This document shows positions 1 through 64,000 of a DNA stretch of 64,000 bases, piece after piece; position 1 is the stretch's first letter; each line of letters opens with the position of its first letter. The stretch spans positions 1,414,501 to 1,478,500 of the forward strand of contig NZ_JYNQ01000001.1 in NCBI RefSeq assembly GCF_000934685.1, written 5' to 3'. Below the pieces are notes generated by a model. The model had not been told where the DNA came from. It saw nothing but the letters and a program-made list of their open reading frames with translations, and searched no databases. Origin of the DNA: Lacinutrix sp. Hel_I_90 (lineage in GTDB: Bacteria > Bacteroidota > Bacteroidia > Flavobacteriales > Flavobacteriaceae). The position numbers were made by a program, and so were the translations under genes.

Positions 1-745
1 AACAATCGTCATCATCATTCCAATCGTAATCATCATCTTCATCACAATCATCTTCTGCTGTTGTAATGACAAGGTCTAATTCCTGATTATTATTAACTAC
101 AACTGTTTCTCCACTTGCTAAAACAAGCGTCACTGGAAAGTTTAAACTAGCTAAAACAGGACCATTTAAGGTTTGTAAAAAATGATATAAGGCTTCGTCA
201 TTTTGAATCGTTACGGTGTCTACAACCTGAAAGTCTGTATTATAAATAGAAAATAAAATTGGATACTGAAAGTCGACACACTCAATATCATCATCTTCTT
301 CATTTTCATTATTACATAGTGCAATTTTCGCTTCTAATTCTGCTTGATTATTAATTACAATTTCAGTATAATCATTTAAAATTACTGAAATAGGAAATGC
401 AATGTCCACATTATCCTCATCATCTGTAAAAGCATCTAAAAGGTCTTCTAATGCGTCATAATCGGTATAGTTTTCTATGGTTATTGTAACCCCATTTGCA
501 GTAACTGTAACTGGCAGAACAACTTCTAAGCAGTTAGCATAATCTATAATATTATCTACAGAACCATCGTTTAATGCTGTTCTACTCATTAAAGTCGCTG
601 TTTGAGAATTAGCTTCAATTATTTCTTCCTGAGGTGGATTTGTAATATCAGTCTCTTCCGTTTGGCAGGATACCATAAATGCAAAAACAATTAAAGGCAG
701 CAAAACTAGTTTCTTAAAATTCATACTGTTAAAGGTTGATTTCAT
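1..745 (-). CDS. acidic lipoprotein, C-terminus outside window
   Basis: The minus-strand frame opens at 745 and is still open at base 1, so the C-terminus is missing. The N-terminus has a lysine, a hydrophobic stretch and a lipobox ending in VSC (about residue 31, or 24 from the second start), as in a Bacteroidota lipoprotein. The mature part is rich in Asp and Glu, with DDD/EDD runs near the visible end. It shows two similar modules of roughly 90 residues, each with a cysteine and a 'P(V/I)xV...(I/V)xNxxE' pattern. I do not recognise a named family with certainty. A second in-frame ATG at 724 lies closer to the hydrophobic stretch and may be the real start. The gene is divergent from the ECF sigma gene, which suggests but does not prove a shared control region. 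Confidence 0.75.
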   Translation of the reverse strand, partial: MKSTFNSMNFKKLVLLPLIVFAFMVSCQTEETDITNPPQEEIIEANSQTATLMSRTALNDGSVDNIIDYANCLEVVLPVTVTANGVTITIENYTDYDALEDLLDAFTDDEDNVDIAFPISVILNDYTEIVINNQAELEAKIALCNNENEEDDDIECVDFQYPILFSIYNTDFQVVDTVTIQNDEALYHFLQTLNGPVLASLNFPVTLVLASGETVVVNNNQELDLVITTAEDDCDEDDDYDWNDDDDC

Positions 746-949
746 AATGTGATTTTTTAATGAATGTTTTTAATTCTCTTTTTAATTTGAGAGATATCAT
801 TCGGTGTTAAAAATTTAGACGTCTTATTTGTTTTATTGCAAAGCACATCTTTCGGCACTTCATATATAAAACAAAATACTTTCAAAATTTCCTACCTTGT
901 ACTATAAAAATAATTAGTTTTACTAAACACTCTGATCAAAACACCTACT

Positions 950-1465
950 ATGAGCAAGTCCCTTTACAAGGATATTTGTGAGCAATCCCGTTTTGAGGCC
1001 TTTTTTAAAAAGCACTCTAAAAACTTGCATGACTTTTTGTATTATAAGTTTGGCGAGCGACTAAACCCTCAAGATAAAACACAAGAAGCCTTTATTAAGT
1101 TATGGGAGAATTGCAAAAAAGTTACGCCTGAAAAAGCAAAAAGTTACGTCTACAGTATTGCACATAATTTAATGCTGAATGAAGTTGCACACCAAAAAGT
1201 CGTTTTAAAATACACCAAGCTTAATCACAAGCAACACTCTAATGAGTCGCCAGAGTTTTTAATGGAAGAAGCCGAATACCGTAAAAAACTAGAAAAAGCA
1301 ATCGCCAATTTAACCGAACCACAGCGTGTCGCTTTTTTAATGAATAGAACGGAAGGCAAAAGATTTAAAGAAATTGCAGAACTATTAGAGATAAGCACAA
1401 AGGCTGTTGAAAAACGCATTTACGGCGCACTAAAAAAAATAAGAAAGGAAATTGACGGAATTTAG
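950..1465 (+). CDS. RNA polymerase sigma-70 factor, ECF (FecI-like)
   Basis: The 171-residue product has the normal ECF size. Sigma region 2 spans about residues 15-85 (a core helix rich in aromatics, then a promoter-melting segment around 'SYVYSIAHNLMLNE'). Sigma region 4 is a helix-turn-helix at about 117-168 ('LTEPQRVAFLMN...EIAELLEISTKAVEKRI'). It is followed by a FecR-type anti-sigma gene and a TonB-dependent receptor gene, the usual cell-surface signalling cassette in Bacteroidota. The sigma factor would direct transcription of the receptor operon when the receptor binds its ligand. The ligand cannot be told from sequence. No clear TAnnTTTG promoter was found upstream, which would fit self-activated transcription, but that is inference. 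Confidence 0.93.
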   Translation: MSKSLYKDICEQSRFEAFFKKHSKNLHDFLYYKFGERLNPQDKTQEAFIKLWENCKKVTPEKAKSYVYSIAHNLMLNEVAHQKVVLKYTKLNHKQHSNESPEFLMEEAEYRKKLEKAIANLTEPQRVAFLMNRTEGKRFKEIAELLEISTKAVEKRIYGALKKIRKEIDGI

Positions 1466-1561
1466 TACACCCGTTTTAATTTCAAAACAGCTTTACGCAT
1501 TTATATTTTACCGCTAGGTAGGAATTATATTAATCAACCTGTTATATAGTTGAAGATACTT

Positions 1562-2458
1562 ATGGAAAAAGAAATACTAATAAAAAAATGGTTAGATAAC
1601 GACTTGAATGCGCAAGAGCTTGAGGCTTTTAAAGCACTTGATGATTACGACGCCTTATTAAAGTTATCCCATTACAGCAAAGAATATAAAGCGCCAGCGT
1701 TTGATACTGAGACAACTTTACAAACCGTTCTAAAAACAATTGAAACTAAAAAACAGTCCTCTAAAAATTGGCTAAAGCCATTTTTACGAATTGCTGCTGT
1801 TTTACTTATTTGTTTAGGATCCTATTATTACACAACGACTTTAGACACAAATTACAGCGCTGACTTCGCCCAAAAAACGAGCATTGAGTTACCAGACGCC
1901 TCTTCTGTAAGTCTAAACGCTTTATCTAAAATCTCTTTTAATAAAAAGAATTGGAGTAAAAATAGAGTCGTTACATTAGATGGTGAAGCTTTTTTTAAAG
2001 TTGCCAAAGGAAGTACTTTTAATGTGCTAACAGACCACGGGAAGGTTACTGTTCTAGGCACGCAATTTAATGTAAAGCAACGCTCAGATTACTTTGAAGT
2101 GACTTGCTACGAAGGCTTAGTTGAAGTAACCTTCAACAGCACTAAAACCAAACTTAAACCGGGTGAATCGTTTTTATCATTACACGGAAAAATAATTAAA
2201 AAGAATCTTGTTAATACAAATCAGCCAAGCTGGATAAATAACATAAGTGCTTTTAAAAGTATACCGTTAACTCAAGTTTTAGCTGAATTTGAAAGACAAT
2301 ACCATGTGACCATTGATGCTAGCGCAATTGACACCTCACAAGTGTTTACTGGAAAATTTATTCATAATAATATGGATATTGCTATAAAGTCCATCATAGA
2401 ACCCTTACAGTTGAACTATATTCAAACAAACAAAACTATTCTTTTAACGCGTGAATAA
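1562..2458 (+). CDS. FecR-family anti-sigma factor
   Basis: ATG at 1562 is chosen over an in-frame TTG at 1550 because it starts the conserved 'MEKEILIKKWL' opening; the product is then 298 residues. The N-terminal about 75 residues are cytoplasmic and should bind the sigma factor. A single membrane segment follows ('FLRIAAVLLICLGSYYY', about 75-93). The periplasmic FecR domain is about 105-215 (ExPDxSxVxLNxxS, then 'GEAFFKVAK' and 'GTQFNV'). A C-terminal DUF4974-like domain occupies about the last 70 residues. The stop codon overlaps the GTG start of the receptor gene by 8 bp, so the two are translationally coupled. The domain order is standard for Bacteroidota anti-sigma factors of the FecR class. 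Confidence 0.93.
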   Translation: MEKEILIKKWLDNDLNAQELEAFKALDDYDALLKLSHYSKEYKAPAFDTETTLQTVLKTIETKKQSSKNWLKPFLRIAAVLLICLGSYYYTTTLDTNYSADFAQKTSIELPDASSVSLNALSKISFNKKNWSKNRVVTLDGEAFFKVAKGSTFNVLTDHGKVTVLGTQFNVKQRSDYFEVTCYEGLVEVTFNSTKTKLKPGESFLSLHGKIIKKNLVNTNQPSWINNISAFKSIPLTQVLAEFERQYHVTIDASAIDTSQVFTGKFIHNNMDIAIKSIIEPLQLNYIQTNKTILLTRE

Positions 2459-4745
2459 ATCGCCAAAATTTACACTCATTCTAGTTGTTTTTTTTGTAGG
2501 TTACCTGACCGTTTTCTCTCAAAACGAAAAGCAACCTTTAGCCAAAGTACTGGGTTTAATTGAGCAAGAATTTAAGGTTAGTTTTTCATACGTTGATTCT
2601 GATATCAATAGTATTAGTGCTATTTATAACAATGAAAACTCTCTAGATGCTGTTTTAAAATCTCTGGAAAAGCAAACACCATTAGTCTTCAATAAATTAA
2701 ATAATGAATTTATTACTATCACCAGACTTGAAAAAGTTATCAGTGCTTTTTCATTACAAAAGTTAGAAGAAGTAGTCATTTCAAATTATCTTACCTCTGG
2801 AATTTATAAAAATAACACGGGAAACATTACCATAAAACCGTCACAATTTGGCATTTTACCAGGTTTGATTGAGCCAGATGTATTGCAAACCATACAAGCA
2901 CTTCCAGGTGTTTTAAGTGTGGATGAATCGGTATCAAATATTAACATTCGCGGGGGCACTCATGATCAGAACTTACTGCTTTATGAGGGTATAAAAATGT
3001 ATCAATCTGGCCACTTTTTTGGTTTAATATCGGCGTTCAATCCTTATTTAACAAAAAATGTTTCTGTCTATAAAAACGGAACAAGTGCTAAATATGGCGA
3101 TGGCGTTTCTGGGGTTATTGATATGCAATTATCTAATGAACTTAGGCAGGACTTTAAAGGAGGGTTGGGTATTAACTTAATTAATGCAGATGGTTTTGCA
3201 GTTTTTCCTTTAAGTAAAAAAACAGAATTACAAGTAGCGGCTAGACGCTCGCTAACCGATTTTGCAAACACCCCAACTTACGACGCTTACTTTCAACGTG
3301 TCTTTCAAGATTCTGATCTTACCAATGAAAACGATGCTTCCACTTCAAAAAATGAAAACTTTTACTTTTATGATACATCGGTAAAATTTCTGTATGATAT
3401 TTCTAAAAAAGATAAGCTTCGTCTTAATTTCTTAACTATTTATAATGCTTTAAATTATGAAGAGCAAGCCACAAAAAACACGGTAAACGAAGCTTCAGAA
3501 AGTGAATTGAAACAAAAAAGTCTAGCCTCTGGCCTCACTTACGAACGTTATTGGAATCGTAAATTAACGACAACCGCACAGCTCTATTATTCTAATTACG
3601 ATTTAGACGGCACTAATTATGACATTTTAAATGACCAACGTCTTATTCAGGAAAACAAAGTACTCGATGGTGGCTTAAAGCTAGAAGCCAGTTATCATTT
3701 AAATAACGGGATTAACCTAAACACAGGATTTCAATTCACAGAAGTTGGTATTAGTAATTTAGAAGACGTTAACAACCCTTTATTTAGAAGTTTTATAAAA
3801 CGTGTCATTCGGACGTATTCGGGCTATGCTGAAGCTAATTATTTATCAAAAGACAAAAGTACTTTGATTAAACTAGGTGTTAGAGATAACTATTTTAGAA
3901 AATTCAATACACATCGTATAGAACCACGATTACATATAAGTCAGCAGTTTTTAGAGGTTTTCAGAGCAGAACTTTCGGGCGAACTTAAAAGCCAAACCAC
4001 TTCACAGATTATAGATTTACAAAATGATTTTTTAGGCATTGAAAAACGCAGATGGGTTTTGGCTAACAATAGTACCATTCCAATTATTAAAAGTAAACAA
4101 GTGAGCTTCGGTTTAACCTACAACCAAAATAAATTCTTAATAAGCGCTGAAGGTTATAGTAAAGAAGTCGACGGCATTACTACCAGAAGTCAAGGTTTTC
4201 AGAATAATTATCAATTTCTAAACGCCATAGGTAGCTACCACGTAAAAGGGGTAGACTTCTTAATCAACAAACAATTTAATACCATCTTCAATACTTGGCT
4301 AAGTTATAGTTACAGCTCAAACCAGTACACTTTCAACACCTTAAATAACGGTAGAACCTTTCCTAATACTGCAGATGTAAGACATGTTGTTAATTTTGCA
4401 AGCACCTGTACTTTAAAGCATTTAAAATTAGCATTAGGTGTTAACTGGCATTCAGGAAAGCCATTTACAATACCAGATAATGACAACCCTATTATTGATA
4501 ACAGCATCAACTATCAAGCACCAAACGGTAACCGATTAGCTGATTATTTAAGAGCCGATTTTTCAACAACGTATCAATTTAAATTAGGCGAAAACCAAGC
4601 GACTGTAGGTCTCTCTCTATGGAATATACTCAACAAAAAAAACACTACGAATACTTACTATAACATAACTGGCGATACGCTAACTAAAATAGATAATAAA
4701 TCGTTAGGCTTTACCCCTAATTTGAGTTTCAGAGTGTCTTTTTAA
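2451..4745 (+). CDS. TonB-dependent outer-membrane receptor with STN signalling domain
   Basis: GTG start at 2451 overlaps the fecR stop; no nearer ATG gives a signal peptide. Residues 1-24 form a signal peptide ending in 'TVFSQ'. An STN (secretin/TonB short N-terminal) domain follows at about 27-92, the part that signals to FecR. The plug domain is about 125-225, with 'NINIRGGTHDQNLLLYEGI' typical of TonB receptors. The rest is a 22-stranded-type beta-barrel ending in Phe (SFRVSF), the outer-membrane assembly signature. There is no carboxypeptidase-regulatory-like N-terminal domain and no SusD partner gene next door, so this is not a SusCD polysaccharide system. Iron-chelate or other small-ligand uptake is more likely, but the substrate is unknown. 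Confidence 0.93.
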   Translation: MNKSPKFTLILVVFFVGYLTVFSQNEKQPLAKVLGLIEQEFKVSFSYVDSDINSISAIYNNENSLDAVLKSLEKQTPLVFNKLNNEFITITRLEKVISAFSLQKLEEVVISNYLTSGIYKNNTGNITIKPSQFGILPGLIEPDVLQTIQALPGVLSVDESVSNINIRGGTHDQNLLLYEGIKMYQSGHFFGLISAFNPYLTKNVSVYKNGTSAKYGDGVSGVIDMQLSNELRQDFKGGLGINLINADGFAVFPLSKKTELQVAARRSLTDFANTPTYDAYFQRVFQDSDLTNENDASTSKNENFYFYDTSVKFLYDISKKDKLRLNFLTIYNALNYEEQATKNTVNEASESELKQKSLASGLTYERYWNRKLTTTAQLYYSNYDLDGTNYDILNDQRLIQENKVLDGGLKLEASYHLNNGINLNTGFQFTEVGISNLEDVNNPLFRSFIKRVIRTYSGYAEANYLSKDKSTLIKLGVRDNYFRKFNTHRIEPRLHISQQFLEVFRAELSGELKSQTTSQIIDLQNDFLGIEKRRWVLANNSTIPIIKSKQVSFGLTYNQNKFLISAEGYSKEVDGITTRSQGFQNNYQFLNAIGSYHVKGVDFLINKQFNTIFNTWLSYSYSSNQYTFNTLNNGRTFPNTADVRHVVNFASTCTLKHLKLALGVNWHSGKPFTIPDNDNPIIDNSINYQAPNGNRLADYLRADFSTTYQFKLGENQATVGLSLWNILNKKNTTNTYYNITGDTLTKIDNKSLGFTPNLSFRVSF

Positions 4746-5263
4746 AAGCAAGAAACATGGCTAAAATAGGCTACTAAAAATTGATTTTCCCGCACAATAA
4801 AGCATTAAAAAAAATATAGTTGTTTTTATTCAGCGCGTTATAAAACCTTTTTATCAGATAATAACCTATAACCGCCATCACATAAGAGCTATTATTATTT
4901 AAGACCGTTACAAATTTTTAAACTGATGATAACGGCCATTAGGATGGATAATATCAAATACTAACTAGCTAATCCAAATTTAGTCCTATCATTATTTTTT
5001 TTAATAGCTACCCATGATATGCTTCACAGTACAAAATAATTTATATCTTTAGTTATAAGAACGTTTTTTTTTTAAAGGACAATCTATATGGGTTTCAATA
5101 CTTCGTCTGCGCTCAGCACAGGCTAAAATCAAGATCCTAAAGCCTAATGGCAAGCATGGAATTGTATGAAATTTATGAGCAGATCTAACTTGTTTACGAA
5201 CAAGTAAAAAACACCACTCGTCCTAAACTAGGTCGACTAAAAATTAAAGACTTTTAGTACCTT
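4746..5263. other. intergenic region without convincing gene
   Basis: About 520 bases with in-frame stops in all frames and no recognisable RNA gene. It is very AT-rich. A TATCTTTA string near 5045 resembles the -7 element but has the last base wrong. A short segment near 5098-5130 resembles the degenerate REP-like 'gcgctcagcacagg' sequences common in this group. Confidence 0.5.
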
Positions 5264-5311
5264 ATGGAGACCGCAAAAAAAGGCACTTTGCCGAAAAAGC
5301 AAAATAGATGA
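5264..5311 (+). other. possible 15-codon upstream ORF overlapping the next start
   Basis: An ATG at 5264 opens a 15-codon frame (lysine-rich) that ends in TGA at 5309-5311, overlapping the amidohydrolase ATG as ATGA. It could be a coupled leader peptide or chance. Nothing else supports it. Confidence 0.2.
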
Positions 5312-6450
5312 CTATAGAAAAAATCAAATTGCTCAGAAAAGAACTCCACAAAAATCCTGAGCTGTCGGGGCAAGAGAAAGAAACAGCTGGACGGATTAAG
5401 AAATTCATAGAACAACATCATAATGCCAAAATCATTGAAAATATTGGAGGGCATGGATTAGTTGTTATCCATACGTTTTCAAACAGCGGTCCCACTATTG
5501 TAATTCGTTGTGAATTGGATGCGCTTCCTATTAAAGAAGCCAATAATTTTGAACACCGTTCTATTAATAAAGGTGTAGCCCATAAATGTGGGCATGATGG
5601 TCATATGGCCATTGTGGCCGGACTGGTCTTCTGGTTAAAAGAACAGGATTATAAGCATGGAAAAGTACTATTGCTTTTTCAACCTGCTGAAGAAACAGGT
5701 ACTGGTGCCCCTAGTGTTTTAAACGATTATATATTTAGTGCGTTACATCCGGATTATATGTTTGCCTTGCATAACGTTCCCGGTCACCCACTACATTCCA
5801 TTATAACTCTTAACGGTAATTTTTCTTCTACTGTACAGAGTGTTGCCATCCAACTAACAGGTAAAGAGTCGCATTCTGCTGAACCCGAACATGGAGTGAA
5901 TCCGGCAATGTGCATTGCAGAGTTGATACAAAAATTTAATCAGCTCAATAATAATGACGCGGCGAAAGAAGATTTTAGGCTATGTGTGCCCATTTATTCT
6001 AATATGGGCAAGAAATCTTATGGTATTTCTGCTGGGTTTGGCGAGATACATTACACGCTAAGAACTAAAAGTATAGAAAAAATGGAAAGCCTAAAAAAGA
6101 ATGTTGACAGTATTCTATTAGAGGTTTGCCCAAAACACGAATTACCCTATACAACAAAATGGTTTGATTATTTTCCCGCCGTTGTTAATGACGGCTTCTG
6201 TAATCAAGTTATTACAGCGTCTGCTAAAACGTATAATTATAATATAATTAATAAAAGCGTCCCTTTTAAATTTGGAGAAGATTTTGGCTGGTTCTCTGAA
6301 AAATATAAGGCAGCTATGTTTGGCATTGGAGCAGGATTAGAATCCCCTGCGCTACATCACAATAACTATGACTTTCCTGAGGAACTAATAGAAACAGGAA
6401 TGAACATGTTCAAAGGTATAATTGATGTCATATTAACAAATCAAAAATGA
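5308..6450 (+). CDS. M20-family amidohydrolase (M20D peptidase type)
   Basis: The 380-residue product matches the size and motifs of M20D zinc amidohydrolases, which cleave N-acyl or aminoacyl amide bonds (hippurate, N-acetyl amino acids, IAA-amino acid conjugates). Seen: the opening 'LRKELHKNPELSGQE', the metal-binding 'HKCGHDGHMAIVAG' near residue 92, 'QPAEETGTGA' near 130 with the catalytic Glu pair, and a C-terminal metal-ligand region containing 'SPALHHNNYDFPEE'. No signal peptide, so cytoplasmic. It lies 10 bp upstream of a Cys/Met-metabolism PLP enzyme on the same strand. Together they may release and process a sulfur amino acid from an N-acyl form, but that link is inference. Confidence 0.9.
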   Translation: MTIEKIKLLRKELHKNPELSGQEKETAGRIKKFIEQHHNAKIIENIGGHGLVVIHTFSNSGPTIVIRCELDALPIKEANNFEHRSINKGVAHKCGHDGHMAIVAGLVFWLKEQDYKHGKVLLLFQPAEETGTGAPSVLNDYIFSALHPDYMFALHNVPGHPLHSIITLNGNFSSTVQSVAIQLTGKESHSAEPEHGVNPAMCIAELIQKFNQLNNNDAAKEDFRLCVPIYSNMGKKSYGISAGFGEIHYTLRTKSIEKMESLKKNVDSILLEVCPKHELPYTTKWFDYFPAVVNDGFCNQVITASAKTYNYNIINKSVPFKFGEDFGWFSEKYKAAMFGIGAGLESPALHHNNYDFPEELIETGMNMFKGIIDVILTNQK

Positions 6451-6460
6451 AAAGCAAAAA

Positions 6461-7651
6461 ATGAAAAACGACAAAATAAACAGTAAGAAACAAGGTACGA
6501 AAGCGGTTTGGGGAGGACAAAACGAATTGTTTTATCAGGGAGCAACCCAAGTACCTATAGTAAATAGTGTAACATTTGGTTATGACAATGTAGACGATTG
6601 GTTTGATGTGGCCATTGGAAAAAAAGAAGGACATATTTATAGTAGAAACACCAATCCGACGGTAGCCGTTTTCGAAGAAAAAGTAAGAGTTTTAGAAAAT
6701 GCCGAAGCAGCTACTAGCTTTTCAACGGGAATGGCTGGAATAAGCAATACCTTGTACACTTTTTTATCCCAAGGCGATCGCGTTGTTTCTATTAAAGACA
6801 CTTATGGTGGTACGAGCATAGTATTTTTAGAATTTCTTCCTAAATGTGGCATTGAGGTCACCCTCTGTGACACCGAAAATCATGAAGAAATTGAAGCAGA
6901 GGTAAAAAAAGGCTGTAAAATGTTATACTTGGAAACACCTACAAATCCCACGTTGAAAATACTAGATTTAAAGCGGCTCATTAAGTGTGCCCACGAAGTT
7001 GGGGCATTAGTTGTTGTAGACAATACATTCGCTACCCCTATTAACCAACAGCCTCTAGAACTTGGTGCTGATCTTGTTTTACATAGCGCTACAAAATATC
7101 TGGGAGGACATTCTGACGCCATGGGAGGAGTTGTTTGTGGTAAAAAAGATTTAATACAACAACTATTTCATTATCGAGAAATCAATGGTGCCAGCTTGCA
7201 CGCCAATACGGCTTACATGTTATTAAGAGGTATTCAAACGCTAGAATTAAGGGTTTTACGACAAAATGAAAATGCCATGACCTTGGCTGAACATCTGGAA
7301 AAACACGACAAAATTGAAGGGGTTTTTTATCCAGGACTAAAATCACACCCAGGACACCAAATCGCATCGTCTCAAATGACAGGGTTCGGAGGCGTATTAG
7401 CCTTTTCTCTTAAAGGAGGTTTCGAGAACGTGAAGGTATTCTTGAATAGCTTAGAGCTCGCGCATTTAGCAGCAAGTTTAGGATCAGTAAGCACATTAAT
7501 AGGACCTCCAAAAGTAACAAGTCATGTGGAAGCTACAGCAGCAGAACGAAAACAACTGGGTATTCCTGAAACCTTAATACGCTGTGCAGTAGGAATAGAA
7601 AATATAGAAGATATTATTGCTGATTTTGATCAAGCGCTTCTAAAAATATAA
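6461..7651 (+). CDS. Cys/Met metabolism PLP-dependent enzyme (cystathionine gamma-synthase/lyase type)
   Basis: The 396-residue product is a fold-type I PLP enzyme of the trans-sulfuration family. Seen: 'YSRNTNPTV' near 60, 'FSTGMAGI' near 87, 'YLETPTNPTL' near 156, the Asp-containing 'VVVDNTFATP' near 184, the PLP lysine K212 in 'HSATKYLGGHSD', and the C-terminal 'SLGSVSTLIGPP...SH'. These features are shared by cystathionine gamma-synthase, cystathionine gamma-lyase, methionine gamma-lyase and O-acylhomoserine sulfhydrylase, and the reaction cannot be told apart by eye. It is the second gene of a two-gene unit with the M20 amidohydrolase, 10 bp downstream of it. Confidence 0.9.
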   Translation: MKNDKINSKKQGTKAVWGGQNELFYQGATQVPIVNSVTFGYDNVDDWFDVAIGKKEGHIYSRNTNPTVAVFEEKVRVLENAEAATSFSTGMAGISNTLYTFLSQGDRVVSIKDTYGGTSIVFLEFLPKCGIEVTLCDTENHEEIEAEVKKGCKMLYLETPTNPTLKILDLKRLIKCAHEVGALVVVDNTFATPINQQPLELGADLVLHSATKYLGGHSDAMGGVVCGKKDLIQQLFHYREINGASLHANTAYMLLRGIQTLELRVLRQNENAMTLAEHLEKHDKIEGVFYPGLKSHPGHQIASSQMTGFGGVLAFSLKGGFENVKVFLNSLELAHLAASLGSVSTLIGPPKVTSHVEATAAERKQLGIPETLIRCAVGIENIEDIIADFDQALLKI

Positions 7652-8026
7652 TTAGCCGCCAACTGAACCCCTGTTGGAAACAATTACAACGGTTTTACAA
7701 ATGATAATTGGGCGATTTTTTTTGGTTTAGCCTGATAGTTTTGATGATTTGAGTGCATTACAAACACCCCTATTCACTCCTTTTTATAGCTACAGCTAAA
7801 AACAAAAATTCTGGCCCGGCCTTGTCTTGCGTGAAGTCTAAAATCACTAATGGCACTTTTTAAAAATAGCCAAATCAGAATTAGCACGAGTATCCTTGTG
7901 AATTACCTGTTGTTGTGAGAACAAACCAAAATAGCCAACTTCTTTCCAAGTGTTAATCAAGTAAAAGACTGCTCAATCTAAAACGAGCTATGACTAATTA
8001 GCTTCGAACAATAGAATAGATTAATG
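7652..8026. other. intergenic region with a possible eroded minus-strand ORF
   Basis: No intact gene. On the minus strand a stop-to-stop frame from about 7969 to 7847 reads about 40 residues with a protein-like 'WKEVGYFGLFSQQQV' stretch, but it has no start and I recognise no family. It may be the tail of a lost gene. Confidence 0.35.
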
Positions 8027-8067
8027 AACTAAAAATTTAGTTGTAACTAAATTTTTAGTTATATTTG
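8027..8067 (+). promoter_or_regulatory. promoter covered by a 34-bp inverted repeat
   Basis: AACTAAAAATTTAGTT (8027-8042), two bases, then its exact reverse complement (8045-8060). Each arm is itself a dyad of AACTAAA/TTTAGTT. A TTG at 8041-8043, 16 bases, then TATATTTG at 8060-8067 fits the Bacteroidota -33/-7 promoter. Transcription would start near 8074. A dimeric or tetrameric repressor site overlapping the promoter is the likely reading. Confidence 0.6.
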
Positions 8068-8091
8068 AATTCAATCAAAACAATTTATATT

Positions 8092-8601
8092 ATGACATTC
8101 AAAACGATCATAAAAACAGTTTTCATTTTTTCAATCTTTATTGGGATTAGCAGCTGTATTGACAAAACAAAAACGGTAGATAATAGAAACGCCATTGGTA
8201 TATTTAATTATGACAATGAACAGCAATTGACTGAATACAACAAACTGAATTTAGATGATACCCATCCAAATTTATTAAATCCCCAAATTTCAAAATCAGA
8301 CCACAGTTTAGTAATGAAATCATGGGCTAATTTGCATCAAAAACTTGGTAATCACCTCTCTGAAAACAAATTCAATTGGGAAGTAGAAGACAGCACAATA
8401 ACCGTTGTTCATAAAATCTATTTTACTCCTCAAGGCGCCATTGAAAATTACTTTTTTAATGTTTTAAATAAAACGGTGCGTATAGAAAAAAAAGAAGAAT
8501 ATGCCAATTTGATTTCTTCATTTGCCAAAAACAACCGAATTGAATATAAAAAAGACAGCAATTTTGCCCAATGTGGTAAAACGAAATATTTGAACAACTA
8601 A
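8092..8601 (+). CDS. small lipoprotein, unknown function
   Basis: ATG at 8092 is chosen; an in-frame TTG at 8065 lies inside the promoter -7 element and upstream of the predicted transcript start. The 169-residue product has a signal peptide with lipobox 'IGISSC' at about 18-23. The mature part has no recognised domain. Its middle ('VVHKIYFTPQGAIENYFFNV') looks like a small alpha/beta or beta-rich fold similar to periplasmic energy-transducer C-terminal domains, but this is only an impression. Expression is probably controlled by the palindromic site directly upstream. Confidence 0.7.
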   Translation: MTFKTIIKTVFIFSIFIGISSCIDKTKTVDNRNAIGIFNYDNEQQLTEYNKLNLDDTHPNLLNPQISKSDHSLVMKSWANLHQKLGNHLSENKFNWEVEDSTITVVHKIYFTPQGAIENYFFNVLNKTVRIEKKEEYANLISSFAKNNRIEYKKDSNFAQCGKTKYLNN

Positions 8602-8629
8602 AAACTATTTTTAAAACCTATAATATTAA

Positions 8630-8745
8630 TTGCTTAAACAAGCCTATTTTGCGAATCCAAATACTTCACCTTCTAGATTTTCTATCTGCCTACAGCTAGA
8701 CCGATTGGGTTTGTATTTGCTAAATTAAAGGCTTAATCAAGAAGG
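8630..8745. repeat. outlying copy of the island's intergenic repeat (class C)
   Basis: Contains the core GGTTTGTATTTGCTAAATTA followed by GGCTTAA, shared with intergenic spacers at 41.8, 44.8 and 50.0 kb. The ends are degenerate here, without a clear GTTACCAAC. It separates the small lipoprotein gene from the RDD gene. Confidence 0.6.
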
Positions 8746-8766
8746 GTATTAAAAACCAGCGAACTC

Positions 8767-9348
8767 ATGGAAAACGAATTTCAAAAAGTAATGTCTGAAA
8801 GATCAGATGAAGAATTAATAAAAATAGTAACCGTCGAAAGAGAAAACTATAACCCGACCGCTATTAAAGCTGCTGATTCTGAAATTGAAAAACGAAATAT
8901 AAACACGAGCGCATTTGAAAAAATTAAGAGAAACGCCAGTATGGTAAAAGAACAAAAACAAAAGGTTGACTCAAACGCAGTGGGTTCTGGAATTCGGTTT
9001 CTGAATTTCAGTCTTGATTCTATTATTTGGTTTGTCCTTGCAGCAACTCTTACTTTTCCTTTAAGCGCAAACAATGGTACTCAAATGCTCCCAGGATATG
9101 TGATTATGTTTATCACATATATTGGCTACTATGGCATAATGGAAAATAGGTTTCAAAAAACGCTTGGTAAATTTATCACCAAAACTAAGGTTGTGAAACT
9201 GAATGGAGAAAAACCTGAAAGTAGCGCTATTATTACGCGAACTTTTTGCAGATTAATTCCATTCGACCGGCTTTCGTTTCTATTTACAAAAAATGGAATT
9301 CACGATTTATTATCAAAAACTAAAGTTGTAAAAGATACAGCGGAATAA
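8767..9348 (+). CDS. RDD-family membrane protein
   Basis: The 193-residue product has a charged, cytoplasmic N-terminus of about 75 residues, then an RDD-type module. Membrane segments are about 79-98 and 103-122, followed by 'KTLGKFITKTKVVKLNGEKP' and 'RTFCRLIPFD', which match the conserved loop of RDD proteins. The family is a small membrane domain of unknown transport or scaffold role. A second, unlike RDD protein is encoded at 44918. Both follow the same class of intergenic repeat, which may mean both arrived as cassettes; that is inference. Confidence 0.8.
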   Translation: MENEFQKVMSERSDEELIKIVTVERENYNPTAIKAADSEIEKRNINTSAFEKIKRNASMVKEQKQKVDSNAVGSGIRFLNFSLDSIIWFVLAATLTFPLSANNGTQMLPGYVIMFITYIGYYGIMENRFQKTLGKFITKTKVVKLNGEKPESSAIITRTFCRLIPFDRLSFLFTKNGIHDLLSKTKVVKDTAE

Positions 9349-9447
9349 TACAAACAGCGGCTATACTATAAAAAAGACAAGATTTAAATACTATTTTTAA
9401 ACCTTTTCTATACCTCCAAGCCATACAAATCAAGGCTTCATCTGTGC

Positions 9448-10755
9448 TTAGGACGCTACAACCTCGCCATACAAATCAAAATCTGCAGCTTCAGTAATTT
9501 TCACGGTAGTAAACTCTCCTGTTTTCAAGTAGGTTTTAGACGCCTCAATAAGCACTTCATTATCCACGTCAGGCGAATCAAATTCTGTACGCCCCACAAA
9601 ATAGTCCCCTTCTTTTCTATCAATAACGACTTTAAATTCTTGGCCGATTTTATGCTGGTTCAATTCCCAAGAAATTTGAGATTGTATTTCCATAATCTCA
9701 TTGGCACGTTCTTGCTTAACCTCTTGTGGTACATCATCAACAAGATTAAACGCATGTGTGTTTTCTTCATGAGAGTAGGTAAAACAACCCAAACGTTCAA
9801 AACGCATCTCGCGCACCCATTCTTTAAGTTCTTGGTAGTTTTCTTCCGTCTCACCTGGATACCCCACAATTAAAGTGGTACGAATGGTCATGTCTGCCAC
9901 CACCTTTCTAAACTCCTTAAGTAATTTAGTCGTTTTCTCTTTTGTTGTACCGCGACGCATACTTTTCAATATATCGTCACTTATATGTTGCAATGGGATA
10001 TCTAAATAATTACAAACCTTTGGTTCGCGATTCATAACGTCTAACACATCCATTGGGAAACCCGTTGGGAACGCGTAATGTAAACGAATCCAATCGATAC
10101 CATCTACTTTTACCAAGTTTTCCAGTAACTCTGCTAAGTTTCTTTTCTTATATATATCTAGTCCGTAATAGGTTAAATCCTGCGCGATTAAAACCAATTC
10201 TTTTACCCCATTAGCTGCTAATTTTTCAGCTTCGGTTACTAGATCTTCAATAGGTGTACTTTTATGTTTTCCGCGCATTAATGGAATCGCACAGAAACTA
10301 CAAGGTCTATCGCAACCTTCAGCAATTTTTAAATACGCATAGTTTTTAGGCGTTGTGGTTAAACGCTCGCCAATTAATTCATGCTTATAATCTGCACCTA
10401 AGGCTTTTAAAAGACTTGGCAATTCAGTCGTTCCAAAATATTGATCAACATTTGGAATTTCCTTTTGCAAATCTGGCTTATAACGTTCAGAAAGACAACC
10501 TGTTACAAACACTTTATCGACCTCACCAGCTTCCTTCTTCTGCATGTACTCTAAAATGGTGTTGACACTTTCTTCTTTGGCATTATTAATAAAGCCACAG
10601 GTGTTAATCACCACAATATTACCTTCCTCTTCATGTACAACATCTTTACCACTGGCTTTTAGTTGGCCCATTAATATTTCGCTGTCGTAAACATTCTTAC
10701 TACAACCTAGTGTTATGACGTTGATCTTGTTCTTTTTATGTGACTTTGTGCGCAT
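9448..10755 (-). CDS. rimO: ribosomal protein S12 methylthiotransferase RimO
   Basis: The 435-residue product has the three domains of RimO. The N-terminal UPF0004 domain carries C18, C53 and C87 as ligands of the auxiliary 4Fe-4S cluster ('TLGCSKN', 'NTCGF', 'TGCLSE'). The radical SAM core has C148, C152 and C155 (CDRPCSFC). A TRAM domain fills about the last 65 residues. The enzyme adds a methylthio group to a conserved Asp of ribosomal protein S12 using S-adenosylmethionine. 'TLGCSKNVYDSE' at the start and the single TRAM domain favour RimO over MiaB. It is a single-gene unit with its own promoter. Confidence 0.95.
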   Translation of the reverse strand: MRTKSHKKNKINVITLGCSKNVYDSEILMGQLKASGKDVVHEEEGNIVVINTCGFINNAKEESVNTILEYMQKKEAGEVDKVFVTGCLSERYKPDLQKEIPNVDQYFGTTELPSLLKALGADYKHELIGERLTTTPKNYAYLKIAEGCDRPCSFCAIPLMRGKHKSTPIEDLVTEAEKLAANGVKELVLIAQDLTYYGLDIYKKRNLAELLENLVKVDGIDWIRLHYAFPTGFPMDVLDVMNREPKVCNYLDIPLQHISDDILKSMRRGTTKEKTTKLLKEFRKVVADMTIRTTLIVGYPGETEENYQELKEWVREMRFERLGCFTYSHEENTHAFNLVDDVPQEVKQERANEIMEIQSQISWELNQHKIGQEFKVVIDRKEGDYFVGRTEFDSPDVDNEVLIEASKTYLKTGEFTTVKITEAADFDLYGEVVAS

Positions 10756-10772
10756 ACCTCAATTTTGGATTG

Positions 10773-10780
10773 CAAAGATA
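10773..10780 (-). promoter_or_regulatory. -7 element of the rimO promoter
   Basis: Read on the minus strand this is TATCTTTG, an exact TAnnTTTG match, 18 bases upstream of the rimO ATG. No convincing TTG at the usual -33 spacing was found. Confidence 0.55.
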
Positions 10781-10863
10781 CATAATCCTTTATGATTATC
10801 GTTTAATCAAGTTATTTTAAACCTTTTACTATTTTAGCAGTCAAAGTTTAAAAATGAGCCCAA

Positions 10864-11946
10864 ATGAAAACGCTAGCCTTACCCTTTTTACTTAGCCTAT
10901 GTCTTGTTTTTAGCACTTGTGCTTCGGACGACGTCCTTGAGCAAAACAACTCTGAAACCGAAACCAATACCCTTTACTTTCCGCCAATAGACAGCAACGT
11001 ATGGGCAACAACTTCAGCAGAGCATTTAGGTTGGAACACCAATAACTTACAGCCGCTTTTAAATTTTTTAGAAGCTAAAAATAGTAAAAGCTTTATTGTT
11101 CTACATAACGGAAAAATTGTCCTAGAACACTATTTTAAGGGTCATACAGAACGTTCGCTCTGGTATTGGGCGAGCGCAGGAAAGACCTTAACCACATCAG
11201 TTACCGGAATTGCTCAAGATGAAGGGCTGTTAAATATTACTCATAAAGTATCTGATTATTTAGGAACGGGATGGACAAGTGCAGCTCCGGAAAAAGAAGA
11301 TTTAATCACCTGTAAAAACTTACTATCAATGAACTCCGGGCTGGATGACAGTCTAGGCGATTCAGTCTCACCAGAAAACTTGCAGTACGCAGCAGATGCT
11401 GGAGCACGATGGGCTTATCATAATGTCTATGTCAAAATGCAGGAGGTAGTTGCTCGAGTGAGCAATCAAACCTGGTCTGAGTATTTTAATGTGAAACTAA
11501 AAAACAAAATTGGTATGACTGGAAGTTGGATTTCCATTGACGAATTGAGTGTCTATTGGAGCAATACAAGAAGCATGGCCCGTTTTGGCTTAATGATTTC
11601 TGCTAAAGGCAAATGGGAAAACATGCCAATTATTTCTGAAAGCTTTTTAAACGAAGCGACTAGAGCCTCTCAAGATTTAAATGAAGCCTATGGTTATCTG
11701 TGGTGGCTTAATGGAAAGGCGACCTATCATTTACCACAGACTCAAATTGAATTTCCTGGTGAATTAATACCAAATGCACCGCAAGATATGTATGCTGCTT
11801 TGGGTAAAAATGATCAAAAAATTTATATCGTTCCCAGTAAAAAATTAGTACTTATTAGAATGGGAGATGCCGCAGACGCCGAAGGTTTTGGATTATCCAA
11901 CTTTGACAATGATTTATGGGAGCAAATTAATTTAGTAATTGATTAA
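10864..11946 (+). CDS. serine hydrolase, beta-lactamase/class C family lipoprotein
   Basis: The 360-residue product has a lipoprotein-type signal (cysteine at about 19 in 'VFSTC'). The penicillin-binding/class C fold is shown by the SxxK motif S104-A-G-K107 and by Y185-H-N187, which fits the YxN motif. The third motif (KTG/HxG) is not obvious. Such proteins act outside the inner membrane as esterases, D-amino acid peptidases or carboxypeptidases; true beta-lactamase activity is unlikely in this eukaryotic-LACTB/EstB-like type. It stands alone between rimO and a fasciclin protein, divergent from rimO. Confidence 0.85.
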   Translation: MKTLALPFLLSLCLVFSTCASDDVLEQNNSETETNTLYFPPIDSNVWATTSAEHLGWNTNNLQPLLNFLEAKNSKSFIVLHNGKIVLEHYFKGHTERSLWYWASAGKTLTTSVTGIAQDEGLLNITHKVSDYLGTGWTSAAPEKEDLITCKNLLSMNSGLDDSLGDSVSPENLQYAADAGARWAYHNVYVKMQEVVARVSNQTWSEYFNVKLKNKIGMTGSWISIDELSVYWSNTRSMARFGLMISAKGKWENMPIISESFLNEATRASQDLNEAYGYLWWLNGKATYHLPQTQIEFPGELIPNAPQDMYAALGKNDQKIYIVPSKKLVLIRMGDAADAEGFGLSNFDNDLWEQINLVID

Positions 11947-12135
11947 TCACATTCTAAATTAGTTCACATGAGTAATAGACGTTTTTTTGTTTAACTGTTT
12001 TTTAAAGTCTAAAATAAGTACCGTTGCATAAAATACTAACTTATTTCCTATTTTAATTGCCTCAAATGATTGAAAACCAAACTAGAATAAAATATATTTA
12101 CTAATTTCATAAGAAACATAAAAAACCAATTAATT

Positions 12136-12828
12136 ATGAAATTCAAGTATTTACTATTACCCTTTTTCGTAGTGTCACTAATTTTAACGGCATGCGGAGA
12201 AGATAAAAAAGAAAAAACAGATGTGGACACGACAACTCTTGAAGTAGAAGAAGAGGGTGACGAATATGACTATGAAACAACGATGCCTGTTACTGATACA
12301 ACAGATTTAAGTTATAATGACACCAGCGAAGATTCAAAAACAGACTTAAAAAGCAATGATTTAAAAGACAACGTCTCTGTTAGTGTTTTAGATGTCGCAG
12401 GAAGTAGTAAAGATTTTTCTACCTTAGTTGCGGCTGCAAAAGCCGCTGAATTAACAGCGCTACTTAATACGGACGATGCCTTTACCGTTTTTGCCCCTTC
12501 AAATGCTGCTTTTGACAAACTACCAGAGGGTACGGTGGAAAATTTATTAAAACCTGAAAACAAATCTAAATTAGACAAAATCTTGAGATACCATGTTTTC
12601 ATGGGGAATTTAAAAGCCAATAAGTTGGTAGAAAATATCAAGAAAAACAATAACAGATTTATAATTACCAGTGCCATGGGTCAAAACTTCTTTGCCTCTA
12701 TGGAAGGAGACAACATTATTATTATGGACATGAACGGTAACAAATCTAGAGTCATAAAGGCAGATACCAATGCCAAAAATGGTGTTGTGCATGCAATTAA
12801 TCGCGTTATGATGCCAAACTTACCATAA
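12136..12828 (+). CDS. fasciclin-domain lipoprotein
   Basis: The 230-residue product has a signal peptide and lipobox ending in 'LILTAC' at about residue 21, then a low-complexity acidic Asp/Glu/Thr linker to about 75. A fasciclin (FAS1) domain follows at about 85-228, with 'FSTLVAAAKAAELTALLNTDDAFTVFAPSNAAF', the 'LLKPENKSKLDKILRYHV' H-box region and 'NGVVHAINRVMMP'. FAS1 domains mediate adhesion or protein-protein contact at the cell surface. It is a single gene closed by a strong terminator. Confidence 0.93.
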   Translation: MKFKYLLLPFFVVSLILTACGEDKKEKTDVDTTTLEVEEEGDEYDYETTMPVTDTTDLSYNDTSEDSKTDLKSNDLKDNVSVSVLDVAGSSKDFSTLVAAAKAAELTALLNTDDAFTVFAPSNAAFDKLPEGTVENLLKPENKSKLDKILRYHVFMGNLKANKLVENIKKNNNRFIITSAMGQNFFASMEGDNIIIMDMNGNKSRVIKADTNAKNGVVHAINRVMMPNLP

Positions 12829-12853
12829 GAGACAAAACACAAATGGACTAAAA

Positions 12854-12892
12854 AAACACATTAACCTGATAGCGTTAATGTGTTTTTTTTGT
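12854..12892 (+). terminator. intrinsic terminator after the fasciclin gene
   Basis: A perfect 12-bp stem (AAACACATTAAC and its complement, 12854-12865 and 12874-12885) with an 8-base loop, followed by a T run. It lies 26 bases after the fasciclin stop. Confidence 0.85.
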
Positions 12893-12901
12893 TTTAATTT
12901 C

Positions 12902-13234
12902 CTATGAATTGTACGGATTAAAAGTTTGAATACATTGATAAACATCTGCTCCAAAAAAGAAGTATAACACTAATATTCCAAATATTGGCAAAACGATTTT
13001 TGGTTTGTATTCCTTTTTTATTATAAAGCCATAACAGACTTTAGCAATTCCGAAAAAAATAGGAAAGAGCAAATAAATTGGAAACCTTACGTAATCAACA
13101 AGCGTCGAAGGAATCAAAGGATTATTTAAATTAAACTTTATCTGAAAATAAGAAACAATCCAACGGATGGCCTGGAATAATGAAAAGACTAGAGCGATAA
13201 TTGTTATAATTCTTAATACCTTTTCGTTTTTCAA
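12902..13234 (-). CDS. small membrane protein, unknown function
   Basis: The 110-residue product has three hydrophobic segments (about 8-29, 48-70 and 80-98) and few charges between them, so it is an inner-membrane protein. No family is recognised. It lies just downstream of ftsY on the same strand, about 50 bp after its stop, and could be cotranscribed with it. Codon usage looks native and there is no other candidate frame on either strand. Confidence 0.6.
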   Translation of the reverse strand: MKNEKVLRIITIIALVFSLFQAIRWIVSYFQIKFNLNNPLIPSTLVDYVRFPIYLLFPIFFGIAKVCYGFIIKKEYKPKIVLPIFGILVLYFFFGADVYQCIQTFNPYNS

Positions 13235-13284
13235 ATTACTAAAATTATAATGGAATGAAAAAAGTCCGTCTTGGCAGGAATTTA

Positions 13285-14259
13285 TTATTTAAAAAACGAA
13301 TCTACAAACTCATATTTATTAAAGACCTGCAAGTCTTCAATCCCTTCGCCTACTCCAATATATTTTACTGGTATTTGAAATTGATCACTAATACCAATCA
13401 CAACACCACCTTTTGCAGTACCATCGAGTTTTGTCACTGCTAACGAGGTTACTTCAGTTGCAGCTGTAAACTGCTTAGCTTGCTCAAATGCGTTTTGACC
13501 TGTAGAACCATCTAAAACCAATAACACATCGTGAGGCGCATCGCCAATCACTTTTTGCATCACGCGCTTGACTTTGGTTAACTCATTCATTAAGTTCACC
13601 TTATTGTGTAAACGTCCTGCGGTATCAATAATAATAACATCGGCATCTTGAGTAACTCCAGATTGTAAGGCATCAAACGCTACACTTGCCGGATCACTCC
13701 CCATGTCTTGACGCACCATTGGTACTTCTACGCGATCAGCCCAAACCTGTAATTGGTCTATGGCCGCTGCTCGAAACGTATCTGCTGCCCCTAAAACCAC
13801 CTTTAAACCTTTCTTTTTAAATTGATACGCTAACTTACCAATCGTTGTCGTTTTTCCAACGCCGTTTACACCCACGACCATTAAAACATAAGGTGTTTTA
13901 GTACCGTTGGCTTGTTTTGCTAAGGTAGGAATGGTAAATTCTGTAGCTTCTCCAGAATTGGTTTCGCTCAATAAGCCTGCGATTTCTTCTCTTAAGATTT
14001 TGTTTAGCGCATCGGTTCCTAAATACTTATCTTTTGCTACGCGTTCTTCTATTCGTCCAATGACTTTTAAGGTTGTATTTACACCAACATCGCTGGATAC
14101 TAATACTTCCTCTAGATTATCTAATACATCATCATCGACTTTAGATTTTCCAGCTACTGCTTTACTTAATTTACCTAAAAAACTAGCACTTGTTTTTTCC
14201 AAACCTTTGTCTAAGGTTTCCTTTTTTTCTGAAGAAAATATTTTTTTTAAAAAACTCAT
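13285..14259 (-). CDS. ftsY: signal recognition particle receptor FtsY
   Basis: The 324-residue product has a short N-domain (about 1-110, 'LGKLSKAVAGKSKVDDDVLDNLEEVL') and a G-domain with P-loop 'GVNGVGKTTTIGKLA', 'AADTFRAAAIDQL', 'DTAGR' and 'TKLDGTAKGG'. The acidic A-domain of enterobacterial FtsY is absent, as is usual in Bacteroidota. FtsY docks the SRP-ribosome complex at the membrane. In related genomes it is often downstream of rpmB-rpmG-DUF4295. Here the same order holds but about 1 kb containing a repeat array lies between. Confidence 0.97.
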   Translation of the reverse strand: MSFLKKIFSSEKKETLDKGLEKTSASFLGKLSKAVAGKSKVDDDVLDNLEEVLVSSDVGVNTTLKVIGRIEERVAKDKYLGTDALNKILREEIAGLLSETNSGEATEFTIPTLAKQANGTKTPYVLMVVGVNGVGKTTTIGKLAYQFKKKGLKVVLGAADTFRAAAIDQLQVWADRVEVPMVRQDMGSDPASVAFDALQSGVTQDADVIIIDTAGRLHNKVNLMNELTKVKRVMQKVIGDAPHDVLLVLDGSTGQNAFEQAKQFTAATEVTSLAVTKLDGTAKGGVVIGISDQFQIPVKYIGVGEGIEDLQVFNKYEFVDSFFK

Positions 14260-14660
14260 TTTTTTTGTTGTCTTGTGTTTAGTTTTAACCCTGAAACTTT
14301 TCTCGGTCTCCGTTAGGAATGGCCTTATAAATCTTCGAGATTGCTAACGTCCTCATATGGTGACTGCCAAAATATTTTTATTCACGAATTCAAGATATAA
14401 ACTAAAATTCATGCGTAAAGCGCGACTTTTACAATCCTACTCCCAACCTTAGGGTTAAAACGCTGTAGGTAGGAGTAACAGAAATGTCAAACTTGCCCAA
14501 TTCTAACTACGTTCTAAAGTATAGGATTTGAATCAAATTCTGCTCGGCTTGCCAAAATAGGATAGCAATAGTCAGGCCTTTTATTTAAAACTGCTACATT
14601 GTCATTACTAACGTAAAGAAACACAATATTTAGGAAATATAGAAGCGTTTCTGCTGTTAC
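14260..14660. other. leader region of ftsY, no gene
   Basis: About 400 bases between the ftsY start and the repeat array. All frames are short and I see no RNA gene. The ftsY promoter should lie here, but no exact TAnnTTTG element was found near the start. Confidence 0.4.
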
Positions 14661-14662
14661 AT

Positions 14663-15290
14663 AAAAAATCCCGCTTTTAAAACGGGATTAATTAAATCAA
14701 GTATTTTAATGATTACAAATACTATGCATTAAAAAAGCCGCTCTCTAAATGAAAACAGCTCAATATTGTATTAAAAAGATCCCGCTATAACAGCGGGATT
14801 AATTCAATTACGTATTTTGAAAAATCAAAATACTATTTCATTAAAAAAGCCGCTCTCTAAATGAAAACAGCTCAATATTGTGTTAAAAAGATCCCGCTAT
14901 AACAGCGGGATTAATTCAATTACGTATTTTGAAAAATCAAAATACTATGCATTAAAAAAGCCGCTCTCTAAATGAAAACAGCTCAATATTGTGTTAAAAA
15001 GATCCCGCTATAACAGCGGGATTAATTCAATTACGTATTTTGAAAAATCAAAATACTATGCATTAAAAAAGCCGCTCTCTAAATGAAAACAGCTCAATAT
15101 TGTGTTAAAAAGATCCCGCTATAACAGCGGGATTAATTCAATTACGTATTTTGAAAAATCAAAATACTATGCATTAAAAAAGCCGCTCTCTAAATGAAAA
15201 CAGCTCAATATTGTGTTAAAAAGATCCCGCTATAACAGCGGGATTAATTCAATTACGTATTTTGAAAAATCAAAATACTATTTCATTAAC
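14663..15290 (-). repeat. tandem array of about five 111-bp repeats, each with a minus-strand terminator hairpin
   Basis: The phrase gccgctctctaaatg recurs at 14737, 14849, 14960, 15071 and 15182, a period of 111 bases (112 once), with almost no mismatches. A diverged partial copy begins at about 14663. On the minus strand each unit carries ATCCCGCT-gttat-AGCGGGAT followed by CTTTTT, a textbook intrinsic terminator, plus a second stem around GTATTTTGA/TCAAAATAC. The array lies between DUF4295 and ftsY, in their direction of transcription. Confidence 0.95.
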
Positions 15291-15443
15291 TTAGTTCTTT
15301 TTCAAGAAGTCGTCTACAAATTCTGGTGCCATGATTGATTCTACAAACATGTAAGCTCCGGTCTTTGGAGATTTTACCATTTTTATTGCTTTAGACAATC
15401 TCTTAGATCCTGTCTGTAACGATGCTACTGATTTCTTTGCCAT
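15291..15443 (-). CDS. DUF4295 family small basic protein
   Basis: This 50-residue frame was read directly from the minus strand. It starts MAKKSVASLQTGSKRLSKAI and ends in KK. It matches the Bacteroidota-specific DUF4295 family, found beside the ribosomal protein genes rpmB and rpmG, which supports a ribosome-linked role that is not proved. It is 19 bp downstream of rpmG and surely in the same operon. Its stop codon touches the last unit of the tandem terminator array. Confidence 0.9.
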   Translation of the reverse strand: MAKKSVASLQTGSKRLSKAIKMVKSPKTGAYMFVESIMAPEFVDDFLKKN

Positions 15444-15462
15444 AATTTATAAGTATTATGTA

Positions 15463-15645
15463 TTATTTAATTTCTTTATGAACCGTCATTTTCTTCAAGA
15501 TTGGATTAAATTTCTTTATCTCCATTCTATCTGGCGTATTCTTTTTATTTTTTGTTGTAATATAACGTGAAGTTCCTGGTTTTCCAGATTCCTTGTGCTC
15601 CGTGCACTCTAATATTACTTGTACTCTATTGCCTCTTTTTGCCAT
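15463..15645 (-). CDS. rpmG: 50S ribosomal protein L33
   Basis: The 60-residue product is L33: '[43 protein letters not shown]' pattern with the typical C-terminal KY/FNP...K segment. Only one Cys remains, so it is the zinc-free (C-minus) type. It lies 27 bp downstream of rpmB in the L28-L33-DUF4295 operon. Confidence 0.96.
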
Positions 15646-15672
15646 TATCTTATTCTTTAAATGCCGTGGCTA

Positions 15673-15909
15673 TTATTTTAAAAATCCTTTAGATCTTGCA
15701 TCTTTTAACGCAGCAACGATACCAATTTTATTGATAGTTTTCAATGCTGATGTAGATACCTTTAAAGTTACCCACTTGTCTTCTTCAGCAATAAAAAAAC
15801 GTTTCTTGATTAAGTTCACGTTAAATCTACGCTTAGTTCTATTCATTGCGTGAGACACGTTGTTTCCAACCATTGCCTTCTTTCCTGTAAGTTCACAAAC
15901 TCTTGACAT
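15673..15909 (-). CDS. rpmB: 50S ribosomal protein L28
   Basis: The 78-residue product starts 'MSRVCELTGKKAMVGNNVSHA', the L28 signature, and continues with 'RRFNVNLIKKRFF' and a C-terminal 'TLKVSTSALKTINKIG'. It is the first gene of the rpmB-rpmG-DUF4295 operon. The promoter should lie in the 79 bases upstream, before cinA ends. Confidence 0.97.
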   Translation of the reverse strand: MSRVCELTGKKAMVGNNVSHAMNRTKRRFNVNLIKKRFFIAEEDKWVTLKVSTSALKTINKIGIVAALKDARSKGFLK

Positions 15910-15988
15910 TATATATAACTTTAAATATGTTATTAAAATTCGAGGTGCAAATATATGAAATCTTTTAGTATTGACAATCTGTTTTTTA

Positions 15989-17236
15989 TCAATTTTTAAA
16001 AATTTCTTTTTGAAGAATTTCCAAAGCCTTATTTACAGCTTTGTTTACCACGCGTATTCTGTTATTTCCCAGTTCAAATTTTTCTGAATACACCTTATCT
16101 TTAGTAGCTATTGCAATGTATACCGTTCCAACTTCTGCTTCTGAGTCTCCTTTTGCTGGTCCAGCATTTCCAGTAGTCGCTAAAGCATAATCACTTTTGT
16201 ATAATTGTAAGCATTTTTGCGCCATAGCTTCGGCTACTTGAGCACTAACTACAGAATGCTCTCTAATTACCGATTCTGAAACGCCTAAAACATCTATTTT
16301 AGATTGCGTAGCATACGTTATTAATCCGCCTTTAAAGTATGCAGATGCTCCTGAATTTTCTGTGAAGGTTTCAGCGAGTTTTCCACCAGTACAACTTTCG
16401 GCTAAGGACAATGTTTTGTTTTGCAATACTAATTGTTTCCCTATTAAAACGGCTAAATCACCTTCTTCTTCAAAACCAACAAATATATCTTTAAGTAGTG
16501 GTAATACCGTCTGGATTTGCTTTTCCATTTCGATTGTAATGACTTGCTGATCAAAACCTTTGGCAGACAATCTTAATCTTACCTTTCCTAAATTTGGCAA
16601 ATACGCTAGCTTTATAAAGTCTGGTAAATGATTTTCCCAGTCCTCAATAATTGCCGCGATCATGCTTTCTCCCATACCGTAGGTTTGGAGTGTTTTATGC
16701 AATATATAAGGGCGCTTGTATTTTATTTTTAACTTGGGAAGCACCTCATGCTCCATTAATAATTTCATTTCAAAAGGGACGCCTGGCATAGAAATAAATA
16801 CCTTTTCACCTTTTTCTAACCACATGCCTGGTGCACTTCCCACGGTATTCATTAACGCAATTGACTTGGAAGGAATTAATGCCTGATCTAAGTTAACTTG
16901 CTGCAGTGGTTTTTTAACATAATCCCGCCAAAGTCGCTCAATATTTTCTGTTACCTCAGCGTTTCTAACTAAAGTATCGTCAAAATATTCTGTAATAGTA
17001 TGCTTGGTGATATCATCTTTTGTTGGCCCTAATCCGCCAGTAACGATAATAATATCAGCATTGGCTTCTGCCTCAGCTAAGGCTTTAAGAATGTGTTGCT
17101 TATCGTCCTGTATAGAGGTGATTTGGTATACAGAAACACCAATACTGTTAAGTGCTTTTCCTATATATGCTGAATTAGTATCTACTATTTGACCAATGAG
17201 AATCTCATCGCCAATGGTAATAATTTCGGCTTGCAT
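15989..17236 (-). CDS. cinA: CinA-like competence/damage-inducible protein (NMN amidohydrolase)
   Basis: The 415-residue product has an N-terminal MoaB/MogA-like domain (about 1-170, 'EIITIGDEILIGQIVDTNSAYI' and 'VTGGLGPTKDD') and a C-terminal CinA domain (about 255-412, 'SLAESCTGGKLAE' and 'ALATTGNAGPAKGD'). The C-domain in this family deamidates nicotinamide mononucleotide; the N-domain in some members is an ADP-ribose pyrophosphatase. It lies 20 bp after an Hpt-domain gene, in a minus-strand run that includes a FAH-family hydrolase. Confidence 0.95.
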   Translation of the reverse strand: MQAEIITIGDEILIGQIVDTNSAYIGKALNSIGVSVYQITSIQDDKQHILKALAEAEANADIIIVTGGLGPTKDDITKHTITEYFDDTLVRNAEVTENIERLWRDYVKKPLQQVNLDQALIPSKSIALMNTVGSAPGMWLEKGEKVFISMPGVPFEMKLLMEHEVLPKLKIKYKRPYILHKTLQTYGMGESMIAAIIEDWENHLPDFIKLAYLPNLGKVRLRLSAKGFDQQVITIEMEKQIQTVLPLLKDIFVGFEEEGDLAVLIGKQLVLQNKTLSLAESCTGGKLAETFTENSGASAYFKGGLITYATQSKIDVLGVSESVIREHSVVSAQVAEAMAQKCLQLYKSDYALATTGNAGPAKGDSEAEVGTVYIAIATKDKVYSEKFELGNNRIRVVNKAVNKALEILQKEIFKN

Positions 17237-17256
17237 ACTTTTAAACCAATTTAGTT

Positions 17257-17598
17257 TTATAAATTGAAATCTGATCTAATTTCATTGGCTGCTCTTTCAA
17301 TCGCATCAAGAACCTCAGCTAATTGTGCCGTGACGTCATCACCTTCTTTCTCGTGTTTTCCCCAGTCTTGAACTTCTATGAGTTTGTCTAAAACACCCAA
17401 TTCGAAAACATCTATTGTTGGTTTCATTTTATGTGCCGTTTGATACGTTTGTAAGAAGTCTCGAGTTTCAACGGCTCGTTTTAATACAATAGCATCTGCA
17501 GGCACTTCTTCTAAAAAAGTTTCTGCTAGCGCCATAATAAAGTCTTCGTCGTTATCTGCTAAATCTCTTAATCTGTGTAGTTTGTAGTTTTCTTCCAT
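17257..17598 (-). CDS. stand-alone Hpt (histidine phosphotransfer) protein
   Basis: The 113-residue all-helical product has the Hpt pattern: 'DEDFIMALAETFLEEVP', then 'YQTAHKMKPTIDVFEL' with the likely phosphorylated H56, and two further helices. Hpt proteins relay phosphate between hybrid sensor kinases and response regulators. No kinase or regulator is in this window, so the partners are elsewhere. It lies directly after the FAH-family gene (adjacent, no gap) and 20 bp before cinA. After the His the usual LKG is MKP, a modest departure. Confidence 0.85.
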   Translation of the reverse strand: MEENYKLHRLRDLADNDEDFIMALAETFLEEVPADAIVLKRAVETRDFLQTYQTAHKMKPTIDVFELGVLDKLIEVQDWGKHEKEGDDVTAQLAEVLDAIERAANEIRSDFNL

Positions 17599-18216
17599 TT
17601 ATTTTACGGTAATAGAGAATAGTTCTTTATCCGCTATGTATCCTTTTAGTTTATCGTTAGCAACGACCTTGCCAACTCCAGCAGGTGTTCCCGTAAAGAT
17701 AATATCTCCAATCTTTAAAGTGAAATATTTTGACACATATTCGACGATTTCATCAATTTTCCATAACATATGGCTTGTATTGCCTTGTTGCACAACAATG
17801 TCATTCTTTTTTAAAGAAAAGTTAATCGCATCAACAGTAGCAAATGTGCTCTTAGGTAGCCAATTTCCTACTACTGCAGCACCGTCAAAGGCTTTTGCTT
17901 TTTCCCAAGGCAATCCTTTTGCTTTTAATTGCGCTTGTAAATCGCGTGCTGTAAAATCGATGCCGAGTCCTATTTCGTCATAATATTTATGCGCAAATTT
18001 TTTATCTATATACTTACCTACCCGATTTATTTTTATCAAAATCTCTACTTCATGATGGACATCATTTGAGAATTCCGGAATAAAAAAGGGTTGCTTTTTT
18101 AGTAGAATAGCGGTATCCGGCTTTAAAAACACGACAGGATCTGTTGGTTTTTCGTTTTCCAGCTCTTTAATGTGGTCTGTGTAGTTTCTTCCTATGCAGA
18201 TTAGTTTCATCGACAT
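17599..18216 (-). CDS. fumarylacetoacetate hydrolase (FAH) family protein
   Basis: The 205-residue product is a short single-domain FAH protein: 'KLICIGRNYTDHIKELENE', 'PVVFLKPDTAIL', the metal-binding 'HHEVEILIKI' and 'GLGIDFTARDLQ...WEKAKAFDGAAVVG', ending with 'FTGTPAGVGKV'. Family members act as acylpyruvate hydrolases, oxaloacetate decarboxylases or 2-oxoacid enol hydrolases. The size and order of motifs resemble FAHD1/YcgM. It is the first gene of a tight FAH-Hpt-cinA run. Confidence 0.93.
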   Translation of the reverse strand: MSMKLICIGRNYTDHIKELENEKPTDPVVFLKPDTAILLKKQPFFIPEFSNDVHHEVEILIKINRVGKYIDKKFAHKYYDEIGLGIDFTARDLQAQLKAKGLPWEKAKAFDGAAVVGNWLPKSTFATVDAINFSLKKNDIVVQQGNTSHMLWKIDEIVEYVSKYFTLKIGDIIFTGTPAGVGKVVANDKLKGYIADKELFSITVK

Positions 18217-18302
18217 CTTGTTTGTTATTCCCGCGAAGACAGGAATCTTATTAGTGTACTCTCTGTTTAAAAAATAAGGTCCTACCTTCTCAGGAATAGC
18301 AG
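18217..18302. repeat. degenerate REP-like inverted repeat
   Basis: 'ATTCCCGCGAAGACAGGAATC' type sequence at about 18225-18245 and a weaker 'CCTACCTTCTCAGGAAT' near 18280 look like an eroded palindromic element of the kind scattered in flavobacterial spacers. Similar relics occur at 30250-30300 and 32240-32270. Confidence 0.4.
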
Positions 18303-19076
18303 TTATATCTTATTATTAAAGGCGCGCAATTTTATTGCCGTCAGGACTTTTTTCGTGTACAGTGGAAAATCTGCATTTAAAAGCCAGCCAAAATACCCTG
18401 GCTCTTGGTCTAAGACTTCTGTTACTTTTTTGCCTTTATGTTTTCCAAAAGCAAAGCACTCTTCGTCCGCCTTATTAAACATTAAAAAACCAGCAAAATC
18501 GGCAAACTTTTTACGTGAACTAAATTCTGCTAAAAATTTAGCATCATTTTCCAATTCATCATAACGCTCCAGTTGAGCTTTAAGCACTTCATACGTTGCT
18601 AAAGTATCAGCTTCTGCACTATGCGCATTTTCCAGACTTTTATCACAGTAAAATTTATAAGCGGCACTCAGGGTACGTTGTTCCATTTTATGAAATATGG
18701 TTTGCACATCTATAGCCACCCGTCCTTTCATATCAAAATCTACCTCCGCTCGCAACATTTCTTCTGCTAGTAACGGAATATCAAAGCGGTTGGAATTAAA
18801 CCCCGCTAAATCACTGTCTTTAATCATCGTAAAGATGTCTTTCGCTAATTCTTTAAAGGTGGGTTCATTAGCAACACGCTCATCGGTGATGCCATGAATG
18901 GCAGAGGTTTCCGCAGGGATAGGCATTTCTGGATTTACCAACCAGGTTTTACTTTCTTTATTTCCGTTTGGAAATACTTTTAATATTGATATTTCTACGA
19001 CACGGTCATTTGTAATATTGATTCCCGTCGTTTCAAGATCGAAAAAACAAACTGGTTTTGTAAGATTTAATTCCAT
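18303..19076 (-). CDS. 3'-5' exonuclease, DnaQ/DEDDh type
   Basis: The 257-residue product has the DEDDh exonuclease motifs: ExoI 'FFDLETTGI' (D13, E15), ExoII around 'DLAGFNSNRFDIPLLAEE', and ExoIII 'AHSAEADTLATYEVL' with the catalytic His and Asp. This domain ends near 185. A C-terminal part of about 60 residues ('CFAFGKHKGKKVTEVLDQEPGYFGWLL') resembles the small exonuclease-associated domain that binds DNA or clamps. It is a proofreading-like or repair exonuclease, not obviously the Pol III epsilon subunit. It stands alone. Confidence 0.92.
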   Translation of the reverse strand: MELNLTKPVCFFDLETTGINITNDRVVEISILKVFPNGNKESKTWLVNPEMPIPAETSAIHGITDERVANEPTFKELAKDIFTMIKDSDLAGFNSNRFDIPLLAEEMLRAEVDFDMKGRVAIDVQTIFHKMEQRTLSAAYKFYCDKSLENAHSAEADTLATYEVLKAQLERYDELENDAKFLAEFSSRKKFADFAGFLMFNKADEECFAFGKHKGKKVTEVLDQEPGYFGWLLNADFPLYTKKVLTAIKLRAFNNKI

Positions 19077-19470
19077 ATTTTAAGGTGCTATTTATGCAAA
19101 TATAAAAGTATTCTATTACTTTTAGTTTGTAAAACCTTTTTTCTCAAAAACACTTCTAGAGGCCGCACTTGGTCCCTTCAAAATAAGCCCTGTTTTGTTT
19201 TTTGTCAGTGCGGAGCAGCAGGACATTATGATGTGCTCATTTTATACGGGGACGATTAAATAAAACCACTGAACCTCTGAGTACTGGCCTAAAAGAAGCT
19301 TTTATGGCAAGAGTTGATTTGACTTTTTAAAGAAAAAAGGCGAACTTAGTTTAATCGCAAATTAAAATAACATTCCCTTGACATTGTTGCTGTCTTGTAG
19401 TGCTTTTATTATTAAGAAAACCTTGGCTCCAAGAACGCCTGTAAACTAAAAAAAACAGCATAGTAAGACC
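19077..19470. other. intergenic region, nothing recognised
   Basis: About 390 bases between divergent genes. Frames are all short. A few GC-richer stretches near 19200-19260 do not fold into an obvious RNA. A promoter for the DUF2200 gene should lie near 19400 but no exact -7 element was found. Confidence 0.4.
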
Positions 19471-19836
19471 ATGAAAACAACTCCTGAACATAATGCCCGA
19501 ATAGCAAAAATGACATTTGCTTCGGTATATCCACACTACATCTCGAAAGTGGAAAAGAAAGGCAGAACACAAGAAGAACTACAAGAAGTCATTCAATGGC
19601 TTACAGGCTTTGACAAAAACAAAATACAAGAACTCATTATTGAAAAAGCAAGCTTTGAAACCTTCTTTCAAAGAGCAGCAATAAACCCCAATGCGCACCG
19701 CATTCATGGCGTTATATGCGGTTATAGAATAGAAGCCATCGAAAACCCCTTGACCAAACACGTGAGGTATTTAGACAAATTAGTTGATGAATTAGCAAAA
19801 GGCCGAAAAATGGAAAAAATATTACGGAGCGAATAG
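19471..19836 (+). CDS. DUF2200 domain protein
   Basis: The 121-residue product fits DUF2200: it opens 'MKTTPEHNARIAKMTFASVYPHYISKVEKKGRT', has 'ELQEVIQWLTGF' and 'NPNAHRIHGVICGYRIE', and ends with 'VRYLDKLVDELAKGRKMEKIL'. It is a small cytoplasmic protein of unknown function, widespread in bacteria, without a signal peptide. It is a single gene with its own terminator. Confidence 0.92.
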   Translation: MKTTPEHNARIAKMTFASVYPHYISKVEKKGRTQEELQEVIQWLTGFDKNKIQELIIEKASFETFFQRAAINPNAHRIHGVICGYRIEAIENPLTKHVRYLDKLVDELAKGRKMEKILRSE

Positions 19837-19901
19837 CCTATATAGCGGAAGACACGGTGGCCAAGCATTTGGCTAACTTATTTTCCCGATGTATTAACAA
19901 A

Positions 19902-19935
19902 AAAAAAGCACAGCCTTAAACTGTGCTTTTTTTTT
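19902..19935 (+). terminator. intrinsic terminator, bidirectional
   Basis: A 12-bp stem (AAAAAAGCACAG and complement) with a 7-base loop at 19914-19920 and T/A runs on both sides. It serves DUF2200 on the plus strand and may serve the E2 gene on the minus strand. Confidence 0.85.
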
Positions 19936-19991
19936 ACTCTATTTTTATGATTAAGAATTTTAAACATGAGATTCCTTGCATGGGCAGGAAT

Positions 19992-21326
19992 TTAGATTTC
20001 GCGATTCGTATCCCAAGCCTCTAAGTAATCTTTTACGCCTTTTACAAATTGTCCGCCTAACGCACCATTGACTACACGGTGATCGTAAGAGTGCGATAAG
20101 AACATTTTGTAACGTATCCCTATAAAATCACCATCAGGTGTTTCAATCACTGCAGGAACCTTTCTAATCGCACCTAAAGCTAAAATACCTACTTGTGGCT
20201 GATTAATAATCGGGGTTCCCATGATACTACCAAAAGTACCAACATTAGTTACCGTATAAGTCCCACCTTGAATATCGTCTGGTTTTAATTTATTGTCTCT
20301 TGCACGACCTGCTAAATCATTAACTTGCTTGGTCATTCCTACCAGGTTTAATTGATCTGCATTTTTAATAACCGGCACAATTAAATTCCCATTTGGTAAA
20401 GCCGCAGCCATCCCTAGATTGATGTTTTTCTTTTTTACAATCGTATCGCCTTGTAATGAAATATTCATCATCGGGAAATCACGTAATGCCTTCGCCACCG
20501 CTTCCATAAAGATAGGTGTAAAGGTTAGGTTTTCACCTTCGCGCTTCATAAACTCACCTTTCATTTTCTTTCTCCAGTTCCAGATATTGGTTACATCGAC
20601 TTCTATAAAACTTTGTACGTGAGCACTTGTTTGTACAGATTCTACCATGTGATGTGCAATTAATTTGCCCATTCTGGTCATTTCTATAATCTCGTCTCCT
20701 CCAGAAGCAATAACTGGGGCTGCTTCTTTTTTGGTTTCGGTTTTTGTTACTGTTTCTGTTTTTACTGCTGCAACAGGTGTTCCCAATCCAGCTGCTTTTG
20801 CTGGCTGCGACCCCCTAGACTTTAAATAGTCTTGCATGTCTGCCTTAGTCACACGCCCTTCTTTTCCTGTTCCTGGAATAGCATCTAATTCAGCTTGTGC
20901 TATACCTTCTGCTTTAGCCATGTTTTTTACCAGAGGTGAGTAAAAACGGTCTCCGTTAGAACTAATTGGCGCAGTCGTTTCTTTTGCAGCAACCACCGTT
21001 TGCGAAACCTCAGCAACTGCTGGCGCTGTTTCTTCCTCTGCTACTGTTTCTGCTTTTGGCGCTTCAGTACTTGCCGCATCTTCACCTTCAGTTTCAATAA
21101 CGGCAATTATTTGCCCTACTTGTACCACATCATCGACATCAAATCGTTTTTCAACTAAAATGCCATTGACCTCACTTGGTACTTCGCTATCCACTTTGTC
21201 TGTTGCAATTTCTAAAACGGCCTCATCTGCTTCAATCGCATCGCCAACTTCTTTTAACCATGAAGTAATTGTTGCCTCAGCAACACTTTCGCCCATTTTC
21301 GGTAATTTTAGTTCAAATCTTGCCAT
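19992..21326 (-). CDS. 2-oxo acid dehydrogenase E2 (dihydrolipoamide acyltransferase)
   Basis: The 444-residue product has one lipoyl domain (about 3-78, with lipoyl-lysine K44 in 'ATDKVDSE'), an Ala/Pro/Glu-rich linker, a peripheral subunit-binding domain (about 130-168, 'YSPLVKNMAKAEGI...GTGKEGRVTKADMQDYL') and a catalytic domain to the end, closing with 'SHSYDHRVVNGALGGQF'. The active-site HxxxDG appears as HRVVNG, with Asn in place of the usual Asp. Single-lipoyl E2s serve branched-chain 2-oxoacid or 2-oxoglutarate dehydrogenase; the branched-chain type fits best. The E1 and E3 genes are not in the window. Confidence 0.9.
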   Translation of the reverse strand: MARFELKLPKMGESVAEATITSWLKEVGDAIEADEAVLEIATDKVDSEVPSEVNGILVEKRFDVDDVVQVGQIIAVIETEGEDAASTEAPKAETVAEEETAPAVAEVSQTVVAAKETTAPISSNGDRFYSPLVKNMAKAEGIAQAELDAIPGTGKEGRVTKADMQDYLKSRGSQPAKAAGLGTPVAAVKTETVTKTETKKEAAPVIASGGDEIIEMTRMGKLIAHHMVESVQTSAHVQSFIEVDVTNIWNWRKKMKGEFMKREGENLTFTPIFMEAVAKALRDFPMMNISLQGDTIVKKKNINLGMAAALPNGNLIVPVIKNADQLNLVGMTKQVNDLAGRARDNKLKPDDIQGGTYTVTNVGTFGSIMGTPIINQPQVGILALGAIRKVPAVIETPDGDFIGIRYKMFLSHSYDHRVVNGALGGQFVKGVKDYLEAWDTNREI

Positions 21327-21440
21327 ATTGATAAAAATAGTCTCTTTTTATATTTTAAGAATGCAAAATTAATAAAAAATAGCCTATTTACTTAGCTATT
21401 CAATATTATTTTGATTTTATATTATTTAATAAAATGATTT

Positions 21441-22544
21441 TTAAAAGGTTATCACTTCACCTCTGCTTTTCGCTGAATGACTTCCGAGGATAAAATTAGC
21501 GTTTTTTGGTAGTATTTTAAATGTAATATTTTTATTTTTTTCAGAATCGGAAAAATAAGCAATAATATCTTTAAATGGAATAACATTCGCATCAAAAACC
21601 AACTGTGTTTCTTTTGAAATTGGTGTTTCCATAACGACCAGAGAGACTGGCTTTTTAAGTTTTAACTTAAGTTTGATGTTTTCAGTATCTGAAACAAACG
21701 CATATTTTGAAAATTTTAGCTTGGTTTTAGACGTTCGTCTTTGTAAAATTTTAGCCAACTGGATACCAAACCACACCAAAGTGTCAAACCAAAGATTCCT
21801 TTTAAAATGTTTTTTATAGAAAATTTGCATAGCACCATAAAAGCGTTTGGCGTAGGTTTTATCTTTTAATGTACTTTCGCCTTTAAAGTGAATGGCGACG
21901 GTTTCTCCATGATAGTAATTATCTAAGCCTGCTTGTGTTATTTTATACGACAGATCGATATCCTCACCGTACATAAAATAGTCTTCATCAAAACCACCAA
22001 CCTGCTGATAAACACTTCGCTTTAATAACATAAATGCACCAACAAGCACCGCAACTTTACCTATAGCAGCAGCTTCTAAATGTGCTGCATAATACCCTTT
22101 TGTTTTTCCGAAAATTTTATTGATTGCCACTTTTGGCGTTGGAATATTACGTTTGCTTTCTGGTAAGAAATCACCATTCCCATCTATTAATCTGCAACCA
22201 ACACTCCCGAAATTATTTTGTGCTTCAGCAAATTTTAAAAGGGTTCTAAATGCATCTTCTGCGACTACTGTATCTGGGTTTAAAATGCAAATATAGTCAC
22301 CTTTGGCTTTTGCTACTCCTATATTGTTCCCTTTTGAAAACCCTAAGTTTTCTTGATTCTCAATAAGTTTTACTTTAGGAAATAGCGCTTTCACCATCTC
22401 ACAGCTGTCATCCTGAGAGTGGTTATCGACCACAATAATTTCAGCATCTACTAATCGTGTAGCAGCTTCTACACTGTGCAAACACAACTCTAAAAAGTAG
22501 CGTACGTTATAGTTGAGTATGATGACAGAGAGTTTCAAAGGCAT
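21441..22544 (-). CDS. glycosyltransferase family 2
   Basis: The 367-residue product opens with 'KLSVIILNYNVRYFLELCLHSV', typical of rhamnosyl-type GT2 enzymes, followed by 'IIVVDNHSQDDS' (nucleotide binding), 'GDYICILNPDTVV' (DxD-like) and 'VGGFDEDYFMYGEDIDL'. A polybasic segment and a hydrophobic patch near 260 may hold it at the membrane. It would transfer a sugar in surface glycan or lipid synthesis, substrate unknown. The start codon directly follows the recR stop, so the two are cotranscribed. Confidence 0.92.
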   Translation of the reverse strand: MPLKLSVIILNYNVRYFLELCLHSVEAATRLVDAEIIVVDNHSQDDSCEMVKALFPKVKLIENQENLGFSKGNNIGVAKAKGDYICILNPDTVVAEDAFRTLLKFAEAQNNFGSVGCRLIDGNGDFLPESKRNIPTPKVAINKIFGKTKGYYAAHLEAAAIGKVAVLVGAFMLLKRSVYQQVGGFDEDYFMYGEDIDLSYKITQAGLDNYYHGETVAIHFKGESTLKDKTYAKRFYGAMQIFYKKHFKRNLWFDTLVWFGIQLAKILQRRTSKTKLKFSKYAFVSDTENIKLKLKLKKPVSLVVMETPISKETQLVFDANVIPFKDIIAYFSDSEKNKNITFKILPKNANFILGSHSAKSRGEVITF

Positions 22545-23162
22545 TTATTGTTTTAGTGAGCCTTCAAATGGAATTCGGTTTATTATACTGCGCCCCAATG
22601 TGATTTCATCGGCATACTCCAACTCATCACCTACTGAAATACCTCTTGCAATGGTTGACGTTTTTACTTCTAAACCATTAAGCTGTTTAAAAATATAGAA
22701 ATTCGTGGTATCACCTTCCATCGTTGAACTTAATGCAAAAATGAGTTCTGTAACGCTTCCTCTTTTTACTTTTTCAACCAGACTTACAATGTTTAAATCA
22801 TGAGGTCCGATACCTTCTATTGGATTAATTTTTCCGCCTAAAACATGATACAAGCCTTTATGAGAGCCTGTGTTTTCTATCGCCATAACATCCCGAATGT
22901 CTTCAACCACACAAATAATATCTTCTTTCCGTAATGGGTTGGCACAAATCTCGCACAACTCGACATCACTAATATTATGGCAGGATTTACAAAATTTTAA
23001 ATCCTCACGCATGTGCGATAATGCCTTGGTTAAATTTTGTGTTTGCTCCTTGGGTTGCTTGAGTAAATGTAATGCCAAACGTAACGCCGTACGCTTACCA
23101 ATACCTGGTAATTGAGAGATTTCATTAACCGCATTTTCAAGAAGTTTTGAAGAGAATTCCAT
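22545..23162 (-). CDS. recR: recombination protein RecR
   Basis: ATG at 23162 is chosen over 23180 because the family starts with '[29 protein letters not shown]'. The 205-residue product has the N-terminal HhH, a four-Cys zinc finger (C58, C61, C70, C73) and a Toprim domain ('[15 protein letters not shown]', '[15 protein letters not shown]'), ending with a Walker-like C-terminal segment. RecR works with RecF/RecO to load RecA at gaps. It is followed without gap by a GT2 gene. Confidence 0.97.
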
Positions 23163-23180
23163 AACTGCGAAATTAAACAT

Positions 23181-23537
23181 TAGCCGTTAATTACACTAAT
23201 ACTATTAAATTAAATATGACTCTTAAGATTTGCCTATAAAGATTTTAAAGGCATCAATTCTGAAAGCTCTATTTAATTCTGACTGATCTAAAGAGAATTT
23301 TATCGCCTTGTTTTTTTTCTTCTGAGACGTTGTGATCACAAATTCTAAGTCCGCATTATATATTCTCCTACTTTTTTTTTAGTAAAAACAACATAATGGT
23401 TTGGAAGTTTACGCAGCACTTCATTGCGTTTGCTCGTAAGCTAAGAAGTACCTGTAACAGCAATTAAAAAAAACTAAACACTGAAAACTGCTAACTGAAG
23501 ACTTTTTCCGTATTTTGGCTACCGAAAACTAGAACAG
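23181..23537. other. intergenic region, nothing recognised
   Basis: About 360 bases between divergent genes. No frame, no stem of note. 'TATTTTGG' at about 23512 is one base off the TAnnTTTG consensus and could serve the symporter. Confidence 0.4.
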
Positions 23538-25067
23538 ATGTCTCCAACTCAAATTATACTTTTAATTTCCGCCTATTTTGCTGTGCTTATTTTAATCTCC
23601 TATTTTACTGGAAAAGAGGATACCAATGCTGCTTTTTTTAAAGCAAACAAGTCGGCACCTTGGTATTTGGTTGCTTTTGGTATGATTGGCGCTTCATTGT
23701 CTGGAGTAACCTTTATTTCAGTCCCTGGAGCTGTTGAAACAAAACAGTTTGGTTATTTCCAGGTGGTTTTAGGATACTTTATCGGTTACTTAATTATTGC
23801 TTATGTTTTATTGCCTTTATATTATAGACTAAACCTCACCTCTATTTACACCTATTTGAGAGATCGTTTTGGTAATACAAGTTACAAAACGGGGGCGATA
23901 GCATTTCTTATTTCCCGTACTGTGGGTGCTGCTTTTCGTTTATTTCTAGTGGCTAAAGTATTGCAATTATTAGTCTTCGACCAATTTAACATTCCGTTTC
24001 CAATAACTGTAATTATCACTATTGCGCTAATTTGGTTGTATACCTTTAAAGGCGGTATAAAAACAATTATTTTCACGGACACCCTTCAAACTTTATTTAT
24101 GCTAATTTCTGTTGTGGTCACTATTTCGTTTTTAGCTTCTGCTTTAGATTTAAATGGCATTTCTGAAATATATGCGAATGTAACCAAAAGCGAATTCAGT
24201 CAAGTCTTCTTTTTTGAGGATACTAATAATTCTCAGTATTTCTGGAAAAGCTTTTTAGCGGGTATTTTTATTACAATCACCATGACTGGTTTAGATCAAG
24301 ACATGATGCAGAAAAACCTAACCTGTAAGAATCTAAAAGACGCTCAGAAGAACATGATTACGTTTGCCGTTATTCTTGTTTTTGTAAACATCTTGTTTTT
24401 AGCTTTAGGCTTAATGCTCACCCAATATGCTGAGCAAAATGGAATAACCGCAAAGAAAGATGACCTATTTCCGGCTATTGCTATGCTGCCTCAAATTGGT
24501 GTGGTAACTTCAGCGTTTTTTCTTTTAGGATTAATTGCTGCAGCATATTCCAGTGCAGATTCTGCTTTAACAGCCTTAACAACCTCTTTCTGTATTGACA
24601 TTATCGAATTAGACAAAAAGCCTGCTACAGATCAAAAGAAAATACGCAAACGTATTCACGTTGTATTTAGTATTATTTTGGTTATTGTCATTATAATATT
24701 CGATACCATCTTCACCAATGTCTCTGTAATCTGGGAACTATTTAAAGCAGCAGGCTATACTTATGGTCCTTTATTAGGTTTATTTGCCTTTGGTATTTTT
24801 ACTAGAAAGCATATTAAAGATCACTATGTTTGGATTATTGCGCTAGTTGCACCACTGGTATCCTATATCATGAATCTGTATTCTGAAATCTTATTTAGTG
24901 GTTATAAATTTGGCTTCGAAATTTTAATAGTAAATGGTATTCTAACCTTTATAGGACTTTTCTTAATTTCAAGAAAAACCAATGAAGCAGATCATTTAGA
25001 TCCTTTATTATACAAGTCCAACAAAAACAGTGTTAATCTTACAAATAAAACTAATACTGATTTGTAG
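23538..25067 (+). CDS. sodium:solute symporter (SSS family)
   Basis: The 509-residue product has about 13 hydrophobic segments in the LeuT-type SSS fold, with 'GMIGASLSGVTFISVPGAV' near residue 50, 'YTYLRDRFGNTSYKTGAIAFLISRTVGAAFRLFLVAKVL' and 'ADSALTALTTSFCIDIIELD' near 335, which hold the sodium sites. Substrate unknown; the short form of the family includes sugar, proline and sialic acid carriers. It ends 17 bp inside the convergent CoA-binding gene. Confidence 0.94.
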   Translation: MSPTQIILLISAYFAVLILISYFTGKEDTNAAFFKANKSAPWYLVAFGMIGASLSGVTFISVPGAVETKQFGYFQVVLGYFIGYLIIAYVLLPLYYRLNLTSIYTYLRDRFGNTSYKTGAIAFLISRTVGAAFRLFLVAKVLQLLVFDQFNIPFPITVIITIALIWLYTFKGGIKTIIFTDTLQTLFMLISVVVTISFLASALDLNGISEIYANVTKSEFSQVFFFEDTNNSQYFWKSFLAGIFITITMTGLDQDMMQKNLTCKNLKDAQKNMITFAVILVFVNILFLALGLMLTQYAEQNGITAKKDDLFPAIAMLPQIGVVTSAFFLLGLIAAAYSSADSALTALTTSFCIDIIELDKKPATDQKKIRKRIHVVFSIILVIVIIIFDTIFTNVSVIWELFKAAGYTYGPLLGLFAFGIFTRKHIKDHYVWIIALVAPLVSYIMNLYSEILFSGYKFGFEILIVNGILTFIGLFLISRKTNEADHLDPLLYKSNKNSVNLTNKTNTDL

Positions 25068-25419
25068 ATAACATTACTAAGGTACAAGCAATTTCAAAAT
25101 CAATATTATTTGTTTTTAAAATGCTATAAAACTCTGGGTTTTCAGTACCTGGATTAAAAATCACCCGATTAGGCTGCAATGACACGATATAATCGTAATA
25201 GTCCTTTTGACGTGCAGGGTTAAGATAAAGTGTTACCGTATCTATATTTTCATAATCCTTTAATTCTGTATCTATAGTCACCCCATATTCTTCACCTTCA
25301 CGAAGGCCAAAAGCGACTGTATCGTGCTTGTAATTCGTCAACTTTCGCATCGCCATATTAGAGTAACGGTGAGGCTTTGTAGATGCTCCAAGTACTAAAG
25401 TCTTCTTATTTGTAGTCAT
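25051..25419 (-). CDS. CoA-binding domain protein (YccU-like)
   Basis: The 122-residue product is a stand-alone Rossmann CoA-binding domain: 'TLVLGASTKPHRYSNMAMRKLTNYKHDTVAFGLREGE' then 'DTVTLYLNPARQKDYYDYIVSLQPNRVIFNPGTENPEF'. Members bind CoA or acyl-CoA and are otherwise uncharacterised. The 3' end overlaps the convergent symporter gene by 17 bp. Confidence 0.92.
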   Translation of the reverse strand: MTTNKKTLVLGASTKPHRYSNMAMRKLTNYKHDTVAFGLREGEEYGVTIDTELKDYENIDTVTLYLNPARQKDYYDYIVSLQPNRVIFNPGTENPEFYSILKTNNIDFEIACTLVMLSTNQY

Positions 25420-25649
25420 ATTAGTATTTTATAAATGTAAAAAAGGCAGAAACGCCTGTAACAGATTGTAAAATTAGACGTCTTTATTTTAATAGCAAAT
25501 ATAAAAAATTTAAAAATCAATCCTCAAAAACAAAATCTAGTGGCGGATTCTTAAAAATCCACCTCAAAAAAAATATTTAAGATGCTAATTAGTTTTAGTA
25601 ACCTGCTTGACAGTTGATGGTTAGTGTTAAGGCGAGGTTATTAAATAAG

Positions 25650-25710
25650 AAAACCCAAAGTTTGATCGGCTTTGGGTTTTTGATTTTGATTTTGATTTTG
25701 ATTTTGATTT
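25650..25710. terminator. bidirectional terminator followed by a TGATTT microsatellite
   Basis: AAAACCCAAAG at 25650 pairs with CTTTGGGTTTT ending at 25680. It is followed by five copies of TGATTT (25681-25710). The hairpin is flanked by A on one side and T on the other and can end transcription either way. Confidence 0.75.
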
Positions 25711-25797
25711 GTAATACAACTCTTAATAAAAGGAGACCTTACCTGTTAATTATTTATTAAACATTGAAATTCAAGTAACTATATCACACTTCCACTT

Positions 25798-25892
25798 TAT
25801 CTTTGTAGCAAATTTGATACTAATCGTCTTCGATTAGATTCATATTTGATTAATAGCGAAAAAATCCTGAAGCGGAAGCTTCGGGATTTTTG
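25798..25892 (+). ncRNA. candidate small RNA, unit A
   Basis: TATCTTTG at 25798-25805 would start a transcript near 25812. The body has a perfect 7-bp hairpin, CTAATCG-tctt-CGATTAG, then TGATTAATAG and an intrinsic terminator (AATCCTGAAGC / GCTTCGGGATT, T run). The same architecture occurs 205 bases downstream. No ORF is present. No -33 TTG at good spacing. Confidence 0.4.
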
Positions 25893-26002
25893 TATTTCAA
25901 GACGGATTGAAATGTTAAAATTCGTTAAACTTTGATTATCAGTGTAATAAAAACCAAAATTAAGCGTCTTAATGGTAATACTTGTATAAAACACGAAATC
26001 CT

Positions 26003-26091
26003 TACATTTGAATTAGTCTTCCAATTAAGAGTCGTAAACAGTTTATATGATTAATAGTTGTAAAGCCCGAAACGTAAGTTTCGGGCTTTTT
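26003..26091 (+). ncRNA. candidate small RNA, unit B
   Basis: TTG at 25982, 18 bases, TACATTTG at 26003-26010: a good promoter. The transcript from about 26017 shares GTCTTC in a loop, TGATTAATAG and a hairpin-plus-T-run end (AAAGCCCGAAAC-gtaa-GTTTCGGGCTTT, 26062-26089) with unit A. About 75 nt, non-coding. It could belong to a known flavobacterial RNA family that I cannot confirm without a covariance search. Confidence 0.45.
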
Positions 26092-26254
26092 ATGTCTTTC
26101 TGTAAAACCAGGAGTTTTTATTCTTATATAATTAAGACACAGACTCAAGAAGCCTACGCTTCTTTTGAGCGCTTCCCTTAAAAGAGACAACACTAAGCGA
26201 ATTTCATCCTTTAACAACTAGCTCTCCACCCTTTAGGAGGATTAAGCTGAGAAA

Positions 26255-27265
26255 TTACCATTTTATAATCACTGACCCCCAAGTAAAACCACTACCAAAA
26301 GCAGCTAAAACAACCGTATCTCCTTCTTTTATTTTCCCTTCTTCCCAAGCTTCAGTTAAGGCAATAGGTATGGAAGCGGCTGTTGTGTTTCCGTAGCGCA
26401 TAATATTATTATACACCTGGTCGTCACCCAATTCAAATTTCTTCTGTATAAATTGTGCAATACGTAAATTCGCCTGATGCGGAATTAACATATCGATATC
26501 TTCTTTGCCTAATTTATTTTGCATTAAACCTTCCATAATCACTTCGCTAAAACGAACCACTGCATTTTTAAATACAAATTGTCCATTCATATGCGGGAAA
26601 TAACTTTCGTCATCTGGATTGTTCTCAGCAATAATATCGGTGACCCACCGCGTTCCCATTCCTGGTGCTTTTACCACCAGTTCTTCGGCGTGTTCCCCTT
26701 GTGAATGCAAATGCGTCGATAAAATACCTTTAGCATTATTGTCTTCTCGCGTTAATACCGCAGCCCCTGCTCCATCTCCAAAAATCACTGAAACACCACG
26801 TCCACGGTCTGTTTTATCTAAACCATGAGAATGCAGTTCGCTACCAATTACCAGTATGTTTTTGTACATGCCGGTTTTAATAAAATTATCGGCAACCGAA
26901 ATAGCATAGACGAATCCAGAGCATTGGTTACGTACATCTAAAGCACCAACCGTCTTTATATCTAAGGCATGCTGCACTTGTACACCCGGACCAGGAAAAT
27001 ACATGTCTGGACTTAAGGTTGCAAAAATGATAAAATCAATGTCGTCTTTATCTAGTCCTGAGCGCTCAATGGCTTGCTTAGCAGCTTTTACGCCCATTGT
27101 TGCCGTAGTATCTCCAGAGCCTTCAACGGCCCAACGGCGTTCTTTTATACCTGTACGTTCTGTAATCCACGCATCATTAGTATCCATCATTTTTGACAGA
27201 TCTTCATTGGTAACTACATTATCTGGCACGTACTTGCCTAAGCCAATTATTTTTGAATTGTACAT
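26255..27265 (-). CDS. 3-oxoacyl-ACP synthase III (KAS III) family
   Basis: The 336-residue product has the KAS III catalytic triad C115 ('RNQCSGFVY'), H263 ('IPHQANLRI') and N293 ('YGNTTAAS'), and the family's opening 'KIIGLGKYVPDNVVTNEDL'. KAS III condenses an acyl-CoA with malonyl-ACP to start fatty acid synthesis. The usual plsX/rpmF neighbours are missing, so this is likely a paralogue of the main FabH, perhaps for a branched or secondary starter, or a specialised thiolase-like enzyme. Confidence 0.9.
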   Translation of the reverse strand: MYNSKIIGLGKYVPDNVVTNEDLSKMMDTNDAWITERTGIKERRWAVEGSGDTTATMGVKAAKQAIERSGLDKDDIDFIIFATLSPDMYFPGPGVQVQHALDIKTVGALDVRNQCSGFVYAISVADNFIKTGMYKNILVIGSELHSHGLDKTDRGRGVSVIFGDGAGAAVLTREDNNAKGILSTHLHSQGEHAEELVVKAPGMGTRWVTDIIAENNPDDESYFPHMNGQFVFKNAVVRFSEVIMEGLMQNKLGKEDIDMLIPHQANLRIAQFIQKKFELGDDQVYNNIMRYGNTTAASIPIALTEAWEEGKIKEGDTVVLAAFGSGFTWGSVIIKW

Positions 27266-27671
27266 CGAAAAATTTTATTTTCGCTTCTAGCTTTCGTCTT
27301 CTCTCAAGATAAACTTAGGCGGAAGTCTTATTGTTATTTACTGCTATTTATTCTGAATCTTCAGGAAGGAGTTATTGCCCTTTAAACAGTCGCGCAATTT
27401 AAGTATTTCAGCTATAAACAATCAAATAATATGTATTATTCATTATGCGTGCATAATATTTTTAGGCTTTTTTATCAGATTCCTAATTTACCATGTTGTT
27501 TAAAAAAGGTCGTTTTTGGCCTGCTACTCTTTTTGCTGTCTCTTAATAATAAGAAAACATTTTTCCATAAGGCAGTAAGAAAAGCTGAGAACCCGTCTTT
27601 ACATTTAACGTTCTTTTAATAGAAAAATAGACACTTTTGAATAGTTTTACCTTCTCATCATTAAACATAAC
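27266..27671. other. intergenic region, nothing recognised
   Basis: About 400 AT-rich bases between divergent genes. A short plus-strand frame at 27431-27619 has a hydrophobic look but no start context or family and I do not believe it. Confidence 0.4.
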
Positions 27672-30116
27672 ATGAAAAAAACCACTTTTTTAGCCGCATT
27701 ATTTTTATGCGCATTCGCCTTTTCTCAAGAAAACCTCAACTATCAAAAACCCTCTAATGAAATATTAGAACTGGCTGAAGCACCACTAGCCCCTTCGATA
27801 AGAATGGATGATCAAGGAGAAAATATTGTTTTCCTCTACAGAAGTAATTTTAAAAGCATCGAAACCCTTTCTGAAAAAGAAATGCGATTAGGTGGTTTAA
27901 GAATAAATCCAAAAACAAATATCAATAGCAGACAAACCTATTATAATGATATTAAAGTTAGAACCGGAAGAAATGAGCAAGAGACTGCAGTAAATGGCTT
28001 GCCAGAAGCAGGCCGATATACCAATTTCACATGGTCTCCAGACCAAAAAATGATGGCATTTACAAATACGGTAAGTGATGGTGTAGAACTTTGGATCTTA
28101 GATGTTGCCACTAAAGCCGTAAATAAAATCACAGCATCAAATTTAAATGCGAATACTGGAACTCCTTTTTCATGGTTTAAAGATAGTAAATCACTACTCG
28201 TTAAGACTTTGAATAAAAACAGAAAAACATTAATTGATACTAAAACGGCTGTTCCAACTGGACCAACGATTTCTGTGAGTGAAGCTGGCAAAAAAGCACA
28301 AAACAGAACCTATCAAGATCTTTTAAAAAATAAAACAGATGAACATAATTTTGAGCAATTAGTAGTGTCTGAATTACAAAAAGTAGCTATAACAGGAACT
28401 GCCGAATTATGGATGAAAAGTGCTATGTATAGTGACATTTCTTTTTCTCCAGATGGTAATTATATTATGGTAACCACTATAGAAAAACCTTTTTCTTATT
28501 TGGTTCCTTATTCTAGATTTCCTTCTAAAATAAATATAGTCGATAAAAAAGCAAAACTAGTAAAGACTGCTCTAGAAGTTCCTTTAATAGAAGATTTACC
28601 AAAAGGCTTTATGGCCGTTAGAAAAGGTAAAAGAAATCTTTCTTGGAGAGATGATAAACCTGCATCATTAGTTTGGGCAGAAGCTCTTGATGAAGGTGAT
28701 CCAGAAATAGAAGTCCCTTATAGAGATGAAGTCTTTCAATTAGATGCTCCCTTTGAAGGCAACCCAAAATCGCTGTTAAAAACTATTGGTCGTTTTTATA
28801 ATGTAGAATGGGGAAATTATAACACAGCAATCGCGCATGACTATTGGTGGAATACCAGAAACACAAAATCTTACCTGTTTAACCCTTCAGATGCAGCCTC
28901 TGAAGCCGTTGTGTTTATCGATAGAAATTACCAAGATCGTTATAATGATCCCGGGACATTTATTTCTAAGCGCAATAAGTATGGGCGCTATACTTTAGAT
29001 ATGGTAGAAGATAATGTGTATTTAATGGGAGATGGTTACAGTGACAGTGGTAAGTTTCCTTTTATAGATGAAATGAATTTAGAAACTAAAGAAACGGTGC
29101 GATTATATCAAGCACAATTAACAGATAAAATTGAAAATATTTCATCTGCTTTAGATCTAAAAAAAGGAGAAATACTAGTATTATTAGAGTCTAAAAACGA
29201 ATATCCTAACTACTACATTAGGAATATTAAAAAGAAAACGGCTCCTGTGCCTTTAACTCAATTTAAAAACCCGTTTAGCAGTATCCAAAATGTACACAAA
29301 GAAGTGATTAAATATAATCGCGAAGATGGCTTGGAACTCTCTGGCACGCTATACCTACCTACTAATTTTGAAGAAGGAAAAAAATACCCGATGATAATGT
29401 GGGCCTATCCTCAAGAATTTAAAGATAAAAGTAATGCTGGACAAAACACCAAGAGTTCTAACGCGTTCACCTACCCCTATTACGGGTCACCAATTTATTG
29501 GGTAACCAAAGGCTATGTTGTTTTAGACGATGCGTCTTTTCCTATCGTTGGGGAAGGAAGTGATGAACCAAATGACACCTTTATAAAACAACTCGTATCT
29601 AATGCTAAAGCAGCGATTGATGCCGTAGACAGTTTAGGCTATATCAATAGAGATAAAGTAGCGGTTGGTGGCCATTCTTATGGCGCCTTTATGACTGCTA
29701 ATTTATTATCACACTCTAATTTATTTGCTGCTGGAATTGCAAGGAGTGGTGCTTACAATAGAACGTTAACACCTTTTGGTTTCCAAAGTGAAGAACGCAA
29801 TTACTGGGAGGCTCCTGAAATTTATTACAATATGTCTCCATTCATGCATGCAGACACCATGAAAACTCCGCTACTTCTAATCCATGGCGAAGCAGATAAC
29901 AACTCTGGAACCTATCCTTTACAAAGCGAGCGCTATTTTAACGCCCTTAAAGGCCTTGGTGCTCCAGTAAGGTTAGTTATGTTACCTAAAGAAAGTCATG
30001 GTTACAGAGCTAAAGAATCTGTTATGCATTTACTTTGGGAACAAGATCAATGGCTAGAAAAATATTTAAAAGATAAAGAAACAATTGACACGCCTAAAGA
30101 ATCAATAAAAGAATAA
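27672..30116 (+). CDS. secreted S9-family (prolyl oligopeptidase) peptidase
   Basis: The 814-residue product has a signal peptide (1-18, 'LCAFAFSQ'), a long beta-propeller region (about 30-560) with repeated 'SPDGNYI'-like blades, and a C-terminal alpha/beta-hydrolase peptidase domain. The catalytic triad is S669 ('GGHSYGAFM'), D742 ('HGEADNNS') and H776 ('KESHGYR'). It would cut short peptides in the periplasm. The long form with this motif set resembles glutamyl or prolyl aminopeptidases of Bacteroidota and plants. It is a single gene with a terminator. Confidence 0.94.
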   Translation: MKKTTFLAALFLCAFAFSQENLNYQKPSNEILELAEAPLAPSIRMDDQGENIVFLYRSNFKSIETLSEKEMRLGGLRINPKTNINSRQTYYNDIKVRTGRNEQETAVNGLPEAGRYTNFTWSPDQKMMAFTNTVSDGVELWILDVATKAVNKITASNLNANTGTPFSWFKDSKSLLVKTLNKNRKTLIDTKTAVPTGPTISVSEAGKKAQNRTYQDLLKNKTDEHNFEQLVVSELQKVAITGTAELWMKSAMYSDISFSPDGNYIMVTTIEKPFSYLVPYSRFPSKINIVDKKAKLVKTALEVPLIEDLPKGFMAVRKGKRNLSWRDDKPASLVWAEALDEGDPEIEVPYRDEVFQLDAPFEGNPKSLLKTIGRFYNVEWGNYNTAIAHDYWWNTRNTKSYLFNPSDAASEAVVFIDRNYQDRYNDPGTFISKRNKYGRYTLDMVEDNVYLMGDGYSDSGKFPFIDEMNLETKETVRLYQAQLTDKIENISSALDLKKGEILVLLESKNEYPNYYIRNIKKKTAPVPLTQFKNPFSSIQNVHKEVIKYNREDGLELSGTLYLPTNFEEGKKYPMIMWAYPQEFKDKSNAGQNTKSSNAFTYPYYGSPIYWVTKGYVVLDDASFPIVGEGSDEPNDTFIKQLVSNAKAAIDAVDSLGYINRDKVAVGGHSYGAFMTANLLSHSNLFAAGIARSGAYNRTLTPFGFQSEERNYWEAPEIYYNMSPFMHADTMKTPLLLIHGEADNNSGTYPLQSERYFNALKGLGAPVRLVMLPKESHGYRAKESVMHLLWEQDQWLEKYLKDKETIDTPKESIKE

Positions 30117-30130
30117 TTTTTTTCACTTCA

Positions 30131-30161
30131 AAAAAGCCATTCTCCCGAGTGGCTTTTTTTT
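30131..30161 (+). terminator. intrinsic terminator after the S9 peptidase gene
   Basis: AAAAAGCCA at 30131 pairs with TGGCTTTTT; the loop contains a weak inner CT/AG pair and an eight-base T run follows. Confidence 0.8.
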
Positions 30162-30244
30162 ATGTCAACTTGTCACAAATAATGACTTGGCATTTTTGTT
30201 GACTTGTAAATTGATGATTTAATCATTTAAATACAATAACTAAG

Positions 30245-30303
30245 ATTCTCACCTACGTGGGAATTATAAATAACAAACAGTTTCCCACTTTCGTGGGAAT
30301 AAT
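30245..30303. repeat. degenerate repeat with 'cgtgggaat' motif twice
   Basis: 'CACCTACGTGGGAATTA' and 'CACTTTCGTGGGAATAA' are related copies 45 bases apart, upstream of htpG. Likely an eroded REP-like element. Confidence 0.35.
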
Positions 30304-30317
30304 TAATAAATTAAATT

Positions 30318-32231
30318 ATGGCAAAAGGAAATATTAATGTTTCAGTTGAAAACATTTTCCCACTTATTAAAAAATTCTTGTACAGTGACCACGAAATATT
30401 TTTACGTGAGCTCATTAGTAATGCTACAGATGCAACTTTAAAGCTGAAGCATTTAGCGAGTATTGGAGAGTCGAAATCTGAGTATGGCAACCCTATTATT
30501 GAAGTAAAAATCGATAAAGAAGGCAAGAAATTACACATCATCGATCAAGGTTTAGGGATGACTGCTGAAGAAGTAGAAAAATACATTAACCAAATTGCTT
30601 TTTCAGGTGCTGAAGAGTTTTTAGACAAGTACAAAGACTCAGCAAAAGACTCAGGAATCATCGGTCATTTTGGTTTAGGATTCTATTCTGCCTTTATGGT
30701 TGCAGAAAAAGTTGAGCTTATTACTAAATCGCATAAAGATGAACCTGCAGCACATTGGACCTGTGATGGTTCTCCTGAATTTACTTTAGAAGCTTCAGAT
30801 AAAACAGAAAGAGGCACAGAAATTATCTTACATATTGCTGAAGATTCGACAGAATTTTTAGAAGACGCTCGTATTAGCGCCTTACTTTCTAAGTACAACA
30901 AGTTTATGCCTATTCCAATTAAATTTGGAACTAAGGAGATTAATGATCCTGAGCATGAACCAGCGACTATTAAAGATAAAGACGGAAAAGAAACAAAGGA
31001 ACCGCAACGTAAAATAACGGTAGATAATATCATCAATAACCCTGATCCGGCGTGGACCAAACAGCCAGCAGAGTTAGAAGATACAAATTACAAGAGCTTT
31101 TACAGAGAGTTATATCCTTCGCAATTTGAAGAGCCTTTATTTCACATTCATTTAAATGTAGACTACCCATTCAACTTAACAGGAATCTTATATTTCCCTA
31201 AGTTATCTCCAGATATGGGAGCGCAAAAGGACAAGATTCAGTTGTACCAAAATCAGGTGTATGTCACCGATAATGTTGAAGGTATTGTACCAGAATTCTT
31301 AACCATGTTACGTGGTGTTATCGATTCGCCAGATATTCCATTAAACGTCTCACGTTCGTATTTACAAGCGGATGGTGCTGTGAAGAAAATCTCATCATAC
31401 ATTACACGTAAAGTAGCCGATAAATTGAAATCACTGTTTAATAACAGCCGTGAAGATTTTGAAGCCAAGTGGAATGACATAAAAATCGTTATCGAATACG
31501 GCATGCTTTCTGAAGACAAATTCTTTGAAAAAGCAGATGCTTTTGCACTTTACCCAACGGTAGACGGTAAGTATTACACCTACGAAGAATTAGAAAACGC
31601 CATTAAAGCAAACCAAACCGATAAAGACGGTAAAATGGTGGTTTTATATGCCAGTAATAAAGATGAGCAACATTCTTATATCGAAGCAGCGAAAGCTAAA
31701 GGTTACGAAGTCTTGTTATTAGATTCGCCTATCGTATCGCACTTAATGCAGAAATTAGAAAGCTCAAAAGAGAACATGACGTTTGCACGTGTCGATGCAG
31801 ATGCTATCGATAAGTTAATTAAGAAAGACGAAACTGCGATTTCTAAATTAGACGAAGACCAAACAAAAATGTTGGACGAGTTACTAAAAGAGTTGATTCC
31901 TTCAGAAAAATTCATGGTACAATTAGAGCCTCAAGATAGTGAAGCGGCACCATTTATGATTACACAACCAGAGTTTATGCGTCGTATGAAAGACATGCAA
32001 GCTTCTGGCGGGGGTGGCGGTATGTTTGGCATGGGTCATATGCCAGACATGTATAACTTAGTGGTGAATACAAACTCTGAATTGGTTGGTGAGATTTTAG
32101 CAACCAAAACGAAGAAAAAACAAGAACGTTTAATCACGCAAAGCATCGATTTAGCGCGTTTATCTCAAGGACTTTTAAAAGGAAAAGAATTGAGCGATTT
32201 TATTAAGCGCAGCTATGAAATGATTAAATAA
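30318..32231 (+). CDS. htpG: molecular chaperone HtpG (Hsp90)
   Basis: The 637-residue product has the GHKL ATPase N-domain ('FLRELISNATDATLK', 'IIDQGLGMTAEEV', 'IGHFGLGFYSAFMVAEKV'), the middle domain ('NYKSFYRELYPSQFEEPLFHIHL', 'GVIDSPDIPLNVSRSYLQAD') and a C-terminal dimerisation domain. It is a dimeric ATP-driven chaperone in the cytoplasm. A glycine-rich insertion, 'SGGGGGMFGMG' near 565, is typical of Bacteroidota HtpG. It is a single gene followed by a strong terminator. Confidence 0.97.
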   Translation: MAKGNINVSVENIFPLIKKFLYSDHEIFLRELISNATDATLKLKHLASIGESKSEYGNPIIEVKIDKEGKKLHIIDQGLGMTAEEVEKYINQIAFSGAEEFLDKYKDSAKDSGIIGHFGLGFYSAFMVAEKVELITKSHKDEPAAHWTCDGSPEFTLEASDKTERGTEIILHIAEDSTEFLEDARISALLSKYNKFMPIPIKFGTKEINDPEHEPATIKDKDGKETKEPQRKITVDNIINNPDPAWTKQPAELEDTNYKSFYRELYPSQFEEPLFHIHLNVDYPFNLTGILYFPKLSPDMGAQKDKIQLYQNQVYVTDNVEGIVPEFLTMLRGVIDSPDIPLNVSRSYLQADGAVKKISSYITRKVADKLKSLFNNSREDFEAKWNDIKIVIEYGMLSEDKFFEKADAFALYPTVDGKYYTYEELENAIKANQTDKDGKMVVLYASNKDEQHSYIEAAKAKGYEVLLLDSPIVSHLMQKLESSKENMTFARVDADAIDKLIKKDETAISKLDEDQTKMLDELLKELIPSEKFMVQLEPQDSEAAPFMITQPEFMRRMKDMQASGGGGGMFGMGHMPDMYNLVVNTNSELVGEILATKTKKKQERLITQSIDLARLSQGLLKGKELSDFIKRSYEMIK

Positions 32232-32294
32232 AAATGTAGTCTGTCATTCCGAGGACGCAGGTCGTCGCAATCTTTTTAATTGAATCTAAATACT

Positions 32295-32328
32295 AAAAAC
32301 CACTCTGTGAAAATAGAGTGGTTTTTCT
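32295..32328 (+). terminator. intrinsic terminator after htpG
   Basis: A perfect 12-bp stem, AAAAACCACTCT (32295-32306) with complement 32315-32326 and an 8-base loop. Confidence 0.85.
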
Positions 32329-32342
32329 ATTTAATAAAAAAG

Positions 32343-32350
32343 TATCTTTG
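32343..32350 (+). promoter_or_regulatory. -7 element of the ASH-lipoprotein promoter
   Basis: TATCTTTG, an exact TAnnTTTG match, 38 bases before the ATG at 32389. Transcription would start near 32357. Confidence 0.55.
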
Positions 32351-32388
32351 CCAGAATTTTTTTACAAACTCTAAACATACGGTTAAAG

Positions 32389-33864
32389 ATGATTAAACAA
32401 TTAAACCTACCGGGACTATTTAAATTAAAACTATTATTAATTGCGCTATTGTTAATAGGGTGTAGTAGCGAGAATGACCCAAAAGAAGATGAAATGGCAC
32501 AAAACGCCATGATAGAAATAATTTCTGAAAACAATACGACTATTGATTTTGGACAAGTAGTACAGGGTGCTGCACTTACTAAGCAATTTGAAATAAAAAA
32601 CACGGGCTCTATAGATTTAATTATTTCAAATATTACCACACCTGCCGCTTTTACAGTAAACCAAAATGCTGTCACTGTTTCTCCAAGCGCTACGGTGGTT
32701 GTTGAAGTCACCTTTAGCCCTGAAACAATGAGCGCAATTAGTGGCGATTTAATCATTATCAGCAACGCGATTTCTGGAGAAAATAGTCTTTTACTTTCGG
32801 GGATTGGCACGAGCAACATTTTTGAAGGCGATGTGATTTTACGTAGTCAACAAGAAATAGACGATTTTGGAGCGCTGGGTTATATAGAAATAACTGGCAA
32901 CTTATATATAGGAGACGCGAGCTCTCCAAGTATTACAGATTTAACGGCACTGTCTAATCTTGAAGCAACAAATGGTCTAGATATTAAATACAACCCGCAA
33001 TTGAGTAGTCTACAAGGACTGGAGAATCTCGCCATTGAAAATCGTTTAGTTTTGGTTGCTAATAATTTAATCGAGAACTACAATGTGCTTTCTGGCATTT
33101 CTAATACGCTTAGTATTTTACAAATTGCCCAACACCCCAATTTGAATGATTTAAGTGCTTTTGAAAACATGACCTCCCTGGGGTATCTCTTTTTTTCAAA
33201 TAATGATTTAATAACGGACCTTAGTGTATTTTTAAACTTAACTACGATCATTAATAAGCTTGAGATCACTAACAACGTGTCACTTACCAATTTAGATGGC
33301 TTAACGAATGTTATTCATGTGGGAAACACGATATCTATCTCCTTCAATGAACAATTATCTAGCTATTGCGGATTAGTCAATTTAATTCAAACACAGGGCC
33401 TACAATTTATTAGCTTTGTAGAGATGCGGTATAATAGATACAACCCTTCTGGCGCAAGCGCTATTATAAACCAATGCGAAAAGGCAGTTGCTGATGGCGT
33501 TTACGATGGCTTTATAAGAATTGGCGACACGAGTGCGCGTGATTATTTTATTAGCAAAAACTATACAACAATAGATGGAGAACTTGCCATAGTGAGTGGT
33601 GCTGACACTACAGGGCTAACAAACACTTTAACCAATATTACTGGTGATCTTTTTATCTCTAGCATCACCTCAACGGACCTCAATGGTTTAGAAAATTTAA
33701 CGGCTGTTGGTGCTAACATCTATGTAAATAACTGTTCGAACTTGACTGATTTTTGTGCATTAAATAACGTCATCAACAGTGGGAATTTTAATACATTAAG
33801 TGTGTCAAACAATGCTTACAATCCAAGCGTTTCAGATTTTAATTCTGGAAACTGTTCCTTATAG
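32389..33864 (+). CDS. lipoprotein with ASH (choice-of-anchor D) domain and LRR-like repeats
   Basis: The 491-residue product has a lipoprotein signal (lipobox 'LLLIGC', Cys about 25). An ASH/choice-of-anchor-D immunoglobulin-like domain spans about 40-145 ('IDFGQVVQGAALTKQFEIKNTGSIDLIISNI', 'VVVEVTFSP'). The remainder has 'LTALSNLEATNGLDIKYNPQLSSLQGLENL'-type repeats of about 22 residues, like the receptor L-domain or leucine-rich repeats of BspA-like proteins. It is probably a surface-exposed binding protein; partner unknown. It is a single gene between two terminators. Confidence 0.85.
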   Translation: MIKQLNLPGLFKLKLLLIALLLIGCSSENDPKEDEMAQNAMIEIISENNTTIDFGQVVQGAALTKQFEIKNTGSIDLIISNITTPAAFTVNQNAVTVSPSATVVVEVTFSPETMSAISGDLIIISNAISGENSLLLSGIGTSNIFEGDVILRSQQEIDDFGALGYIEITGNLYIGDASSPSITDLTALSNLEATNGLDIKYNPQLSSLQGLENLAIENRLVLVANNLIENYNVLSGISNTLSILQIAQHPNLNDLSAFENMTSLGYLFFSNNDLITDLSVFLNLTTIINKLEITNNVSLTNLDGLTNVIHVGNTISISFNEQLSSYCGLVNLIQTQGLQFISFVEMRYNRYNPSGASAIINQCEKAVADGVYDGFIRIGDTSARDYFISKNYTTIDGELAIVSGADTTGLTNTLTNITGDLFISSITSTDLNGLENLTAVGANIYVNNCSNLTDFCALNNVINSGNFNTLSVSNNAYNPSVSDFNSGNCSL

Positions 33865-33913
33865 TTATCCTCTACTTGAGAATTACAGGCCTTTACTTTT
33901 AAAGCCTTTGAAT

Positions 33914-33950
33914 AAAAAAACCACCTTGTAAACACAAGGTGGTTTTTTTA
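33914..33950 (+). terminator. intrinsic terminator after the ASH-lipoprotein
   Basis: AAAAACCACCTTG pairs perfectly with CAAGGTGGTTTTT around a 6-base loop, with A and T runs on the two sides. Confidence 0.85.
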
Positions 33951-34087
33951 TTTAACTTTCCTTACTCCTATACACTTTTCCAGAGAAAAAACTAAGCCCT
34001 ACTTTGTCGTTTTATTACTAGATACGAATAAACTGTTAAAACCACTAAACGATAGAATTATAGCGTACCTTCAACAAAAAAAACGGA

Positions 34088-34699
34088 ATGTCTATAGCGC
34101 GAAGAGTGAGATTGGTGGAAGGATTATATGAGCAGCTTGATTTAGAAATTTCGGCGTTTCAAGACAAGACCAAACTACATTGTCTAGCGGGCTGTGGTAA
34201 TTGTTGCACCAACCCCACTGTTGAAGCCTCACCTTTAGAGTTTTTGCCCTGGGCGTTTCATCTCTTTTTAAACGGACAAGCAGAAGCCACGCTTAAAATA
34301 CTAAACACCAAAGAAAAGCACTCTATTTGCCACATATACCAGCCACTAAACATTGTAGACAGTACGTTAGGGAAGTGTAGCAACTATAAATACCGCGGCT
34401 TAATATGCCGGCTTTTTGCTTATGCTGCTACCAACGATAAATATGGCCAAAAACGATTAGCAACCTGCAAAATTATTAAAGACAACCAGAAAGAGAGCTA
34501 TGAAACTACTGTAGCCGCGATTAGCAAGGGGCTATATGTCCCGATGTTTACAGACTACTATATGCAGTTGTCTCAAATTGATTTTAATATGGGAAACCGC
34601 ATTGTGCCTATTACTATTGCCCTAAAATTAGCCTTGGAAGAAGTCTTACAGTATTACGCGTACAGACCGTTCCCTAGTGGTTTGGCGAATAGTGCCTAG
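34088..34699 (+). CDS. YkgJ-family cysteine cluster protein
   Basis: The 203-residue product has the YkgJ cluster: 'CLAGCGNCCTNP' (C37-C46 region), a later 'CSNYKYRGLICRLFAY' and another Cys in 'LATCKIIK'. The family binds Zn or Fe-S through these cysteines and is otherwise uncharacterised. It is cytoplasmic, with no signal peptide. It is a single gene. The N-terminus 'MSIARRVRLVEGLYEQLDLEI' is unusual but helical. Confidence 0.88.
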   Translation: MSIARRVRLVEGLYEQLDLEISAFQDKTKLHCLAGCGNCCTNPTVEASPLEFLPWAFHLFLNGQAEATLKILNTKEKHSICHIYQPLNIVDSTLGKCSNYKYRGLICRLFAYAATNDKYGQKRLATCKIIKDNQKESYETTVAAISKGLYVPMFTDYYMQLSQIDFNMGNRIVPITIALKLALEEVLQYYAYRPFPSGLANSA

Positions 34700-35142
34700 A
34701 CGCAATTGTTGAAGTTTCTAAAAAACAGCTAGTAATTTACTAACTGCTGTTACGCTTACAAATGCAAATAGCGTGTAATGGTTTCGAACAGACAGCACTT
34801 TTGCGTTTCATGACTTCTGTTTTCGCAGTTATAGGAGGGTATGTATTGCCCAAGAAACACGGCTTTAAAACCTATCGTTTGCCTTAATAATACTATTAAC
34901 CCTTCTACATAATAATCTCTGAAGAATTGTCATCGAATAATTGCGATAGCCTGTCACTTCTGTTTTACAAAAAGAAGTGATTTTAAGGGCAGTTTATTAC
35001 CACTTTAAATGGGAATATTCAGTTTTTCGCATACAGCATTCTCATCTTAAACGCGCTGCAAATAGTGTTAAACATATTTAAAACCCACCTTTCAAAAATA
35101 TTGTTTTTAGTATCTTTAGTTTAAATCGTTAAAGAATCAATC
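34700..35142. other. intergenic region, nothing recognised
   Basis: About 440 bases without a convincing frame on either strand. TATCTTTA at about 35110 is one base from the -7 consensus and lies 33 bases before the DUF1704 gene, so it may be its promoter. Confidence 0.4.
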
Positions 35143-36990
35143 ATGAATATCGAGGTCTCCTCAAAAGATATGGCTCCTAGCGTCAAAGCGTTAGTTCCAG
35201 CATTAGAACAAGGTAATAGAACAGTGACACCCCTCCCTCACGGAGGGTATCTCTTTTTAGAACACGACGTTCCAGCACTCCTAATCTATCGCGATGGTCC
35301 TAATGAAACAACAAGCAAAAGATTAGTGCGCGGTGGTGCATCTTACCTAATCATTGGCACAAATGAGTTTGATTACTATAAAAAATTCATACATGACCTT
35401 ACGGCCTTGATGTCTGAAAAGTTTGGAGCTTTTATTGTTCTTGAAATTTCTATAGGAGCAACAAATAGTGAGCATTTTATTATCCGTGGGCCTTCGCATA
35501 AATTACCAGTATCATTGGATGTATTAAAAAAAGAACTACTTAAAATAAAAAGCAGACAATATAATGTAACGCTAGGCGTGACTATCGAGCAGCTAAAACA
35601 ACGTCAAGCACAGCAAGAGCCACTGTTTGATATTTCAGGCATCAGAAAAAAAGGGGCAACCTATATAAGTCTGGAGGTTCCTCCTGTCTATCAAAACCAA
35701 CAAGGTGTGATATATCCTGTTTATTTCAGGGATTTTAGAGATCAATTTATCAAGGCTATACAAAAAGCGATTTTTGAATTTGTACGTATACAAACCACCT
35801 CATCCCTTGTAAATTATAATGCATTGGGCAAGCGCGCCATTCATAAAGAAGTATTTAAAATAGACAAAGAACTTTCTAAGATTGAAAACAGTTACCCGTT
35901 TTTATTATTGGTGGCGCCAGTAAATATTCAGGCATTAAGGAGTCAGTTTTTTGAATCACATTTTAAAAAACTAGACCGTTATCACTACCGTTTATTGCCG
36001 GTAGATCCAGATATTTTAAAACGAAAATTATACAATCTTCGCATTGACGAAATCGATGACCCGGCGATTTCTTATCTGTTTGACGAAAAGCGGGAAGAAA
36101 TAGATCACGAGCTCACCATGCTAAAAGAACGTGGCTCAAAAAATTTTTTTTACAGCAGTGTGCGCCTTTACAAAGGGCTGGATAAAGATGTGTTGGCAGA
36201 AGCCCAACTCATCTTACAGAATATAAACGAAAACCATGAGGAAGAAAAAAAAGCACAGATAAACAGCCAAGAATTTAGTAAACTAGCACATTCCGAATTT
36301 GATTATTTCAAAAAACAGGATCCCAATTTTAAGTGCAAAGTGCACATACGGGACGACGTAAATGTGATGATGATAAGTAAAGGTGAATTATATCTCCCCC
36401 GGGATTATACGATGACAAAAAAAGATGCAAAAGCACTCATACAACACGAAATAGGTACTCATGTCCTCACCTACTATAATGGGGCACAGCAGCCACTCAC
36501 GCAAATGGCCTCTGGGCTTGCAAATTATGATGCACTACAGGAGGGTATCGCCGTTTTGAGCGAGTATTTATGTGGTGGCCTTTCGGGGAACAGGCTTCGC
36601 ATCTTGGCAGGACGTGTAGTCGCGGGAGCAGCCCTTATGGAAGGAGCAGATTTTCACCAAGTATTTTTTGAACTCTATTCCCGTTACGATTTTACTAAAG
36701 AACGTGCTTTTAATATGACCTCACGAATGTTTCAAGGGGGCGGATTTTTAAAAGACATTATCTACTTGAAAGGTCTGGTGAGGCTTAGGAACTACTTGGT
36801 CAATGGTGGCGAACTGCAGCCCTTGTTAAAGGGGAAATTTGCATTAAAACACGTCAACGTCATTCAGGACCTTACAGACCGGGATTTGGTGATTGCTCCT
36901 AAATTAACCCCTCGCTATTTCGAGCATAAAAATTTCAACAAAAAATTAATTAATCTAAAAAAGGGACTTTCTCTTTCAAAAATGATATAA
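35143..36990 (+). CDS. DUF1704 (QEGLA-motif) metallopeptidase
   Basis: The 615-residue product matches the DUF1704 family annotated as 'flavohemoglobin expression-modulating QEGLA motif protein'. The catalytic region shows H435-E-x-x-x-H440 (HEIGTH), as in gluzincin-like peptidases, and Q466-E467-G-I-A, the QEGLA motif whose Glu is the probable third zinc ligand. No signal peptide or membrane segment, so cytoplasmic. Eukaryotic members (MATCAP/TMCP) are tubulin tyrosine carboxypeptidases (established). The bacterial substrate is unknown; cleavage of a C-terminal residue is inference. It starts a three-gene unit with an ATP-grasp ligase 2 bp downstream. Confidence 0.9.
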   Translation: MNIEVSSKDMAPSVKALVPALEQGNRTVTPLPHGGYLFLEHDVPALLIYRDGPNETTSKRLVRGGASYLIIGTNEFDYYKKFIHDLTALMSEKFGAFIVLEISIGATNSEHFIIRGPSHKLPVSLDVLKKELLKIKSRQYNVTLGVTIEQLKQRQAQQEPLFDISGIRKKGATYISLEVPPVYQNQQGVIYPVYFRDFRDQFIKAIQKAIFEFVRIQTTSSLVNYNALGKRAIHKEVFKIDKELSKIENSYPFLLLVAPVNIQALRSQFFESHFKKLDRYHYRLLPVDPDILKRKLYNLRIDEIDDPAISYLFDEKREEIDHELTMLKERGSKNFFYSSVRLYKGLDKDVLAEAQLILQNINENHEEEKKAQINSQEFSKLAHSEFDYFKKQDPNFKCKVHIRDDVNVMMISKGELYLPRDYTMTKKDAKALIQHEIGTHVLTYYNGAQQPLTQMASGLANYDALQEGIAVLSEYLCGGLSGNRLRILAGRVVAGAALMEGADFHQVFFELYSRYDFTKERAFNMTSRMFQGGGFLKDIIYLKGLVRLRNYLVNGGELQPLLKGKFALKHVNVIQDLTDRDLVIAPKLTPRYFEHKNFNKKLINLKKGLSLSKMI

Positions 36991-36992
36991 CC

Positions 36993-38045
36993 ATGAACAT
37001 CTGTTTTGTAATAAGCGCTATTGAAAACGAACCCGTTGGGACTTCTGTCGTATTAATGAAAAAAGCCTATGAACGCGGTCATACAGTATATGTAATGGGC
37101 GTAGGTGATTTTGTATTTCATCACGATGCCCCAATGAGTTTGAGATGCAAAAAAGTGAAGAAAAATCTTGACTATACCTCTGTCACAGAATTCTGGACGC
37201 AGGTACAGGAAGATTCTAGTAAGCCAAAGGTCATTACAAGTAAAGATTTAGACGTTTTATTCCTCAGAAACAATCCAACCGAAGAAGCAGATGACCGTCA
37301 ATGGGCAGAACACAGTGGCATTGCCTTTGCTAGAATGATACAACAGGAGGGCGTGCTGGTTCTCAATGACGCTTTTGCAATGTCTCATGCCTTTATTGAT
37401 AAACTTTATTTCGAAGAACTGCCTTCTGTTATAAAACCAGATAGCATTGTCACCAGAAATATGGACGATCTTATTAAGTTTTGGGAAGAAGTAGGAAAAA
37501 AAATGGTCTTAAAACCTTTAGAAGGTTCGGGTGGTCAGAATGTATATCTTATAGGTAAAGACAAAAAGAATCTTAACCAAATTTTTGAAACCTTAAGCAG
37601 CCAAGGGTATGTAATAGCCCAAGAATTTCTACCAGAGGTATCAAAGGGAGATGTACGTGTGATTTTAATGAATGGAAAAGTTCTTGAAGAAGATGGTGAG
37701 AAAGCAGTAATAAGACGTGTAAATAGCGATAAAGACGAATTTAGGAGCAATCTGGCTCTTGGTGCAAAGGCAGAAAAAACAAAATACACAAAAGCCATGC
37801 AGCGCATTGTGGATATCACTGCTCCAAAACTCATTAAAGATGGGCTCTTTTTTGTAGGCCTCGACATTGTAGAGGACAAACTCATTGAGATAAACGTGCT
37901 TAGTCCCGGAGGTTTGGATTATTGTGAGGCCATCGGCTTGCCTGATTTTACAACAACAGTAATAAAAGCCATTGAACGCAAAATGGAGTACAAAAAGCTA
38001 TACCATAACACACTTGAGAATAAGGTGCTAGCCACTATGGATTAA
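36993..38045 (+). CDS. ATP-grasp ligase, glutathione synthetase-like
   Basis: The 350-residue product has a GshB-like pre-ATP-grasp domain (about 1-125, 'LFLRNNPTEEADDRQWAEHSG', 'VLNDAFAMSHAFIDKLYFEELPSVI') and an ATP-grasp domain ('KMVLKPLEGSGGQNVYLI', 'VIAQEFLPEVSKGDVRVILMNGKVL', 'FFVGLDIVEDKLIEINVLSPGGL'). Ligases of this fold form an amide bond between a carboxylate and an amine with ATP. Real glutathione synthesis needs a GshA, which is absent here. The gene starts 2 bp after the DUF1704 stop, so the two are coupled. Confidence 0.9.
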   Translation: MNICFVISAIENEPVGTSVVLMKKAYERGHTVYVMGVGDFVFHHDAPMSLRCKKVKKNLDYTSVTEFWTQVQEDSSKPKVITSKDLDVLFLRNNPTEEADDRQWAEHSGIAFARMIQQEGVLVLNDAFAMSHAFIDKLYFEELPSVIKPDSIVTRNMDDLIKFWEEVGKKMVLKPLEGSGGQNVYLIGKDKKNLNQIFETLSSQGYVIAQEFLPEVSKGDVRVILMNGKVLEEDGEKAVIRRVNSDKDEFRSNLALGAKAEKTKYTKAMQRIVDITAPKLIKDGLFFVGLDIVEDKLIEINVLSPGGLDYCEAIGLPDFTTTVIKAIERKMEYKKLYHNTLENKVLATMD

Positions 38046-38156
38046 AAGGGTAACCTGAGTAGGCGATGCTGTTAAACACACTTCGCAAGCTGTTTGGCTT
38101 AGCCTACGCATAGATCTCTACTTAAAACCAAAAGGAACACTATTTAAAAACACAAG

Positions 38157-39041
38157 ATGACAAAAAGAATTATAGGAACATATTCGAGTGACAAAAAGGG
38201 ACCATTGTTGTTTGTTACTGCTGCGGTTCATGGCAATGAACCCAGTGGCATAAAAGCATTGGAGCATATCTTTAAAATCTTGAAATCAGAAAAACCGACT
38301 ATTAACGGAACAGTTGTAGGCATAATAGGAAATACCACAGCGGCGCAAAAGAAGGTGCGCTTTATAGATGAAGATTTAAACAGAACGTGGACCAAACAGA
38401 CTATTGCAACTAATACCAAAGTGACTAATGAACAAAAAGAAATGTTTGAGATCATTGAAACCCTGCAAAAATTTTCGGAAAGCGGTTTCAGTGAGCGGTA
38501 TTTTATAGATTGCCACACCACTTCTTCAGCGAGCTTGCCCTATATTTCGGTGCAGGAGATTGGCAATAATTTAGCATGGGCACAACGGTTTCCCATTCAT
38601 ATTATCAAGGGATTTTCAGATATTGTTAAGGGCACTATTGATGGCTATTTTAGTGAAAAAAAATTAACAGGTTTCGCGGTAGAAGCCGGACAGCACGAGA
38701 GCAAAGATGCTGCTACCTATCATGAGGGGATTATTTGGACTGCACTTCAAGAAGCTTGTGATTTAAACTTTGAAGCACTTTCAGAAATTCCAAAAGCTGT
38801 ATTAAAAACAAAGAGAAGCACACCATCACAAAAAACCTTTACAATAATATATAGGCACGGACTTGAAGATGGAGATGCTTTTAAAATGCAACCTGGTTAT
38901 GAAAATTTTCAACCCATTAAAAAAGGGGACTTTTTAGCGATACATAATAACAAAAGAATTATAAGCCAATGGGACGGGTATATTTTTATGCCACTGTACC
39001 AAGAACAGGGCAATGATGGTTTTTTTGTGGTTCAAGAATAA
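38157..39041 (+). CDS. M14-family AstE/AspA-like zinc hydrolase
   Basis: The 294-residue product matches succinylglutamate desuccinylase/aspartoacylase: zinc ligands H25 and E28 ('AAVHGNEPSG') and H120 ('IDCHTTSSAS'), and catalytic E176 ('FAVEAGQHES'). The family removes acyl groups or C-terminal amino acids. A C-terminal beta domain (about 205-294) may gate the active site. It lies 111 bp after the ATP-grasp gene, same strand, and is read as part of the unit, with lower certainty than the first two genes. Confidence 0.9.
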   Translation: MTKRIIGTYSSDKKGPLLFVTAAVHGNEPSGIKALEHIFKILKSEKPTINGTVVGIIGNTTAAQKKVRFIDEDLNRTWTKQTIATNTKVTNEQKEMFEIIETLQKFSESGFSERYFIDCHTTSSASLPYISVQEIGNNLAWAQRFPIHIIKGFSDIVKGTIDGYFSEKKLTGFAVEAGQHESKDAATYHEGIIWTALQEACDLNFEALSEIPKAVLKTKRSTPSQKTFTIIYRHGLEDGDAFKMQPGYENFQPIKKGDFLAIHNNKRIISQWDGYIFMPLYQEQGNDGFFVVQE

Positions 39042-39244
39042 ACGCAATCCTATTTTTTTTTAAATTCTTCTTGCACTATTAAAGTAATTTCCACGTTGAT
39101 TAAACGCTTACATCGTATTCGATTTTCTTCTTCCTCCGATATGAGTGTCTTGCTTTTGTTGTGGCAAGTGATTTTTAGCCAAGCATTACCTTTCTGCGCA
39201 ACCTCCCAATCTCAACATTAAAAAGCAGCGGATTTCACACTGTG
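39042..39244. other. start of accessory island, eroded minus-strand frame
   Basis: A minus-strand stop-to-stop frame (about 39205 to 39050) reads some 50 protein-like residues ending in KKK with no start. It may be the tail of a lost gene. I recognise no family. Confidence 0.35.
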
Positions 39245-39588
39245 TTTTCTAATAAAAAGATTATGAAAACTCACATAAACCCTCTTTTCTTAAAATGATT
39301 CTTTAGTTAAAACTTATTTATTTTGTTGGCTTACAAATACGCCTAATAAGTAGTAAAAAACTAGTATAACTTCACAAAAAAAACAGGGAATTCTACCTAT
39401 AGGCTGTATAAGAATAGTAATACGGCCGTTAAAAAATAGTTTTAATGAAGATACTACCGTTTTGGGTTTCATCAAAGCACATTAGTATAAAAATGTCCCC
39501 TTTTAGACCGGTAAAACAAAGCACGTGTACAAGAACTAAAATTAATATCAACATCTAAGGTCATTTTTTAGTTAACTATATATCTTTG
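39245..39588. repeat. IS110-associated noncoding repeat, class A, copy 1
   Basis: About 340 bases that recur, with mismatches and gaps, at 43.2-43.5 and 48.2-48.5 kb and in shorter form at 41.1 and 47.1 kb. Conserved parts are 'CCTCTTTTCTTxAAA', 'TATAACTTCACAAAAAA', 'GCACATTAGTATAAAAATG' and 'TTTTTTAGTTAACTATATA'. It ends with TATCTTTG at 39581-39588, a -7-like element, next to GTTACCAAC. The next gene lies on the plus strand. Confidence 0.7.
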
Positions 39589-39691
39589 TTACCAACTATA
39601 ACCACTCTACTCTCAAAAAAACCAATACTTTTAATTAAAAAATTTGGGAAACAGAGATTTTTGGTGTAATTTTACATCAAAAACGCATCTC

Positions 39692-39931
39692 ATGGCACGA
39701 CAAAGCATTTCTTTTACTGAACCAAATGATAATTGGTTAAAAACTCAGGTTGAGAATAATGAATACTCAAGCAAAAGTGAACTTGTTAATGACTTAATTA
39801 GACAAGCACGCAAACAGCAGAAACAAATTGATTGGATTGCTGCAAAGTTAGATAAGGCAGAAAGCAGTGGGTTTACCTCTGATAGTAAAGAGCAGATTTT
39901 ATCTCAATCTAAGAGCTTATTAAATGGCTAA
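39692..39931 (+). CDS. parD: ParD-type antitoxin
   Basis: ATG at 39692 is chosen; an in-frame TTG at 39644 lies upstream of a TAATTTTA promoter-like element. The 79-residue product has the ParD/CopG ribbon-helix-helix opening, 'ISFTEPNDNWLKTQVENNEYSSKSELVNDLIRQA', and a flexible C-terminal tail ('SSGFTSDSKEQILSQSKS') that wraps the toxin. It overlaps parE by 8 bp. ParD represses its own promoter by binding as RHH dimers; that is known for the family. Confidence 0.92.
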   Translation: MARQSISFTEPNDNWLKTQVENNEYSSKSELVNDLIRQARKQQKQIDWIAAKLDKAESSGFTSDSKEQILSQSKSLLNG

Positions 39932-40211
39932 ATACAAATTAAGTAACACTGCAAAAGAGGACTTAATTAGAATTCATCATTACGGAGTTAAAAAATTTGG
40001 TATGGCGCAAGCTGACAAATATTTTGACTCTTTTTTTGAATACTTTGATATTATCTCTCAAAGGCCATATTCATTCGAATCAGTTAATTTTATTAAAACT
40101 GGATATAGACGTTGCGTCTGTGGATCGGATAGTGTGTTCTATAAAATTAATGGTGATATTGTTGAGATAATGGCTATTGTTGGTCGACAAGATTTAAAAA
40201 ATTTAATTTAA
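39924..40211 (+). CDS. parE: ParE-type toxin
   Basis: The 95-residue product is a RelE/ParE fold: 'MAKYKLSNTAKEDLIRIHHYGVKKFG', 'DIISQRPYSFESVNFIKTGYRRCVCGSDSVFYKI' and 'IMAIVGRQDL'. The central Arg-Arg and the C-terminal 'GRQD' fit ParE, whose members inhibit DNA gyrase. The overlap with parD and the plus-strand pairing show a type II addiction module. It is the first unit of the island. Confidence 0.92.
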   Translation: MAKYKLSNTAKEDLIRIHHYGVKKFGMAQADKYFDSFFEYFDIISQRPYSFESVNFIKTGYRRCVCGSDSVFYKINGDIVEIMAIVGRQDLKNLI

Positions 40212-40221
40212 AAAAATACAG

Positions 40222-40351
40222 TTGGTAACAATGTGTAAATATAATTGCTTGGTTCTCTCTTACTCGAAAAATCCTGCGGATTTTCCTCTGGCTCGCTAAT
40301 ATTTACTATTTTAGTGGCTTATCAACGCAACTATCCTTACACCAAACGTTA
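40222..40351. repeat. attC-like intergenic repeat, class C, copy 1
   Basis: Begins GTTGGTAACAATGTGTAA and ends TTACACCAAACGTTAG, so TAAC...GTGTAA pairs with TTACAC...GTTA. An inner hairpin (AAAATCC-tgc-GGATTTT) lies in the middle. Length about 130 bases. It follows the ParDE stop by 10 bases. It resembles an attC site in length and end symmetry, but the R'/R'' heptamers do not fit exactly. Confidence 0.65.
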
Positions 40352-40410
40352 GCCGTCACTGGAAGACTAACACACTGAACCTAAATCATAAAAATTGAGC
40401 AAAACTTAGT

Positions 40411-40683
40411 ATGGAAGACTATAAATCAGAAATCTTAAACAAAATTTGTTATACTGCTCTTGTTTATGACCGGATTAATAAGAAACTAAATACACAACTC
40501 GAAAAAGATGAAATTGAGAAAATGATTTATGAAATCATTGAAGGAACAGATACAAAAAAATTTCAAAAAACAGGAAAAAATATTTACATTACAAACAATT
40601 ATAGAAATGTGAGACTGACAATTAATTCTTATACCAATAGAATAATTACAGCAGACAGGTTGAATAAAAAAACAAGGAAATAG
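40411..40683 (+). CDS. DUF3781 family protein
   Basis: The 90-residue product fits DUF3781: 'NKICYTALVYDRINKKLNTQLEKDEIEKMIYEIIEGTD', 'GKNIYITNNYRNVRLTINSYTNRIITADR'. This is a small alpha/beta protein of unknown function. It is separated by 10 bp from the next gene, with which it forms a two-gene cassette. In this setting a toxin-antitoxin or defence role is possible but nothing proves it. Confidence 0.88.
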   Translation: MEDYKSEILNKICYTALVYDRINKKLNTQLEKDEIEKMIYEIIEGTDTKKFQKTGKNIYITNNYRNVRLTINSYTNRIITADRLNKKTRK

Positions 40684-40693
40684 CAATTAGATC

Positions 40694-41074
40694 ATGTTCC
40701 AAGAGCCGAAAAAATATACAGACAAAGACCATTTCTTTTTTGAAGCAGAAAAAGAATTAGAAAAAGTTTGCAATGCACCAAAAGACAAAGATGGTGTTTT
40801 TAAGGTATTAGAATTACGAAACGGAAATATTAACTTGGTTTATATTGGCTACTCAAATTCTGGCGGACTATTTAACGAAATTGTAAATGGAATTCACTAC
40901 GATAAAAACTCAAGAAAAACAGGTTGGACTTACCAAATGTTAAAAGACAGAACAGATGCACTTGACATTTACTGGTATGTAACAAATGACAAAGACGACC
41001 AAAAGAAAGAACAAGTTGAAATGCTAAAAGACTTTGTTGAGCAGACTGGAAAGTTGCCTAAATGGCACAAATAG
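40694..41074 (+). CDS. GIY-YIG-like small protein
   Basis: The 126-residue product has 'NLVYIGYSNSGGLFNEIVNGIHYDK...GWTYQML', which resembles a GIY-YIG endonuclease core: a strand with YIG, then helix and 'ALDIYWYVTNDKD...QVEMLKDFVEQTGKLPKWHK' with a final P-x-W/N. The first GIY tyrosine is shifted (VYIG) and the catalytic Arg is Asn here, so the fold match is likely but activity is uncertain. It is coupled to the DUF3781 gene upstream. Confidence 0.65.
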   Translation: MFQEPKKYTDKDHFFFEAEKELEKVCNAPKDKDGVFKVLELRNGNINLVYIGYSNSGGLFNEIVNGIHYDKNSRKTGWTYQMLKDRTDALDIYWYVTNDKDDQKKEQVEMLKDFVEQTGKLPKWHK

Positions 41075-41089
41075 AAAACAACGAACCGG

Positions 41090-41165
41090 TAATATAGCGC
41101 GTGTACAAGAACTAAAACTAATGTAAACCACTAATGTCATTTTTTTAGTTAACTATATCTTTTTG
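41090..41165. repeat. class A repeat, copy 2 (short)
   Basis: Contains 'GCGTGTACAAGAACTAAAA', 'ACCACTAATGTCATTTTTTT' and AGTTAACTATATCTTTTTG, matching the right end of the 39.3 and 43.3 kb copies. The left part is missing. Confidence 0.65.
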
Positions 41166-41260
41166 TTGTCTTTAATGAAGAAAACATTGTTCGAGCGATG
41201 AAATTATGGCTGAATAGCGAACAGAGTAGACGAGCAAACTAAAAATATTATGGATAGGAA

Positions 41261-41752
41261 ATGATAATACGCCCGAATAAAATTCTGATGATAAAAAAGA
41301 ACTTTATCGAATTCTCATTTGACGATGATATTGAAAATGATGAAGAAACTGTTCCCGATTTCAAAAAATTCCAAACTCTAAATTCAGCGGAACAATATTA
41401 TCTTGCGGACAACTATAATTGGGATGACGGAACACTTGTTTTGGGTTGGATAATTAATAGCCCAAAATGCGATAAGGGAACTGCGTGTTTGATTTTTTGG
41501 AGAGCGGAACCTGATTATTATTACGATTATACAGCGGAAACAATCGAAAGCTATCAAGCTGATGTTTGGCATATGCTTCAAAAGATTGTCGAGCGATTTA
41601 AGAAAGATGATTTTAAAGCAAGTAAATTTGAGTTCATACCAGCCAAAGAAGGATATAAAACTGATTGGGAAATTAAATTAGATATTTGGAAATTTCCAAC
41701 TGAATTGAATAACGGAATTAAAGGTAAAAAACCGTTCGGATTTGGATTGTAA
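41261..41752 (+). CDS. DUF4274-like protein
   Basis: The 163-residue product has the DUF4274 hallmark 'AEQYYLADNYNWDDG...LGWIINSPKCDKGTACLIFWRAEP' (about 45-90). ATG at 41261 is used; 41288 is an alternative that fits the family start better. The N-terminal acidic stretch and the C-terminal 100 residues are not recognised. Members of this family are small cytoplasmic proteins, sometimes near polymorphic toxin loci, role unknown. It is a single-gene cassette. Confidence 0.75.
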   Translation: MIIRPNKILMIKKNFIEFSFDDDIENDEETVPDFKKFQTLNSAEQYYLADNYNWDDGTLVLGWIINSPKCDKGTACLIFWRAEPDYYYDYTAETIESYQADVWHMLQKIVERFKKDDFKASKFEFIPAKEGYKTDWEIKLDIWKFPTELNNGIKGKKPFGFGL

Positions 41753-41780
41753 AAAACAAATATTGCGGAAAGCACTAAAG

Positions 41781-41915
41781 ACAACACCATATAAAATTAA
41801 ATACCAGTGCAAGCCTACTTACGAAAATTGCTGCGCCTGTTCGCTTTGCTCGCGTCTATTCGGTTTGTATTTACTAAATTAGTTGCTTAACCACCTAACT
41901 AACCATACACAACAC
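41781..41915. repeat. attC-like intergenic repeat, class C, copy 2
   Basis: Starts ACAACACCATATAAAATTAA and ends AACTAACCATACACAACACC. Middle has 'CGGTTTGTATTTACTAAATTAG' and 'CAAGCCTACTTACGAAAATTG', shared with the copy at 44.7 kb. Confidence 0.65.
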
Positions 41916-41947
41916 CTGTGTGTCATTAAAAACAGGCCTATTGCTTT

Positions 41948-42427
41948 ATGAAATTAAACACTAATCAAAATATAAGAGAAGTGATCGTTAGCTTTCTTCA
42001 TGCCATAAATATTGAAGTAGTTGAACAGCAGTTGCCAAACGATACATTTCTACCAGGTCTCAGTATTTATAGTAATACCATTTTAATGGATTTAGAACAA
42101 TTAAAATATCCAGGTGATTTATTGCATGAAGCTGGGCATATAGCTGTAACAGACAAAAAAAACAGGGCACTTATAGGGACACCTGAAATTAGTGAGAATT
42201 GGCCAACTTCAGGGGACGAAATTGCAGCTATTCTTTGGTCTTATGCCGCAGCATATCATTTAGAACTGGATTTTGAAATTGTCTTTCATCCAGACGGATA
42301 TAAAAATGACTCAGCATGGTTAATGGAACAATTCAAAAGCAAAAATTATATAGGCTTGCCGCTCTTGGAGTGGATGTCTCTATGCAATGCAGAAGAATTT
42401 CCGATAATGAAAAAATGGTTGCGATAA
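41948..42427 (+). CDS. HExxH-motif protein, putative zinc peptidase
   Basis: The 159-residue product has 'LLHEAGHIAVTDK' with H60-E61-x-x-H64, the zinc-peptidase signature, and a downstream 'TSGDEIAAILWSY' in which D90 or E91 could be the third ligand. No signal peptide. The small size and motif resemble ImmA/IrrE-like peptidases, which cut repressors, but the IrrE fold is not certain. The gene is alone between a class C repeat and an IS110 remnant, so its target or partner is not obvious. Confidence 0.65.
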   Translation: MKLNTNQNIREVIVSFLHAINIEVVEQQLPNDTFLPGLSIYSNTILMDLEQLKYPGDLLHEAGHIAVTDKKNRALIGTPEISENWPTSGDEIAAILWSYAAAYHLELDFEIVFHPDGYKNDSAWLMEQFKSKNYIGLPLLEWMSLCNAEEFPIMKKWLR

Positions 42428-42464
42428 TAATGCCTTTAAAAAGAAAGCAATACTAACAAACGAA

Positions 42465-42740
42465 AACAAAGCACCCTAACTAACAACTAAAATCTCATTA
42501 AGTCTTCACTAACCTCCTTTTATAACTAGCATCCTATAGTAAGCCCGATTTAGCCCTAACAAAAACCGTTTTAACAATGTATTACACACAGCAATTAATG
42601 CTAATTTGCGGTTTTCTTTGGCAAATAGGCGCTCATAAAGTGCTCCGAAAGCCGGATTATAGTTACGAGTATTAAAACTGTACGTAAATAATAAATTACA
42701 AAGTTTTTGATAGTCCTTTTTATAAATAGGACTCACGTTA
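42465..42740 (-). mobile_element. IS110-family remnant, C-terminal transposase end (copy B1)
   Basis: The minus-strand frame 42736-42509 reads 'RNYNPAFGALYERLFAKENRKLALIAVCNTLLKRF', the C-terminal signature of IS110-family transposases (NP..ALYERL.AKGK...A..AVCNKL). The N-terminal catalytic DEDD part is gone. The left end, AACAAAGCACCCTAAC, recurs at 45501 and 47992. It is a dead fragment. Confidence 0.8.
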
Positions 42741-42802
42741 GTTTTTTACATCCCTCATTTTCAAGTTAATTAGCAATATTATTAATTTAAAACTATTTGA
42801 TT

Positions 42803-43042
42803 ATGAACAAGATTTTTTTTAAGATTGCATGCTTAGCAATTCTTTTATCTAGCTTTTCAATGAGTGCAAGTAACCAGGAGCTTGCTGTTAGTACTAATTC
42901 AATTGCTAAAACGGTTTCGGTTAGCGCTATAACTTCTGATCCCGGAATAGAAAACATTGTACCTATTTACAACAATGGGAACCTGGTTGGATTTTTAATT
43001 GTTTTCACCAACGGTGAAGTTTTCTTTTTTGATCTAAAATAG
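42803..43042 (+). CDS. small secreted protein, unknown function
   Basis: ATG at 42803 is chosen over an in-frame TTG at 42797. The 79-residue product has a signal peptide (1-22, 'LLSSFSMSASNQ') and a mature part of about 55 residues with 'NIVPIYNNGNLVGFLIVFTNGEVFFFDL', which looks like two beta-strands. No family recognised. It follows an IS110 remnant; it could be a cassette of its own. Confidence 0.55.
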   Translation: MNKIFFKIACLAILLSSFSMSASNQELAVSTNSIAKTVSVSAITSDPGIENIVPIYNNGNLVGFLIVFTNGEVFFFDLK

Positions 43043-43142
43043 ATTTTAAGGATACTTAGTAAAAGCCTTGAAAAACAAGCTTTTGCTTTTTAACTGCTTT
43101 TTTAAAATCTTCTTAGTCCCCTTTTATGGGGTGCTTTAAGCG

Positions 43143-43219
43143 CTAGGCATAAGATAAGTGCCTAGTAAAGACCATTTAAAAATCACGAAACTATCGGTAA
43201 TTACCGTAGTTTCGTGATT
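43143..43219. terminator. two inverted repeats after the small secreted protein gene
   Basis: CTAGGCA/TGCCTAG (43143-43149, 43159-43165), then AATCACGAAACTA (43181-43193) with its perfect complement at 43207-43219 around CGGTAATTACCG, itself a palindrome. No T run follows the second, so its role as a terminator is doubtful; a protein site is possible. Confidence 0.5.
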
Positions 43220-43224
43220 ATAAG

Positions 43225-43475
43225 ACGATTCGTTTCTAATCCTTACGGTTACCCGCAACAAATAGTCACCCAACATTTATAACTTCAAAAAAACACGTAA
43301 TGCTAAGTATAGGATAGCTGAGCATAATCCTGTAGCTTCGTTTATTAAGAATAGTAAAGCACTTTAGTATAAAAATGCCCCCTATTGAACCTGTATTACA
43401 TAGCGCGTGGATAAGAACTAAAATTATGTAAACCACTAATGTCATTTTTTTAGTTAACTACATCTCTTTGTTACC
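43225..43475. repeat. class A repeat, copy 3
   Basis: Carries 'ACGGTTACCCGCAACAAATA', 'CCAACATTTATAACTTC', 'CTGTAGCTTCGTTTATTAAG' and 'TTTTTTAGTTAACTACATC' and ends in CTCTTTGTTACCAAC. Matches copies at 39.3 and 48.3 kb. The -7-like element here is one base off. Confidence 0.7.
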
Positions 43476-43708
43476 AACCATTACTCACTCATTACTATCT
43501 TGACTACTGAAATCTCTTTATTTTTCCCTTCCTTTTTTAGCTTGCTTGCGGATATAATATACTTTAACACAAAACGTTTTAGTATATGAACTTAATAATG
43601 TAACTTATAACAGACTAAATACGTCTAACATATAAATTAACTTATATTTAATTACATAATATTTTATTATATTGTAACTTTGATTAAACTAAATTTCACT
43701 CATTGAAA

Positions 43709-44188
43709 ATGTATAATTGTTTTGACATTGCTAAAAAATTCATTGAGTTAGCCAAAGAAGAAGGTGTGTCTATGCCTCCAATGAAACTTCTTAAACTGAC
43801 TTACATAGCGCATGGATATTATTTAGGTTTCACTAGCAAGCCTTTATTTTCTAATGAAATACAAGCATGGAAATTCGGTCCTGTTATTCCAGATTTATAC
43901 CATATAATAAGAAGATATGCTCAACGTTCAGTTGACCCAGAAGCTGTTAGTATATATTCGGAAAATGAATTAAGTAAAGAAGATTCGAAATTTATAAATG
44001 TAATATGGAATGCTTATAAGCGTTTCGATGGACTACAACTATCGTCTAGTACTCACGAAGAGGGCTCTCCTTGGCACAATACCTATAACAATCTACATAA
44101 TAGAGTAATAGACAATTTTACTATAGAGCAGTATTACAAAAATTTCATTGATGAAAAAAGAAGAAAAAGAGCAACAGCAACAGCCTAA
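43709..44188 (+). CDS. Panacea-domain (DUF4065) antitoxin-like protein
   Basis: ATG at 43709 is preferred over TTG 43703. The 159-residue product has the Panacea/SocA-like pattern 'DIAKKFIELAKEEG...MPPMKLLKLTYIAHGYYLG', 'EIQAWKFGPVIPDLYHIIRRYA' and 'EEGSPWHNTYNN'. Panacea proteins neutralise very diverse toxins in two-gene systems (established). The last 38 bp overlap the next gene, as in many such pairs. Confidence 0.88.
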   Translation: MYNCFDIAKKFIELAKEEGVSMPPMKLLKLTYIAHGYYLGFTSKPLFSNEIQAWKFGPVIPDLYHIIRRYAQRSVDPEAVSIYSENELSKEDSKFINVIWNAYKRFDGLQLSSSTHEEGSPWHNTYNNLHNRVIDNFTIEQYYKNFIDEKRRKRATATA

Positions 44189-44609
44189 AATTGGTTCAGA
44201 GGCTGAAAATTTTTTCAATGAAAGTCCTCCAAGTGATATAGATTCCCAAGAAGATAATAAATCTAGCAAAGAAGAAGATGTTCTTTTTAATTTTACAGGC
44301 AATTTTAAAGATTTCGGAGAGTATTTAACTCACGAAGAATTTATAATAAAAAAATTAAATAATCAATCTGAAAGAAAATTAAGAGAGAAAAATGCAGAAT
44401 TAGCTTTTAAATTTTCCTCAATTTGGGCAATATTTATAGGTGTAATCATTTTACTTAAAGGATTTGGTGACCAATGGACTTGCTTTTATTTGTCTCAAGC
44501 TGAGTTTTTATTTGTCATAGGCTCTTTAACCGCTTCAATTTTTGCATTTTACATTCTTGTTTTAAAATATCTGTTTTATAGAAACGACAATAATAATGGA
44601 ACAAAGTAA
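44151..44609 (+). CDS. two-TM membrane protein, probable partner toxin of the Panacea protein
   Basis: ATG at 44151 (TTG 44148 also possible). The 152-residue product has a hydrophilic N-terminal half (Gln/Glu/Ser rich, with a run of four Gln) and two membrane segments at about 95-115 and 123-143. No family is recognised. Overlap with the Panacea antitoxin gene suggests a toxin acting on the membrane, as some Panacea-linked toxins do. That is inference from position and topology. Confidence 0.65.
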   Translation: MKKEEKEQQQQPKIGSEAENFFNESPPSDIDSQEDNKSSKEEDVLFNFTGNFKDFGEYLTHEEFIIKKLNNQSERKLREKNAELAFKFSSIWAIFIGVIILLKGFGDQWTCFYLSQAEFLFVIGSLTASIFAFYILVLKYLFYRNDNNNGTK

Positions 44610-44721
44610 CAAACTTCAGAGTTGTTAATATTTCTTTGCTTCCGCCTGTCAGCAATCTGTCTTCCCTCAAAAAATAAAGTATTCAGTATGTCAATGAACG
44701 TGCGAACTGAATTAAAAAACG

Positions 44722-44910
44722 GTTGGTAACATCGTATAAAATTAATTGCTAGTGTAAGCCTACTTACGAAAATTGCTGACGCCAGTTCGCTTTGCTCCTG
44801 TCTCGAAAATTTGGCTCCGCCAGTTCGCTTCGCTCGGTTCTATTCGGTTTGTATTTGCTAAATTAGCAGTCTAATCTTTAACTTTTGTAAAGCATACCCT
44901 TAACGAACAT
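44722..44910. repeat. attC-like intergenic repeat, class C, copy 3
   Basis: Starts GTTGGTAACATCGTATAAAA and ends near CCCTTAACGAACATTT. Contains 'GCCTACTTACGAAAATTGCT' and 'CGGTTTGTATTTGCTAAATT', shared with copies at 41.8 and 50.0 kb, plus a duplicated 'CCAGTTCGCTT(T/C)GCTC' block. About 190 bases; the final CCCTTAACGAACATTT recurs at 52525-52560. Confidence 0.65.
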
Positions 44911-44917
44911 TTAAGAA

Positions 44918-45484
44918 ATGACCGAAAACAATCAAAATTCTAACGGAATTTCAGCTGTTGGAGTACTAAAAAAAACAGTTGATAGAAACTATAGACTTCG
45001 AAGAATTTCGAGTATGCTATTAGACCATTTTCTAATCTGTATTTTGATTATTCCGCCAGCAATTATCCTGACTATACTATCTGAAAATATCGGATTGAAA
45101 ATGAATGACGGTATGGGTTTCTTTGCTTTCTTTATAATGGTTTTTGTTTATTTAAATAAAGACTTTTTTAAAGGCAAAAGTCCTGCTAAACGGATTTTAG
45201 GCTATCGAGTAATAAATCGAAAAACGGAAAAACCAGCAACCGAATTACAATGCTTCGTGCGGAATTTGACAATCTGTGTTGCTTGGCCTTTAGAAGTTGT
45301 TATCGGATTTATAAATCCAGATAGACGAATTGGAGATTTTATTGCAAATACTAAAGTTGTCGAATCAGAAAAAGAAAAATTAAAATCAATCTGGACTGAT
45401 TTAAAAAGCACAACTCTGAAAATAAATTTTATCGGAATTTTAATAATCGGTGGAATTTATTTTTACGGTTTAAGTCGAATATGA
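44918..45484 (+). CDS. RDD-family membrane protein
   Basis: The 188-residue product has the RDD signature 'RRISSMLLDHFLICILIIPPAIIL' (about 28-52), a second segment at about 68-84, 'GKSPAKRILGYRVINRKTEKPATELQCFVRNL', and 'VVIGFINPDRRIGDFIANTKVV'. A last segment at 168-186. Function unknown; small-molecule or ion transport has been suggested for the family. It is a single-gene cassette, and a different RDD gene occurs at 8767 outside the island. Confidence 0.85.
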   Translation: MTENNQNSNGISAVGVLKKTVDRNYRLRRISSMLLDHFLICILIIPPAIILTILSENIGLKMNDGMGFFAFFIMVFVYLNKDFFKGKSPAKRILGYRVINRKTEKPATELQCFVRNLTICVAWPLEVVIGFINPDRRIGDFIANTKVVESEKEKLKSIWTDLKSTTLKINFIGILIIGGIYFYGLSRI

Positions 45485-45500
45485 ATTAAAAACGTTTGCG

Positions 45501-45700
45501 AACAAAGCACCCTAACAAAAAACAACTAAAATCTCATTAAGTCTTCACTATCAAGCTTTTATACCTATCATCCTATAGTAAGGCGGATTTAGTCATGGCA
45601 AAAACCTGTTTTAACCACTTATTACACACAGTCTGCCTCTTTTCAAATAATAACGCTTAAAACAACACACAGAAAACCCTCTTTTCTTGAAAGGATATAT
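45501..45700 (-). mobile_element. IS110-family remnant (copy B2), cut by an IS3 remnant
   Basis: Starts with AACAAAGCACCCTAAC, then a decayed C-terminal transposase frame on the minus strand ('CNK(W)LKQVFAMTKS' type) with frameshifts. The same internal deletion as copy B3 (47992) is seen, joined by 'TTAAGCxTTATTATTTGAAAAG'. The right side ends at the IS3 remnant near 45690, where the class A sequence breaks off. Confidence 0.7.
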
Positions 45701-45707
45701 TGTATGC

Positions 45708-45881
45708 TTATTATTTAATGACATTTATCAACTTCAAAAAATCAGCAGTAACTGGAGAGAAGATTATAACTACAATCACCCACACAAGTCATTAGGAAAT
45801 AAAACTACTAAAGAGTATCTGCCCAGATTTGATGAATTTAGAGGTGCCCTATGTGGGGAAGCTTACAGTTTTTTATTATAA
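45708..45881 (+). pseudogene. IS3-family transposase remnant (C-terminal end)
   Basis: The frame reads 'SSNWREDYNYNHPHKSLGNKTTKEYLPRF', the closing motif of IS3 OrfB integrase (W..DYN..RPH.SLG..TP.EY). Catalytic residues DDE lie upstream and are gone. The stop is at 45881. It is a fragment that interrupts the class A repeat. Confidence 0.8.
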
Positions 45882-45933
45882 TGGCTCACACAAAAAAATA
45901 AAATTAAATTGTAAAACGAAATGAGTTTACATA

Positions 45934-45941
45934 TATATTTG
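45934..45941 (+). promoter_or_regulatory. -7 element upstream of the 46051 lipoprotein
   Basis: TATATTTG, an exact match, 110 bases before the ATG. A 12-bp palindrome TTCAAATTTGAA lies 12 bases downstream and could be an operator in the leader. Confidence 0.4.
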
Positions 45942-46050
45942 CACTTCAAAATTCAAATTTGAACATGACTTAATACAATGTAGTTGTTTGAATTTACTTT
46001 GTGATGCGACCCTATTTCTGTATAATCATTAAAAACCCATAATTAAAACT

Positions 46051-46932
46051 ATGAAAACTTTAAAACTGCTAACCCTTTTACTTATCCTGAGCTATTCTTG
46101 TTCTTCGTCTGATGAAGAACAGACGCCTACCGAAACACCTATTGTAAATAAAAATGTAAAAAACGTAAAATACCCTACTTCCTCAAACACCAACGGGATG
46201 GCTGGGATTAATACTAACCTTGATTTTTATTATGATAATGATCAGCTTTCTACAATATACAATTTTCCCTACACCTATGGCGTAAATTATATAAACAACA
46301 ACTTGATTGAATTAGATATAATAGCCGAAATTACATCAGGTGATGTCACTGGTAAAAGGTCTATCCATTTAAATAATAACACCGTTCAATTTATAATAGA
46401 CGAAAAAACGACTTCGTATACGAATAGTCCTAGTATAGAGGCAAAAGATTCTATTAATTATACTTACCAAAATCAATACCTTTCTAAAGTTGAGTTCTAT
46501 TCCAAATCCACAGGTCCCTTTTCAAATCCAGACTATAGATTAAATAAAAAAATCGAATTTACGGTAGAGAACGGAAACGTTGTAAAAACTGTATCTACAG
46601 GAAATTTCCTAATTAAGACCAGTATTTACACCTATGATAATAAGACGAATATAAAATATAGCGGTTTTGCTATTGAAAGCCCATTAAATTTAGGATTCGA
46701 CTACATCTTATTACATGATAAAACTGGACTAAGCAACCAAAACAATATTATATCAATAAACAATACGTTTGAAGGAGAAATCAGACGTGAATATGAAACT
46801 ATTACTTATGAATATGTCCTTGATTCAAATGAAAGGCTAAGCGAAATTATCATCTCAGGAACTACTATAAGAACACTACCTTCTCCTGAAACTACTACAT
46901 TTACAAATGAAAAAACAGAATTCATATATTAA
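46051..46932 (+). CDS. lipoprotein, unknown function (YD/DUF4595-like repeats)
   Basis: The 293-residue product has a lipoprotein signal (lipobox 'ILSYSC', Cys 17), a Thr/Pro linker and a beta-rich body with repeated 'YDNDQLSTIYN', 'YQNQYLSKVEFYS', 'NVVKT...IYTYDNKTN' and 'YVLDSNERLSEII' units. This is the alternating 'YxYDxxxxLxxI' pattern of DUF4595/YD-like beta-propeller lipoproteins of Bacteroidota. Probably outer membrane. It is a single gene with a terminator at 47002. Confidence 0.75.
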   Translation: MKTLKLLTLLLILSYSCSSSDEEQTPTETPIVNKNVKNVKYPTSSNTNGMAGINTNLDFYYDNDQLSTIYNFPYTYGVNYINNNLIELDIIAEITSGDVTGKRSIHLNNNTVQFIIDEKTTSYTNSPSIEAKDSINYTYQNQYLSKVEFYSKSTGPFSNPDYRLNKKIEFTVENGNVVKTVSTGNFLIKTSIYTYDNKTNIKYSGFAIESPLNLGFDYILLHDKTGLSNQNNIISINNTFEGEIRREYETITYEYVLDSNERLSEIIISGTTIRTLPSPETTTFTNEKTEFIY

Positions 46933-47001
46933 AAAAGAGGGTCTATCCACCGCTTCTTATTGTCATACGACACCATGACAATTTAATAATTGAAACCACT
47001 T

Positions 47002-47026
47002 AAGCCCTTTTTTAGGGCTTTTTGTT
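47002..47026 (+). terminator. intrinsic terminator after the 46051 lipoprotein
   Basis: AAGCCCT (47002-47008) pairs with AGGGCTT (47014-47020) and a T run follows. Confidence 0.8.
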
Positions 47027-47084
47027 TTTCACTAGATGCATGACCCTAAATCTTGATTCCCTCAAATTAAAACCCAAGTATTCC

Positions 47085-47205
47085 ACGCCCTTACGGTTAC
47101 CCGCAATAAATAATACAAGAAAGAATATTAATGTCGTAAATCTAATTTTACTTATTAGTTAACTCTCTTTAAATGTATTGAATAATAACTATATATCTTT
47201 GTTGT
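47085..47205. repeat. class A repeat, copy 4 (degenerate), with promoter
   Basis: Contains 'CCTTACGGTTACCCGCAATA' and 'TTATTAGTTAACTCTCTTT' and ends with ATATATCTTTGTTG. TATCTTTG at 47194-47201 would drive the gene at 47231; its transcript would start near 47208. Confidence 0.65.
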
Positions 47206-47230
47206 ACGTCATTTGAACTCACTCAAAACT

Positions 47231-47980
47231 ATGAAATTTTATCCTTTTATATTTTTATTCATAATACACTTAAATTCTGTTGCTCAAGACAATGGAATAG
47301 AAATAGAAGCTGATTATGAAATACAAGGCTATTTTAAAAACTTTACTGATTTTGACATTGATAGTTTATTAATGAAAAAATTTACACATATTACTAAAGT
47401 AAATGAGTTCCATACAAAAGAAATGCTTCAAAGAAATATAGATTTTGGTTTAACAGAAAATATTTATAATGTTAACATACTATATTCTGAAAAAGAACCA
47501 GGATTAAAGACAAAATCCTATAAAGTTAATGTCTATAAAGAAAATGATTCTATCATTGGATTAATAAACTATGAGCCTTACAGAAACAAAGTAAACTTCT
47601 ACTTTGACTTTGAAAAACTCGCTAAAGTTATTGATAAACATAATTCGTTTTACAATGTTAAATCTGATTATTCTGATTTCATCAACGAGTCAATGATTGA
47701 CACAAAATTCGATTATGTAATTAACCAAAATAGTGAAATAGAAATTTTAGATGCAAAACTTGTTTATTATAAAAGTGATGTAAACTTTAGACAAGTATAT
47801 CGTAAGTGGTTAAAATCATATAATATCGATTTTCAAAATTATGGTGCAAAATCTTTAGAATACCTTTCTGAAAAGAAAAATATAAAATTGACTGTTGAGG
47901 AAAAAAAACTAATCGAATATATTAATGAAAGAAATTCAATTTTATTAAAACCTATTTGGATTAGATATTGGGAATTATAA
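47231..47980 (+). CDS. secreted protein, unknown function
   Basis: ATG at 47231 is preferred; TTG 47213 is only 12 bases after the -7 element. The 249-residue product has a signal peptide (1-19, 'FIIHLNSVAQ') and a lysine/tyrosine-rich mature part with no recognised domain. It is a single-gene unit in the island, followed closely by an IS110 remnant. Confidence 0.7.
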   Translation: MKFYPFIFLFIIHLNSVAQDNGIEIEADYEIQGYFKNFTDFDIDSLLMKKFTHITKVNEFHTKEMLQRNIDFGLTENIYNVNILYSEKEPGLKTKSYKVNVYKENDSIIGLINYEPYRNKVNFYFDFEKLAKVIDKHNSFYNVKSDYSDFINESMIDTKFDYVINQNSEIEILDAKLVYYKSDVNFRQVYRKWLKSYNIDFQNYGAKSLEYLSEKKNIKLTVEEKKLIEYINERNSILLKPIWIRYWEL

Positions 47981-47991
47981 AAACGCCGTAC

Positions 47992-48500
47992 AACAAAGCA
48001 CCCTAACAAAAAACAAGTAAAAACTATTAATTTTTCACTAGCGCACTTTTATACCTAGCATCCCATAGTAAACCTGATTTAGCAATGGCAAAAACCTGTT
48101 TTACCAACGTATTACAAACCCCCTGCCACTTTCCAAATAGTAAGGCTTAAAGCAAACTAATAGAAAACCCGCTTTTCTTGAAAGGCGTCTTTTAGTTAAA
48201 ACCCACCTATTCCACCCTCTTCCGGTTACCCGTAATATATTGGCAACCAACATTTATAACTTCACAAAAAATACGTAATTCTACGTATAGGTTATGTAAG
48301 TATAATCCTGTAGCTTCGTTAATTAAGAATAGTAAATACGGCCATTTAAAAAAATAGTTTTAATGAGAACACTGCCATTTGGGCTATAGCAAAGCACATT
48401 AGTATAAAAATGCCCCGTTTTAAAACGGCAACATACAGAGGTTGTAAAAGAACCAGAATTAATGTTGTTTTTTTTATTTAACTATATACCATTATTGTAC
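47992..48500 (-). mobile_element. IS110-derived deletion element (copy B3 plus class A copy 5)
   Basis: A 508-base unit. The left end AACAAAGCACCCTAAC is followed by a minus-strand C-terminal transposase frame, 48119-48027, reading 'CNTLVKQVFAIAKSG' and ending LVKN-stop, as in IS110 transposases. Most of the transposase is missing. The right part is the class A noncoding sequence (48160-48500). It is likely a non-autonomous derivative. IS110 elements carry a long noncoding end that encodes a bridge RNA (known); whether class A does is not shown. Confidence 0.75.
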
Positions 48501-48601
48501 AACATTTAACAAAATCATAAAATTCAGATAGTGACATTAAATATTAACATTTTTTTATAACTTTTAGAAATAATTCAACTAAACAAAAACCACCATTATT
48601 T

Positions 48602-49885
48602 ATGAAAAAAATATTAATTATAATATTCGTTCTAGTTTCTATTCAAAATTCATTTTCACAGAATGAAAATACTACTGACGAAACAAACATTACTACTTCC
48701 GTAATTACTTTGGACTTATCAAAACCAACCAAAAAAAGTATAAACCATTCTAGCAATGAGAATAAATTAATAGTCAAAAATAGAAATCCATTAGCCTTTA
48801 ATTTAGTTAATGGGAATCCTTTCAGATATAGATATGTTTTAAATTATAATAAAGTAAACTTATTTACAAATGAAACATTCAGCCCTTCCGCAAGTGATTC
48901 AAATATTGATGAAGGTGGATTCCAAAAAGATACTGATGGAGATGGAATTCCTGAGTCATTGGATGAATTCCCTAATACACCAAATGCATTTACAGAAGAT
49001 ATTGTTAAGGCTATTCAAAGTGAATTAAAAGATAAAATTTTGGAACTTAAAAAGTCAATAAATAGCTTTATTTCCAATATTTCTGATGACGACAAATTAA
49101 ATTTTGATGAGTTTAATTTAATGAAGGATTCTTTTAAAGAACAGTATTTAATCTACTTAAAAGAAACAGAAGATTTAAAAGAGAAAATAAATGAAGTAGA
49201 TAATTTGAGTTCTAGTATATCAGTAACTCAAAATGAGATTGATAGTATTTTAGAATCTACAAGATTATTGATAGAAAAACTATTAAATACAAGAGAAAAC
49301 ATTTATCTCTTACCATTAGATATTAATGGAGACAATATAGACTATGTTGAAATTCAATTGGATATATATGATGGAGAAAATGAAACACCTGAAACATATA
49401 AATATAAAGTTTGGATTAAAGGTGGATTAAAAATTGATGTAAGTGGCGGAGTTTATTTAACATCACTTTTTGATAAAGAATATTACACAACAGATTCAGA
49501 AAATAATGAAAAATATATCTATGAAAATGATTTAGGAGATTATGATTTTGGATTTGGGACTATGGTTAATATTTCTCTCAGAGGTGGTTCTTGGGCCAGA
49601 CCAACTTTAAATTTTGGCGCAATGTTTACCTCAAATCAAAAATTTCAATTGCTTACTGGTATGGGGTTAATTCTAGGAAAAAATGAAAGATTCGTTATTC
49701 ATGCTGGTATTTCAATGGGAAGAGTTAATGTTTTGAAAAGTGAATATGTAGTGGATGGAGAAACCACATATGACCTTGGTACAGACGGAAATGTTCCTGT
49801 TAATGAAAAATTTAAATTTGGACATTTCTTTGGAATAACATATAACTTTACCAAACCAAAATCTAATAATGATAAAAATCAATAA
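48602..49885 (+). CDS. secreted protein with TSP3-like calcium repeat and C-terminal barrel
   Basis: The 427-residue product has a signal peptide (1-19). A 'KDTDGDGIPESLDEFPNTP' thrombospondin type 3-like calcium repeat lies at about 117-135. A coiled-coil segment follows (about 140-230, 'ELKDKILELKKSINSFISNI', 'KETEDLKEKINEVDNLSSS'). The last 160 residues have amphipathic strands ('GGVYLTSLF', 'FGFGTMVNISLRGG', 'FQLLTGMGLILG') ending in a hydrophobic 'GITYNF' and a short hydrophilic tail, like a small outer-membrane barrel. Function unknown. Confidence 0.75.
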   Translation: MKKILIIIFVLVSIQNSFSQNENTTDETNITTSVITLDLSKPTKKSINHSSNENKLIVKNRNPLAFNLVNGNPFRYRYVLNYNKVNLFTNETFSPSASDSNIDEGGFQKDTDGDGIPESLDEFPNTPNAFTEDIVKAIQSELKDKILELKKSINSFISNISDDDKLNFDEFNLMKDSFKEQYLIYLKETEDLKEKINEVDNLSSSISVTQNEIDSILESTRLLIEKLLNTRENIYLLPLDINGDNIDYVEIQLDIYDGENETPETYKYKVWIKGGLKIDVSGGVYLTSLFDKEYYTTDSENNEKYIYENDLGDYDFGFGTMVNISLRGGSWARPTLNFGAMFTSNQKFQLLTGMGLILGKNERFVIHAGISMGRVNVLKSEYVVDGETTYDLGTDGNVPVNEKFKFGHFFGITYNFTKPKSNNDKNQ

Positions 49886-49940
49886 AATTGAGTTTTGAGT
49901 GATGTAGAATTCCGAAACTATTTTATTAGAAATCAGAAAA

Positions 49941-50079
49941 ACATTGTACAAAAATAGCTATAAGTAATTACTAGTTCTCACCCACTTTTAAAAATCCTCA
50001 CAGATTTTTAATTCGGTTTGTATTTGCTAAATTAGGTGCTTAAAACACGCAACTAACCATATACAACAACGTTACCAAC
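49941..50079. repeat. attC-like intergenic repeat, class C, copy 4
   Basis: Starts near ACATTGTACAAAAATAGC, has a central hairpin AAAATCCTCACAGATTTT, then 'CGGTTTGTATTTGCTAAATT', 'AACTAACCATATACAACAAC' and ends GTTACCAAC at 50071-50079. About 140 bases. It is the cleanest copy. Confidence 0.7.
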
Positions 50080-50104
50080 AAGCACAAAACCAACCGCAAA
50101 CTAA

Positions 50105-52309
50105 ATGATTAAATCTATTTCAATAAACCAAATTGCAACATTTGATAATGATGGAACAACAATAGATAATCTGAAAAGAGTAAATTTTATTTATGGAGCG
50201 AATGGTTGTGGGAAAACAACAATTTCAAATTATTTACACGATACAGAAGAAGCCAAATTTGAACATTGTTCGTTAGATTGGGAAAATGACGCAATAAAAA
50301 CTTTAGTTTATAATAAAGAATTCAGAAAAAGAAACTTTGGTAATGGAAAACTTGGTGGTGTTTTTACTTTAGGAGAAGCAACTGCTGACGAAATACAAGT
50401 AATTGAAGACAAGGGGATTTTATTAAAAGAATTAAAAATTGAGAGAGTCAAAAAAAATGAAACTCTTGAAGGAAGGTTAGAAAAAAAAGAAGAGGTAATA
50501 AATACATTTAAAGAGTTCTGTTGGAATTATATTTATAAAAAATATGAAACCACTTTTAAAGATGCTTTTGTTGGTTCTTCAAAGAAAGAAACATTTAAAA
50601 ATAAAATTCTACTTGAGAATAAAAATAATACTTCTGACATAAAACCACTTGATTACTTAAAAGAGAAATCTAAAACAGTATTTGGAGAAAGACCTGAAAA
50701 TGTAACCTTACTAAACTCTATTCAATTTAGTAGAATTATTGAAATTGAAAAAACGAGTATTTGGCAAAAAATAATTATCGGAAAGGCTGATGTTAATATT
50801 GCTAAATTAATTCAGAAATTAAATATTAACGATTGGGTTAACCAAGGTCAAAGTTATATACAAGAAGATGAAACTTGTCCTTTTTGTCAAAAAAACACAA
50901 TAACTGAAGGTTTCAAAAAGCAATTAGATAGTTTTTTTGACGGAGAATTTATAGAAGATATAAAAACAATTAAAAGCTTAAAAGAAGAATACCTTTTACT
51001 TACTTCTAACTTAGCGAATGAACTAAACCAATTAGAAACAAGTCAAAAAAACGAAAAAAACAATAAACTTGAATTAGAAAAATTCTCTGCTTATTTAAAA
51101 ACACTTATTAGCCAAATCACAGCAAATAAGGAACTATTAAACAATAAAGCAAAAGAACCTAGCAGAAGTGTTGAATTAATCAATTTAGAAGAGCAATTTG
51201 GTCTTATTTCAAGTCTTATTGAAAATGCAAACACTGAAATAACCAAAAACAATCTTATTGTTAGTAATTACAATACTGAACGAGAAACATTAATAAAACA
51301 AGTTTGGAAATACTGCTGTAATGAATTTACTACCCAAATAACAAAATTCAATTCAGATAATACAGGAATTGAAACAGGAATTACAGCATTAAAATTACAA
51401 ATTCAAGAAAAGAAAAATGCTTACAATATTTTAGATACTGAGATTAAAAATTTGAGTAAAAATGTCACTAGTATTCAACCAACAATAGATGAAATTAATA
51501 GACTTCTAATTAACTATGGTTTTATTAATTTCAAAATTGTACCTGCAACAGAAGATGGTTTTTATCAAATACAAAGAGAAGATGGAACAATTGCAGAAAA
51601 AACTTTAAGTGAAGGAGAAGTTACGTTTATTACATTTTTATATTATTTGCAATTAACCAAAGGTGGTCGTAATGAAGAAAGCGTAAATGAAGAACGAATC
51701 CTTGTAATTGACGACCCAATATCTAGTTTAGATAGTAATGTTCTTTTCATTGTTAGCACACTAGTTAAAGAAATTGTGAAAAAAATAAAAACTGATGAAG
51801 GAAATATTAAGCAATTAATTCTATTAACACATAATGTCTATTTCCATAAAGAAGTATCATATGAAGGACTAAACAGAAAAGGACAGAAACCTTCTTTTTG
51901 GATTTTAAGAAAAAATAATAATCAATCTATCATTCACTCTTATGGAGAACAAAACCCTATTCAATCTTCTTATGAATTATTATGGCGTGAAATAAAAGAA
52001 TGGGAACATAATTCAGGAATTACTATTCAAAATACAATGAGAAGAATTTTAGAAAATTTTTATAGTATTTTAGGTAATAAAAGAGATGATTTCCTAATTA
52101 ACAAATTTGAATCTAGAGAAGAAAAAGATATTTGTCGCTCACTTCTAAGTTGGACAAATGAAGGTTCTCACACGCTTCCTGACGACCTATATATTGAAGC
52201 ACCTGATGACACGATTGTAAAATATATAGAAGTATTTAAAAATATTTTTTATCACACAGAAAACAAAGGACACTATTTGATGATGATGGGAATAGAAGAT
52301 GAAGAATAA
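50105..52309 (+). CDS. AAA/ABC-type ATPase, RloC/PrrC-like
   Basis: The 734-residue product has P-loop 'GANGCGKTT' at 31-39, an ABC signature 'LSEGE' at 501-505 and Walker B 'ILVIDDPISSLDSN' with D536-D537. Between them lies a coiled-coil region with a CPFC zinc-hook-like pair at 258-261, as in RloC. The C-terminal 170 residues have R-R-I-L-E (Arg, then Glu four residues on) and a later 'NEGSH', like the Arg-Glu-His set of PrrC/RloC anticodon nucleases. The spacing to His differs from PrrC. Such proteins cut tRNA after phage attack. A role here is inference. It is a single-gene cassette, next to a DUF4238 cassette. Confidence 0.8.
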   Translation: MIKSISINQIATFDNDGTTIDNLKRVNFIYGANGCGKTTISNYLHDTEEAKFEHCSLDWENDAIKTLVYNKEFRKRNFGNGKLGGVFTLGEATADEIQVIEDKGILLKELKIERVKKNETLEGRLEKKEEVINTFKEFCWNYIYKKYETTFKDAFVGSSKKETFKNKILLENKNNTSDIKPLDYLKEKSKTVFGERPENVTLLNSIQFSRIIEIEKTSIWQKIIIGKADVNIAKLIQKLNINDWVNQGQSYIQEDETCPFCQKNTITEGFKKQLDSFFDGEFIEDIKTIKSLKEEYLLLTSNLANELNQLETSQKNEKNNKLELEKFSAYLKTLISQITANKELLNNKAKEPSRSVELINLEEQFGLISSLIENANTEITKNNLIVSNYNTERETLIKQVWKYCCNEFTTQITKFNSDNTGIETGITALKLQIQEKKNAYNILDTEIKNLSKNVTSIQPTIDEINRLLINYGFINFKIVPATEDGFYQIQREDGTIAEKTLSEGEVTFITFLYYLQLTKGGRNEESVNEERILVIDDPISSLDSNVLFIVSTLVKEIVKKIKTDEGNIKQLILLTHNVYFHKEVSYEGLNRKGQKPSFWILRKNNNQSIIHSYGEQNPIQSSYELLWREIKEWEHNSGITIQNTMRRILENFYSILGNKRDDFLINKFESREEKDICRSLLSWTNEGSHTLPDDLYIEAPDDTIVKYIEVFKNIFYHTENKGHYLMMMGIEDEE

Positions 52310-52317
52310 ACCCAGAC

Positions 52318-52525
52318 AGGTAACAATGTATAAAAAAACATAGGGTGTTTGTGCTAAATCCAAAGTTCTGTGCATATTAATAGAGACCGCTAAATATAAA
52401 ATTTGGTGTTTGTAGAAGAAAAAATAAAAGCAAAATATTTATATTTAGCTAAGTAATAAATCGAAACAAAAGTGCTTTTTAATCGCCCTACGTTTCATAT
52501 ACTAACCGTTGTATAAAGGATGTCC
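52318..52525. repeat. attC-like intergenic repeat, class C, copy 5
   Basis: Starts AGGTAACAATGTATAAAA and ends ACTAACCGTTGTATAAAGGA. It contains GCTAAATATAAA (52389) and its perfect complement at 52438-52449. About 205 bases. The core TTTGTATTTGCTAAATTAG is absent, so only the ends match the other copies. Confidence 0.5.
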
Positions 52526-52556
52526 CTTAACGAACAGATGTCCCTTAACGAACATT

Positions 52557-53408
52557 TTGAAGAAACATCCAGAAATACAAAAACAACATAGGTTATCTCA
52601 AGTTTACTTGAAAAAATTCGGTTATGAACAAGATGGAATATGGATGGTTTCTGTAATGAAATTAGGTTCTGGAATGACAGAAAACGTGAAAATATCGGAA
52701 TTTACTGCCGAAGAGAATATATTTGACTTGCCATTTAAAGATTTTGAAATTAGGAGACATTTTGAGACCTTAAGCGGAAGATTGGAGAATGATTACCATC
52801 GACTAATAAACAATATTGAAAAACAAAAGCTTCTAACACCAAAGGACAAAGATTTACTTAATCATTTTGTACCGAATATTCTGTGTCGCACAAGCCATTT
52901 TAGGTGTTTTATCAACCTACTGATTGAAGACATAGAAACTCGAAAAAAACTATTGAATGAAATAACATTATTTAAAAAAGACAATGGACAAACAGAATTT
53001 TTATTAGACATTCTAAAACCAGAAACTCATTTGAATATTGTAGTTGGTACACTTATGAATCATTTGGTTTACGTTTTACAGCGCTTCAAAAAACTAATAT
53101 TAAAAAGTCCTAAAGGTTATGGGTGGTTGATATCTGACAATCCAGTATTTATAGATTGGCAAGGGAAAAACGAATGGATTATGCCAATTGAGGCGGAAAT
53201 ATATTTTCCTCTCTCGAAAGAATATTGCGTGTTCTTATATAACGACCAATCGGAATTAAATTCAAATCCGCTTCGGAATTTAAAAAATGACAAAGTAAAC
53301 CAAATCGATTTCGAAACTTTTGACCGACTAGCCAATATAATAGGTCGGAATTTAGACGAGTATCTCATTTTTAGTAATAAATATGAACCGACTAAAATTC
53401 GGGAATAA
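52557..53408 (+). CDS. DUF4238 domain protein
   Basis: The frame has no ATG before residue 30, so TTG at 52557 is chosen (283 residues); TTG 52509 is possible but lies in repeat. DUF4238 pattern: 'QHRLSQVYLKKFGYEQDGIWMVSV' near the start, 'LNHFVPNILCRT' in the middle and 'YGWLISDNPVFI...PIEAEIYFPLSKE' in the second half. Members are found in many bacteria and phages, some in defence-rich regions; function unknown. Just upstream an 18-bp sequence, GATGTCCCTTAACGAACA, is tandemly duplicated, and an out-of-frame ATG occurs at 52539. Confidence 0.75.
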   Translation: MKKHPEIQKQHRLSQVYLKKFGYEQDGIWMVSVMKLGSGMTENVKISEFTAEENIFDLPFKDFEIRRHFETLSGRLENDYHRLINNIEKQKLLTPKDKDLLNHFVPNILCRTSHFRCFINLLIEDIETRKKLLNEITLFKKDNGQTEFLLDILKPETHLNIVVGTLMNHLVYVLQRFKKLILKSPKGYGWLISDNPVFIDWQGKNEWIMPIEAEIYFPLSKEYCVFLYNDQSELNSNPLRNLKNDKVNQIDFETFDRLANIIGRNLDEYLIFSNKYEPTKIRE

Positions 53409-53588
53409 AAAACAAGTCAATTTCACTTAATTACCAACCAACACACTTCTATACCTAGCATCCTATAGTAAGCCTGCCTTCACATTGTAAAAATACTGGT
53501 TTAACAACTTTTTAAAGATGCAGTAATGCTAGCTTAGGCTTTCCTTTAGCAACGATGCGCTCATAAAATGCGCTGTATACCTTACTTC
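53409..53588 (-). mobile_element. IS110-family remnant (copy B4)
   Basis: Read on the minus strand, about 53580-53515 gives 'VYSAFYERIVAKGKPKLALL', an IS110 C-terminal signature, then a frameshift; the final part matches the 'CNTL(V)KQ...' region of the other copies. It marks the right end of the island. The AACAAAGCACC end is not preserved. Confidence 0.75.
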
Positions 53589-53594
53589 TAGCGC

Positions 53595-54194
53595 TTAAAC
53601 CACCGTTACAATAGTAAACCAAGAACCTTTGGTTAAATCCTGTAACACCCCTGTAACCACACTCGTTTTACTAAAGCGTTTCCCAAATCCATGCAGCCCA
53701 ACCCGGTCATTAACCGCTGGGATACTGCTACCCATAACTTTTAGCGTACCCTTTACGCTGGTGGTCTCTTCTTTGTTGGTCGCTATCTCGGCGTCATACA
53801 CATCATCTCCATAAGTAAACTGTAACACAGGCGCGGTGGCAGTGTCTATATCCAGTTCACGCACAAAGTCTCCTGCGCAAGTGACCAGTAGGAAAGACCC
53901 CATGTCTCCAGTAATGCTTATTTGTTGTTGCTGTACCCTGCCTTTAAAAACAGATTTATTTTTAGAGTTATAGCCTAACCTGATCTCAATACTAATCCCT
54001 ATCTCAAAGGTTGCTGCGTCTGCTATAGGAAAGGCCCCTGTATTAGCATCGCCATCTAGAAGCGTAATAATCGCTTCATCTACGGCATTAGCGACTTGTT
54101 TAATAACTACAGAATACACTTGCGCCTCAGACGGAATGGAATCACAGTCTGATAAAATTTCGAAAGTCGCTAAATCTGATGCTAATTGTGCCAT
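53595..54194 (-). CDS. shortened VgrG-like (T6SS/eCIS spike) protein
   Basis: The 199-residue product has a VgrG/gp27-like N-terminus ('VVIKQVANAVDEAIITLLDGDA', 'EIGISIEIRLGYNSKNKSVFKGRV', about 25-115), then 'FTYGDDVYDAEIA', and then 'VKGTLKVMGSSIPAVNDRVGLHGFGKRFSKTSVVTGVL' to the end. Full VgrG proteins are about 550-600 residues, so two internal blocks (the LysM-like and core regions) and the spike-tip part are missing, yet the frame is open and has a start. A miniature protein or a remnant. No other secretion-system gene is in the window. Confidence 0.7.
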   Translation of the reverse strand: MAQLASDLATFEILSDCDSIPSEAQVYSVVIKQVANAVDEAIITLLDGDANTGAFPIADAATFEIGISIEIRLGYNSKNKSVFKGRVQQQQISITGDMGSFLLVTCAGDFVRELDIDTATAPVLQFTYGDDVYDAEIATNKEETTSVKGTLKVMGSSIPAVNDRVGLHGFGKRFSKTSVVTGVLQDLTKGSWFTIVTVV

Positions 54195-54471
54195 AGGGTT
54201 TCGTTTTATTTTAGACTAAGTTAAGCAATTATACCTAAAAACTAGCCGGCCGCTTTTTTCATTACTACATGCCTTTTTATTCGTTTTTTATAAATACAGA
54301 AGCCCAGAGTAAAGGGTTAATACTTCATTTAAAAAAATACTATGCATGCATTGTATTTTTCACAATTAAAAATTACCTTATCCCCAGCATAAAAAACACA
54401 AAAAACACCCATAATTACACCATTAAATAGCTAAAAAACCCGATATTATTCAAAAACACAGCACAACTACA
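54195..54471. other. intergenic, nothing recognised
   Basis: About 280 AT-rich bases between divergent genes, no frame; the pyc promoter should be here but no exact TAnnTTTG match was found. Confidence 0.4.
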
Positions 54472-57400
54472 ATGAAAATAAAAAAAATTCTGGTTGCCAA
54501 CAGAGGCGAGATTGCCATAAGAGTACTAAGAGCTTGTACGGAATTAAACATTACAACGGTTGCCATTTATACCTACGAAGACCGTTACTCACAACACCGT
54601 AATAAAGCCGATGAATCCTATCAAATTGGTGAAGACAACCAACCTTTAAAACCTTATTTAGATAGCGATGCCATTATTGCACTGGCAAAATCGAAACAGG
54701 TCGATGCCATACATCCCGGTTACGGTTTTTTATCTGAAAACTCTGAATTTGCTAGAAAATGTGCTGCACAAGGCATTATTTTTATTGGTCCAGATCCTGA
54801 GGTCATGGATGCCTTGGGTGATAAAATTACAGCTAAAAAAATAGCCGTTAAATGCAACGTGCCTATTATAGAAAGTAATAAAAAGAAACTAACGTCTTTA
54901 AAAGTAGCCATTAGTGAAGCCAATAGCATTGGCTATCCCCTTATGCTTAAAGCCGCCTCTGGTGGTGGTGGTCGTGGGATGCGTATTATAAAAACAGCTG
55001 AAGATTTGGAGTCTAACTTCGATTCTGCACGAAACGAATCGCTAAATGCCTTTGGTGACGATACCATGTTTTTAGAAAAGTATGTTGAAAACCCCAAACA
55101 CATTGAAGTTCAAATTGTCGCCGATAAACACGGCAGCATCAGGCATTTATTTGAGCGCGATTGCTCGGTACAACGCCGTCATCAAAAAGTAGTCGAGATT
55201 GCACCCTCTTTTAACGTGTCGCAAAGCGTAAAAGACGCGCTATACAAGTATGCGGTAGACATTGCTTCCGAAGTAAATTATAACAACATTGGAACCGTAG
55301 AGTTTCTGGTGGATCAAAAAGACAACATCTATTTTATAGAGGTGAATCCGCGTATTCAAGTGGAACATACCGTTACCGAAATGGTTACGGGTATCGATTT
55401 GGTAAAAACACAAATCTTTATTGCCGGTGGTTACAAACTCTCAGACCAACAAATAAAAATATATGAACAGGAGTCTTTAGCGACGTATGGGTTTGCCTTG
55501 CAATGCCGACTAACAACAGAGGATCCTGGAAATAATTTTACCCCAGATTATGGTAAAGTAACCACCTACCGTAGTGCTTCAGGTATGGGCATTCGCTTAG
55601 ATGCCGGGAGTATTTACCAAGGCTATAAGGTGAGTCCGTTTTTCGATTCTATGCTAGTAAAAGTTTCTGCGCATGGTAGAACCTTAGATGGTGCCATAAG
55701 AAAAATGACGCGGGCCCTAAAAGAATTTCGTATTCGAGGGGTAAACACCAACATTCACTTTTTACAAAACGTGATTCAGCACGAGACCTTTCAGGAAGGG
55801 AAAGTCACCGTGAATTTTATTCAGAACACCCCGTCACTATTCAAAATAAAACTCTCGCAAGACAGAACCTCTAAAGCCGTAGGGTATTTAGCAGAAGTGA
55901 TTGTTAACGGCAATCCCGATGTGAAGTTTATTGATGAAACTAAAGTCTTTAGAAAACCGAAAGTCCCAAAACACAATACGATTGAAACTTACCCAAAAGG
56001 GACTAAAGATTTACTCACAGAACTGGGACCAGAAAAGTTTTGTGCTTGGTTAAAAGACGAGAAAAAAATACAGTATACAGACACGACCATGCGGGATGCA
56101 CACCAGTCGTTATTAGCCACCAGAATGCGAACCTTCGACATGCTCAAGGTTGCCGAAAGTTTTGCTAAAAACCATCCCAATACCTTTAGTATGGAAGTTT
56201 GGGGCGGTGCTACTTTTGATGTGTGCTTGCGTTTCTTACACGAAAGTCCGTGGACCCGCTTAAGAGAATTACGTAAAGCCGTACCCAACATCTTATTCCA
56301 AATGCTCTTACGCGGGTCTAATGGCGTAGGTTATAAAGCCTATCCAGATAATTTAATCGAAGCTTTTGTAGAGAAATCATGGGAAAATGGTGTGGATATT
56401 TTTAGAATTTTCGATTCTTTAAACTGGGTGAAAGCCATGGCACCAAGTATTAGTTACGTGCGTGAGAAAACAGGCGGTATTGCTGAAGGTGCTATTAGTT
56501 ACACCGGTGATATTCTCGATGTCAACCAAACCAAATACGACTTAAAGTATTACATGCAACTGGCTAAAGATTTGGAGAATGCCGGGGCGCATATGATTGC
56601 CATAAAAGACATGGCAGGCTTATTAAAACCTTATGCGGCTACAGAATTGGTGGGCGCACTAAAGGACACGGTAAACGTGCCAATTCATTTACATACGCAT
56701 GATACCTCATCTTTACAAACTGCAACCTATTTAAAAGCCATTGAAGCTGGTGTTGATGTGGTTGATGTGGCCTTAGGTGGTTTATCTGGATTAACCTCAC
56801 AACCCAATTTTAATGCGGTGGTTGAGATGATGAAATACCAAGAACGCGCGCATGATTTTGACATGACGACTTTAAATCAATTTTCTAATTTCTGGGAAGA
56901 CACCCGCGAGTTGTACTACCCGTTTGAATCTGGATTAAAAGCCGGTACAGCAGAGGTCTTTAATCATGAGATTCCTGGCGGACAGTATTCAAATTTGCGT
57001 CCGCAAGCCATAGGATTAGGCCTTGGCGATCGTTTTGAAGAGGTTAAAGCCATGTATGCCGAAGTGAATACCCTCTTTGGGAATTTGGTAAAAGTAACGC
57101 CAAGTTCTAAAGTGGTTGGGGATATGGCGATTTTTATGGTCACCAATAACCTCACGACCGAAGATGTGATGACCCGCGGGGAGGAAATCTCGTTTCCAGA
57201 CTCGGTGATTAGTTTCTTTCAAGGGGATTTAGGACAACCGGTTGGAGGCTTTCCGAAGAAACTTCAAAAAATAATTCTAAAAAATAGAAAACCCTATACC
57301 GATAGACCGAATGCGCATTTAGCACCTATAGATTTTGATGAAGAGTTTACCGCCTTTAAAAAGAAATTTCAAAAAGGCTTTACACGGGCAATAGAAATGG

Positions 57401-57924
57401 AAGATTTCTTATCCTATACCTTATACCCTAAAGTATTTGAAGCCGCACATGAGAATTATAAAAACTACGGTAATTTAGCCTTAATACCCACACAGAATTT
57501 CTTTTATGGCATGAAGCCGCGTGAAGAAACCTTAATAGAATTAGAACCTGGTAAAACCATTATTGTTAAGTTCCTCTCGGTAGGTATTCCTAACGAAGAT
57601 GGCATGCGTACCGTGTTTTTTAAGGTGAATGGCGAAAACCGTTTTGTAGATGTATTAGACAAATCGTTAAACATTACTAAAGTAGAAAACGCAAAAATAG
57701 ATTCGGAAAACCCAAATCAAATTGGCGCACCTTTACAAGGGTCTTTATACAAGATTCTTGTAAAAAGAGGTCAGGAGGTTGAAGAAAACGATCCGTTATT
57801 TATTATTGAAGCCATGAAAATGGAAACCACAGTAACGGCATTTAAGTCAGGAAAAGTGAAATCGGTGACCTTAAAAGAAGGCAGCATGGTAAAACCAGAG
57901 GATTTGATTTTAACTATAGACTAA
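54472..57924 (+). CDS. pyc: pyruvate carboxylase
   Basis: The 1150-residue product has a biotin carboxylase domain (about 1-450, 'KKILVANRGEIAIRVLRA', 'KAASGGGGRGMRI', 'YFIEVNPRIQVEHTVTEMVTG'), a carboxyltransferase domain (about 530-830, 'QYTDTTMRDAHQSLLATRMRT', 'LHTHDTSS'), a PC-tetramerisation region and a C-terminal biotinyl domain with the biotin-Lys K1116 in 'IEAMKMETT'. It converts pyruvate and bicarbonate to oxaloacetate with ATP, feeding the TCA cycle and gluconeogenesis. It is a single gene. Confidence 0.98.
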   Translation: MKIKKILVANRGEIAIRVLRACTELNITTVAIYTYEDRYSQHRNKADESYQIGEDNQPLKPYLDSDAIIALAKSKQVDAIHPGYGFLSENSEFARKCAAQGIIFIGPDPEVMDALGDKITAKKIAVKCNVPIIESNKKKLTSLKVAISEANSIGYPLMLKAASGGGGRGMRIIKTAEDLESNFDSARNESLNAFGDDTMFLEKYVENPKHIEVQIVADKHGSIRHLFERDCSVQRRHQKVVEIAPSFNVSQSVKDALYKYAVDIASEVNYNNIGTVEFLVDQKDNIYFIEVNPRIQVEHTVTEMVTGIDLVKTQIFIAGGYKLSDQQIKIYEQESLATYGFALQCRLTTEDPGNNFTPDYGKVTTYRSASGMGIRLDAGSIYQGYKVSPFFDSMLVKVSAHGRTLDGAIRKMTRALKEFRIRGVNTNIHFLQNVIQHETFQEGKVTVNFIQNTPSLFKIKLSQDRTSKAVGYLAEVIVNGNPDVKFIDETKVFRKPKVPKHNTIETYPKGTKDLLTELGPEKFCAWLKDEKKIQYTDTTMRDAHQSLLATRMRTFDMLKVAESFAKNHPNTFSMEVWGGATFDVCLRFLHESPWTRLRELRKAVPNILFQMLLRGSNGVGYKAYPDNLIEAFVEKSWENGVDIFRIFDSLNWVKAMAPSISYVREKTGGIAEGAISYTGDILDVNQTKYDLKYYMQLAKDLENAGAHMIAIKDMAGLLKPYAATELVGALKDTVNVPIHLHTHDTSSLQTATYLKAIEAGVDVVDVALGGLSGLTSQPNFNAVVEMMKYQERAHDFDMTTLNQFSNFWEDTRELYYPFESGLKAGTAEVFNHEIPGGQYSNLRPQAIGLGLGDRFEEVKAMYAEVNTLFGNLVKVTPSSKVVGDMAIFMVTNNLTTEDVMTRGEEISFPDSVISFFQGDLGQPVGGFPKKLQKIILKNRKPYTDRPNAHLAPIDFDEEFTAFKKKFQKGFTRAIEMEDFLSYTLYPKVFEAAHENYKNYGNLALIPTQNFFYGMKPREETLIELEPGKTIIVKFLSVGIPNEDGMRTVFFKVNGENRFVDVLDKSLNITKVENAKIDSENPNQIGAPLQGSLYKILVKRGQEVEENDPLFIIEAMKMETTVTAFKSGKVKSVTLKEGSMVKPEDLILTID

Positions 57925-57951
57925 TTTTCTGTTCAATAACAGCATAACATT

Positions 57952-58088
57952 AAAGAGCCTGTCTAAAAAGACTTTTAAATTTACTTTGTCAGGTTGAGCT
58001 TGTCGAAACTAATATTGATTACCAGTAGGTTAAAATATTTCGACAGGCTCAATATGACAATAAACGCGTCTTTTTAGACAGCCTCTTT
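57952..58088. repeat. nested inverted repeat (REP-like element)
   Basis: Outer arms of 21 bases (57952-57972 and 58068-58088, AGAGCCTGTCTAAAAAGAC type, one mismatch) enclose inner arms of 22 bases (57987-58008 and 58038-58059, TGTCAGGTTGAGCTTGTCGA type, 3 mismatches). The inner part resembles the 'TTGAGCTTGTCGAAA' repeat common in flavobacterial spacers. It lies about 30 bases after pyc. Confidence 0.9.
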
Positions 58089-58403
58089 TAGTTTGCGTCT
58101 GCTGCTTTTTGTACCGTATTGATTCCTTTATTTTTTTTTGTACACAACCCCTCTGGGGCTTTATCAGCCTATAAAAAAGCAGCTGTTACCCCCCTTGCTT
58201 TACCCCTTACTGGCAGCGCTATCTATTAGCCCAAAAATTTTAAAAAGCCACCGTCTCTTAAATTAAGTTATTGGGCGCCAACACCCTGCAAAAACGCATT
58301 TTTTTCACTGCGGTAATTTTATTTTAAAAATCATTCCTGCCTTTCTAGCATTAATTTGCAAAAAATTCTTTAACTTGTTGTTATAACAAATCTTTACTAA
58401 CCT
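58089..58403. other. intergenic, no gene recognised
   Basis: About 315 bases with no good frame. A stretch of T-rich sequence near 58340. No exact -7 element. Confidence 0.4.
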
Positions 58404-60233
58404 ATGATACTCGCAAAAAAAATATCTCGTATACTCTTTCTATATCTGTGTCTTGGAACTTTCTATTTCACACAAGGACAAACTGTGCCTGTTTTTGAAA
58501 ATGGCGAAGCACAAATTGTGGAAGGCTTCAGTAATCCTAAAGATTGGATAACGCATGATCTTTGGGTAGAAACCACGTTTAATACCGATGGTGACGACCA
58601 AATGGACCGCATGCACGTGTCTGTCACCAGACCTTTACAAACAGAAACCGAAGCCTTACAACTTCCGGTAGTTTACGAAAGCAGCCCCTATTACGCTGGT
58701 GTTGCTCCAGATGTCCCTAATATCATGTGGAATGTGGAGCATGAGCTTGGAGAAGCCACAACCGTTGCTCGTGCACACCCCGAAGTAACACGTACAGGAA
58801 AACGCCCAGTCATTTCTAATTCGCTAGTTAAGGAATGGGTACCTCGTGGTTATATTGTAATACATTCCTCTTCTCCCGGTACCGGACTATCGCAAGGTAG
58901 CCCAACGGTAGGTGGTCCAAATGAATCCTTAGCGCCAAAAGCGGTGGTCGATTGGTTAAACGGTAGAGCCAAAGGCTTTACCACGCCAGATGGTGATGAA
59001 TCGGTTTATGCGACCTGGACGACTGGAAAGGTGGGTATGACGGGCACCTCTTACAATGGCACCCTGCCTATAGCAGCTGCAACAACAGGCGTTCAAGGCC
59101 TAGAAGCGATTATCCCTATTGCCCCTAACACCTCTTATTATCACTATTATAGATCTAACGGCTTGGTACGTTCACCAGGAGGGTATTTAGGCGAAGATAT
59201 TGATGTGCTTTATGATTTTATTCATAGTGGCGATGAAAGTAAACGCGAGTACAGTAACAGAGTCGTTCGTGATAATGAAATGCGCTATGGTATGGATAGG
59301 CTTACTGGAGATTATAATGATTTCTGGGCTGGCCGTGATTATTTAAATCAGATGGAAAACATGACAGCGGCTTTACTGATGTCACACGGTTTTAATGATT
59401 GGAATGTGATGCCGGAACACAGTAACCGTATTTATCAGCAAGCCAAAAAACAAGGGCTCCCAACACAAATATATTATCACCAGGACGGTCATGGTGGACC
59501 GCCACCAATGCGCATGATGAACCGTTGGTTTACACGGTATTTACACGGGGTACAAAATGGAGTAGAAAACGATAAGCAAGCCTGGATTGTTAGAGAAAAT
59601 GATGCCCGAGATAATCCTACGCCCTATGGTGCGTATCCTAATCCATTAGCACAACCAGTGACGCTGTATTTAAATAAAGGCGGCAATGAAGTGGGCGAGC
59701 TAACACGAAAAAACAAAAGCCGCCAGAGAACAGAAACCTTAACAGATAACTACGCCATTTCTGGTGAAGCACACGCTAAAGCAAAAAAATCTAAAAACAG
59801 ATTATTGTATACCACGCCAATCCTAGAGAAAGACCTACACCTTTCTGGAGAAACTGAAATAACAATTAGTGTGTCTAGCAATAAGCCAGCAGTAAACTTA
59901 TCGGTTTGGATGGTCTCATTGCCATGGGAAAGTGATTCTAAATTAATTACCGATAATATTATCACACGAGGTTGGGCAGATCCTCAAAATAATGAATCGC
60001 TAAGCGAAAGCTCGCCTTTAGTACCTGGGGAATTTTACAAACTAAGCTTTAAATTACAACCAGACGATCAGATTATTAGAGCCGGACAACAAATAGGCCT
60101 AGTGATTTTTGCGAGTGATAAAGAATTTACGCTACACCCTAAACCTGGTACAGAGTTAACTGTAGACTTAGACGAGACAAGCATAACCATACCCGTGGTT
60201 GGTGGTGAAGATGCTTTTAAAAAGAGCATCTAA
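58404..60233 (+). CDS. secreted S15/CocE-family X-Pro dipeptidyl-peptidase-like hydrolase
   Basis: The 609-residue product has a signal peptide (1-25). The alpha/beta-hydrolase domain has catalytic S216 ('GMTGTSYNGTLP'), D332 ('HGFNDWNVMP') and H363 ('HQDGHGG'). The C-terminal jelly-roll (about 400-600, 'LHLSGETEITISVSSNKPAVNLSVWMV') is typical of CocE/NonD and XPD enzymes. It acts on peptides or esters in the periplasm. It is read as a separate gene from the MFS downstream (103 bp gap). Confidence 0.93.
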   Translation: MILAKKISRILFLYLCLGTFYFTQGQTVPVFENGEAQIVEGFSNPKDWITHDLWVETTFNTDGDDQMDRMHVSVTRPLQTETEALQLPVVYESSPYYAGVAPDVPNIMWNVEHELGEATTVARAHPEVTRTGKRPVISNSLVKEWVPRGYIVIHSSSPGTGLSQGSPTVGGPNESLAPKAVVDWLNGRAKGFTTPDGDESVYATWTTGKVGMTGTSYNGTLPIAAATTGVQGLEAIIPIAPNTSYYHYYRSNGLVRSPGGYLGEDIDVLYDFIHSGDESKREYSNRVVRDNEMRYGMDRLTGDYNDFWAGRDYLNQMENMTAALLMSHGFNDWNVMPEHSNRIYQQAKKQGLPTQIYYHQDGHGGPPPMRMMNRWFTRYLHGVQNGVENDKQAWIVRENDARDNPTPYGAYPNPLAQPVTLYLNKGGNEVGELTRKNKSRQRTETLTDNYAISGEAHAKAKKSKNRLLYTTPILEKDLHLSGETEITISVSSNKPAVNLSVWMVSLPWESDSKLITDNIITRGWADPQNNESLSESSPLVPGEFYKLSFKLQPDDQIIRAGQQIGLVIFASDKEFTLHPKPGTELTVDLDETSITIPVVGGEDAFKKSI

Positions 60234-60336
60234 ATCATTGATTTAAGGATAACAAACGGAGTTTTCAAAGCTGGTTTTTTATTGCTAATTTCACGCAATA
60301 AAAAAGACAGGAATCATTAATTCGTTAAAACAGTAG

Positions 60337-61632
60337 TTGAAAACCCTTTATAAATATTTAAATAACGAAAACGAACATGAGCGTGTTTGTATCGATATTA
60401 CTGATGACGCTTGTGAACAGGTCTCTAAAAATTATTTCTTAATCTTAGCGAGTAACGTCTTTACTAAATTAGGAGATACCTTAAGTAATCCTAAAACAGT
60501 ATTAACCTGGCTTATGAGTTATGTTAATGCGCCAGTCTATCTTATTAGCCTTATTGTGCCCATAAGAGAATCTGGCTCCATGCTACCTCAAATAATGCTC
60601 TCGTCATACGTTAGCCAAAAGGCCATTAGAAAATGGATTTGGGTTGTGGGGTCTTTGATGCAGTTTCTAGCCGTGGCGTCTATTGGTTTTATTGCCTTAT
60701 ATTTTGAAGGCGTTCAAGCCGGTTGGTTAATTATAGTGGCTGTTATTTTATTTAGTCTTTCCAGGAGTATTTGTTCTATCGCATCAAAAGATGTCTTGGG
60801 AAAAAGCATCCCGAAAACAAGACGCGGAAAATTAAAAGGCTATACCGTTTCTGTTTCTGGAGCACTTGTTTTGGCTGCCGGCTTATTTTTATTGTATAAA
60901 TCTAAAACAGAAGCGACCATCACCTTTTACAGTACGCTTATTTTTTTCGCAGCCGCCATGTGGTTTATCGCTGCTATTATTTACGCAAGAATAAAAGAAT
61001 TCCCGGGTGCAGTTACTAAACCAGAGCAAGACAAACCCTCTGTTTTATCTAAATTGGGCCTGTTAAAAAGAGACAAACCCCTTAGAGATTTTGTAATTGC
61101 GCGTTCCCTGCTACTCTGTTCTGGTTTAACCGCACCGTATTATATTCTATTGGCGCAAAACAACATCGGCAAGGAGACCTATCTTCTGGGGTTGTTTATT
61201 ATCGCCAACGGTATTGCCTCAATTATTAGCGCCCCTACTTGGGGGAAGTTTTCAGATAAATCTAGTAAAAATGTCATGGCTCTTGCCGTGCTTATTGCTT
61301 CCTTTTTAGGCATCGCTACGTTTTTAATCGTAACCTACTCAGAAACCATAAAAAGTATTATTTGGGTGTATCCTGTTGCCTTTTTTCTTTTAGGCATTGC
61401 CCATGGTGGCGTTAGACTGGGGCGAAAAACCTACATCGTAGACATGGCCACAGGTAATGAACGCACAGATTATGTCTCGATAAGCAATACAACCATAGGT
61501 TTTATTTTATTAATTACCGGCGGCTTAAGTGCTCTTGTTTCTTTAGTCTCTATAGAAGGTGTAATTTTAGTACTCTCGCTTTTTGGTCTCTTAGGCGCCT
61601 ATAAAAGCTACAAATTGCCTGAGGTTGAATAA
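60337..61632 (+). CDS. MFS transporter
   Basis: TTG at 60337 is the start; a TAG stop is directly before it and the next Met is inside the first membrane segment region. The 431-residue product has about 12 hydrophobic segments in two halves, with a cytoplasmic loop at 224-250 ('KPEQDKPSVLSKLGLLKRDKP'). Motifs 'GKSIPKTRRGKLKGYTVS' (loop 2-like) and 'GRKTYIVDMATG' are MFS-like. Substrate unknown. A cytoplasmic N-terminal extension of about 55 residues is unusual. Confidence 0.85.
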   Translation: MKTLYKYLNNENEHERVCIDITDDACEQVSKNYFLILASNVFTKLGDTLSNPKTVLTWLMSYVNAPVYLISLIVPIRESGSMLPQIMLSSYVSQKAIRKWIWVVGSLMQFLAVASIGFIALYFEGVQAGWLIIVAVILFSLSRSICSIASKDVLGKSIPKTRRGKLKGYTVSVSGALVLAAGLFLLYKSKTEATITFYSTLIFFAAAMWFIAAIIYARIKEFPGAVTKPEQDKPSVLSKLGLLKRDKPLRDFVIARSLLLCSGLTAPYYILLAQNNIGKETYLLGLFIIANGIASIISAPTWGKFSDKSSKNVMALAVLIASFLGIATFLIVTYSETIKSIIWVYPVAFFLLGIAHGGVRLGRKTYIVDMATGNERTDYVSISNTTIGFILLITGGLSALVSLVSIEGVILVLSLFGLLGAYKSYKLPEVE

Positions 61633-61778
61633 CGCTATTAAACCAGACGCCTTAAATTTCGCCTGTACTTAGAAAGCCACCGCCTCTTAAAAGCACAACA
61701 GCCAAATTAATAGCCCTGCCAGTATAATAATACAAGGTGGGAACACTTATTTTTTTACGCTTAATAAAGAATAACCGC

Positions 61779-61786
61779 TATATTTG
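61779..61786 (+). promoter_or_regulatory. -7 element of the dus promoter
   Basis: TATATTTG, an exact match, 17 bases before the dus ATG; transcription would start near 61793, giving a very short leader. Confidence 0.55.
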
Positions 61787-61803
61787 CCCAACTCAATTTT
61801 TAA

Positions 61804-62754
61804 ATGGCTTTTACTCTACTCTCTTCGCCTTTACAAGGCTTTACCGATTTCAGATTTCGGAATGCATTTCATCATTACTTTGGAGGAATAGACACCTTTT
61901 ATGCGCCTTATATTCGCTTAAACGGAAAGCTTAAGATCAAGCAGTCCTATCAAAATGATTTGGCGCCAGAAAACAATACCACTTTAGAGGTGATTCCGCA
62001 AGTTATTACCAATGATGCTGAAGAGTTTTTGTTTGTCGCTAAGTACGTGCAAAGTTTGGGTTATAAAGAATTGAATTGGAATTTAGGCTGCCCCTATCCT
62101 ATGGTTACAAAATCAGGCATGGGTTCTGGCTTGATTTGCAACCCCTCACGAATAGACACCATTTTACATCGCGCACACAATGAAACGGATATTGTGGTCT
62201 CTATGAAAATGCGAATGGGCTATGAACATGCTGAAGAAATTTTAGAAGCCTTTCCTGTTTTAGATAAATATCCACTTAGAAATATTGCTATTCACGCCAG
62301 AATTGGCAAGCAACTTTATAAAGGCCCAGTAGACTTAGAGGCTTTTGAAAAATGCATCACTAGTACGAAACACAAATTGTACTATAACGGCGACATTACC
62401 AGTGTTCAGGCGTTTAAAACCATGCAGGCGCGTTTTCCTAGTATCGACCATTTTATGATTGGTCGCGGACTCATTGCCGATCCTTTTTTACCGAGAATGA
62501 TTAAAAACAACACTACCGAATACCCAGAAAACAGATGGGAGACTTTTAAAGCCTTTCACGACACGATTTACCAGCAATACGACGAATACCTCTCTGGCCC
62601 CACCCCAATAAAAATGAAGATGTTAGGCTTTTGGGAGTTTTTTTCTCAGTCGTTTGATAATCCGCAAAAAACACTCAAAGCCATAAAAAAAGCGGGAAAC
62701 CCAAAGAAATACCAACAAGCCGTAGCGACCATTTTAAATAATGAGCGCAGCTAA
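61804..62754 (+). CDS. tRNA-dihydrouridine synthase
   Basis: The 316-residue product is a Dus flavoprotein: 'LLSSPLQGFTDFRFRNAF', 'YAPYIRLNGKLKI', 'LNWNLGCPYPMVTKSGMGSGL' with catalytic C96, 'VSMKMRMGYE', 'IAIHARIGKQLYKGPVDLE' and 'FMIGRGLIADPFLP'. It reduces uridine in tRNA D-loops using FMN and NADPH. The subfamily (A, B or C) is not determined. Bacteroidota usually carry more than one. It is a single gene. Confidence 0.94.
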   Translation: MAFTLLSSPLQGFTDFRFRNAFHHYFGGIDTFYAPYIRLNGKLKIKQSYQNDLAPENNTTLEVIPQVITNDAEEFLFVAKYVQSLGYKELNWNLGCPYPMVTKSGMGSGLICNPSRIDTILHRAHNETDIVVSMKMRMGYEHAEEILEAFPVLDKYPLRNIAIHARIGKQLYKGPVDLEAFEKCITSTKHKLYYNGDITSVQAFKTMQARFPSIDHFMIGRGLIADPFLPRMIKNNTTEYPENRWETFKAFHDTIYQQYDEYLSGPTPIKMKMLGFWEFFSQSFDNPQKTLKAIKKAGNPKKYQQAVATILNNERS

Positions 62755-62907
62755 TGACCCGCTGTGCTAGTTCTGTTTCTTTTTAAAGCTTTTTTTCTTC
62801 GGAAGGCCTAGCGATAGCCTCAAAATTAGGAGCTAGATTTTAAAAACCTTGCAGGATAAGGCTTAAAAAAATACCCCTCAGGTTTTAAATACCTTACAGG
62901 ATACAAC

Positions 62908-62915
62908 TATCTTTG
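62908..62915 (+). promoter_or_regulatory. -7 element of the radical SAM gene promoter
   Basis: TATCTTTG, an exact match; the transcript would start near 62922, 19 bases before the TTG start at 62941, which supports that start. Confidence 0.55.
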
Positions 62916-62940
62916 TTTTTTTTAATTCTGACACACTATT

Positions 62941-64000
62941 TTGAAAGACCTTTTACTCATCACACCACCCTTTACACAATTAAATACGCCGTATCCAGCA
63001 ACAGCCTATTTAAAAGGGTTTTTGAATACTAAAGGAATTTCATCATTTCAAATGGACTTAGGTATTGAAGTGATTTTGGAGCTCTTCAGTAAAAAAACCT
63101 TTGACATACTTTTTAATACCGCCGCCAAAAACGATGCTATCGTTTCTGAAAATGCACAGCGCATCTACATCTTAAAAGACGATTATTTAACCCCTTTAGA
63201 TGCTGTTATTCAGTTTTTACAAGGCAAAAACCAAACGCTGGCCAGACAAATATGCACCAGTAATTTTTTACCTCGTGCCTCCCGTTTTAATCAGTTAGAT
63301 GATATGGACTGGGCGTTTGGAGAAATGGGCATGCAAGATAAGGCCAAACATTTGGCGACCTTGTATCTTGAAGATTTATCAGATTTTATTATAGAATGTA
63401 TCGACCCCAATTTTGGGTTTAGTCGCTATGCAGAACGTTTAGGCCAAAGTGCCAATGCTTTTGATGAACTCTATGAGCAGCTACAAAACGCACCCACTTT
63501 TATAGACGAGATTACCCTAACTATTTTAGACCAACGCTTAAAAAAGGTACAACCAAAACTGGTGTGCTTTTCTGTCCCTTTTCCAGGTAATTTATATGCG
63601 GCTTTTCGTTGCGCACAACACATAAAAGCACAGTATCCCAATTTAAAGATCGCGATGGGCGGTGGTTTTCCAAATACAGAACTGCGCTCGGTTACAGACC
63701 AACGGGTATTTGAATACTTCGATTTTATAACTTTAGATGATGGCGAATTACCTATAGAACTTTTAAATGCCCACATTCAAAACCCAGATTTAAAAGCCTT
63801 TAAACGCACCTTTCTTTTAGAAAACAATACCGTTACATACAAAAACAACACAACCCAAGCAGACTATAAACAACAGGATCTTGGTACCCCAGATTATGGC
63901 GATTTGTTATTAGACGACTATATTTCTGTCATAGAAATCGCTAACCCCATGCACAGTTTATGGAGCGATGGGCGCTGGAATAAACTCACCATGGCACATG
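62941..64000 (+). CDS. B12-binding radical SAM protein, C-terminus outside window
   Basis: The frame opens with TTG at 62941 and is open to the window end (353 codons). The first part is a cobalamin-binding Rossmann domain: 'LLLITPPFTQLNTPYPATAYLKGFL' then 'PKLVCFSVPFPGNLYAAFRCAQHIKAQYPNLKIAMGGGFPNTEL' and 'FDFITLDDGELP'. The radical SAM CxxxCxxC motif is expected just past the edge and is not visible. Such enzymes methylate or rearrange carbon centres of unknown substrates. An insertion between the two halves (about 55-200) is longer than usual. Confidence 0.85.
   Translation, partial: MKDLLLITPPFTQLNTPYPATAYLKGFLNTKGISSFQMDLGIEVILELFSKKTFDILFNTAAKNDAIVSENAQRIYILKDDYLTPLDAVIQFLQGKNQTLARQICTSNFLPRASRFNQLDDMDWAFGEMGMQDKAKHLATLYLEDLSDFIIECIDPNFGFSRYAERLGQSANAFDELYEQLQNAPTFIDEITLTILDQRLKKVQPKLVCFSVPFPGNLYAAFRCAQHIKAQYPNLKIAMGGGFPNTELRSVTDQRVFEYFDFITLDDGELPIELLNAHIQNPDLKAFKRTFLLENNTVTYKNNTTQADYKQQDLGTPDYGDLLLDDYISVIEIANPMHSLWSDGRWNKLTMAH

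Follow-up and report, generated by a model that had tools for sequence, protein, structure and literature searches.

A conserved three-gene unit of a DUF1704/MATCAP-type peptidase, a GshB-like ATP-grasp ligase and an M14-clan amidohydrolase in Lacinutrix: a candidate pathway for a small peptide-like molecule

The analysed stretch of the Lacinutrix sp. Hel_I_90 chromosome (64,000 nucleotides; hereafter the window) includes three adjacent genes encoding a DUF1704 protein, an ATP-grasp ligase and an M14-clan amidohydrolase. The available genomes support the view that these genes are an obligate unit with linkage beyond chance, and we judge, with moderate confidence, that this triad is an operon-like unit for making and hydrolysing a small peptide-like molecule in the cytosol. 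What is directly observed is the gene order and co-occurrence, the intact catalytic residues, the protein folds and a pseudo-domain resembling N-formylglutamate amidohydrolase (FGase); the pathway chemistry is inferred. Its substrate most probably contains glutamate or is of gamma-glutamyl/N-acyl type, and is not glutathione. The features of the locus are as follows (window coordinates).

35143..36990, plus strand: DUF1704/MATCAP protein, long form of 615 aa, a fusion of an FGase-like N-domain and a zincin-type carboxypeptidase domain
35176..35817, plus strand: degenerate FGase-like N-domain, residues ~12-225 (hhalign), lacking HDGH and D-x-H-S
35896..36987, plus strand: MATCAP-fold metallopeptidase domain, residues 252-615 (VIA-align to 7z6s)
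36445..36462, plus strand: HExxxH zinc motif H435-E436-x-x-x-H440, invariant in 81 sequences
36538..36543, plus strand: Q466-E467 of the QEG motif, third zinc ligand, invariant in 81 sequences
36993..38045, plus strand: GshB/PRK12458-like ATP-grasp amide ligase, 350 aa (PF02955 GSH-S_ATP, E 5e-48)
37863..37895, plus strand: ATP-grasp metal site D291...E299-x-N301, invariant in 80 sequences
38157..39041, plus strand: AstE/AspA-type amidohydrolase, M14 clan, 294 aa (PF24827 AstE_AspA_cat, E 2e-18)
38229..38240, plus strand: zinc ligands H25-x-x-E28 of the M14 enzyme, invariant in 79 sequences
38514-38516, plus strand: M14 zinc ligand H120, invariant in 79 sequences
38682-38684, plus strand: M14 catalytic E176, invariant in 79 sequences

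The open reading frames, all on the plus strand, agree with the initial annotation, which placed the DUF1704 and ligase genes 2 bp apart and the ligase and M14 genes 111 bp apart. Counts of candidate promoters and terminators inside the three-gene unit are near or below those in shuffled sequence, and the 111-bp stretch before the M14 gene has no unusual RNA fold and is present in a single copy in the genome. The three genes look co-transcribed as one unit.

Neighbourhood conservation, chosen beforehand as the test that could refute the proposal, is upheld: DUF1704, ATP-grasp and M14 genes are linked in this order on one strand in 78 of 78 complete related loci (those uncut by contig ends, from at least 22 named genera in three families), and all the active-site residues tested are invariant. 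Across related loci, median gaps are 1 bp (DUF1704-ligase) and 19.5 bp (ligase-M14), and the first two genes overlap by 4 bp in 33 loci. A fourth conserved gene was not found, the commonest other neighbour occurring in 26 of 80 loci, nearly all from close genera; nor is any carrier, exporter, acyltransferase, precursor, transporter or target-protein gene conserved with the triad in the 80 loci. In 199 Flavobacteriaceae genomes, the DUF1704, ligase and M14 genes co-occur (19/19/19), and all 19 type-A M14 genes, as well as 27/27 high-scoring ligases, adjoin a long DUF1704 gene. Triad M14 proteins are separated by a clear gap from the next paralogue (at least 416 bits versus 282 bits). The triad appears to transfer whole between lineages, because the copies of Membranihabitans (Saprospiraceae) and Brumimicrobium (Crocinitomicaceae) nest within those of Flavobacteriaceae in the tree.

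According to the predicted structure, residues 252-615 of the DUF1704 protein are a true MATCAP-fold peptidase domain. The protein matches the PF08014 MATCAP model (E 1e-82, 278.5 bits, cut-off 27) and scores 305.3 bits with the QEGLA equivalog TIGR02421, under the NCBI cut-off of 338.65. In the AF2 model (pLDDT 85), this domain superposes on human MATCAP 7z6s over 290 residues (Z 22.8, 3.2 A, 19% identity), a match at the level of the family fold; MATCAP ranks first by VIA-align and is absent from the best 50 plain Foldseek matches. The HExxxH motif is kept across all long-form DUF1704 proteins, including those of rhizobia, and Q466-E467 aligns with the EEG of 7z5g, MATCAP/TMCP carrying EEG where the DUF1704 protein has QEG. 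The fold, HExxxH and the downstream Glu of xEG are shared with MATCAP/TMCP (KIAA0895L, KIAA0895), which trims tubulin tails (PMC10499314). Unlike these proteins, the DUF1704 protein of the triad adds the FGase-like N-domain and sits in a bacterial operon with a ligase, and a tubulin substrate is not expected.

By profile comparison, the protein begins with a degraded FGase domain of ~220 residues that has lost its metal motifs. A broad FGase profile matches this region in hhalign with 98.3% (E 1.6e-13), whereas M14 and ATP-grasp controls reach at most 2.4%; the homology call is based on this profile, a first, thin one giving 57% in global and 1.7% in local mode and one built from seven FGases adjoining long forms giving less than 3%. 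Structurally, the N-domain aligns with FGase 2q7s at Z 12.7-12.8 (VIA-align) and, when folded alone, is tied with M14 carboxypeptidases (2c1c); M14 descent was rejected on the M14 sequence profile despite the tied Z. Neither the HDGH nor the D-x-H-S-Y-N catalytic motif is found in the aligned long-form N-domains and, because these motifs are missing, the active site has presumably been lost and the domain is probably non-catalytic.

The ligase is nearest in sequence to GshB (E. coli 1gsa, E 1.3e-31, about 113 bits), and RimK, a protein-modifying ligase, is its second-rank relative. Its D291/E299/N301 site aligns with GLDIIGDRLTEIN of E. coli GshB, and the invariance of these residues bears out the earlier description of a complete ATP-grasp. 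The two enzymes share the ATP-grasp fold and the D/E/N metal site, but the triad ligase is always paired with hydrolases, and the genome has no standard GshA partner for it. No TTL match was found by sequence in Pfam, NCBIfam or PDB, which leaves room for distant kinship.

The M14 protein exceeds the PF24827 cut-off (66.9 bits, cut-off 25), and its PDB matches include AstE (1yw6, 2e-5) and aspartoacylase-2 (3nh4, 2e-3). It shares the H-x-x-E...DLNR...H...E active site with AstE/aspartoacylase (M14, clan MC), and R68 and D-L-N75-R76 are invariant in 79 sequences. It differs in forming a separate branch tied to an ATP-grasp ligase and in scoring far under the AstE/AspA equivalog cut-offs (TIGR03242, 47.7 of 305.65; PRK02259, 54.1 of 180). 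The DUF1704 and M14 sites that had seemed intact in Lacinutrix (H435/H440, Q466-E467, H25/E28/H120/E176) prove unchanged throughout 79-81 homologues.

Beyond the M14-bearing clade, the DUF1704-ligase pair adjoins an intact FGase gene. FGase-DUF1704-ligase operons occur in Shinella and Mesorhizobium, with a matching order in Sinorhizobium, as well as in other members of the Bacteroidota, and FGase-DUF1704 fusions occur at two loci (L167 and L182), whereas no FGase gene is found in the 80 M14-type loci. The rhizobial FGase-DUF1704-'glutathione synthetase' operons, which we take to be COG3931-COG3930-COG0189, share with the triad the long DUF1704 (full-length comparison, about 31%), the family of the ligase (Mesorhizobium copy, 38%) and the DUF1704-ligase order; they lack M14 and carry their intact FGase upstream, whereas the triad has M14 downstream and no FGase. 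As M14-bearing forms are one clade (support 100/100), an AstE/AspA-type M14 probably replaced FGase once, and FGase, not M14, appears to be the ancestral partner of the pair. A locus with M14 alongside on the opposite strand (L172) is the weakly supported sister of this clade (86/65). In two genomes (G012 and G073), modules of three types lie next to one another, so an M14 module is no simple substitute for an FGase module. The exchange of FGase for M14 points to N-acyl amino acids as the chemistry to look for. A possible hint at glutamate comes from the short-form DUF1704 modules rather than from the triad: they often adjoin a Na:dicarboxylate symporter. In Photobacterium damselae, two genes with neighbouring locus tags, one GshB-like and the other QEGLA/DUF1704, are up 38.4-fold and 27.5-fold, respectively, in 1% vs 3% NaCl (PMC10308900), suggesting co-regulation of a pair related to that of the triad, the module type being taken from a related Photobacterium.

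In the favoured pathway, the ATP-grasp enzyme would convert a free carboxylate to an acyl phosphate and join it to an amino-acid amine, in the manner of GshB and RimK. DUF1704, the zinc peptidase, would shorten a peptide, N-acylated or not, by its C-terminal residue, with the presumably inactive FGase-like N-domain possibly serving as a substrate holder. M14 would split the remaining N-acyl-amino acid, N75-R76 gripping the free alpha-carboxylate, a step that intact FGase may perform in related modules. The net flow may be synthesis, turnover or a cycle. ATP would be wasted if a co-expressed ligase and hydrolases shared one target bond, and they may therefore act on different bonds. A bolder form of this reading, which we regard as speculative and rather unlikely as a whole, is that the unit makes and remodels a small peptide that is as yet undescribed, in marine Bacteroidota and, where FGase is the partner, in Alphaproteobacteria and Vibrionaceae, perhaps as part of a salinity response, and that tubulin MATCAPs descend from its peptidase, here with a pseudo-FGase holder and with M14 displacing FGase.

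Other readings share much of this evidence. Linear biosynthesis, in which an N-acyl-protected precursor is lengthened by the ligase, trimmed by DUF1704 and finally deprotected by M14 with no reversal, is fairly unlikely: co-transcription of all three genes would be natural for it, AstE/AspA and FGase enzymes strip N-acyl groups off amino acids, and 10 loci have a same-strand asparagine synthase gene 109-196 bp upstream, but such a gene is near only 12 of the 80 loci overall, and just three genes are conserved, without the carrier, exporter, acyltransferase or precursor gene. Marine flavobacteria, in which the triad is common, as a group degrade polymers, and hydrolases outnumber the ligase two to one, as would suit a salvage route in which DUF1704 and M14 degrade imported N-acylated or gamma-glutamyl peptides, leaving the ligase to reuse the acid or amino acid that they release. 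The symporter of the short-form modules fits too; however, the conservation of the ligase, as strict as that of the hydrolases, and the absence of a transporter conserved with the triad make salvage improbable. Taken at face value, the automatic names describe a glutathione synthetase accompanied by two peptidases in an accessory role, and the ligase reaches 407 bits with NF009110 (PRK12458 'glutathione synthetase'), whose cut-off is 408. Yet TIGR01380, the glutathione synthetase equivalog, gives 183.5 bits, under its cut-off of 299.05. The initial annotation correctly noted no GshA nearby, and PF04262 is absent from the whole genome, whose sole GCS2 gene is YbdK-like, 1.7 Mb off in another cluster and under equivalog cut-offs. 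BshC (bacillithiol synthesis) is present, which suggests bacillithiol as the thiol; a glutathione pathway was rejected on these grounds, and this reading is hardly credible.

The tubulin tyrosination/glutamylation cycle (TTL, MATCAP/VASH, CCP), to which the initial annotation had likened the locus, shares the superfamilies ATP-grasp, DUF1704 and M14. The likeness holds for DUF1704 at family-fold level and is not supported for the partners: the ligase is closer to GshB and RimK than to TTL, and the M14 is of AstE/AspA type rather than CCP, neither TTL nor CCP being among the sequence matches. The annotation's proposal that a residue is added and removed is chemically coherent, because the chemistry of each enzyme is the formation or cleavage of an amide bond beside a free alpha-carboxylate, and the obligate unit and intact active sites agree with it; a reversible write/erase cycle is conjectural, the co-transcribed look of the genes being evidence against separately controlled cycle arms. 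A protein C-terminal tail cycle, in which the ligase adds a residue that DUF1704 takes off, is very unlikely, even though DUF1704 resembles tubulin-tail-trimming MATCAP/TMCP (PMC10499314) in fold and zinc motif and RimK modifies proteins. The ligase is nearest to GshB, the nearest relatives of the M14 are small-molecule amidohydrolases, and a gene for a target protein is not linked to the triad. FGase-type partners, moreover, act on small N-acyl amino acids.

In the amidoligase neighbourhood survey of Iyer and colleagues from 2009, ATP-grasp or GCS2 ligases are reportedly linked with unrelated peptidases, and the triad shares this general ligase-plus-peptidase theme. Among the papers searched for the DUF1704/QEGLA family (COG3930, PF08014), none describes the module. 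The triad belongs with the known amidoligase-plus-peptidase gene sets, and the M14-bearing DUF1704 combination appears to be new. The family of human MATCAP/TMCP is widespread in bacteria, where a tubulin-tail substrate is not expected, and flavohemoglobin expression, the only bacterial label for DUF1704, accounts for none of its gene context. Many bacterial 'glutathione synthetase' genes without a standard GshA are likely misannotated and may make something else. Through its fixed linkage with a ligase and an amidohydrolase, the orphan DUF1704 family becomes part of a three-enzyme pathway that could be reconstituted in one tube.

The three genes that the initial annotation read as a possible amino-acid ligation/removal cycle are found on the forward strand at exactly the positions it assigned, in a flavobacterial genome of 3.82 Mb that is closest to Winogradskyella at this locus (79-80% identity).

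35143-36990, + strand, DUF1704 protein, 615 aa
36993-38045, + strand, ATP-grasp ligase, 350 aa
38157-39041, + strand, M14-clan AstE/AspA enzyme, 294 aa

As no obvious signal peptide was seen by eye at the start of any of the three proteins, they are taken as cytosolic. A ParD/ParE-type toxin-antitoxin pair (39644-40211) lies immediately downstream.

Scanning 84,980 species genomes yielded 509 relatives, the best 80 of which were retained solely on DUF1704 similarity; two of these loci are cut by a contig end. In all 78 uncut loci, DUF1704, ATP-grasp and M14 genes follow in this order on a single strand, separated by a median of 1 and 19.5 bp; in 33 loci, DUF1704 and ATP-grasp overlap by 4 bp. 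These 78 loci represent at least 22 named genera of Flavobacteriaceae, Crocinitomicaceae and Saprospiraceae, and any further neighbour is shared by at most 26 of the 80. A second, separate sample of 199 Flavobacteriaceae genomes contains 27 long DUF1704 loci, 19 with ligase and M14 (type A, as here) and eight with the ligase but without M14 (type B). The 27 high-scoring ligases are exactly the neighbours of these DUF1704 genes, and the 19 M14 genes with high scores coincide with the type A set (next paralogue, 282 versus 416 bits). Across 79-81 sequences, none of the three enzymes varies at a metal-binding or catalytic residue. Thus, neither dispersal of the genes in relatives nor broken M14 and ATP-grasp active sites, which the initial annotation named as contrary evidence, was found.

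The DUF1704 and M14 genes of Salinimicrobium marinum (L129:8875-11034) are separated by two tandem ligase copies, which suggests that this lineage has an additional ligation step. An asparagine synthase gene lies 109-196 bp upstream of DUF1704, on the same strand, at ten loci from related genera (L073, L076-L080, L085, L089, L091, L105). A paralogous M14 AstE/AspA protein of ~400 aa occurs in about 65 of the 199 genomes; in both loci viewed (L180:7208-10253, L181:5934-9008) it adjoins a 616-aa protein, which in L180 has CBS domains and no other known domain.

The DUF1704 model (AlphaFold2, pLDDT 85) has two domains. Residues 252-615 best match human MATCAP (7z6s; Z 22.8, 3.2 A over 290 residues, 19% identity), and residues 32-218 match N-formylglutamate amidohydrolase (FGase; 2q7s, Z 12.7). 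When the N-domain was modelled by itself, 2q7s and an M14 carboxypeptidase tied at Z 12.8, so fold alone does not separate the two families; the sequence profile favours FGase (98.3% probability, E 1.6e-13) over M14 (at most 2.4%). Live FGases bear HDGH and D-x-H-S motifs; as the N-domain lacks both, it is probably a substrate-holding pseudoenzyme, in which the nearly invariant R50 and E101 could be a remnant of the FGase-like site. The likeness to the tubulin tail cycle holds for DUF1704, one of the three enzymes, in fold and zinc motif, whereas ligase and M14 are alike at the superfamily level only; the comparison serves to hint at mechanism, with no claim of membership.

Several related modules carry an FGase gene, which points to the origin of the N-domain. 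FGase, long DUF1704 and 'glutathione synthetase' genes follow one another in this order in Shinella and Mesorhizobium, the same trio was found by HMM in Sinorhizobium, and other Bacteroidota families (L168-L171) share the arrangement; FGase and DUF1704 are fused as a single gene in L167 and a Photobacterium. Many Flavobacteriaceae have a short DUF1704 after FGase plus a second ligase, often alongside a Na:dicarboxylate symporter. A tree built from 42 DUF1704 proteins places every M14-linked form in one clade (support 100/100); its sister, with weak support (86/65), is L172, whose M14 adjoins on the opposite strand. A search for FGase in the 80 M14-type loci found none. FGase and M14 AstE/AspA families both cleave N-acyl-amino acids. 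Given this clade, the FGase-free loci and the shared chemistry, the simplest reading is that FGase was displaced once by an M14 enzyme. A caveat is that substrates of the module types may differ, as single genomes hold all three (G012: L033, L034, L062; G073: L038, L039, L061). The type B module of L033 is flanked on one side by GMP synthase and on the other by a 531-aa gene, the bacillithiol gene bshC; neighbours of the same length flank the type B modules of L037, L038 and L041, the HMM identification of these genes applying to L033. A more distant DUF1704 in Pseudoalteromonas (L163) lies near arginine-succinyltransferase (ast) genes, without ligase or FGase neighbours.

The label 'glutathione synthetase' was rejected for the ligase: PF04262 is absent from the whole genome, the sole GCS2 is YbdK-like and sits in a different cluster, BshC (bacillithiol synthesis) is present, and the ligase scores far below the TIGR01380 cut-off. 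Outside the window, this genome has a second amidoligase cluster (L179:6032-9402 = C1:3192031-3195401) of RLAN-type RimK ATP-grasp, GCS2/YbdK-like ligase and intact FGase genes, all on one strand with 1-bp spacing.

GshB/RimK-type ligation, MATCAP-type C-terminal trimming and AstE/AspA-type N-acyl hydrolysis are established chemistries, by which all three enzymes would work on an amide bond adjoining a free alpha-carboxylate. For this reason, a cytosolic module that makes and degrades a small N-acyl or gamma-glutamyl peptide is favoured, at slightly better than even confidence. In Photobacterium damselae at 1% versus 3% NaCl, the neighbouring locus tags RS17020 (GshB-like) and RS17025 (QEGLA) are up 38.4-fold and 27.5-fold (PMC10308900), which supports shared regulation of a related ligase/DUF1704 pair and suggests a salinity link for that pair, in Photobacterium rather than Lacinutrix.

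No paper describing the triad was found in the searchable literature. The triad is real and strongly conserved, a variant of the operon type that combines a ligase with peptidases, and its candidate substrate range is now narrow enough for testing.
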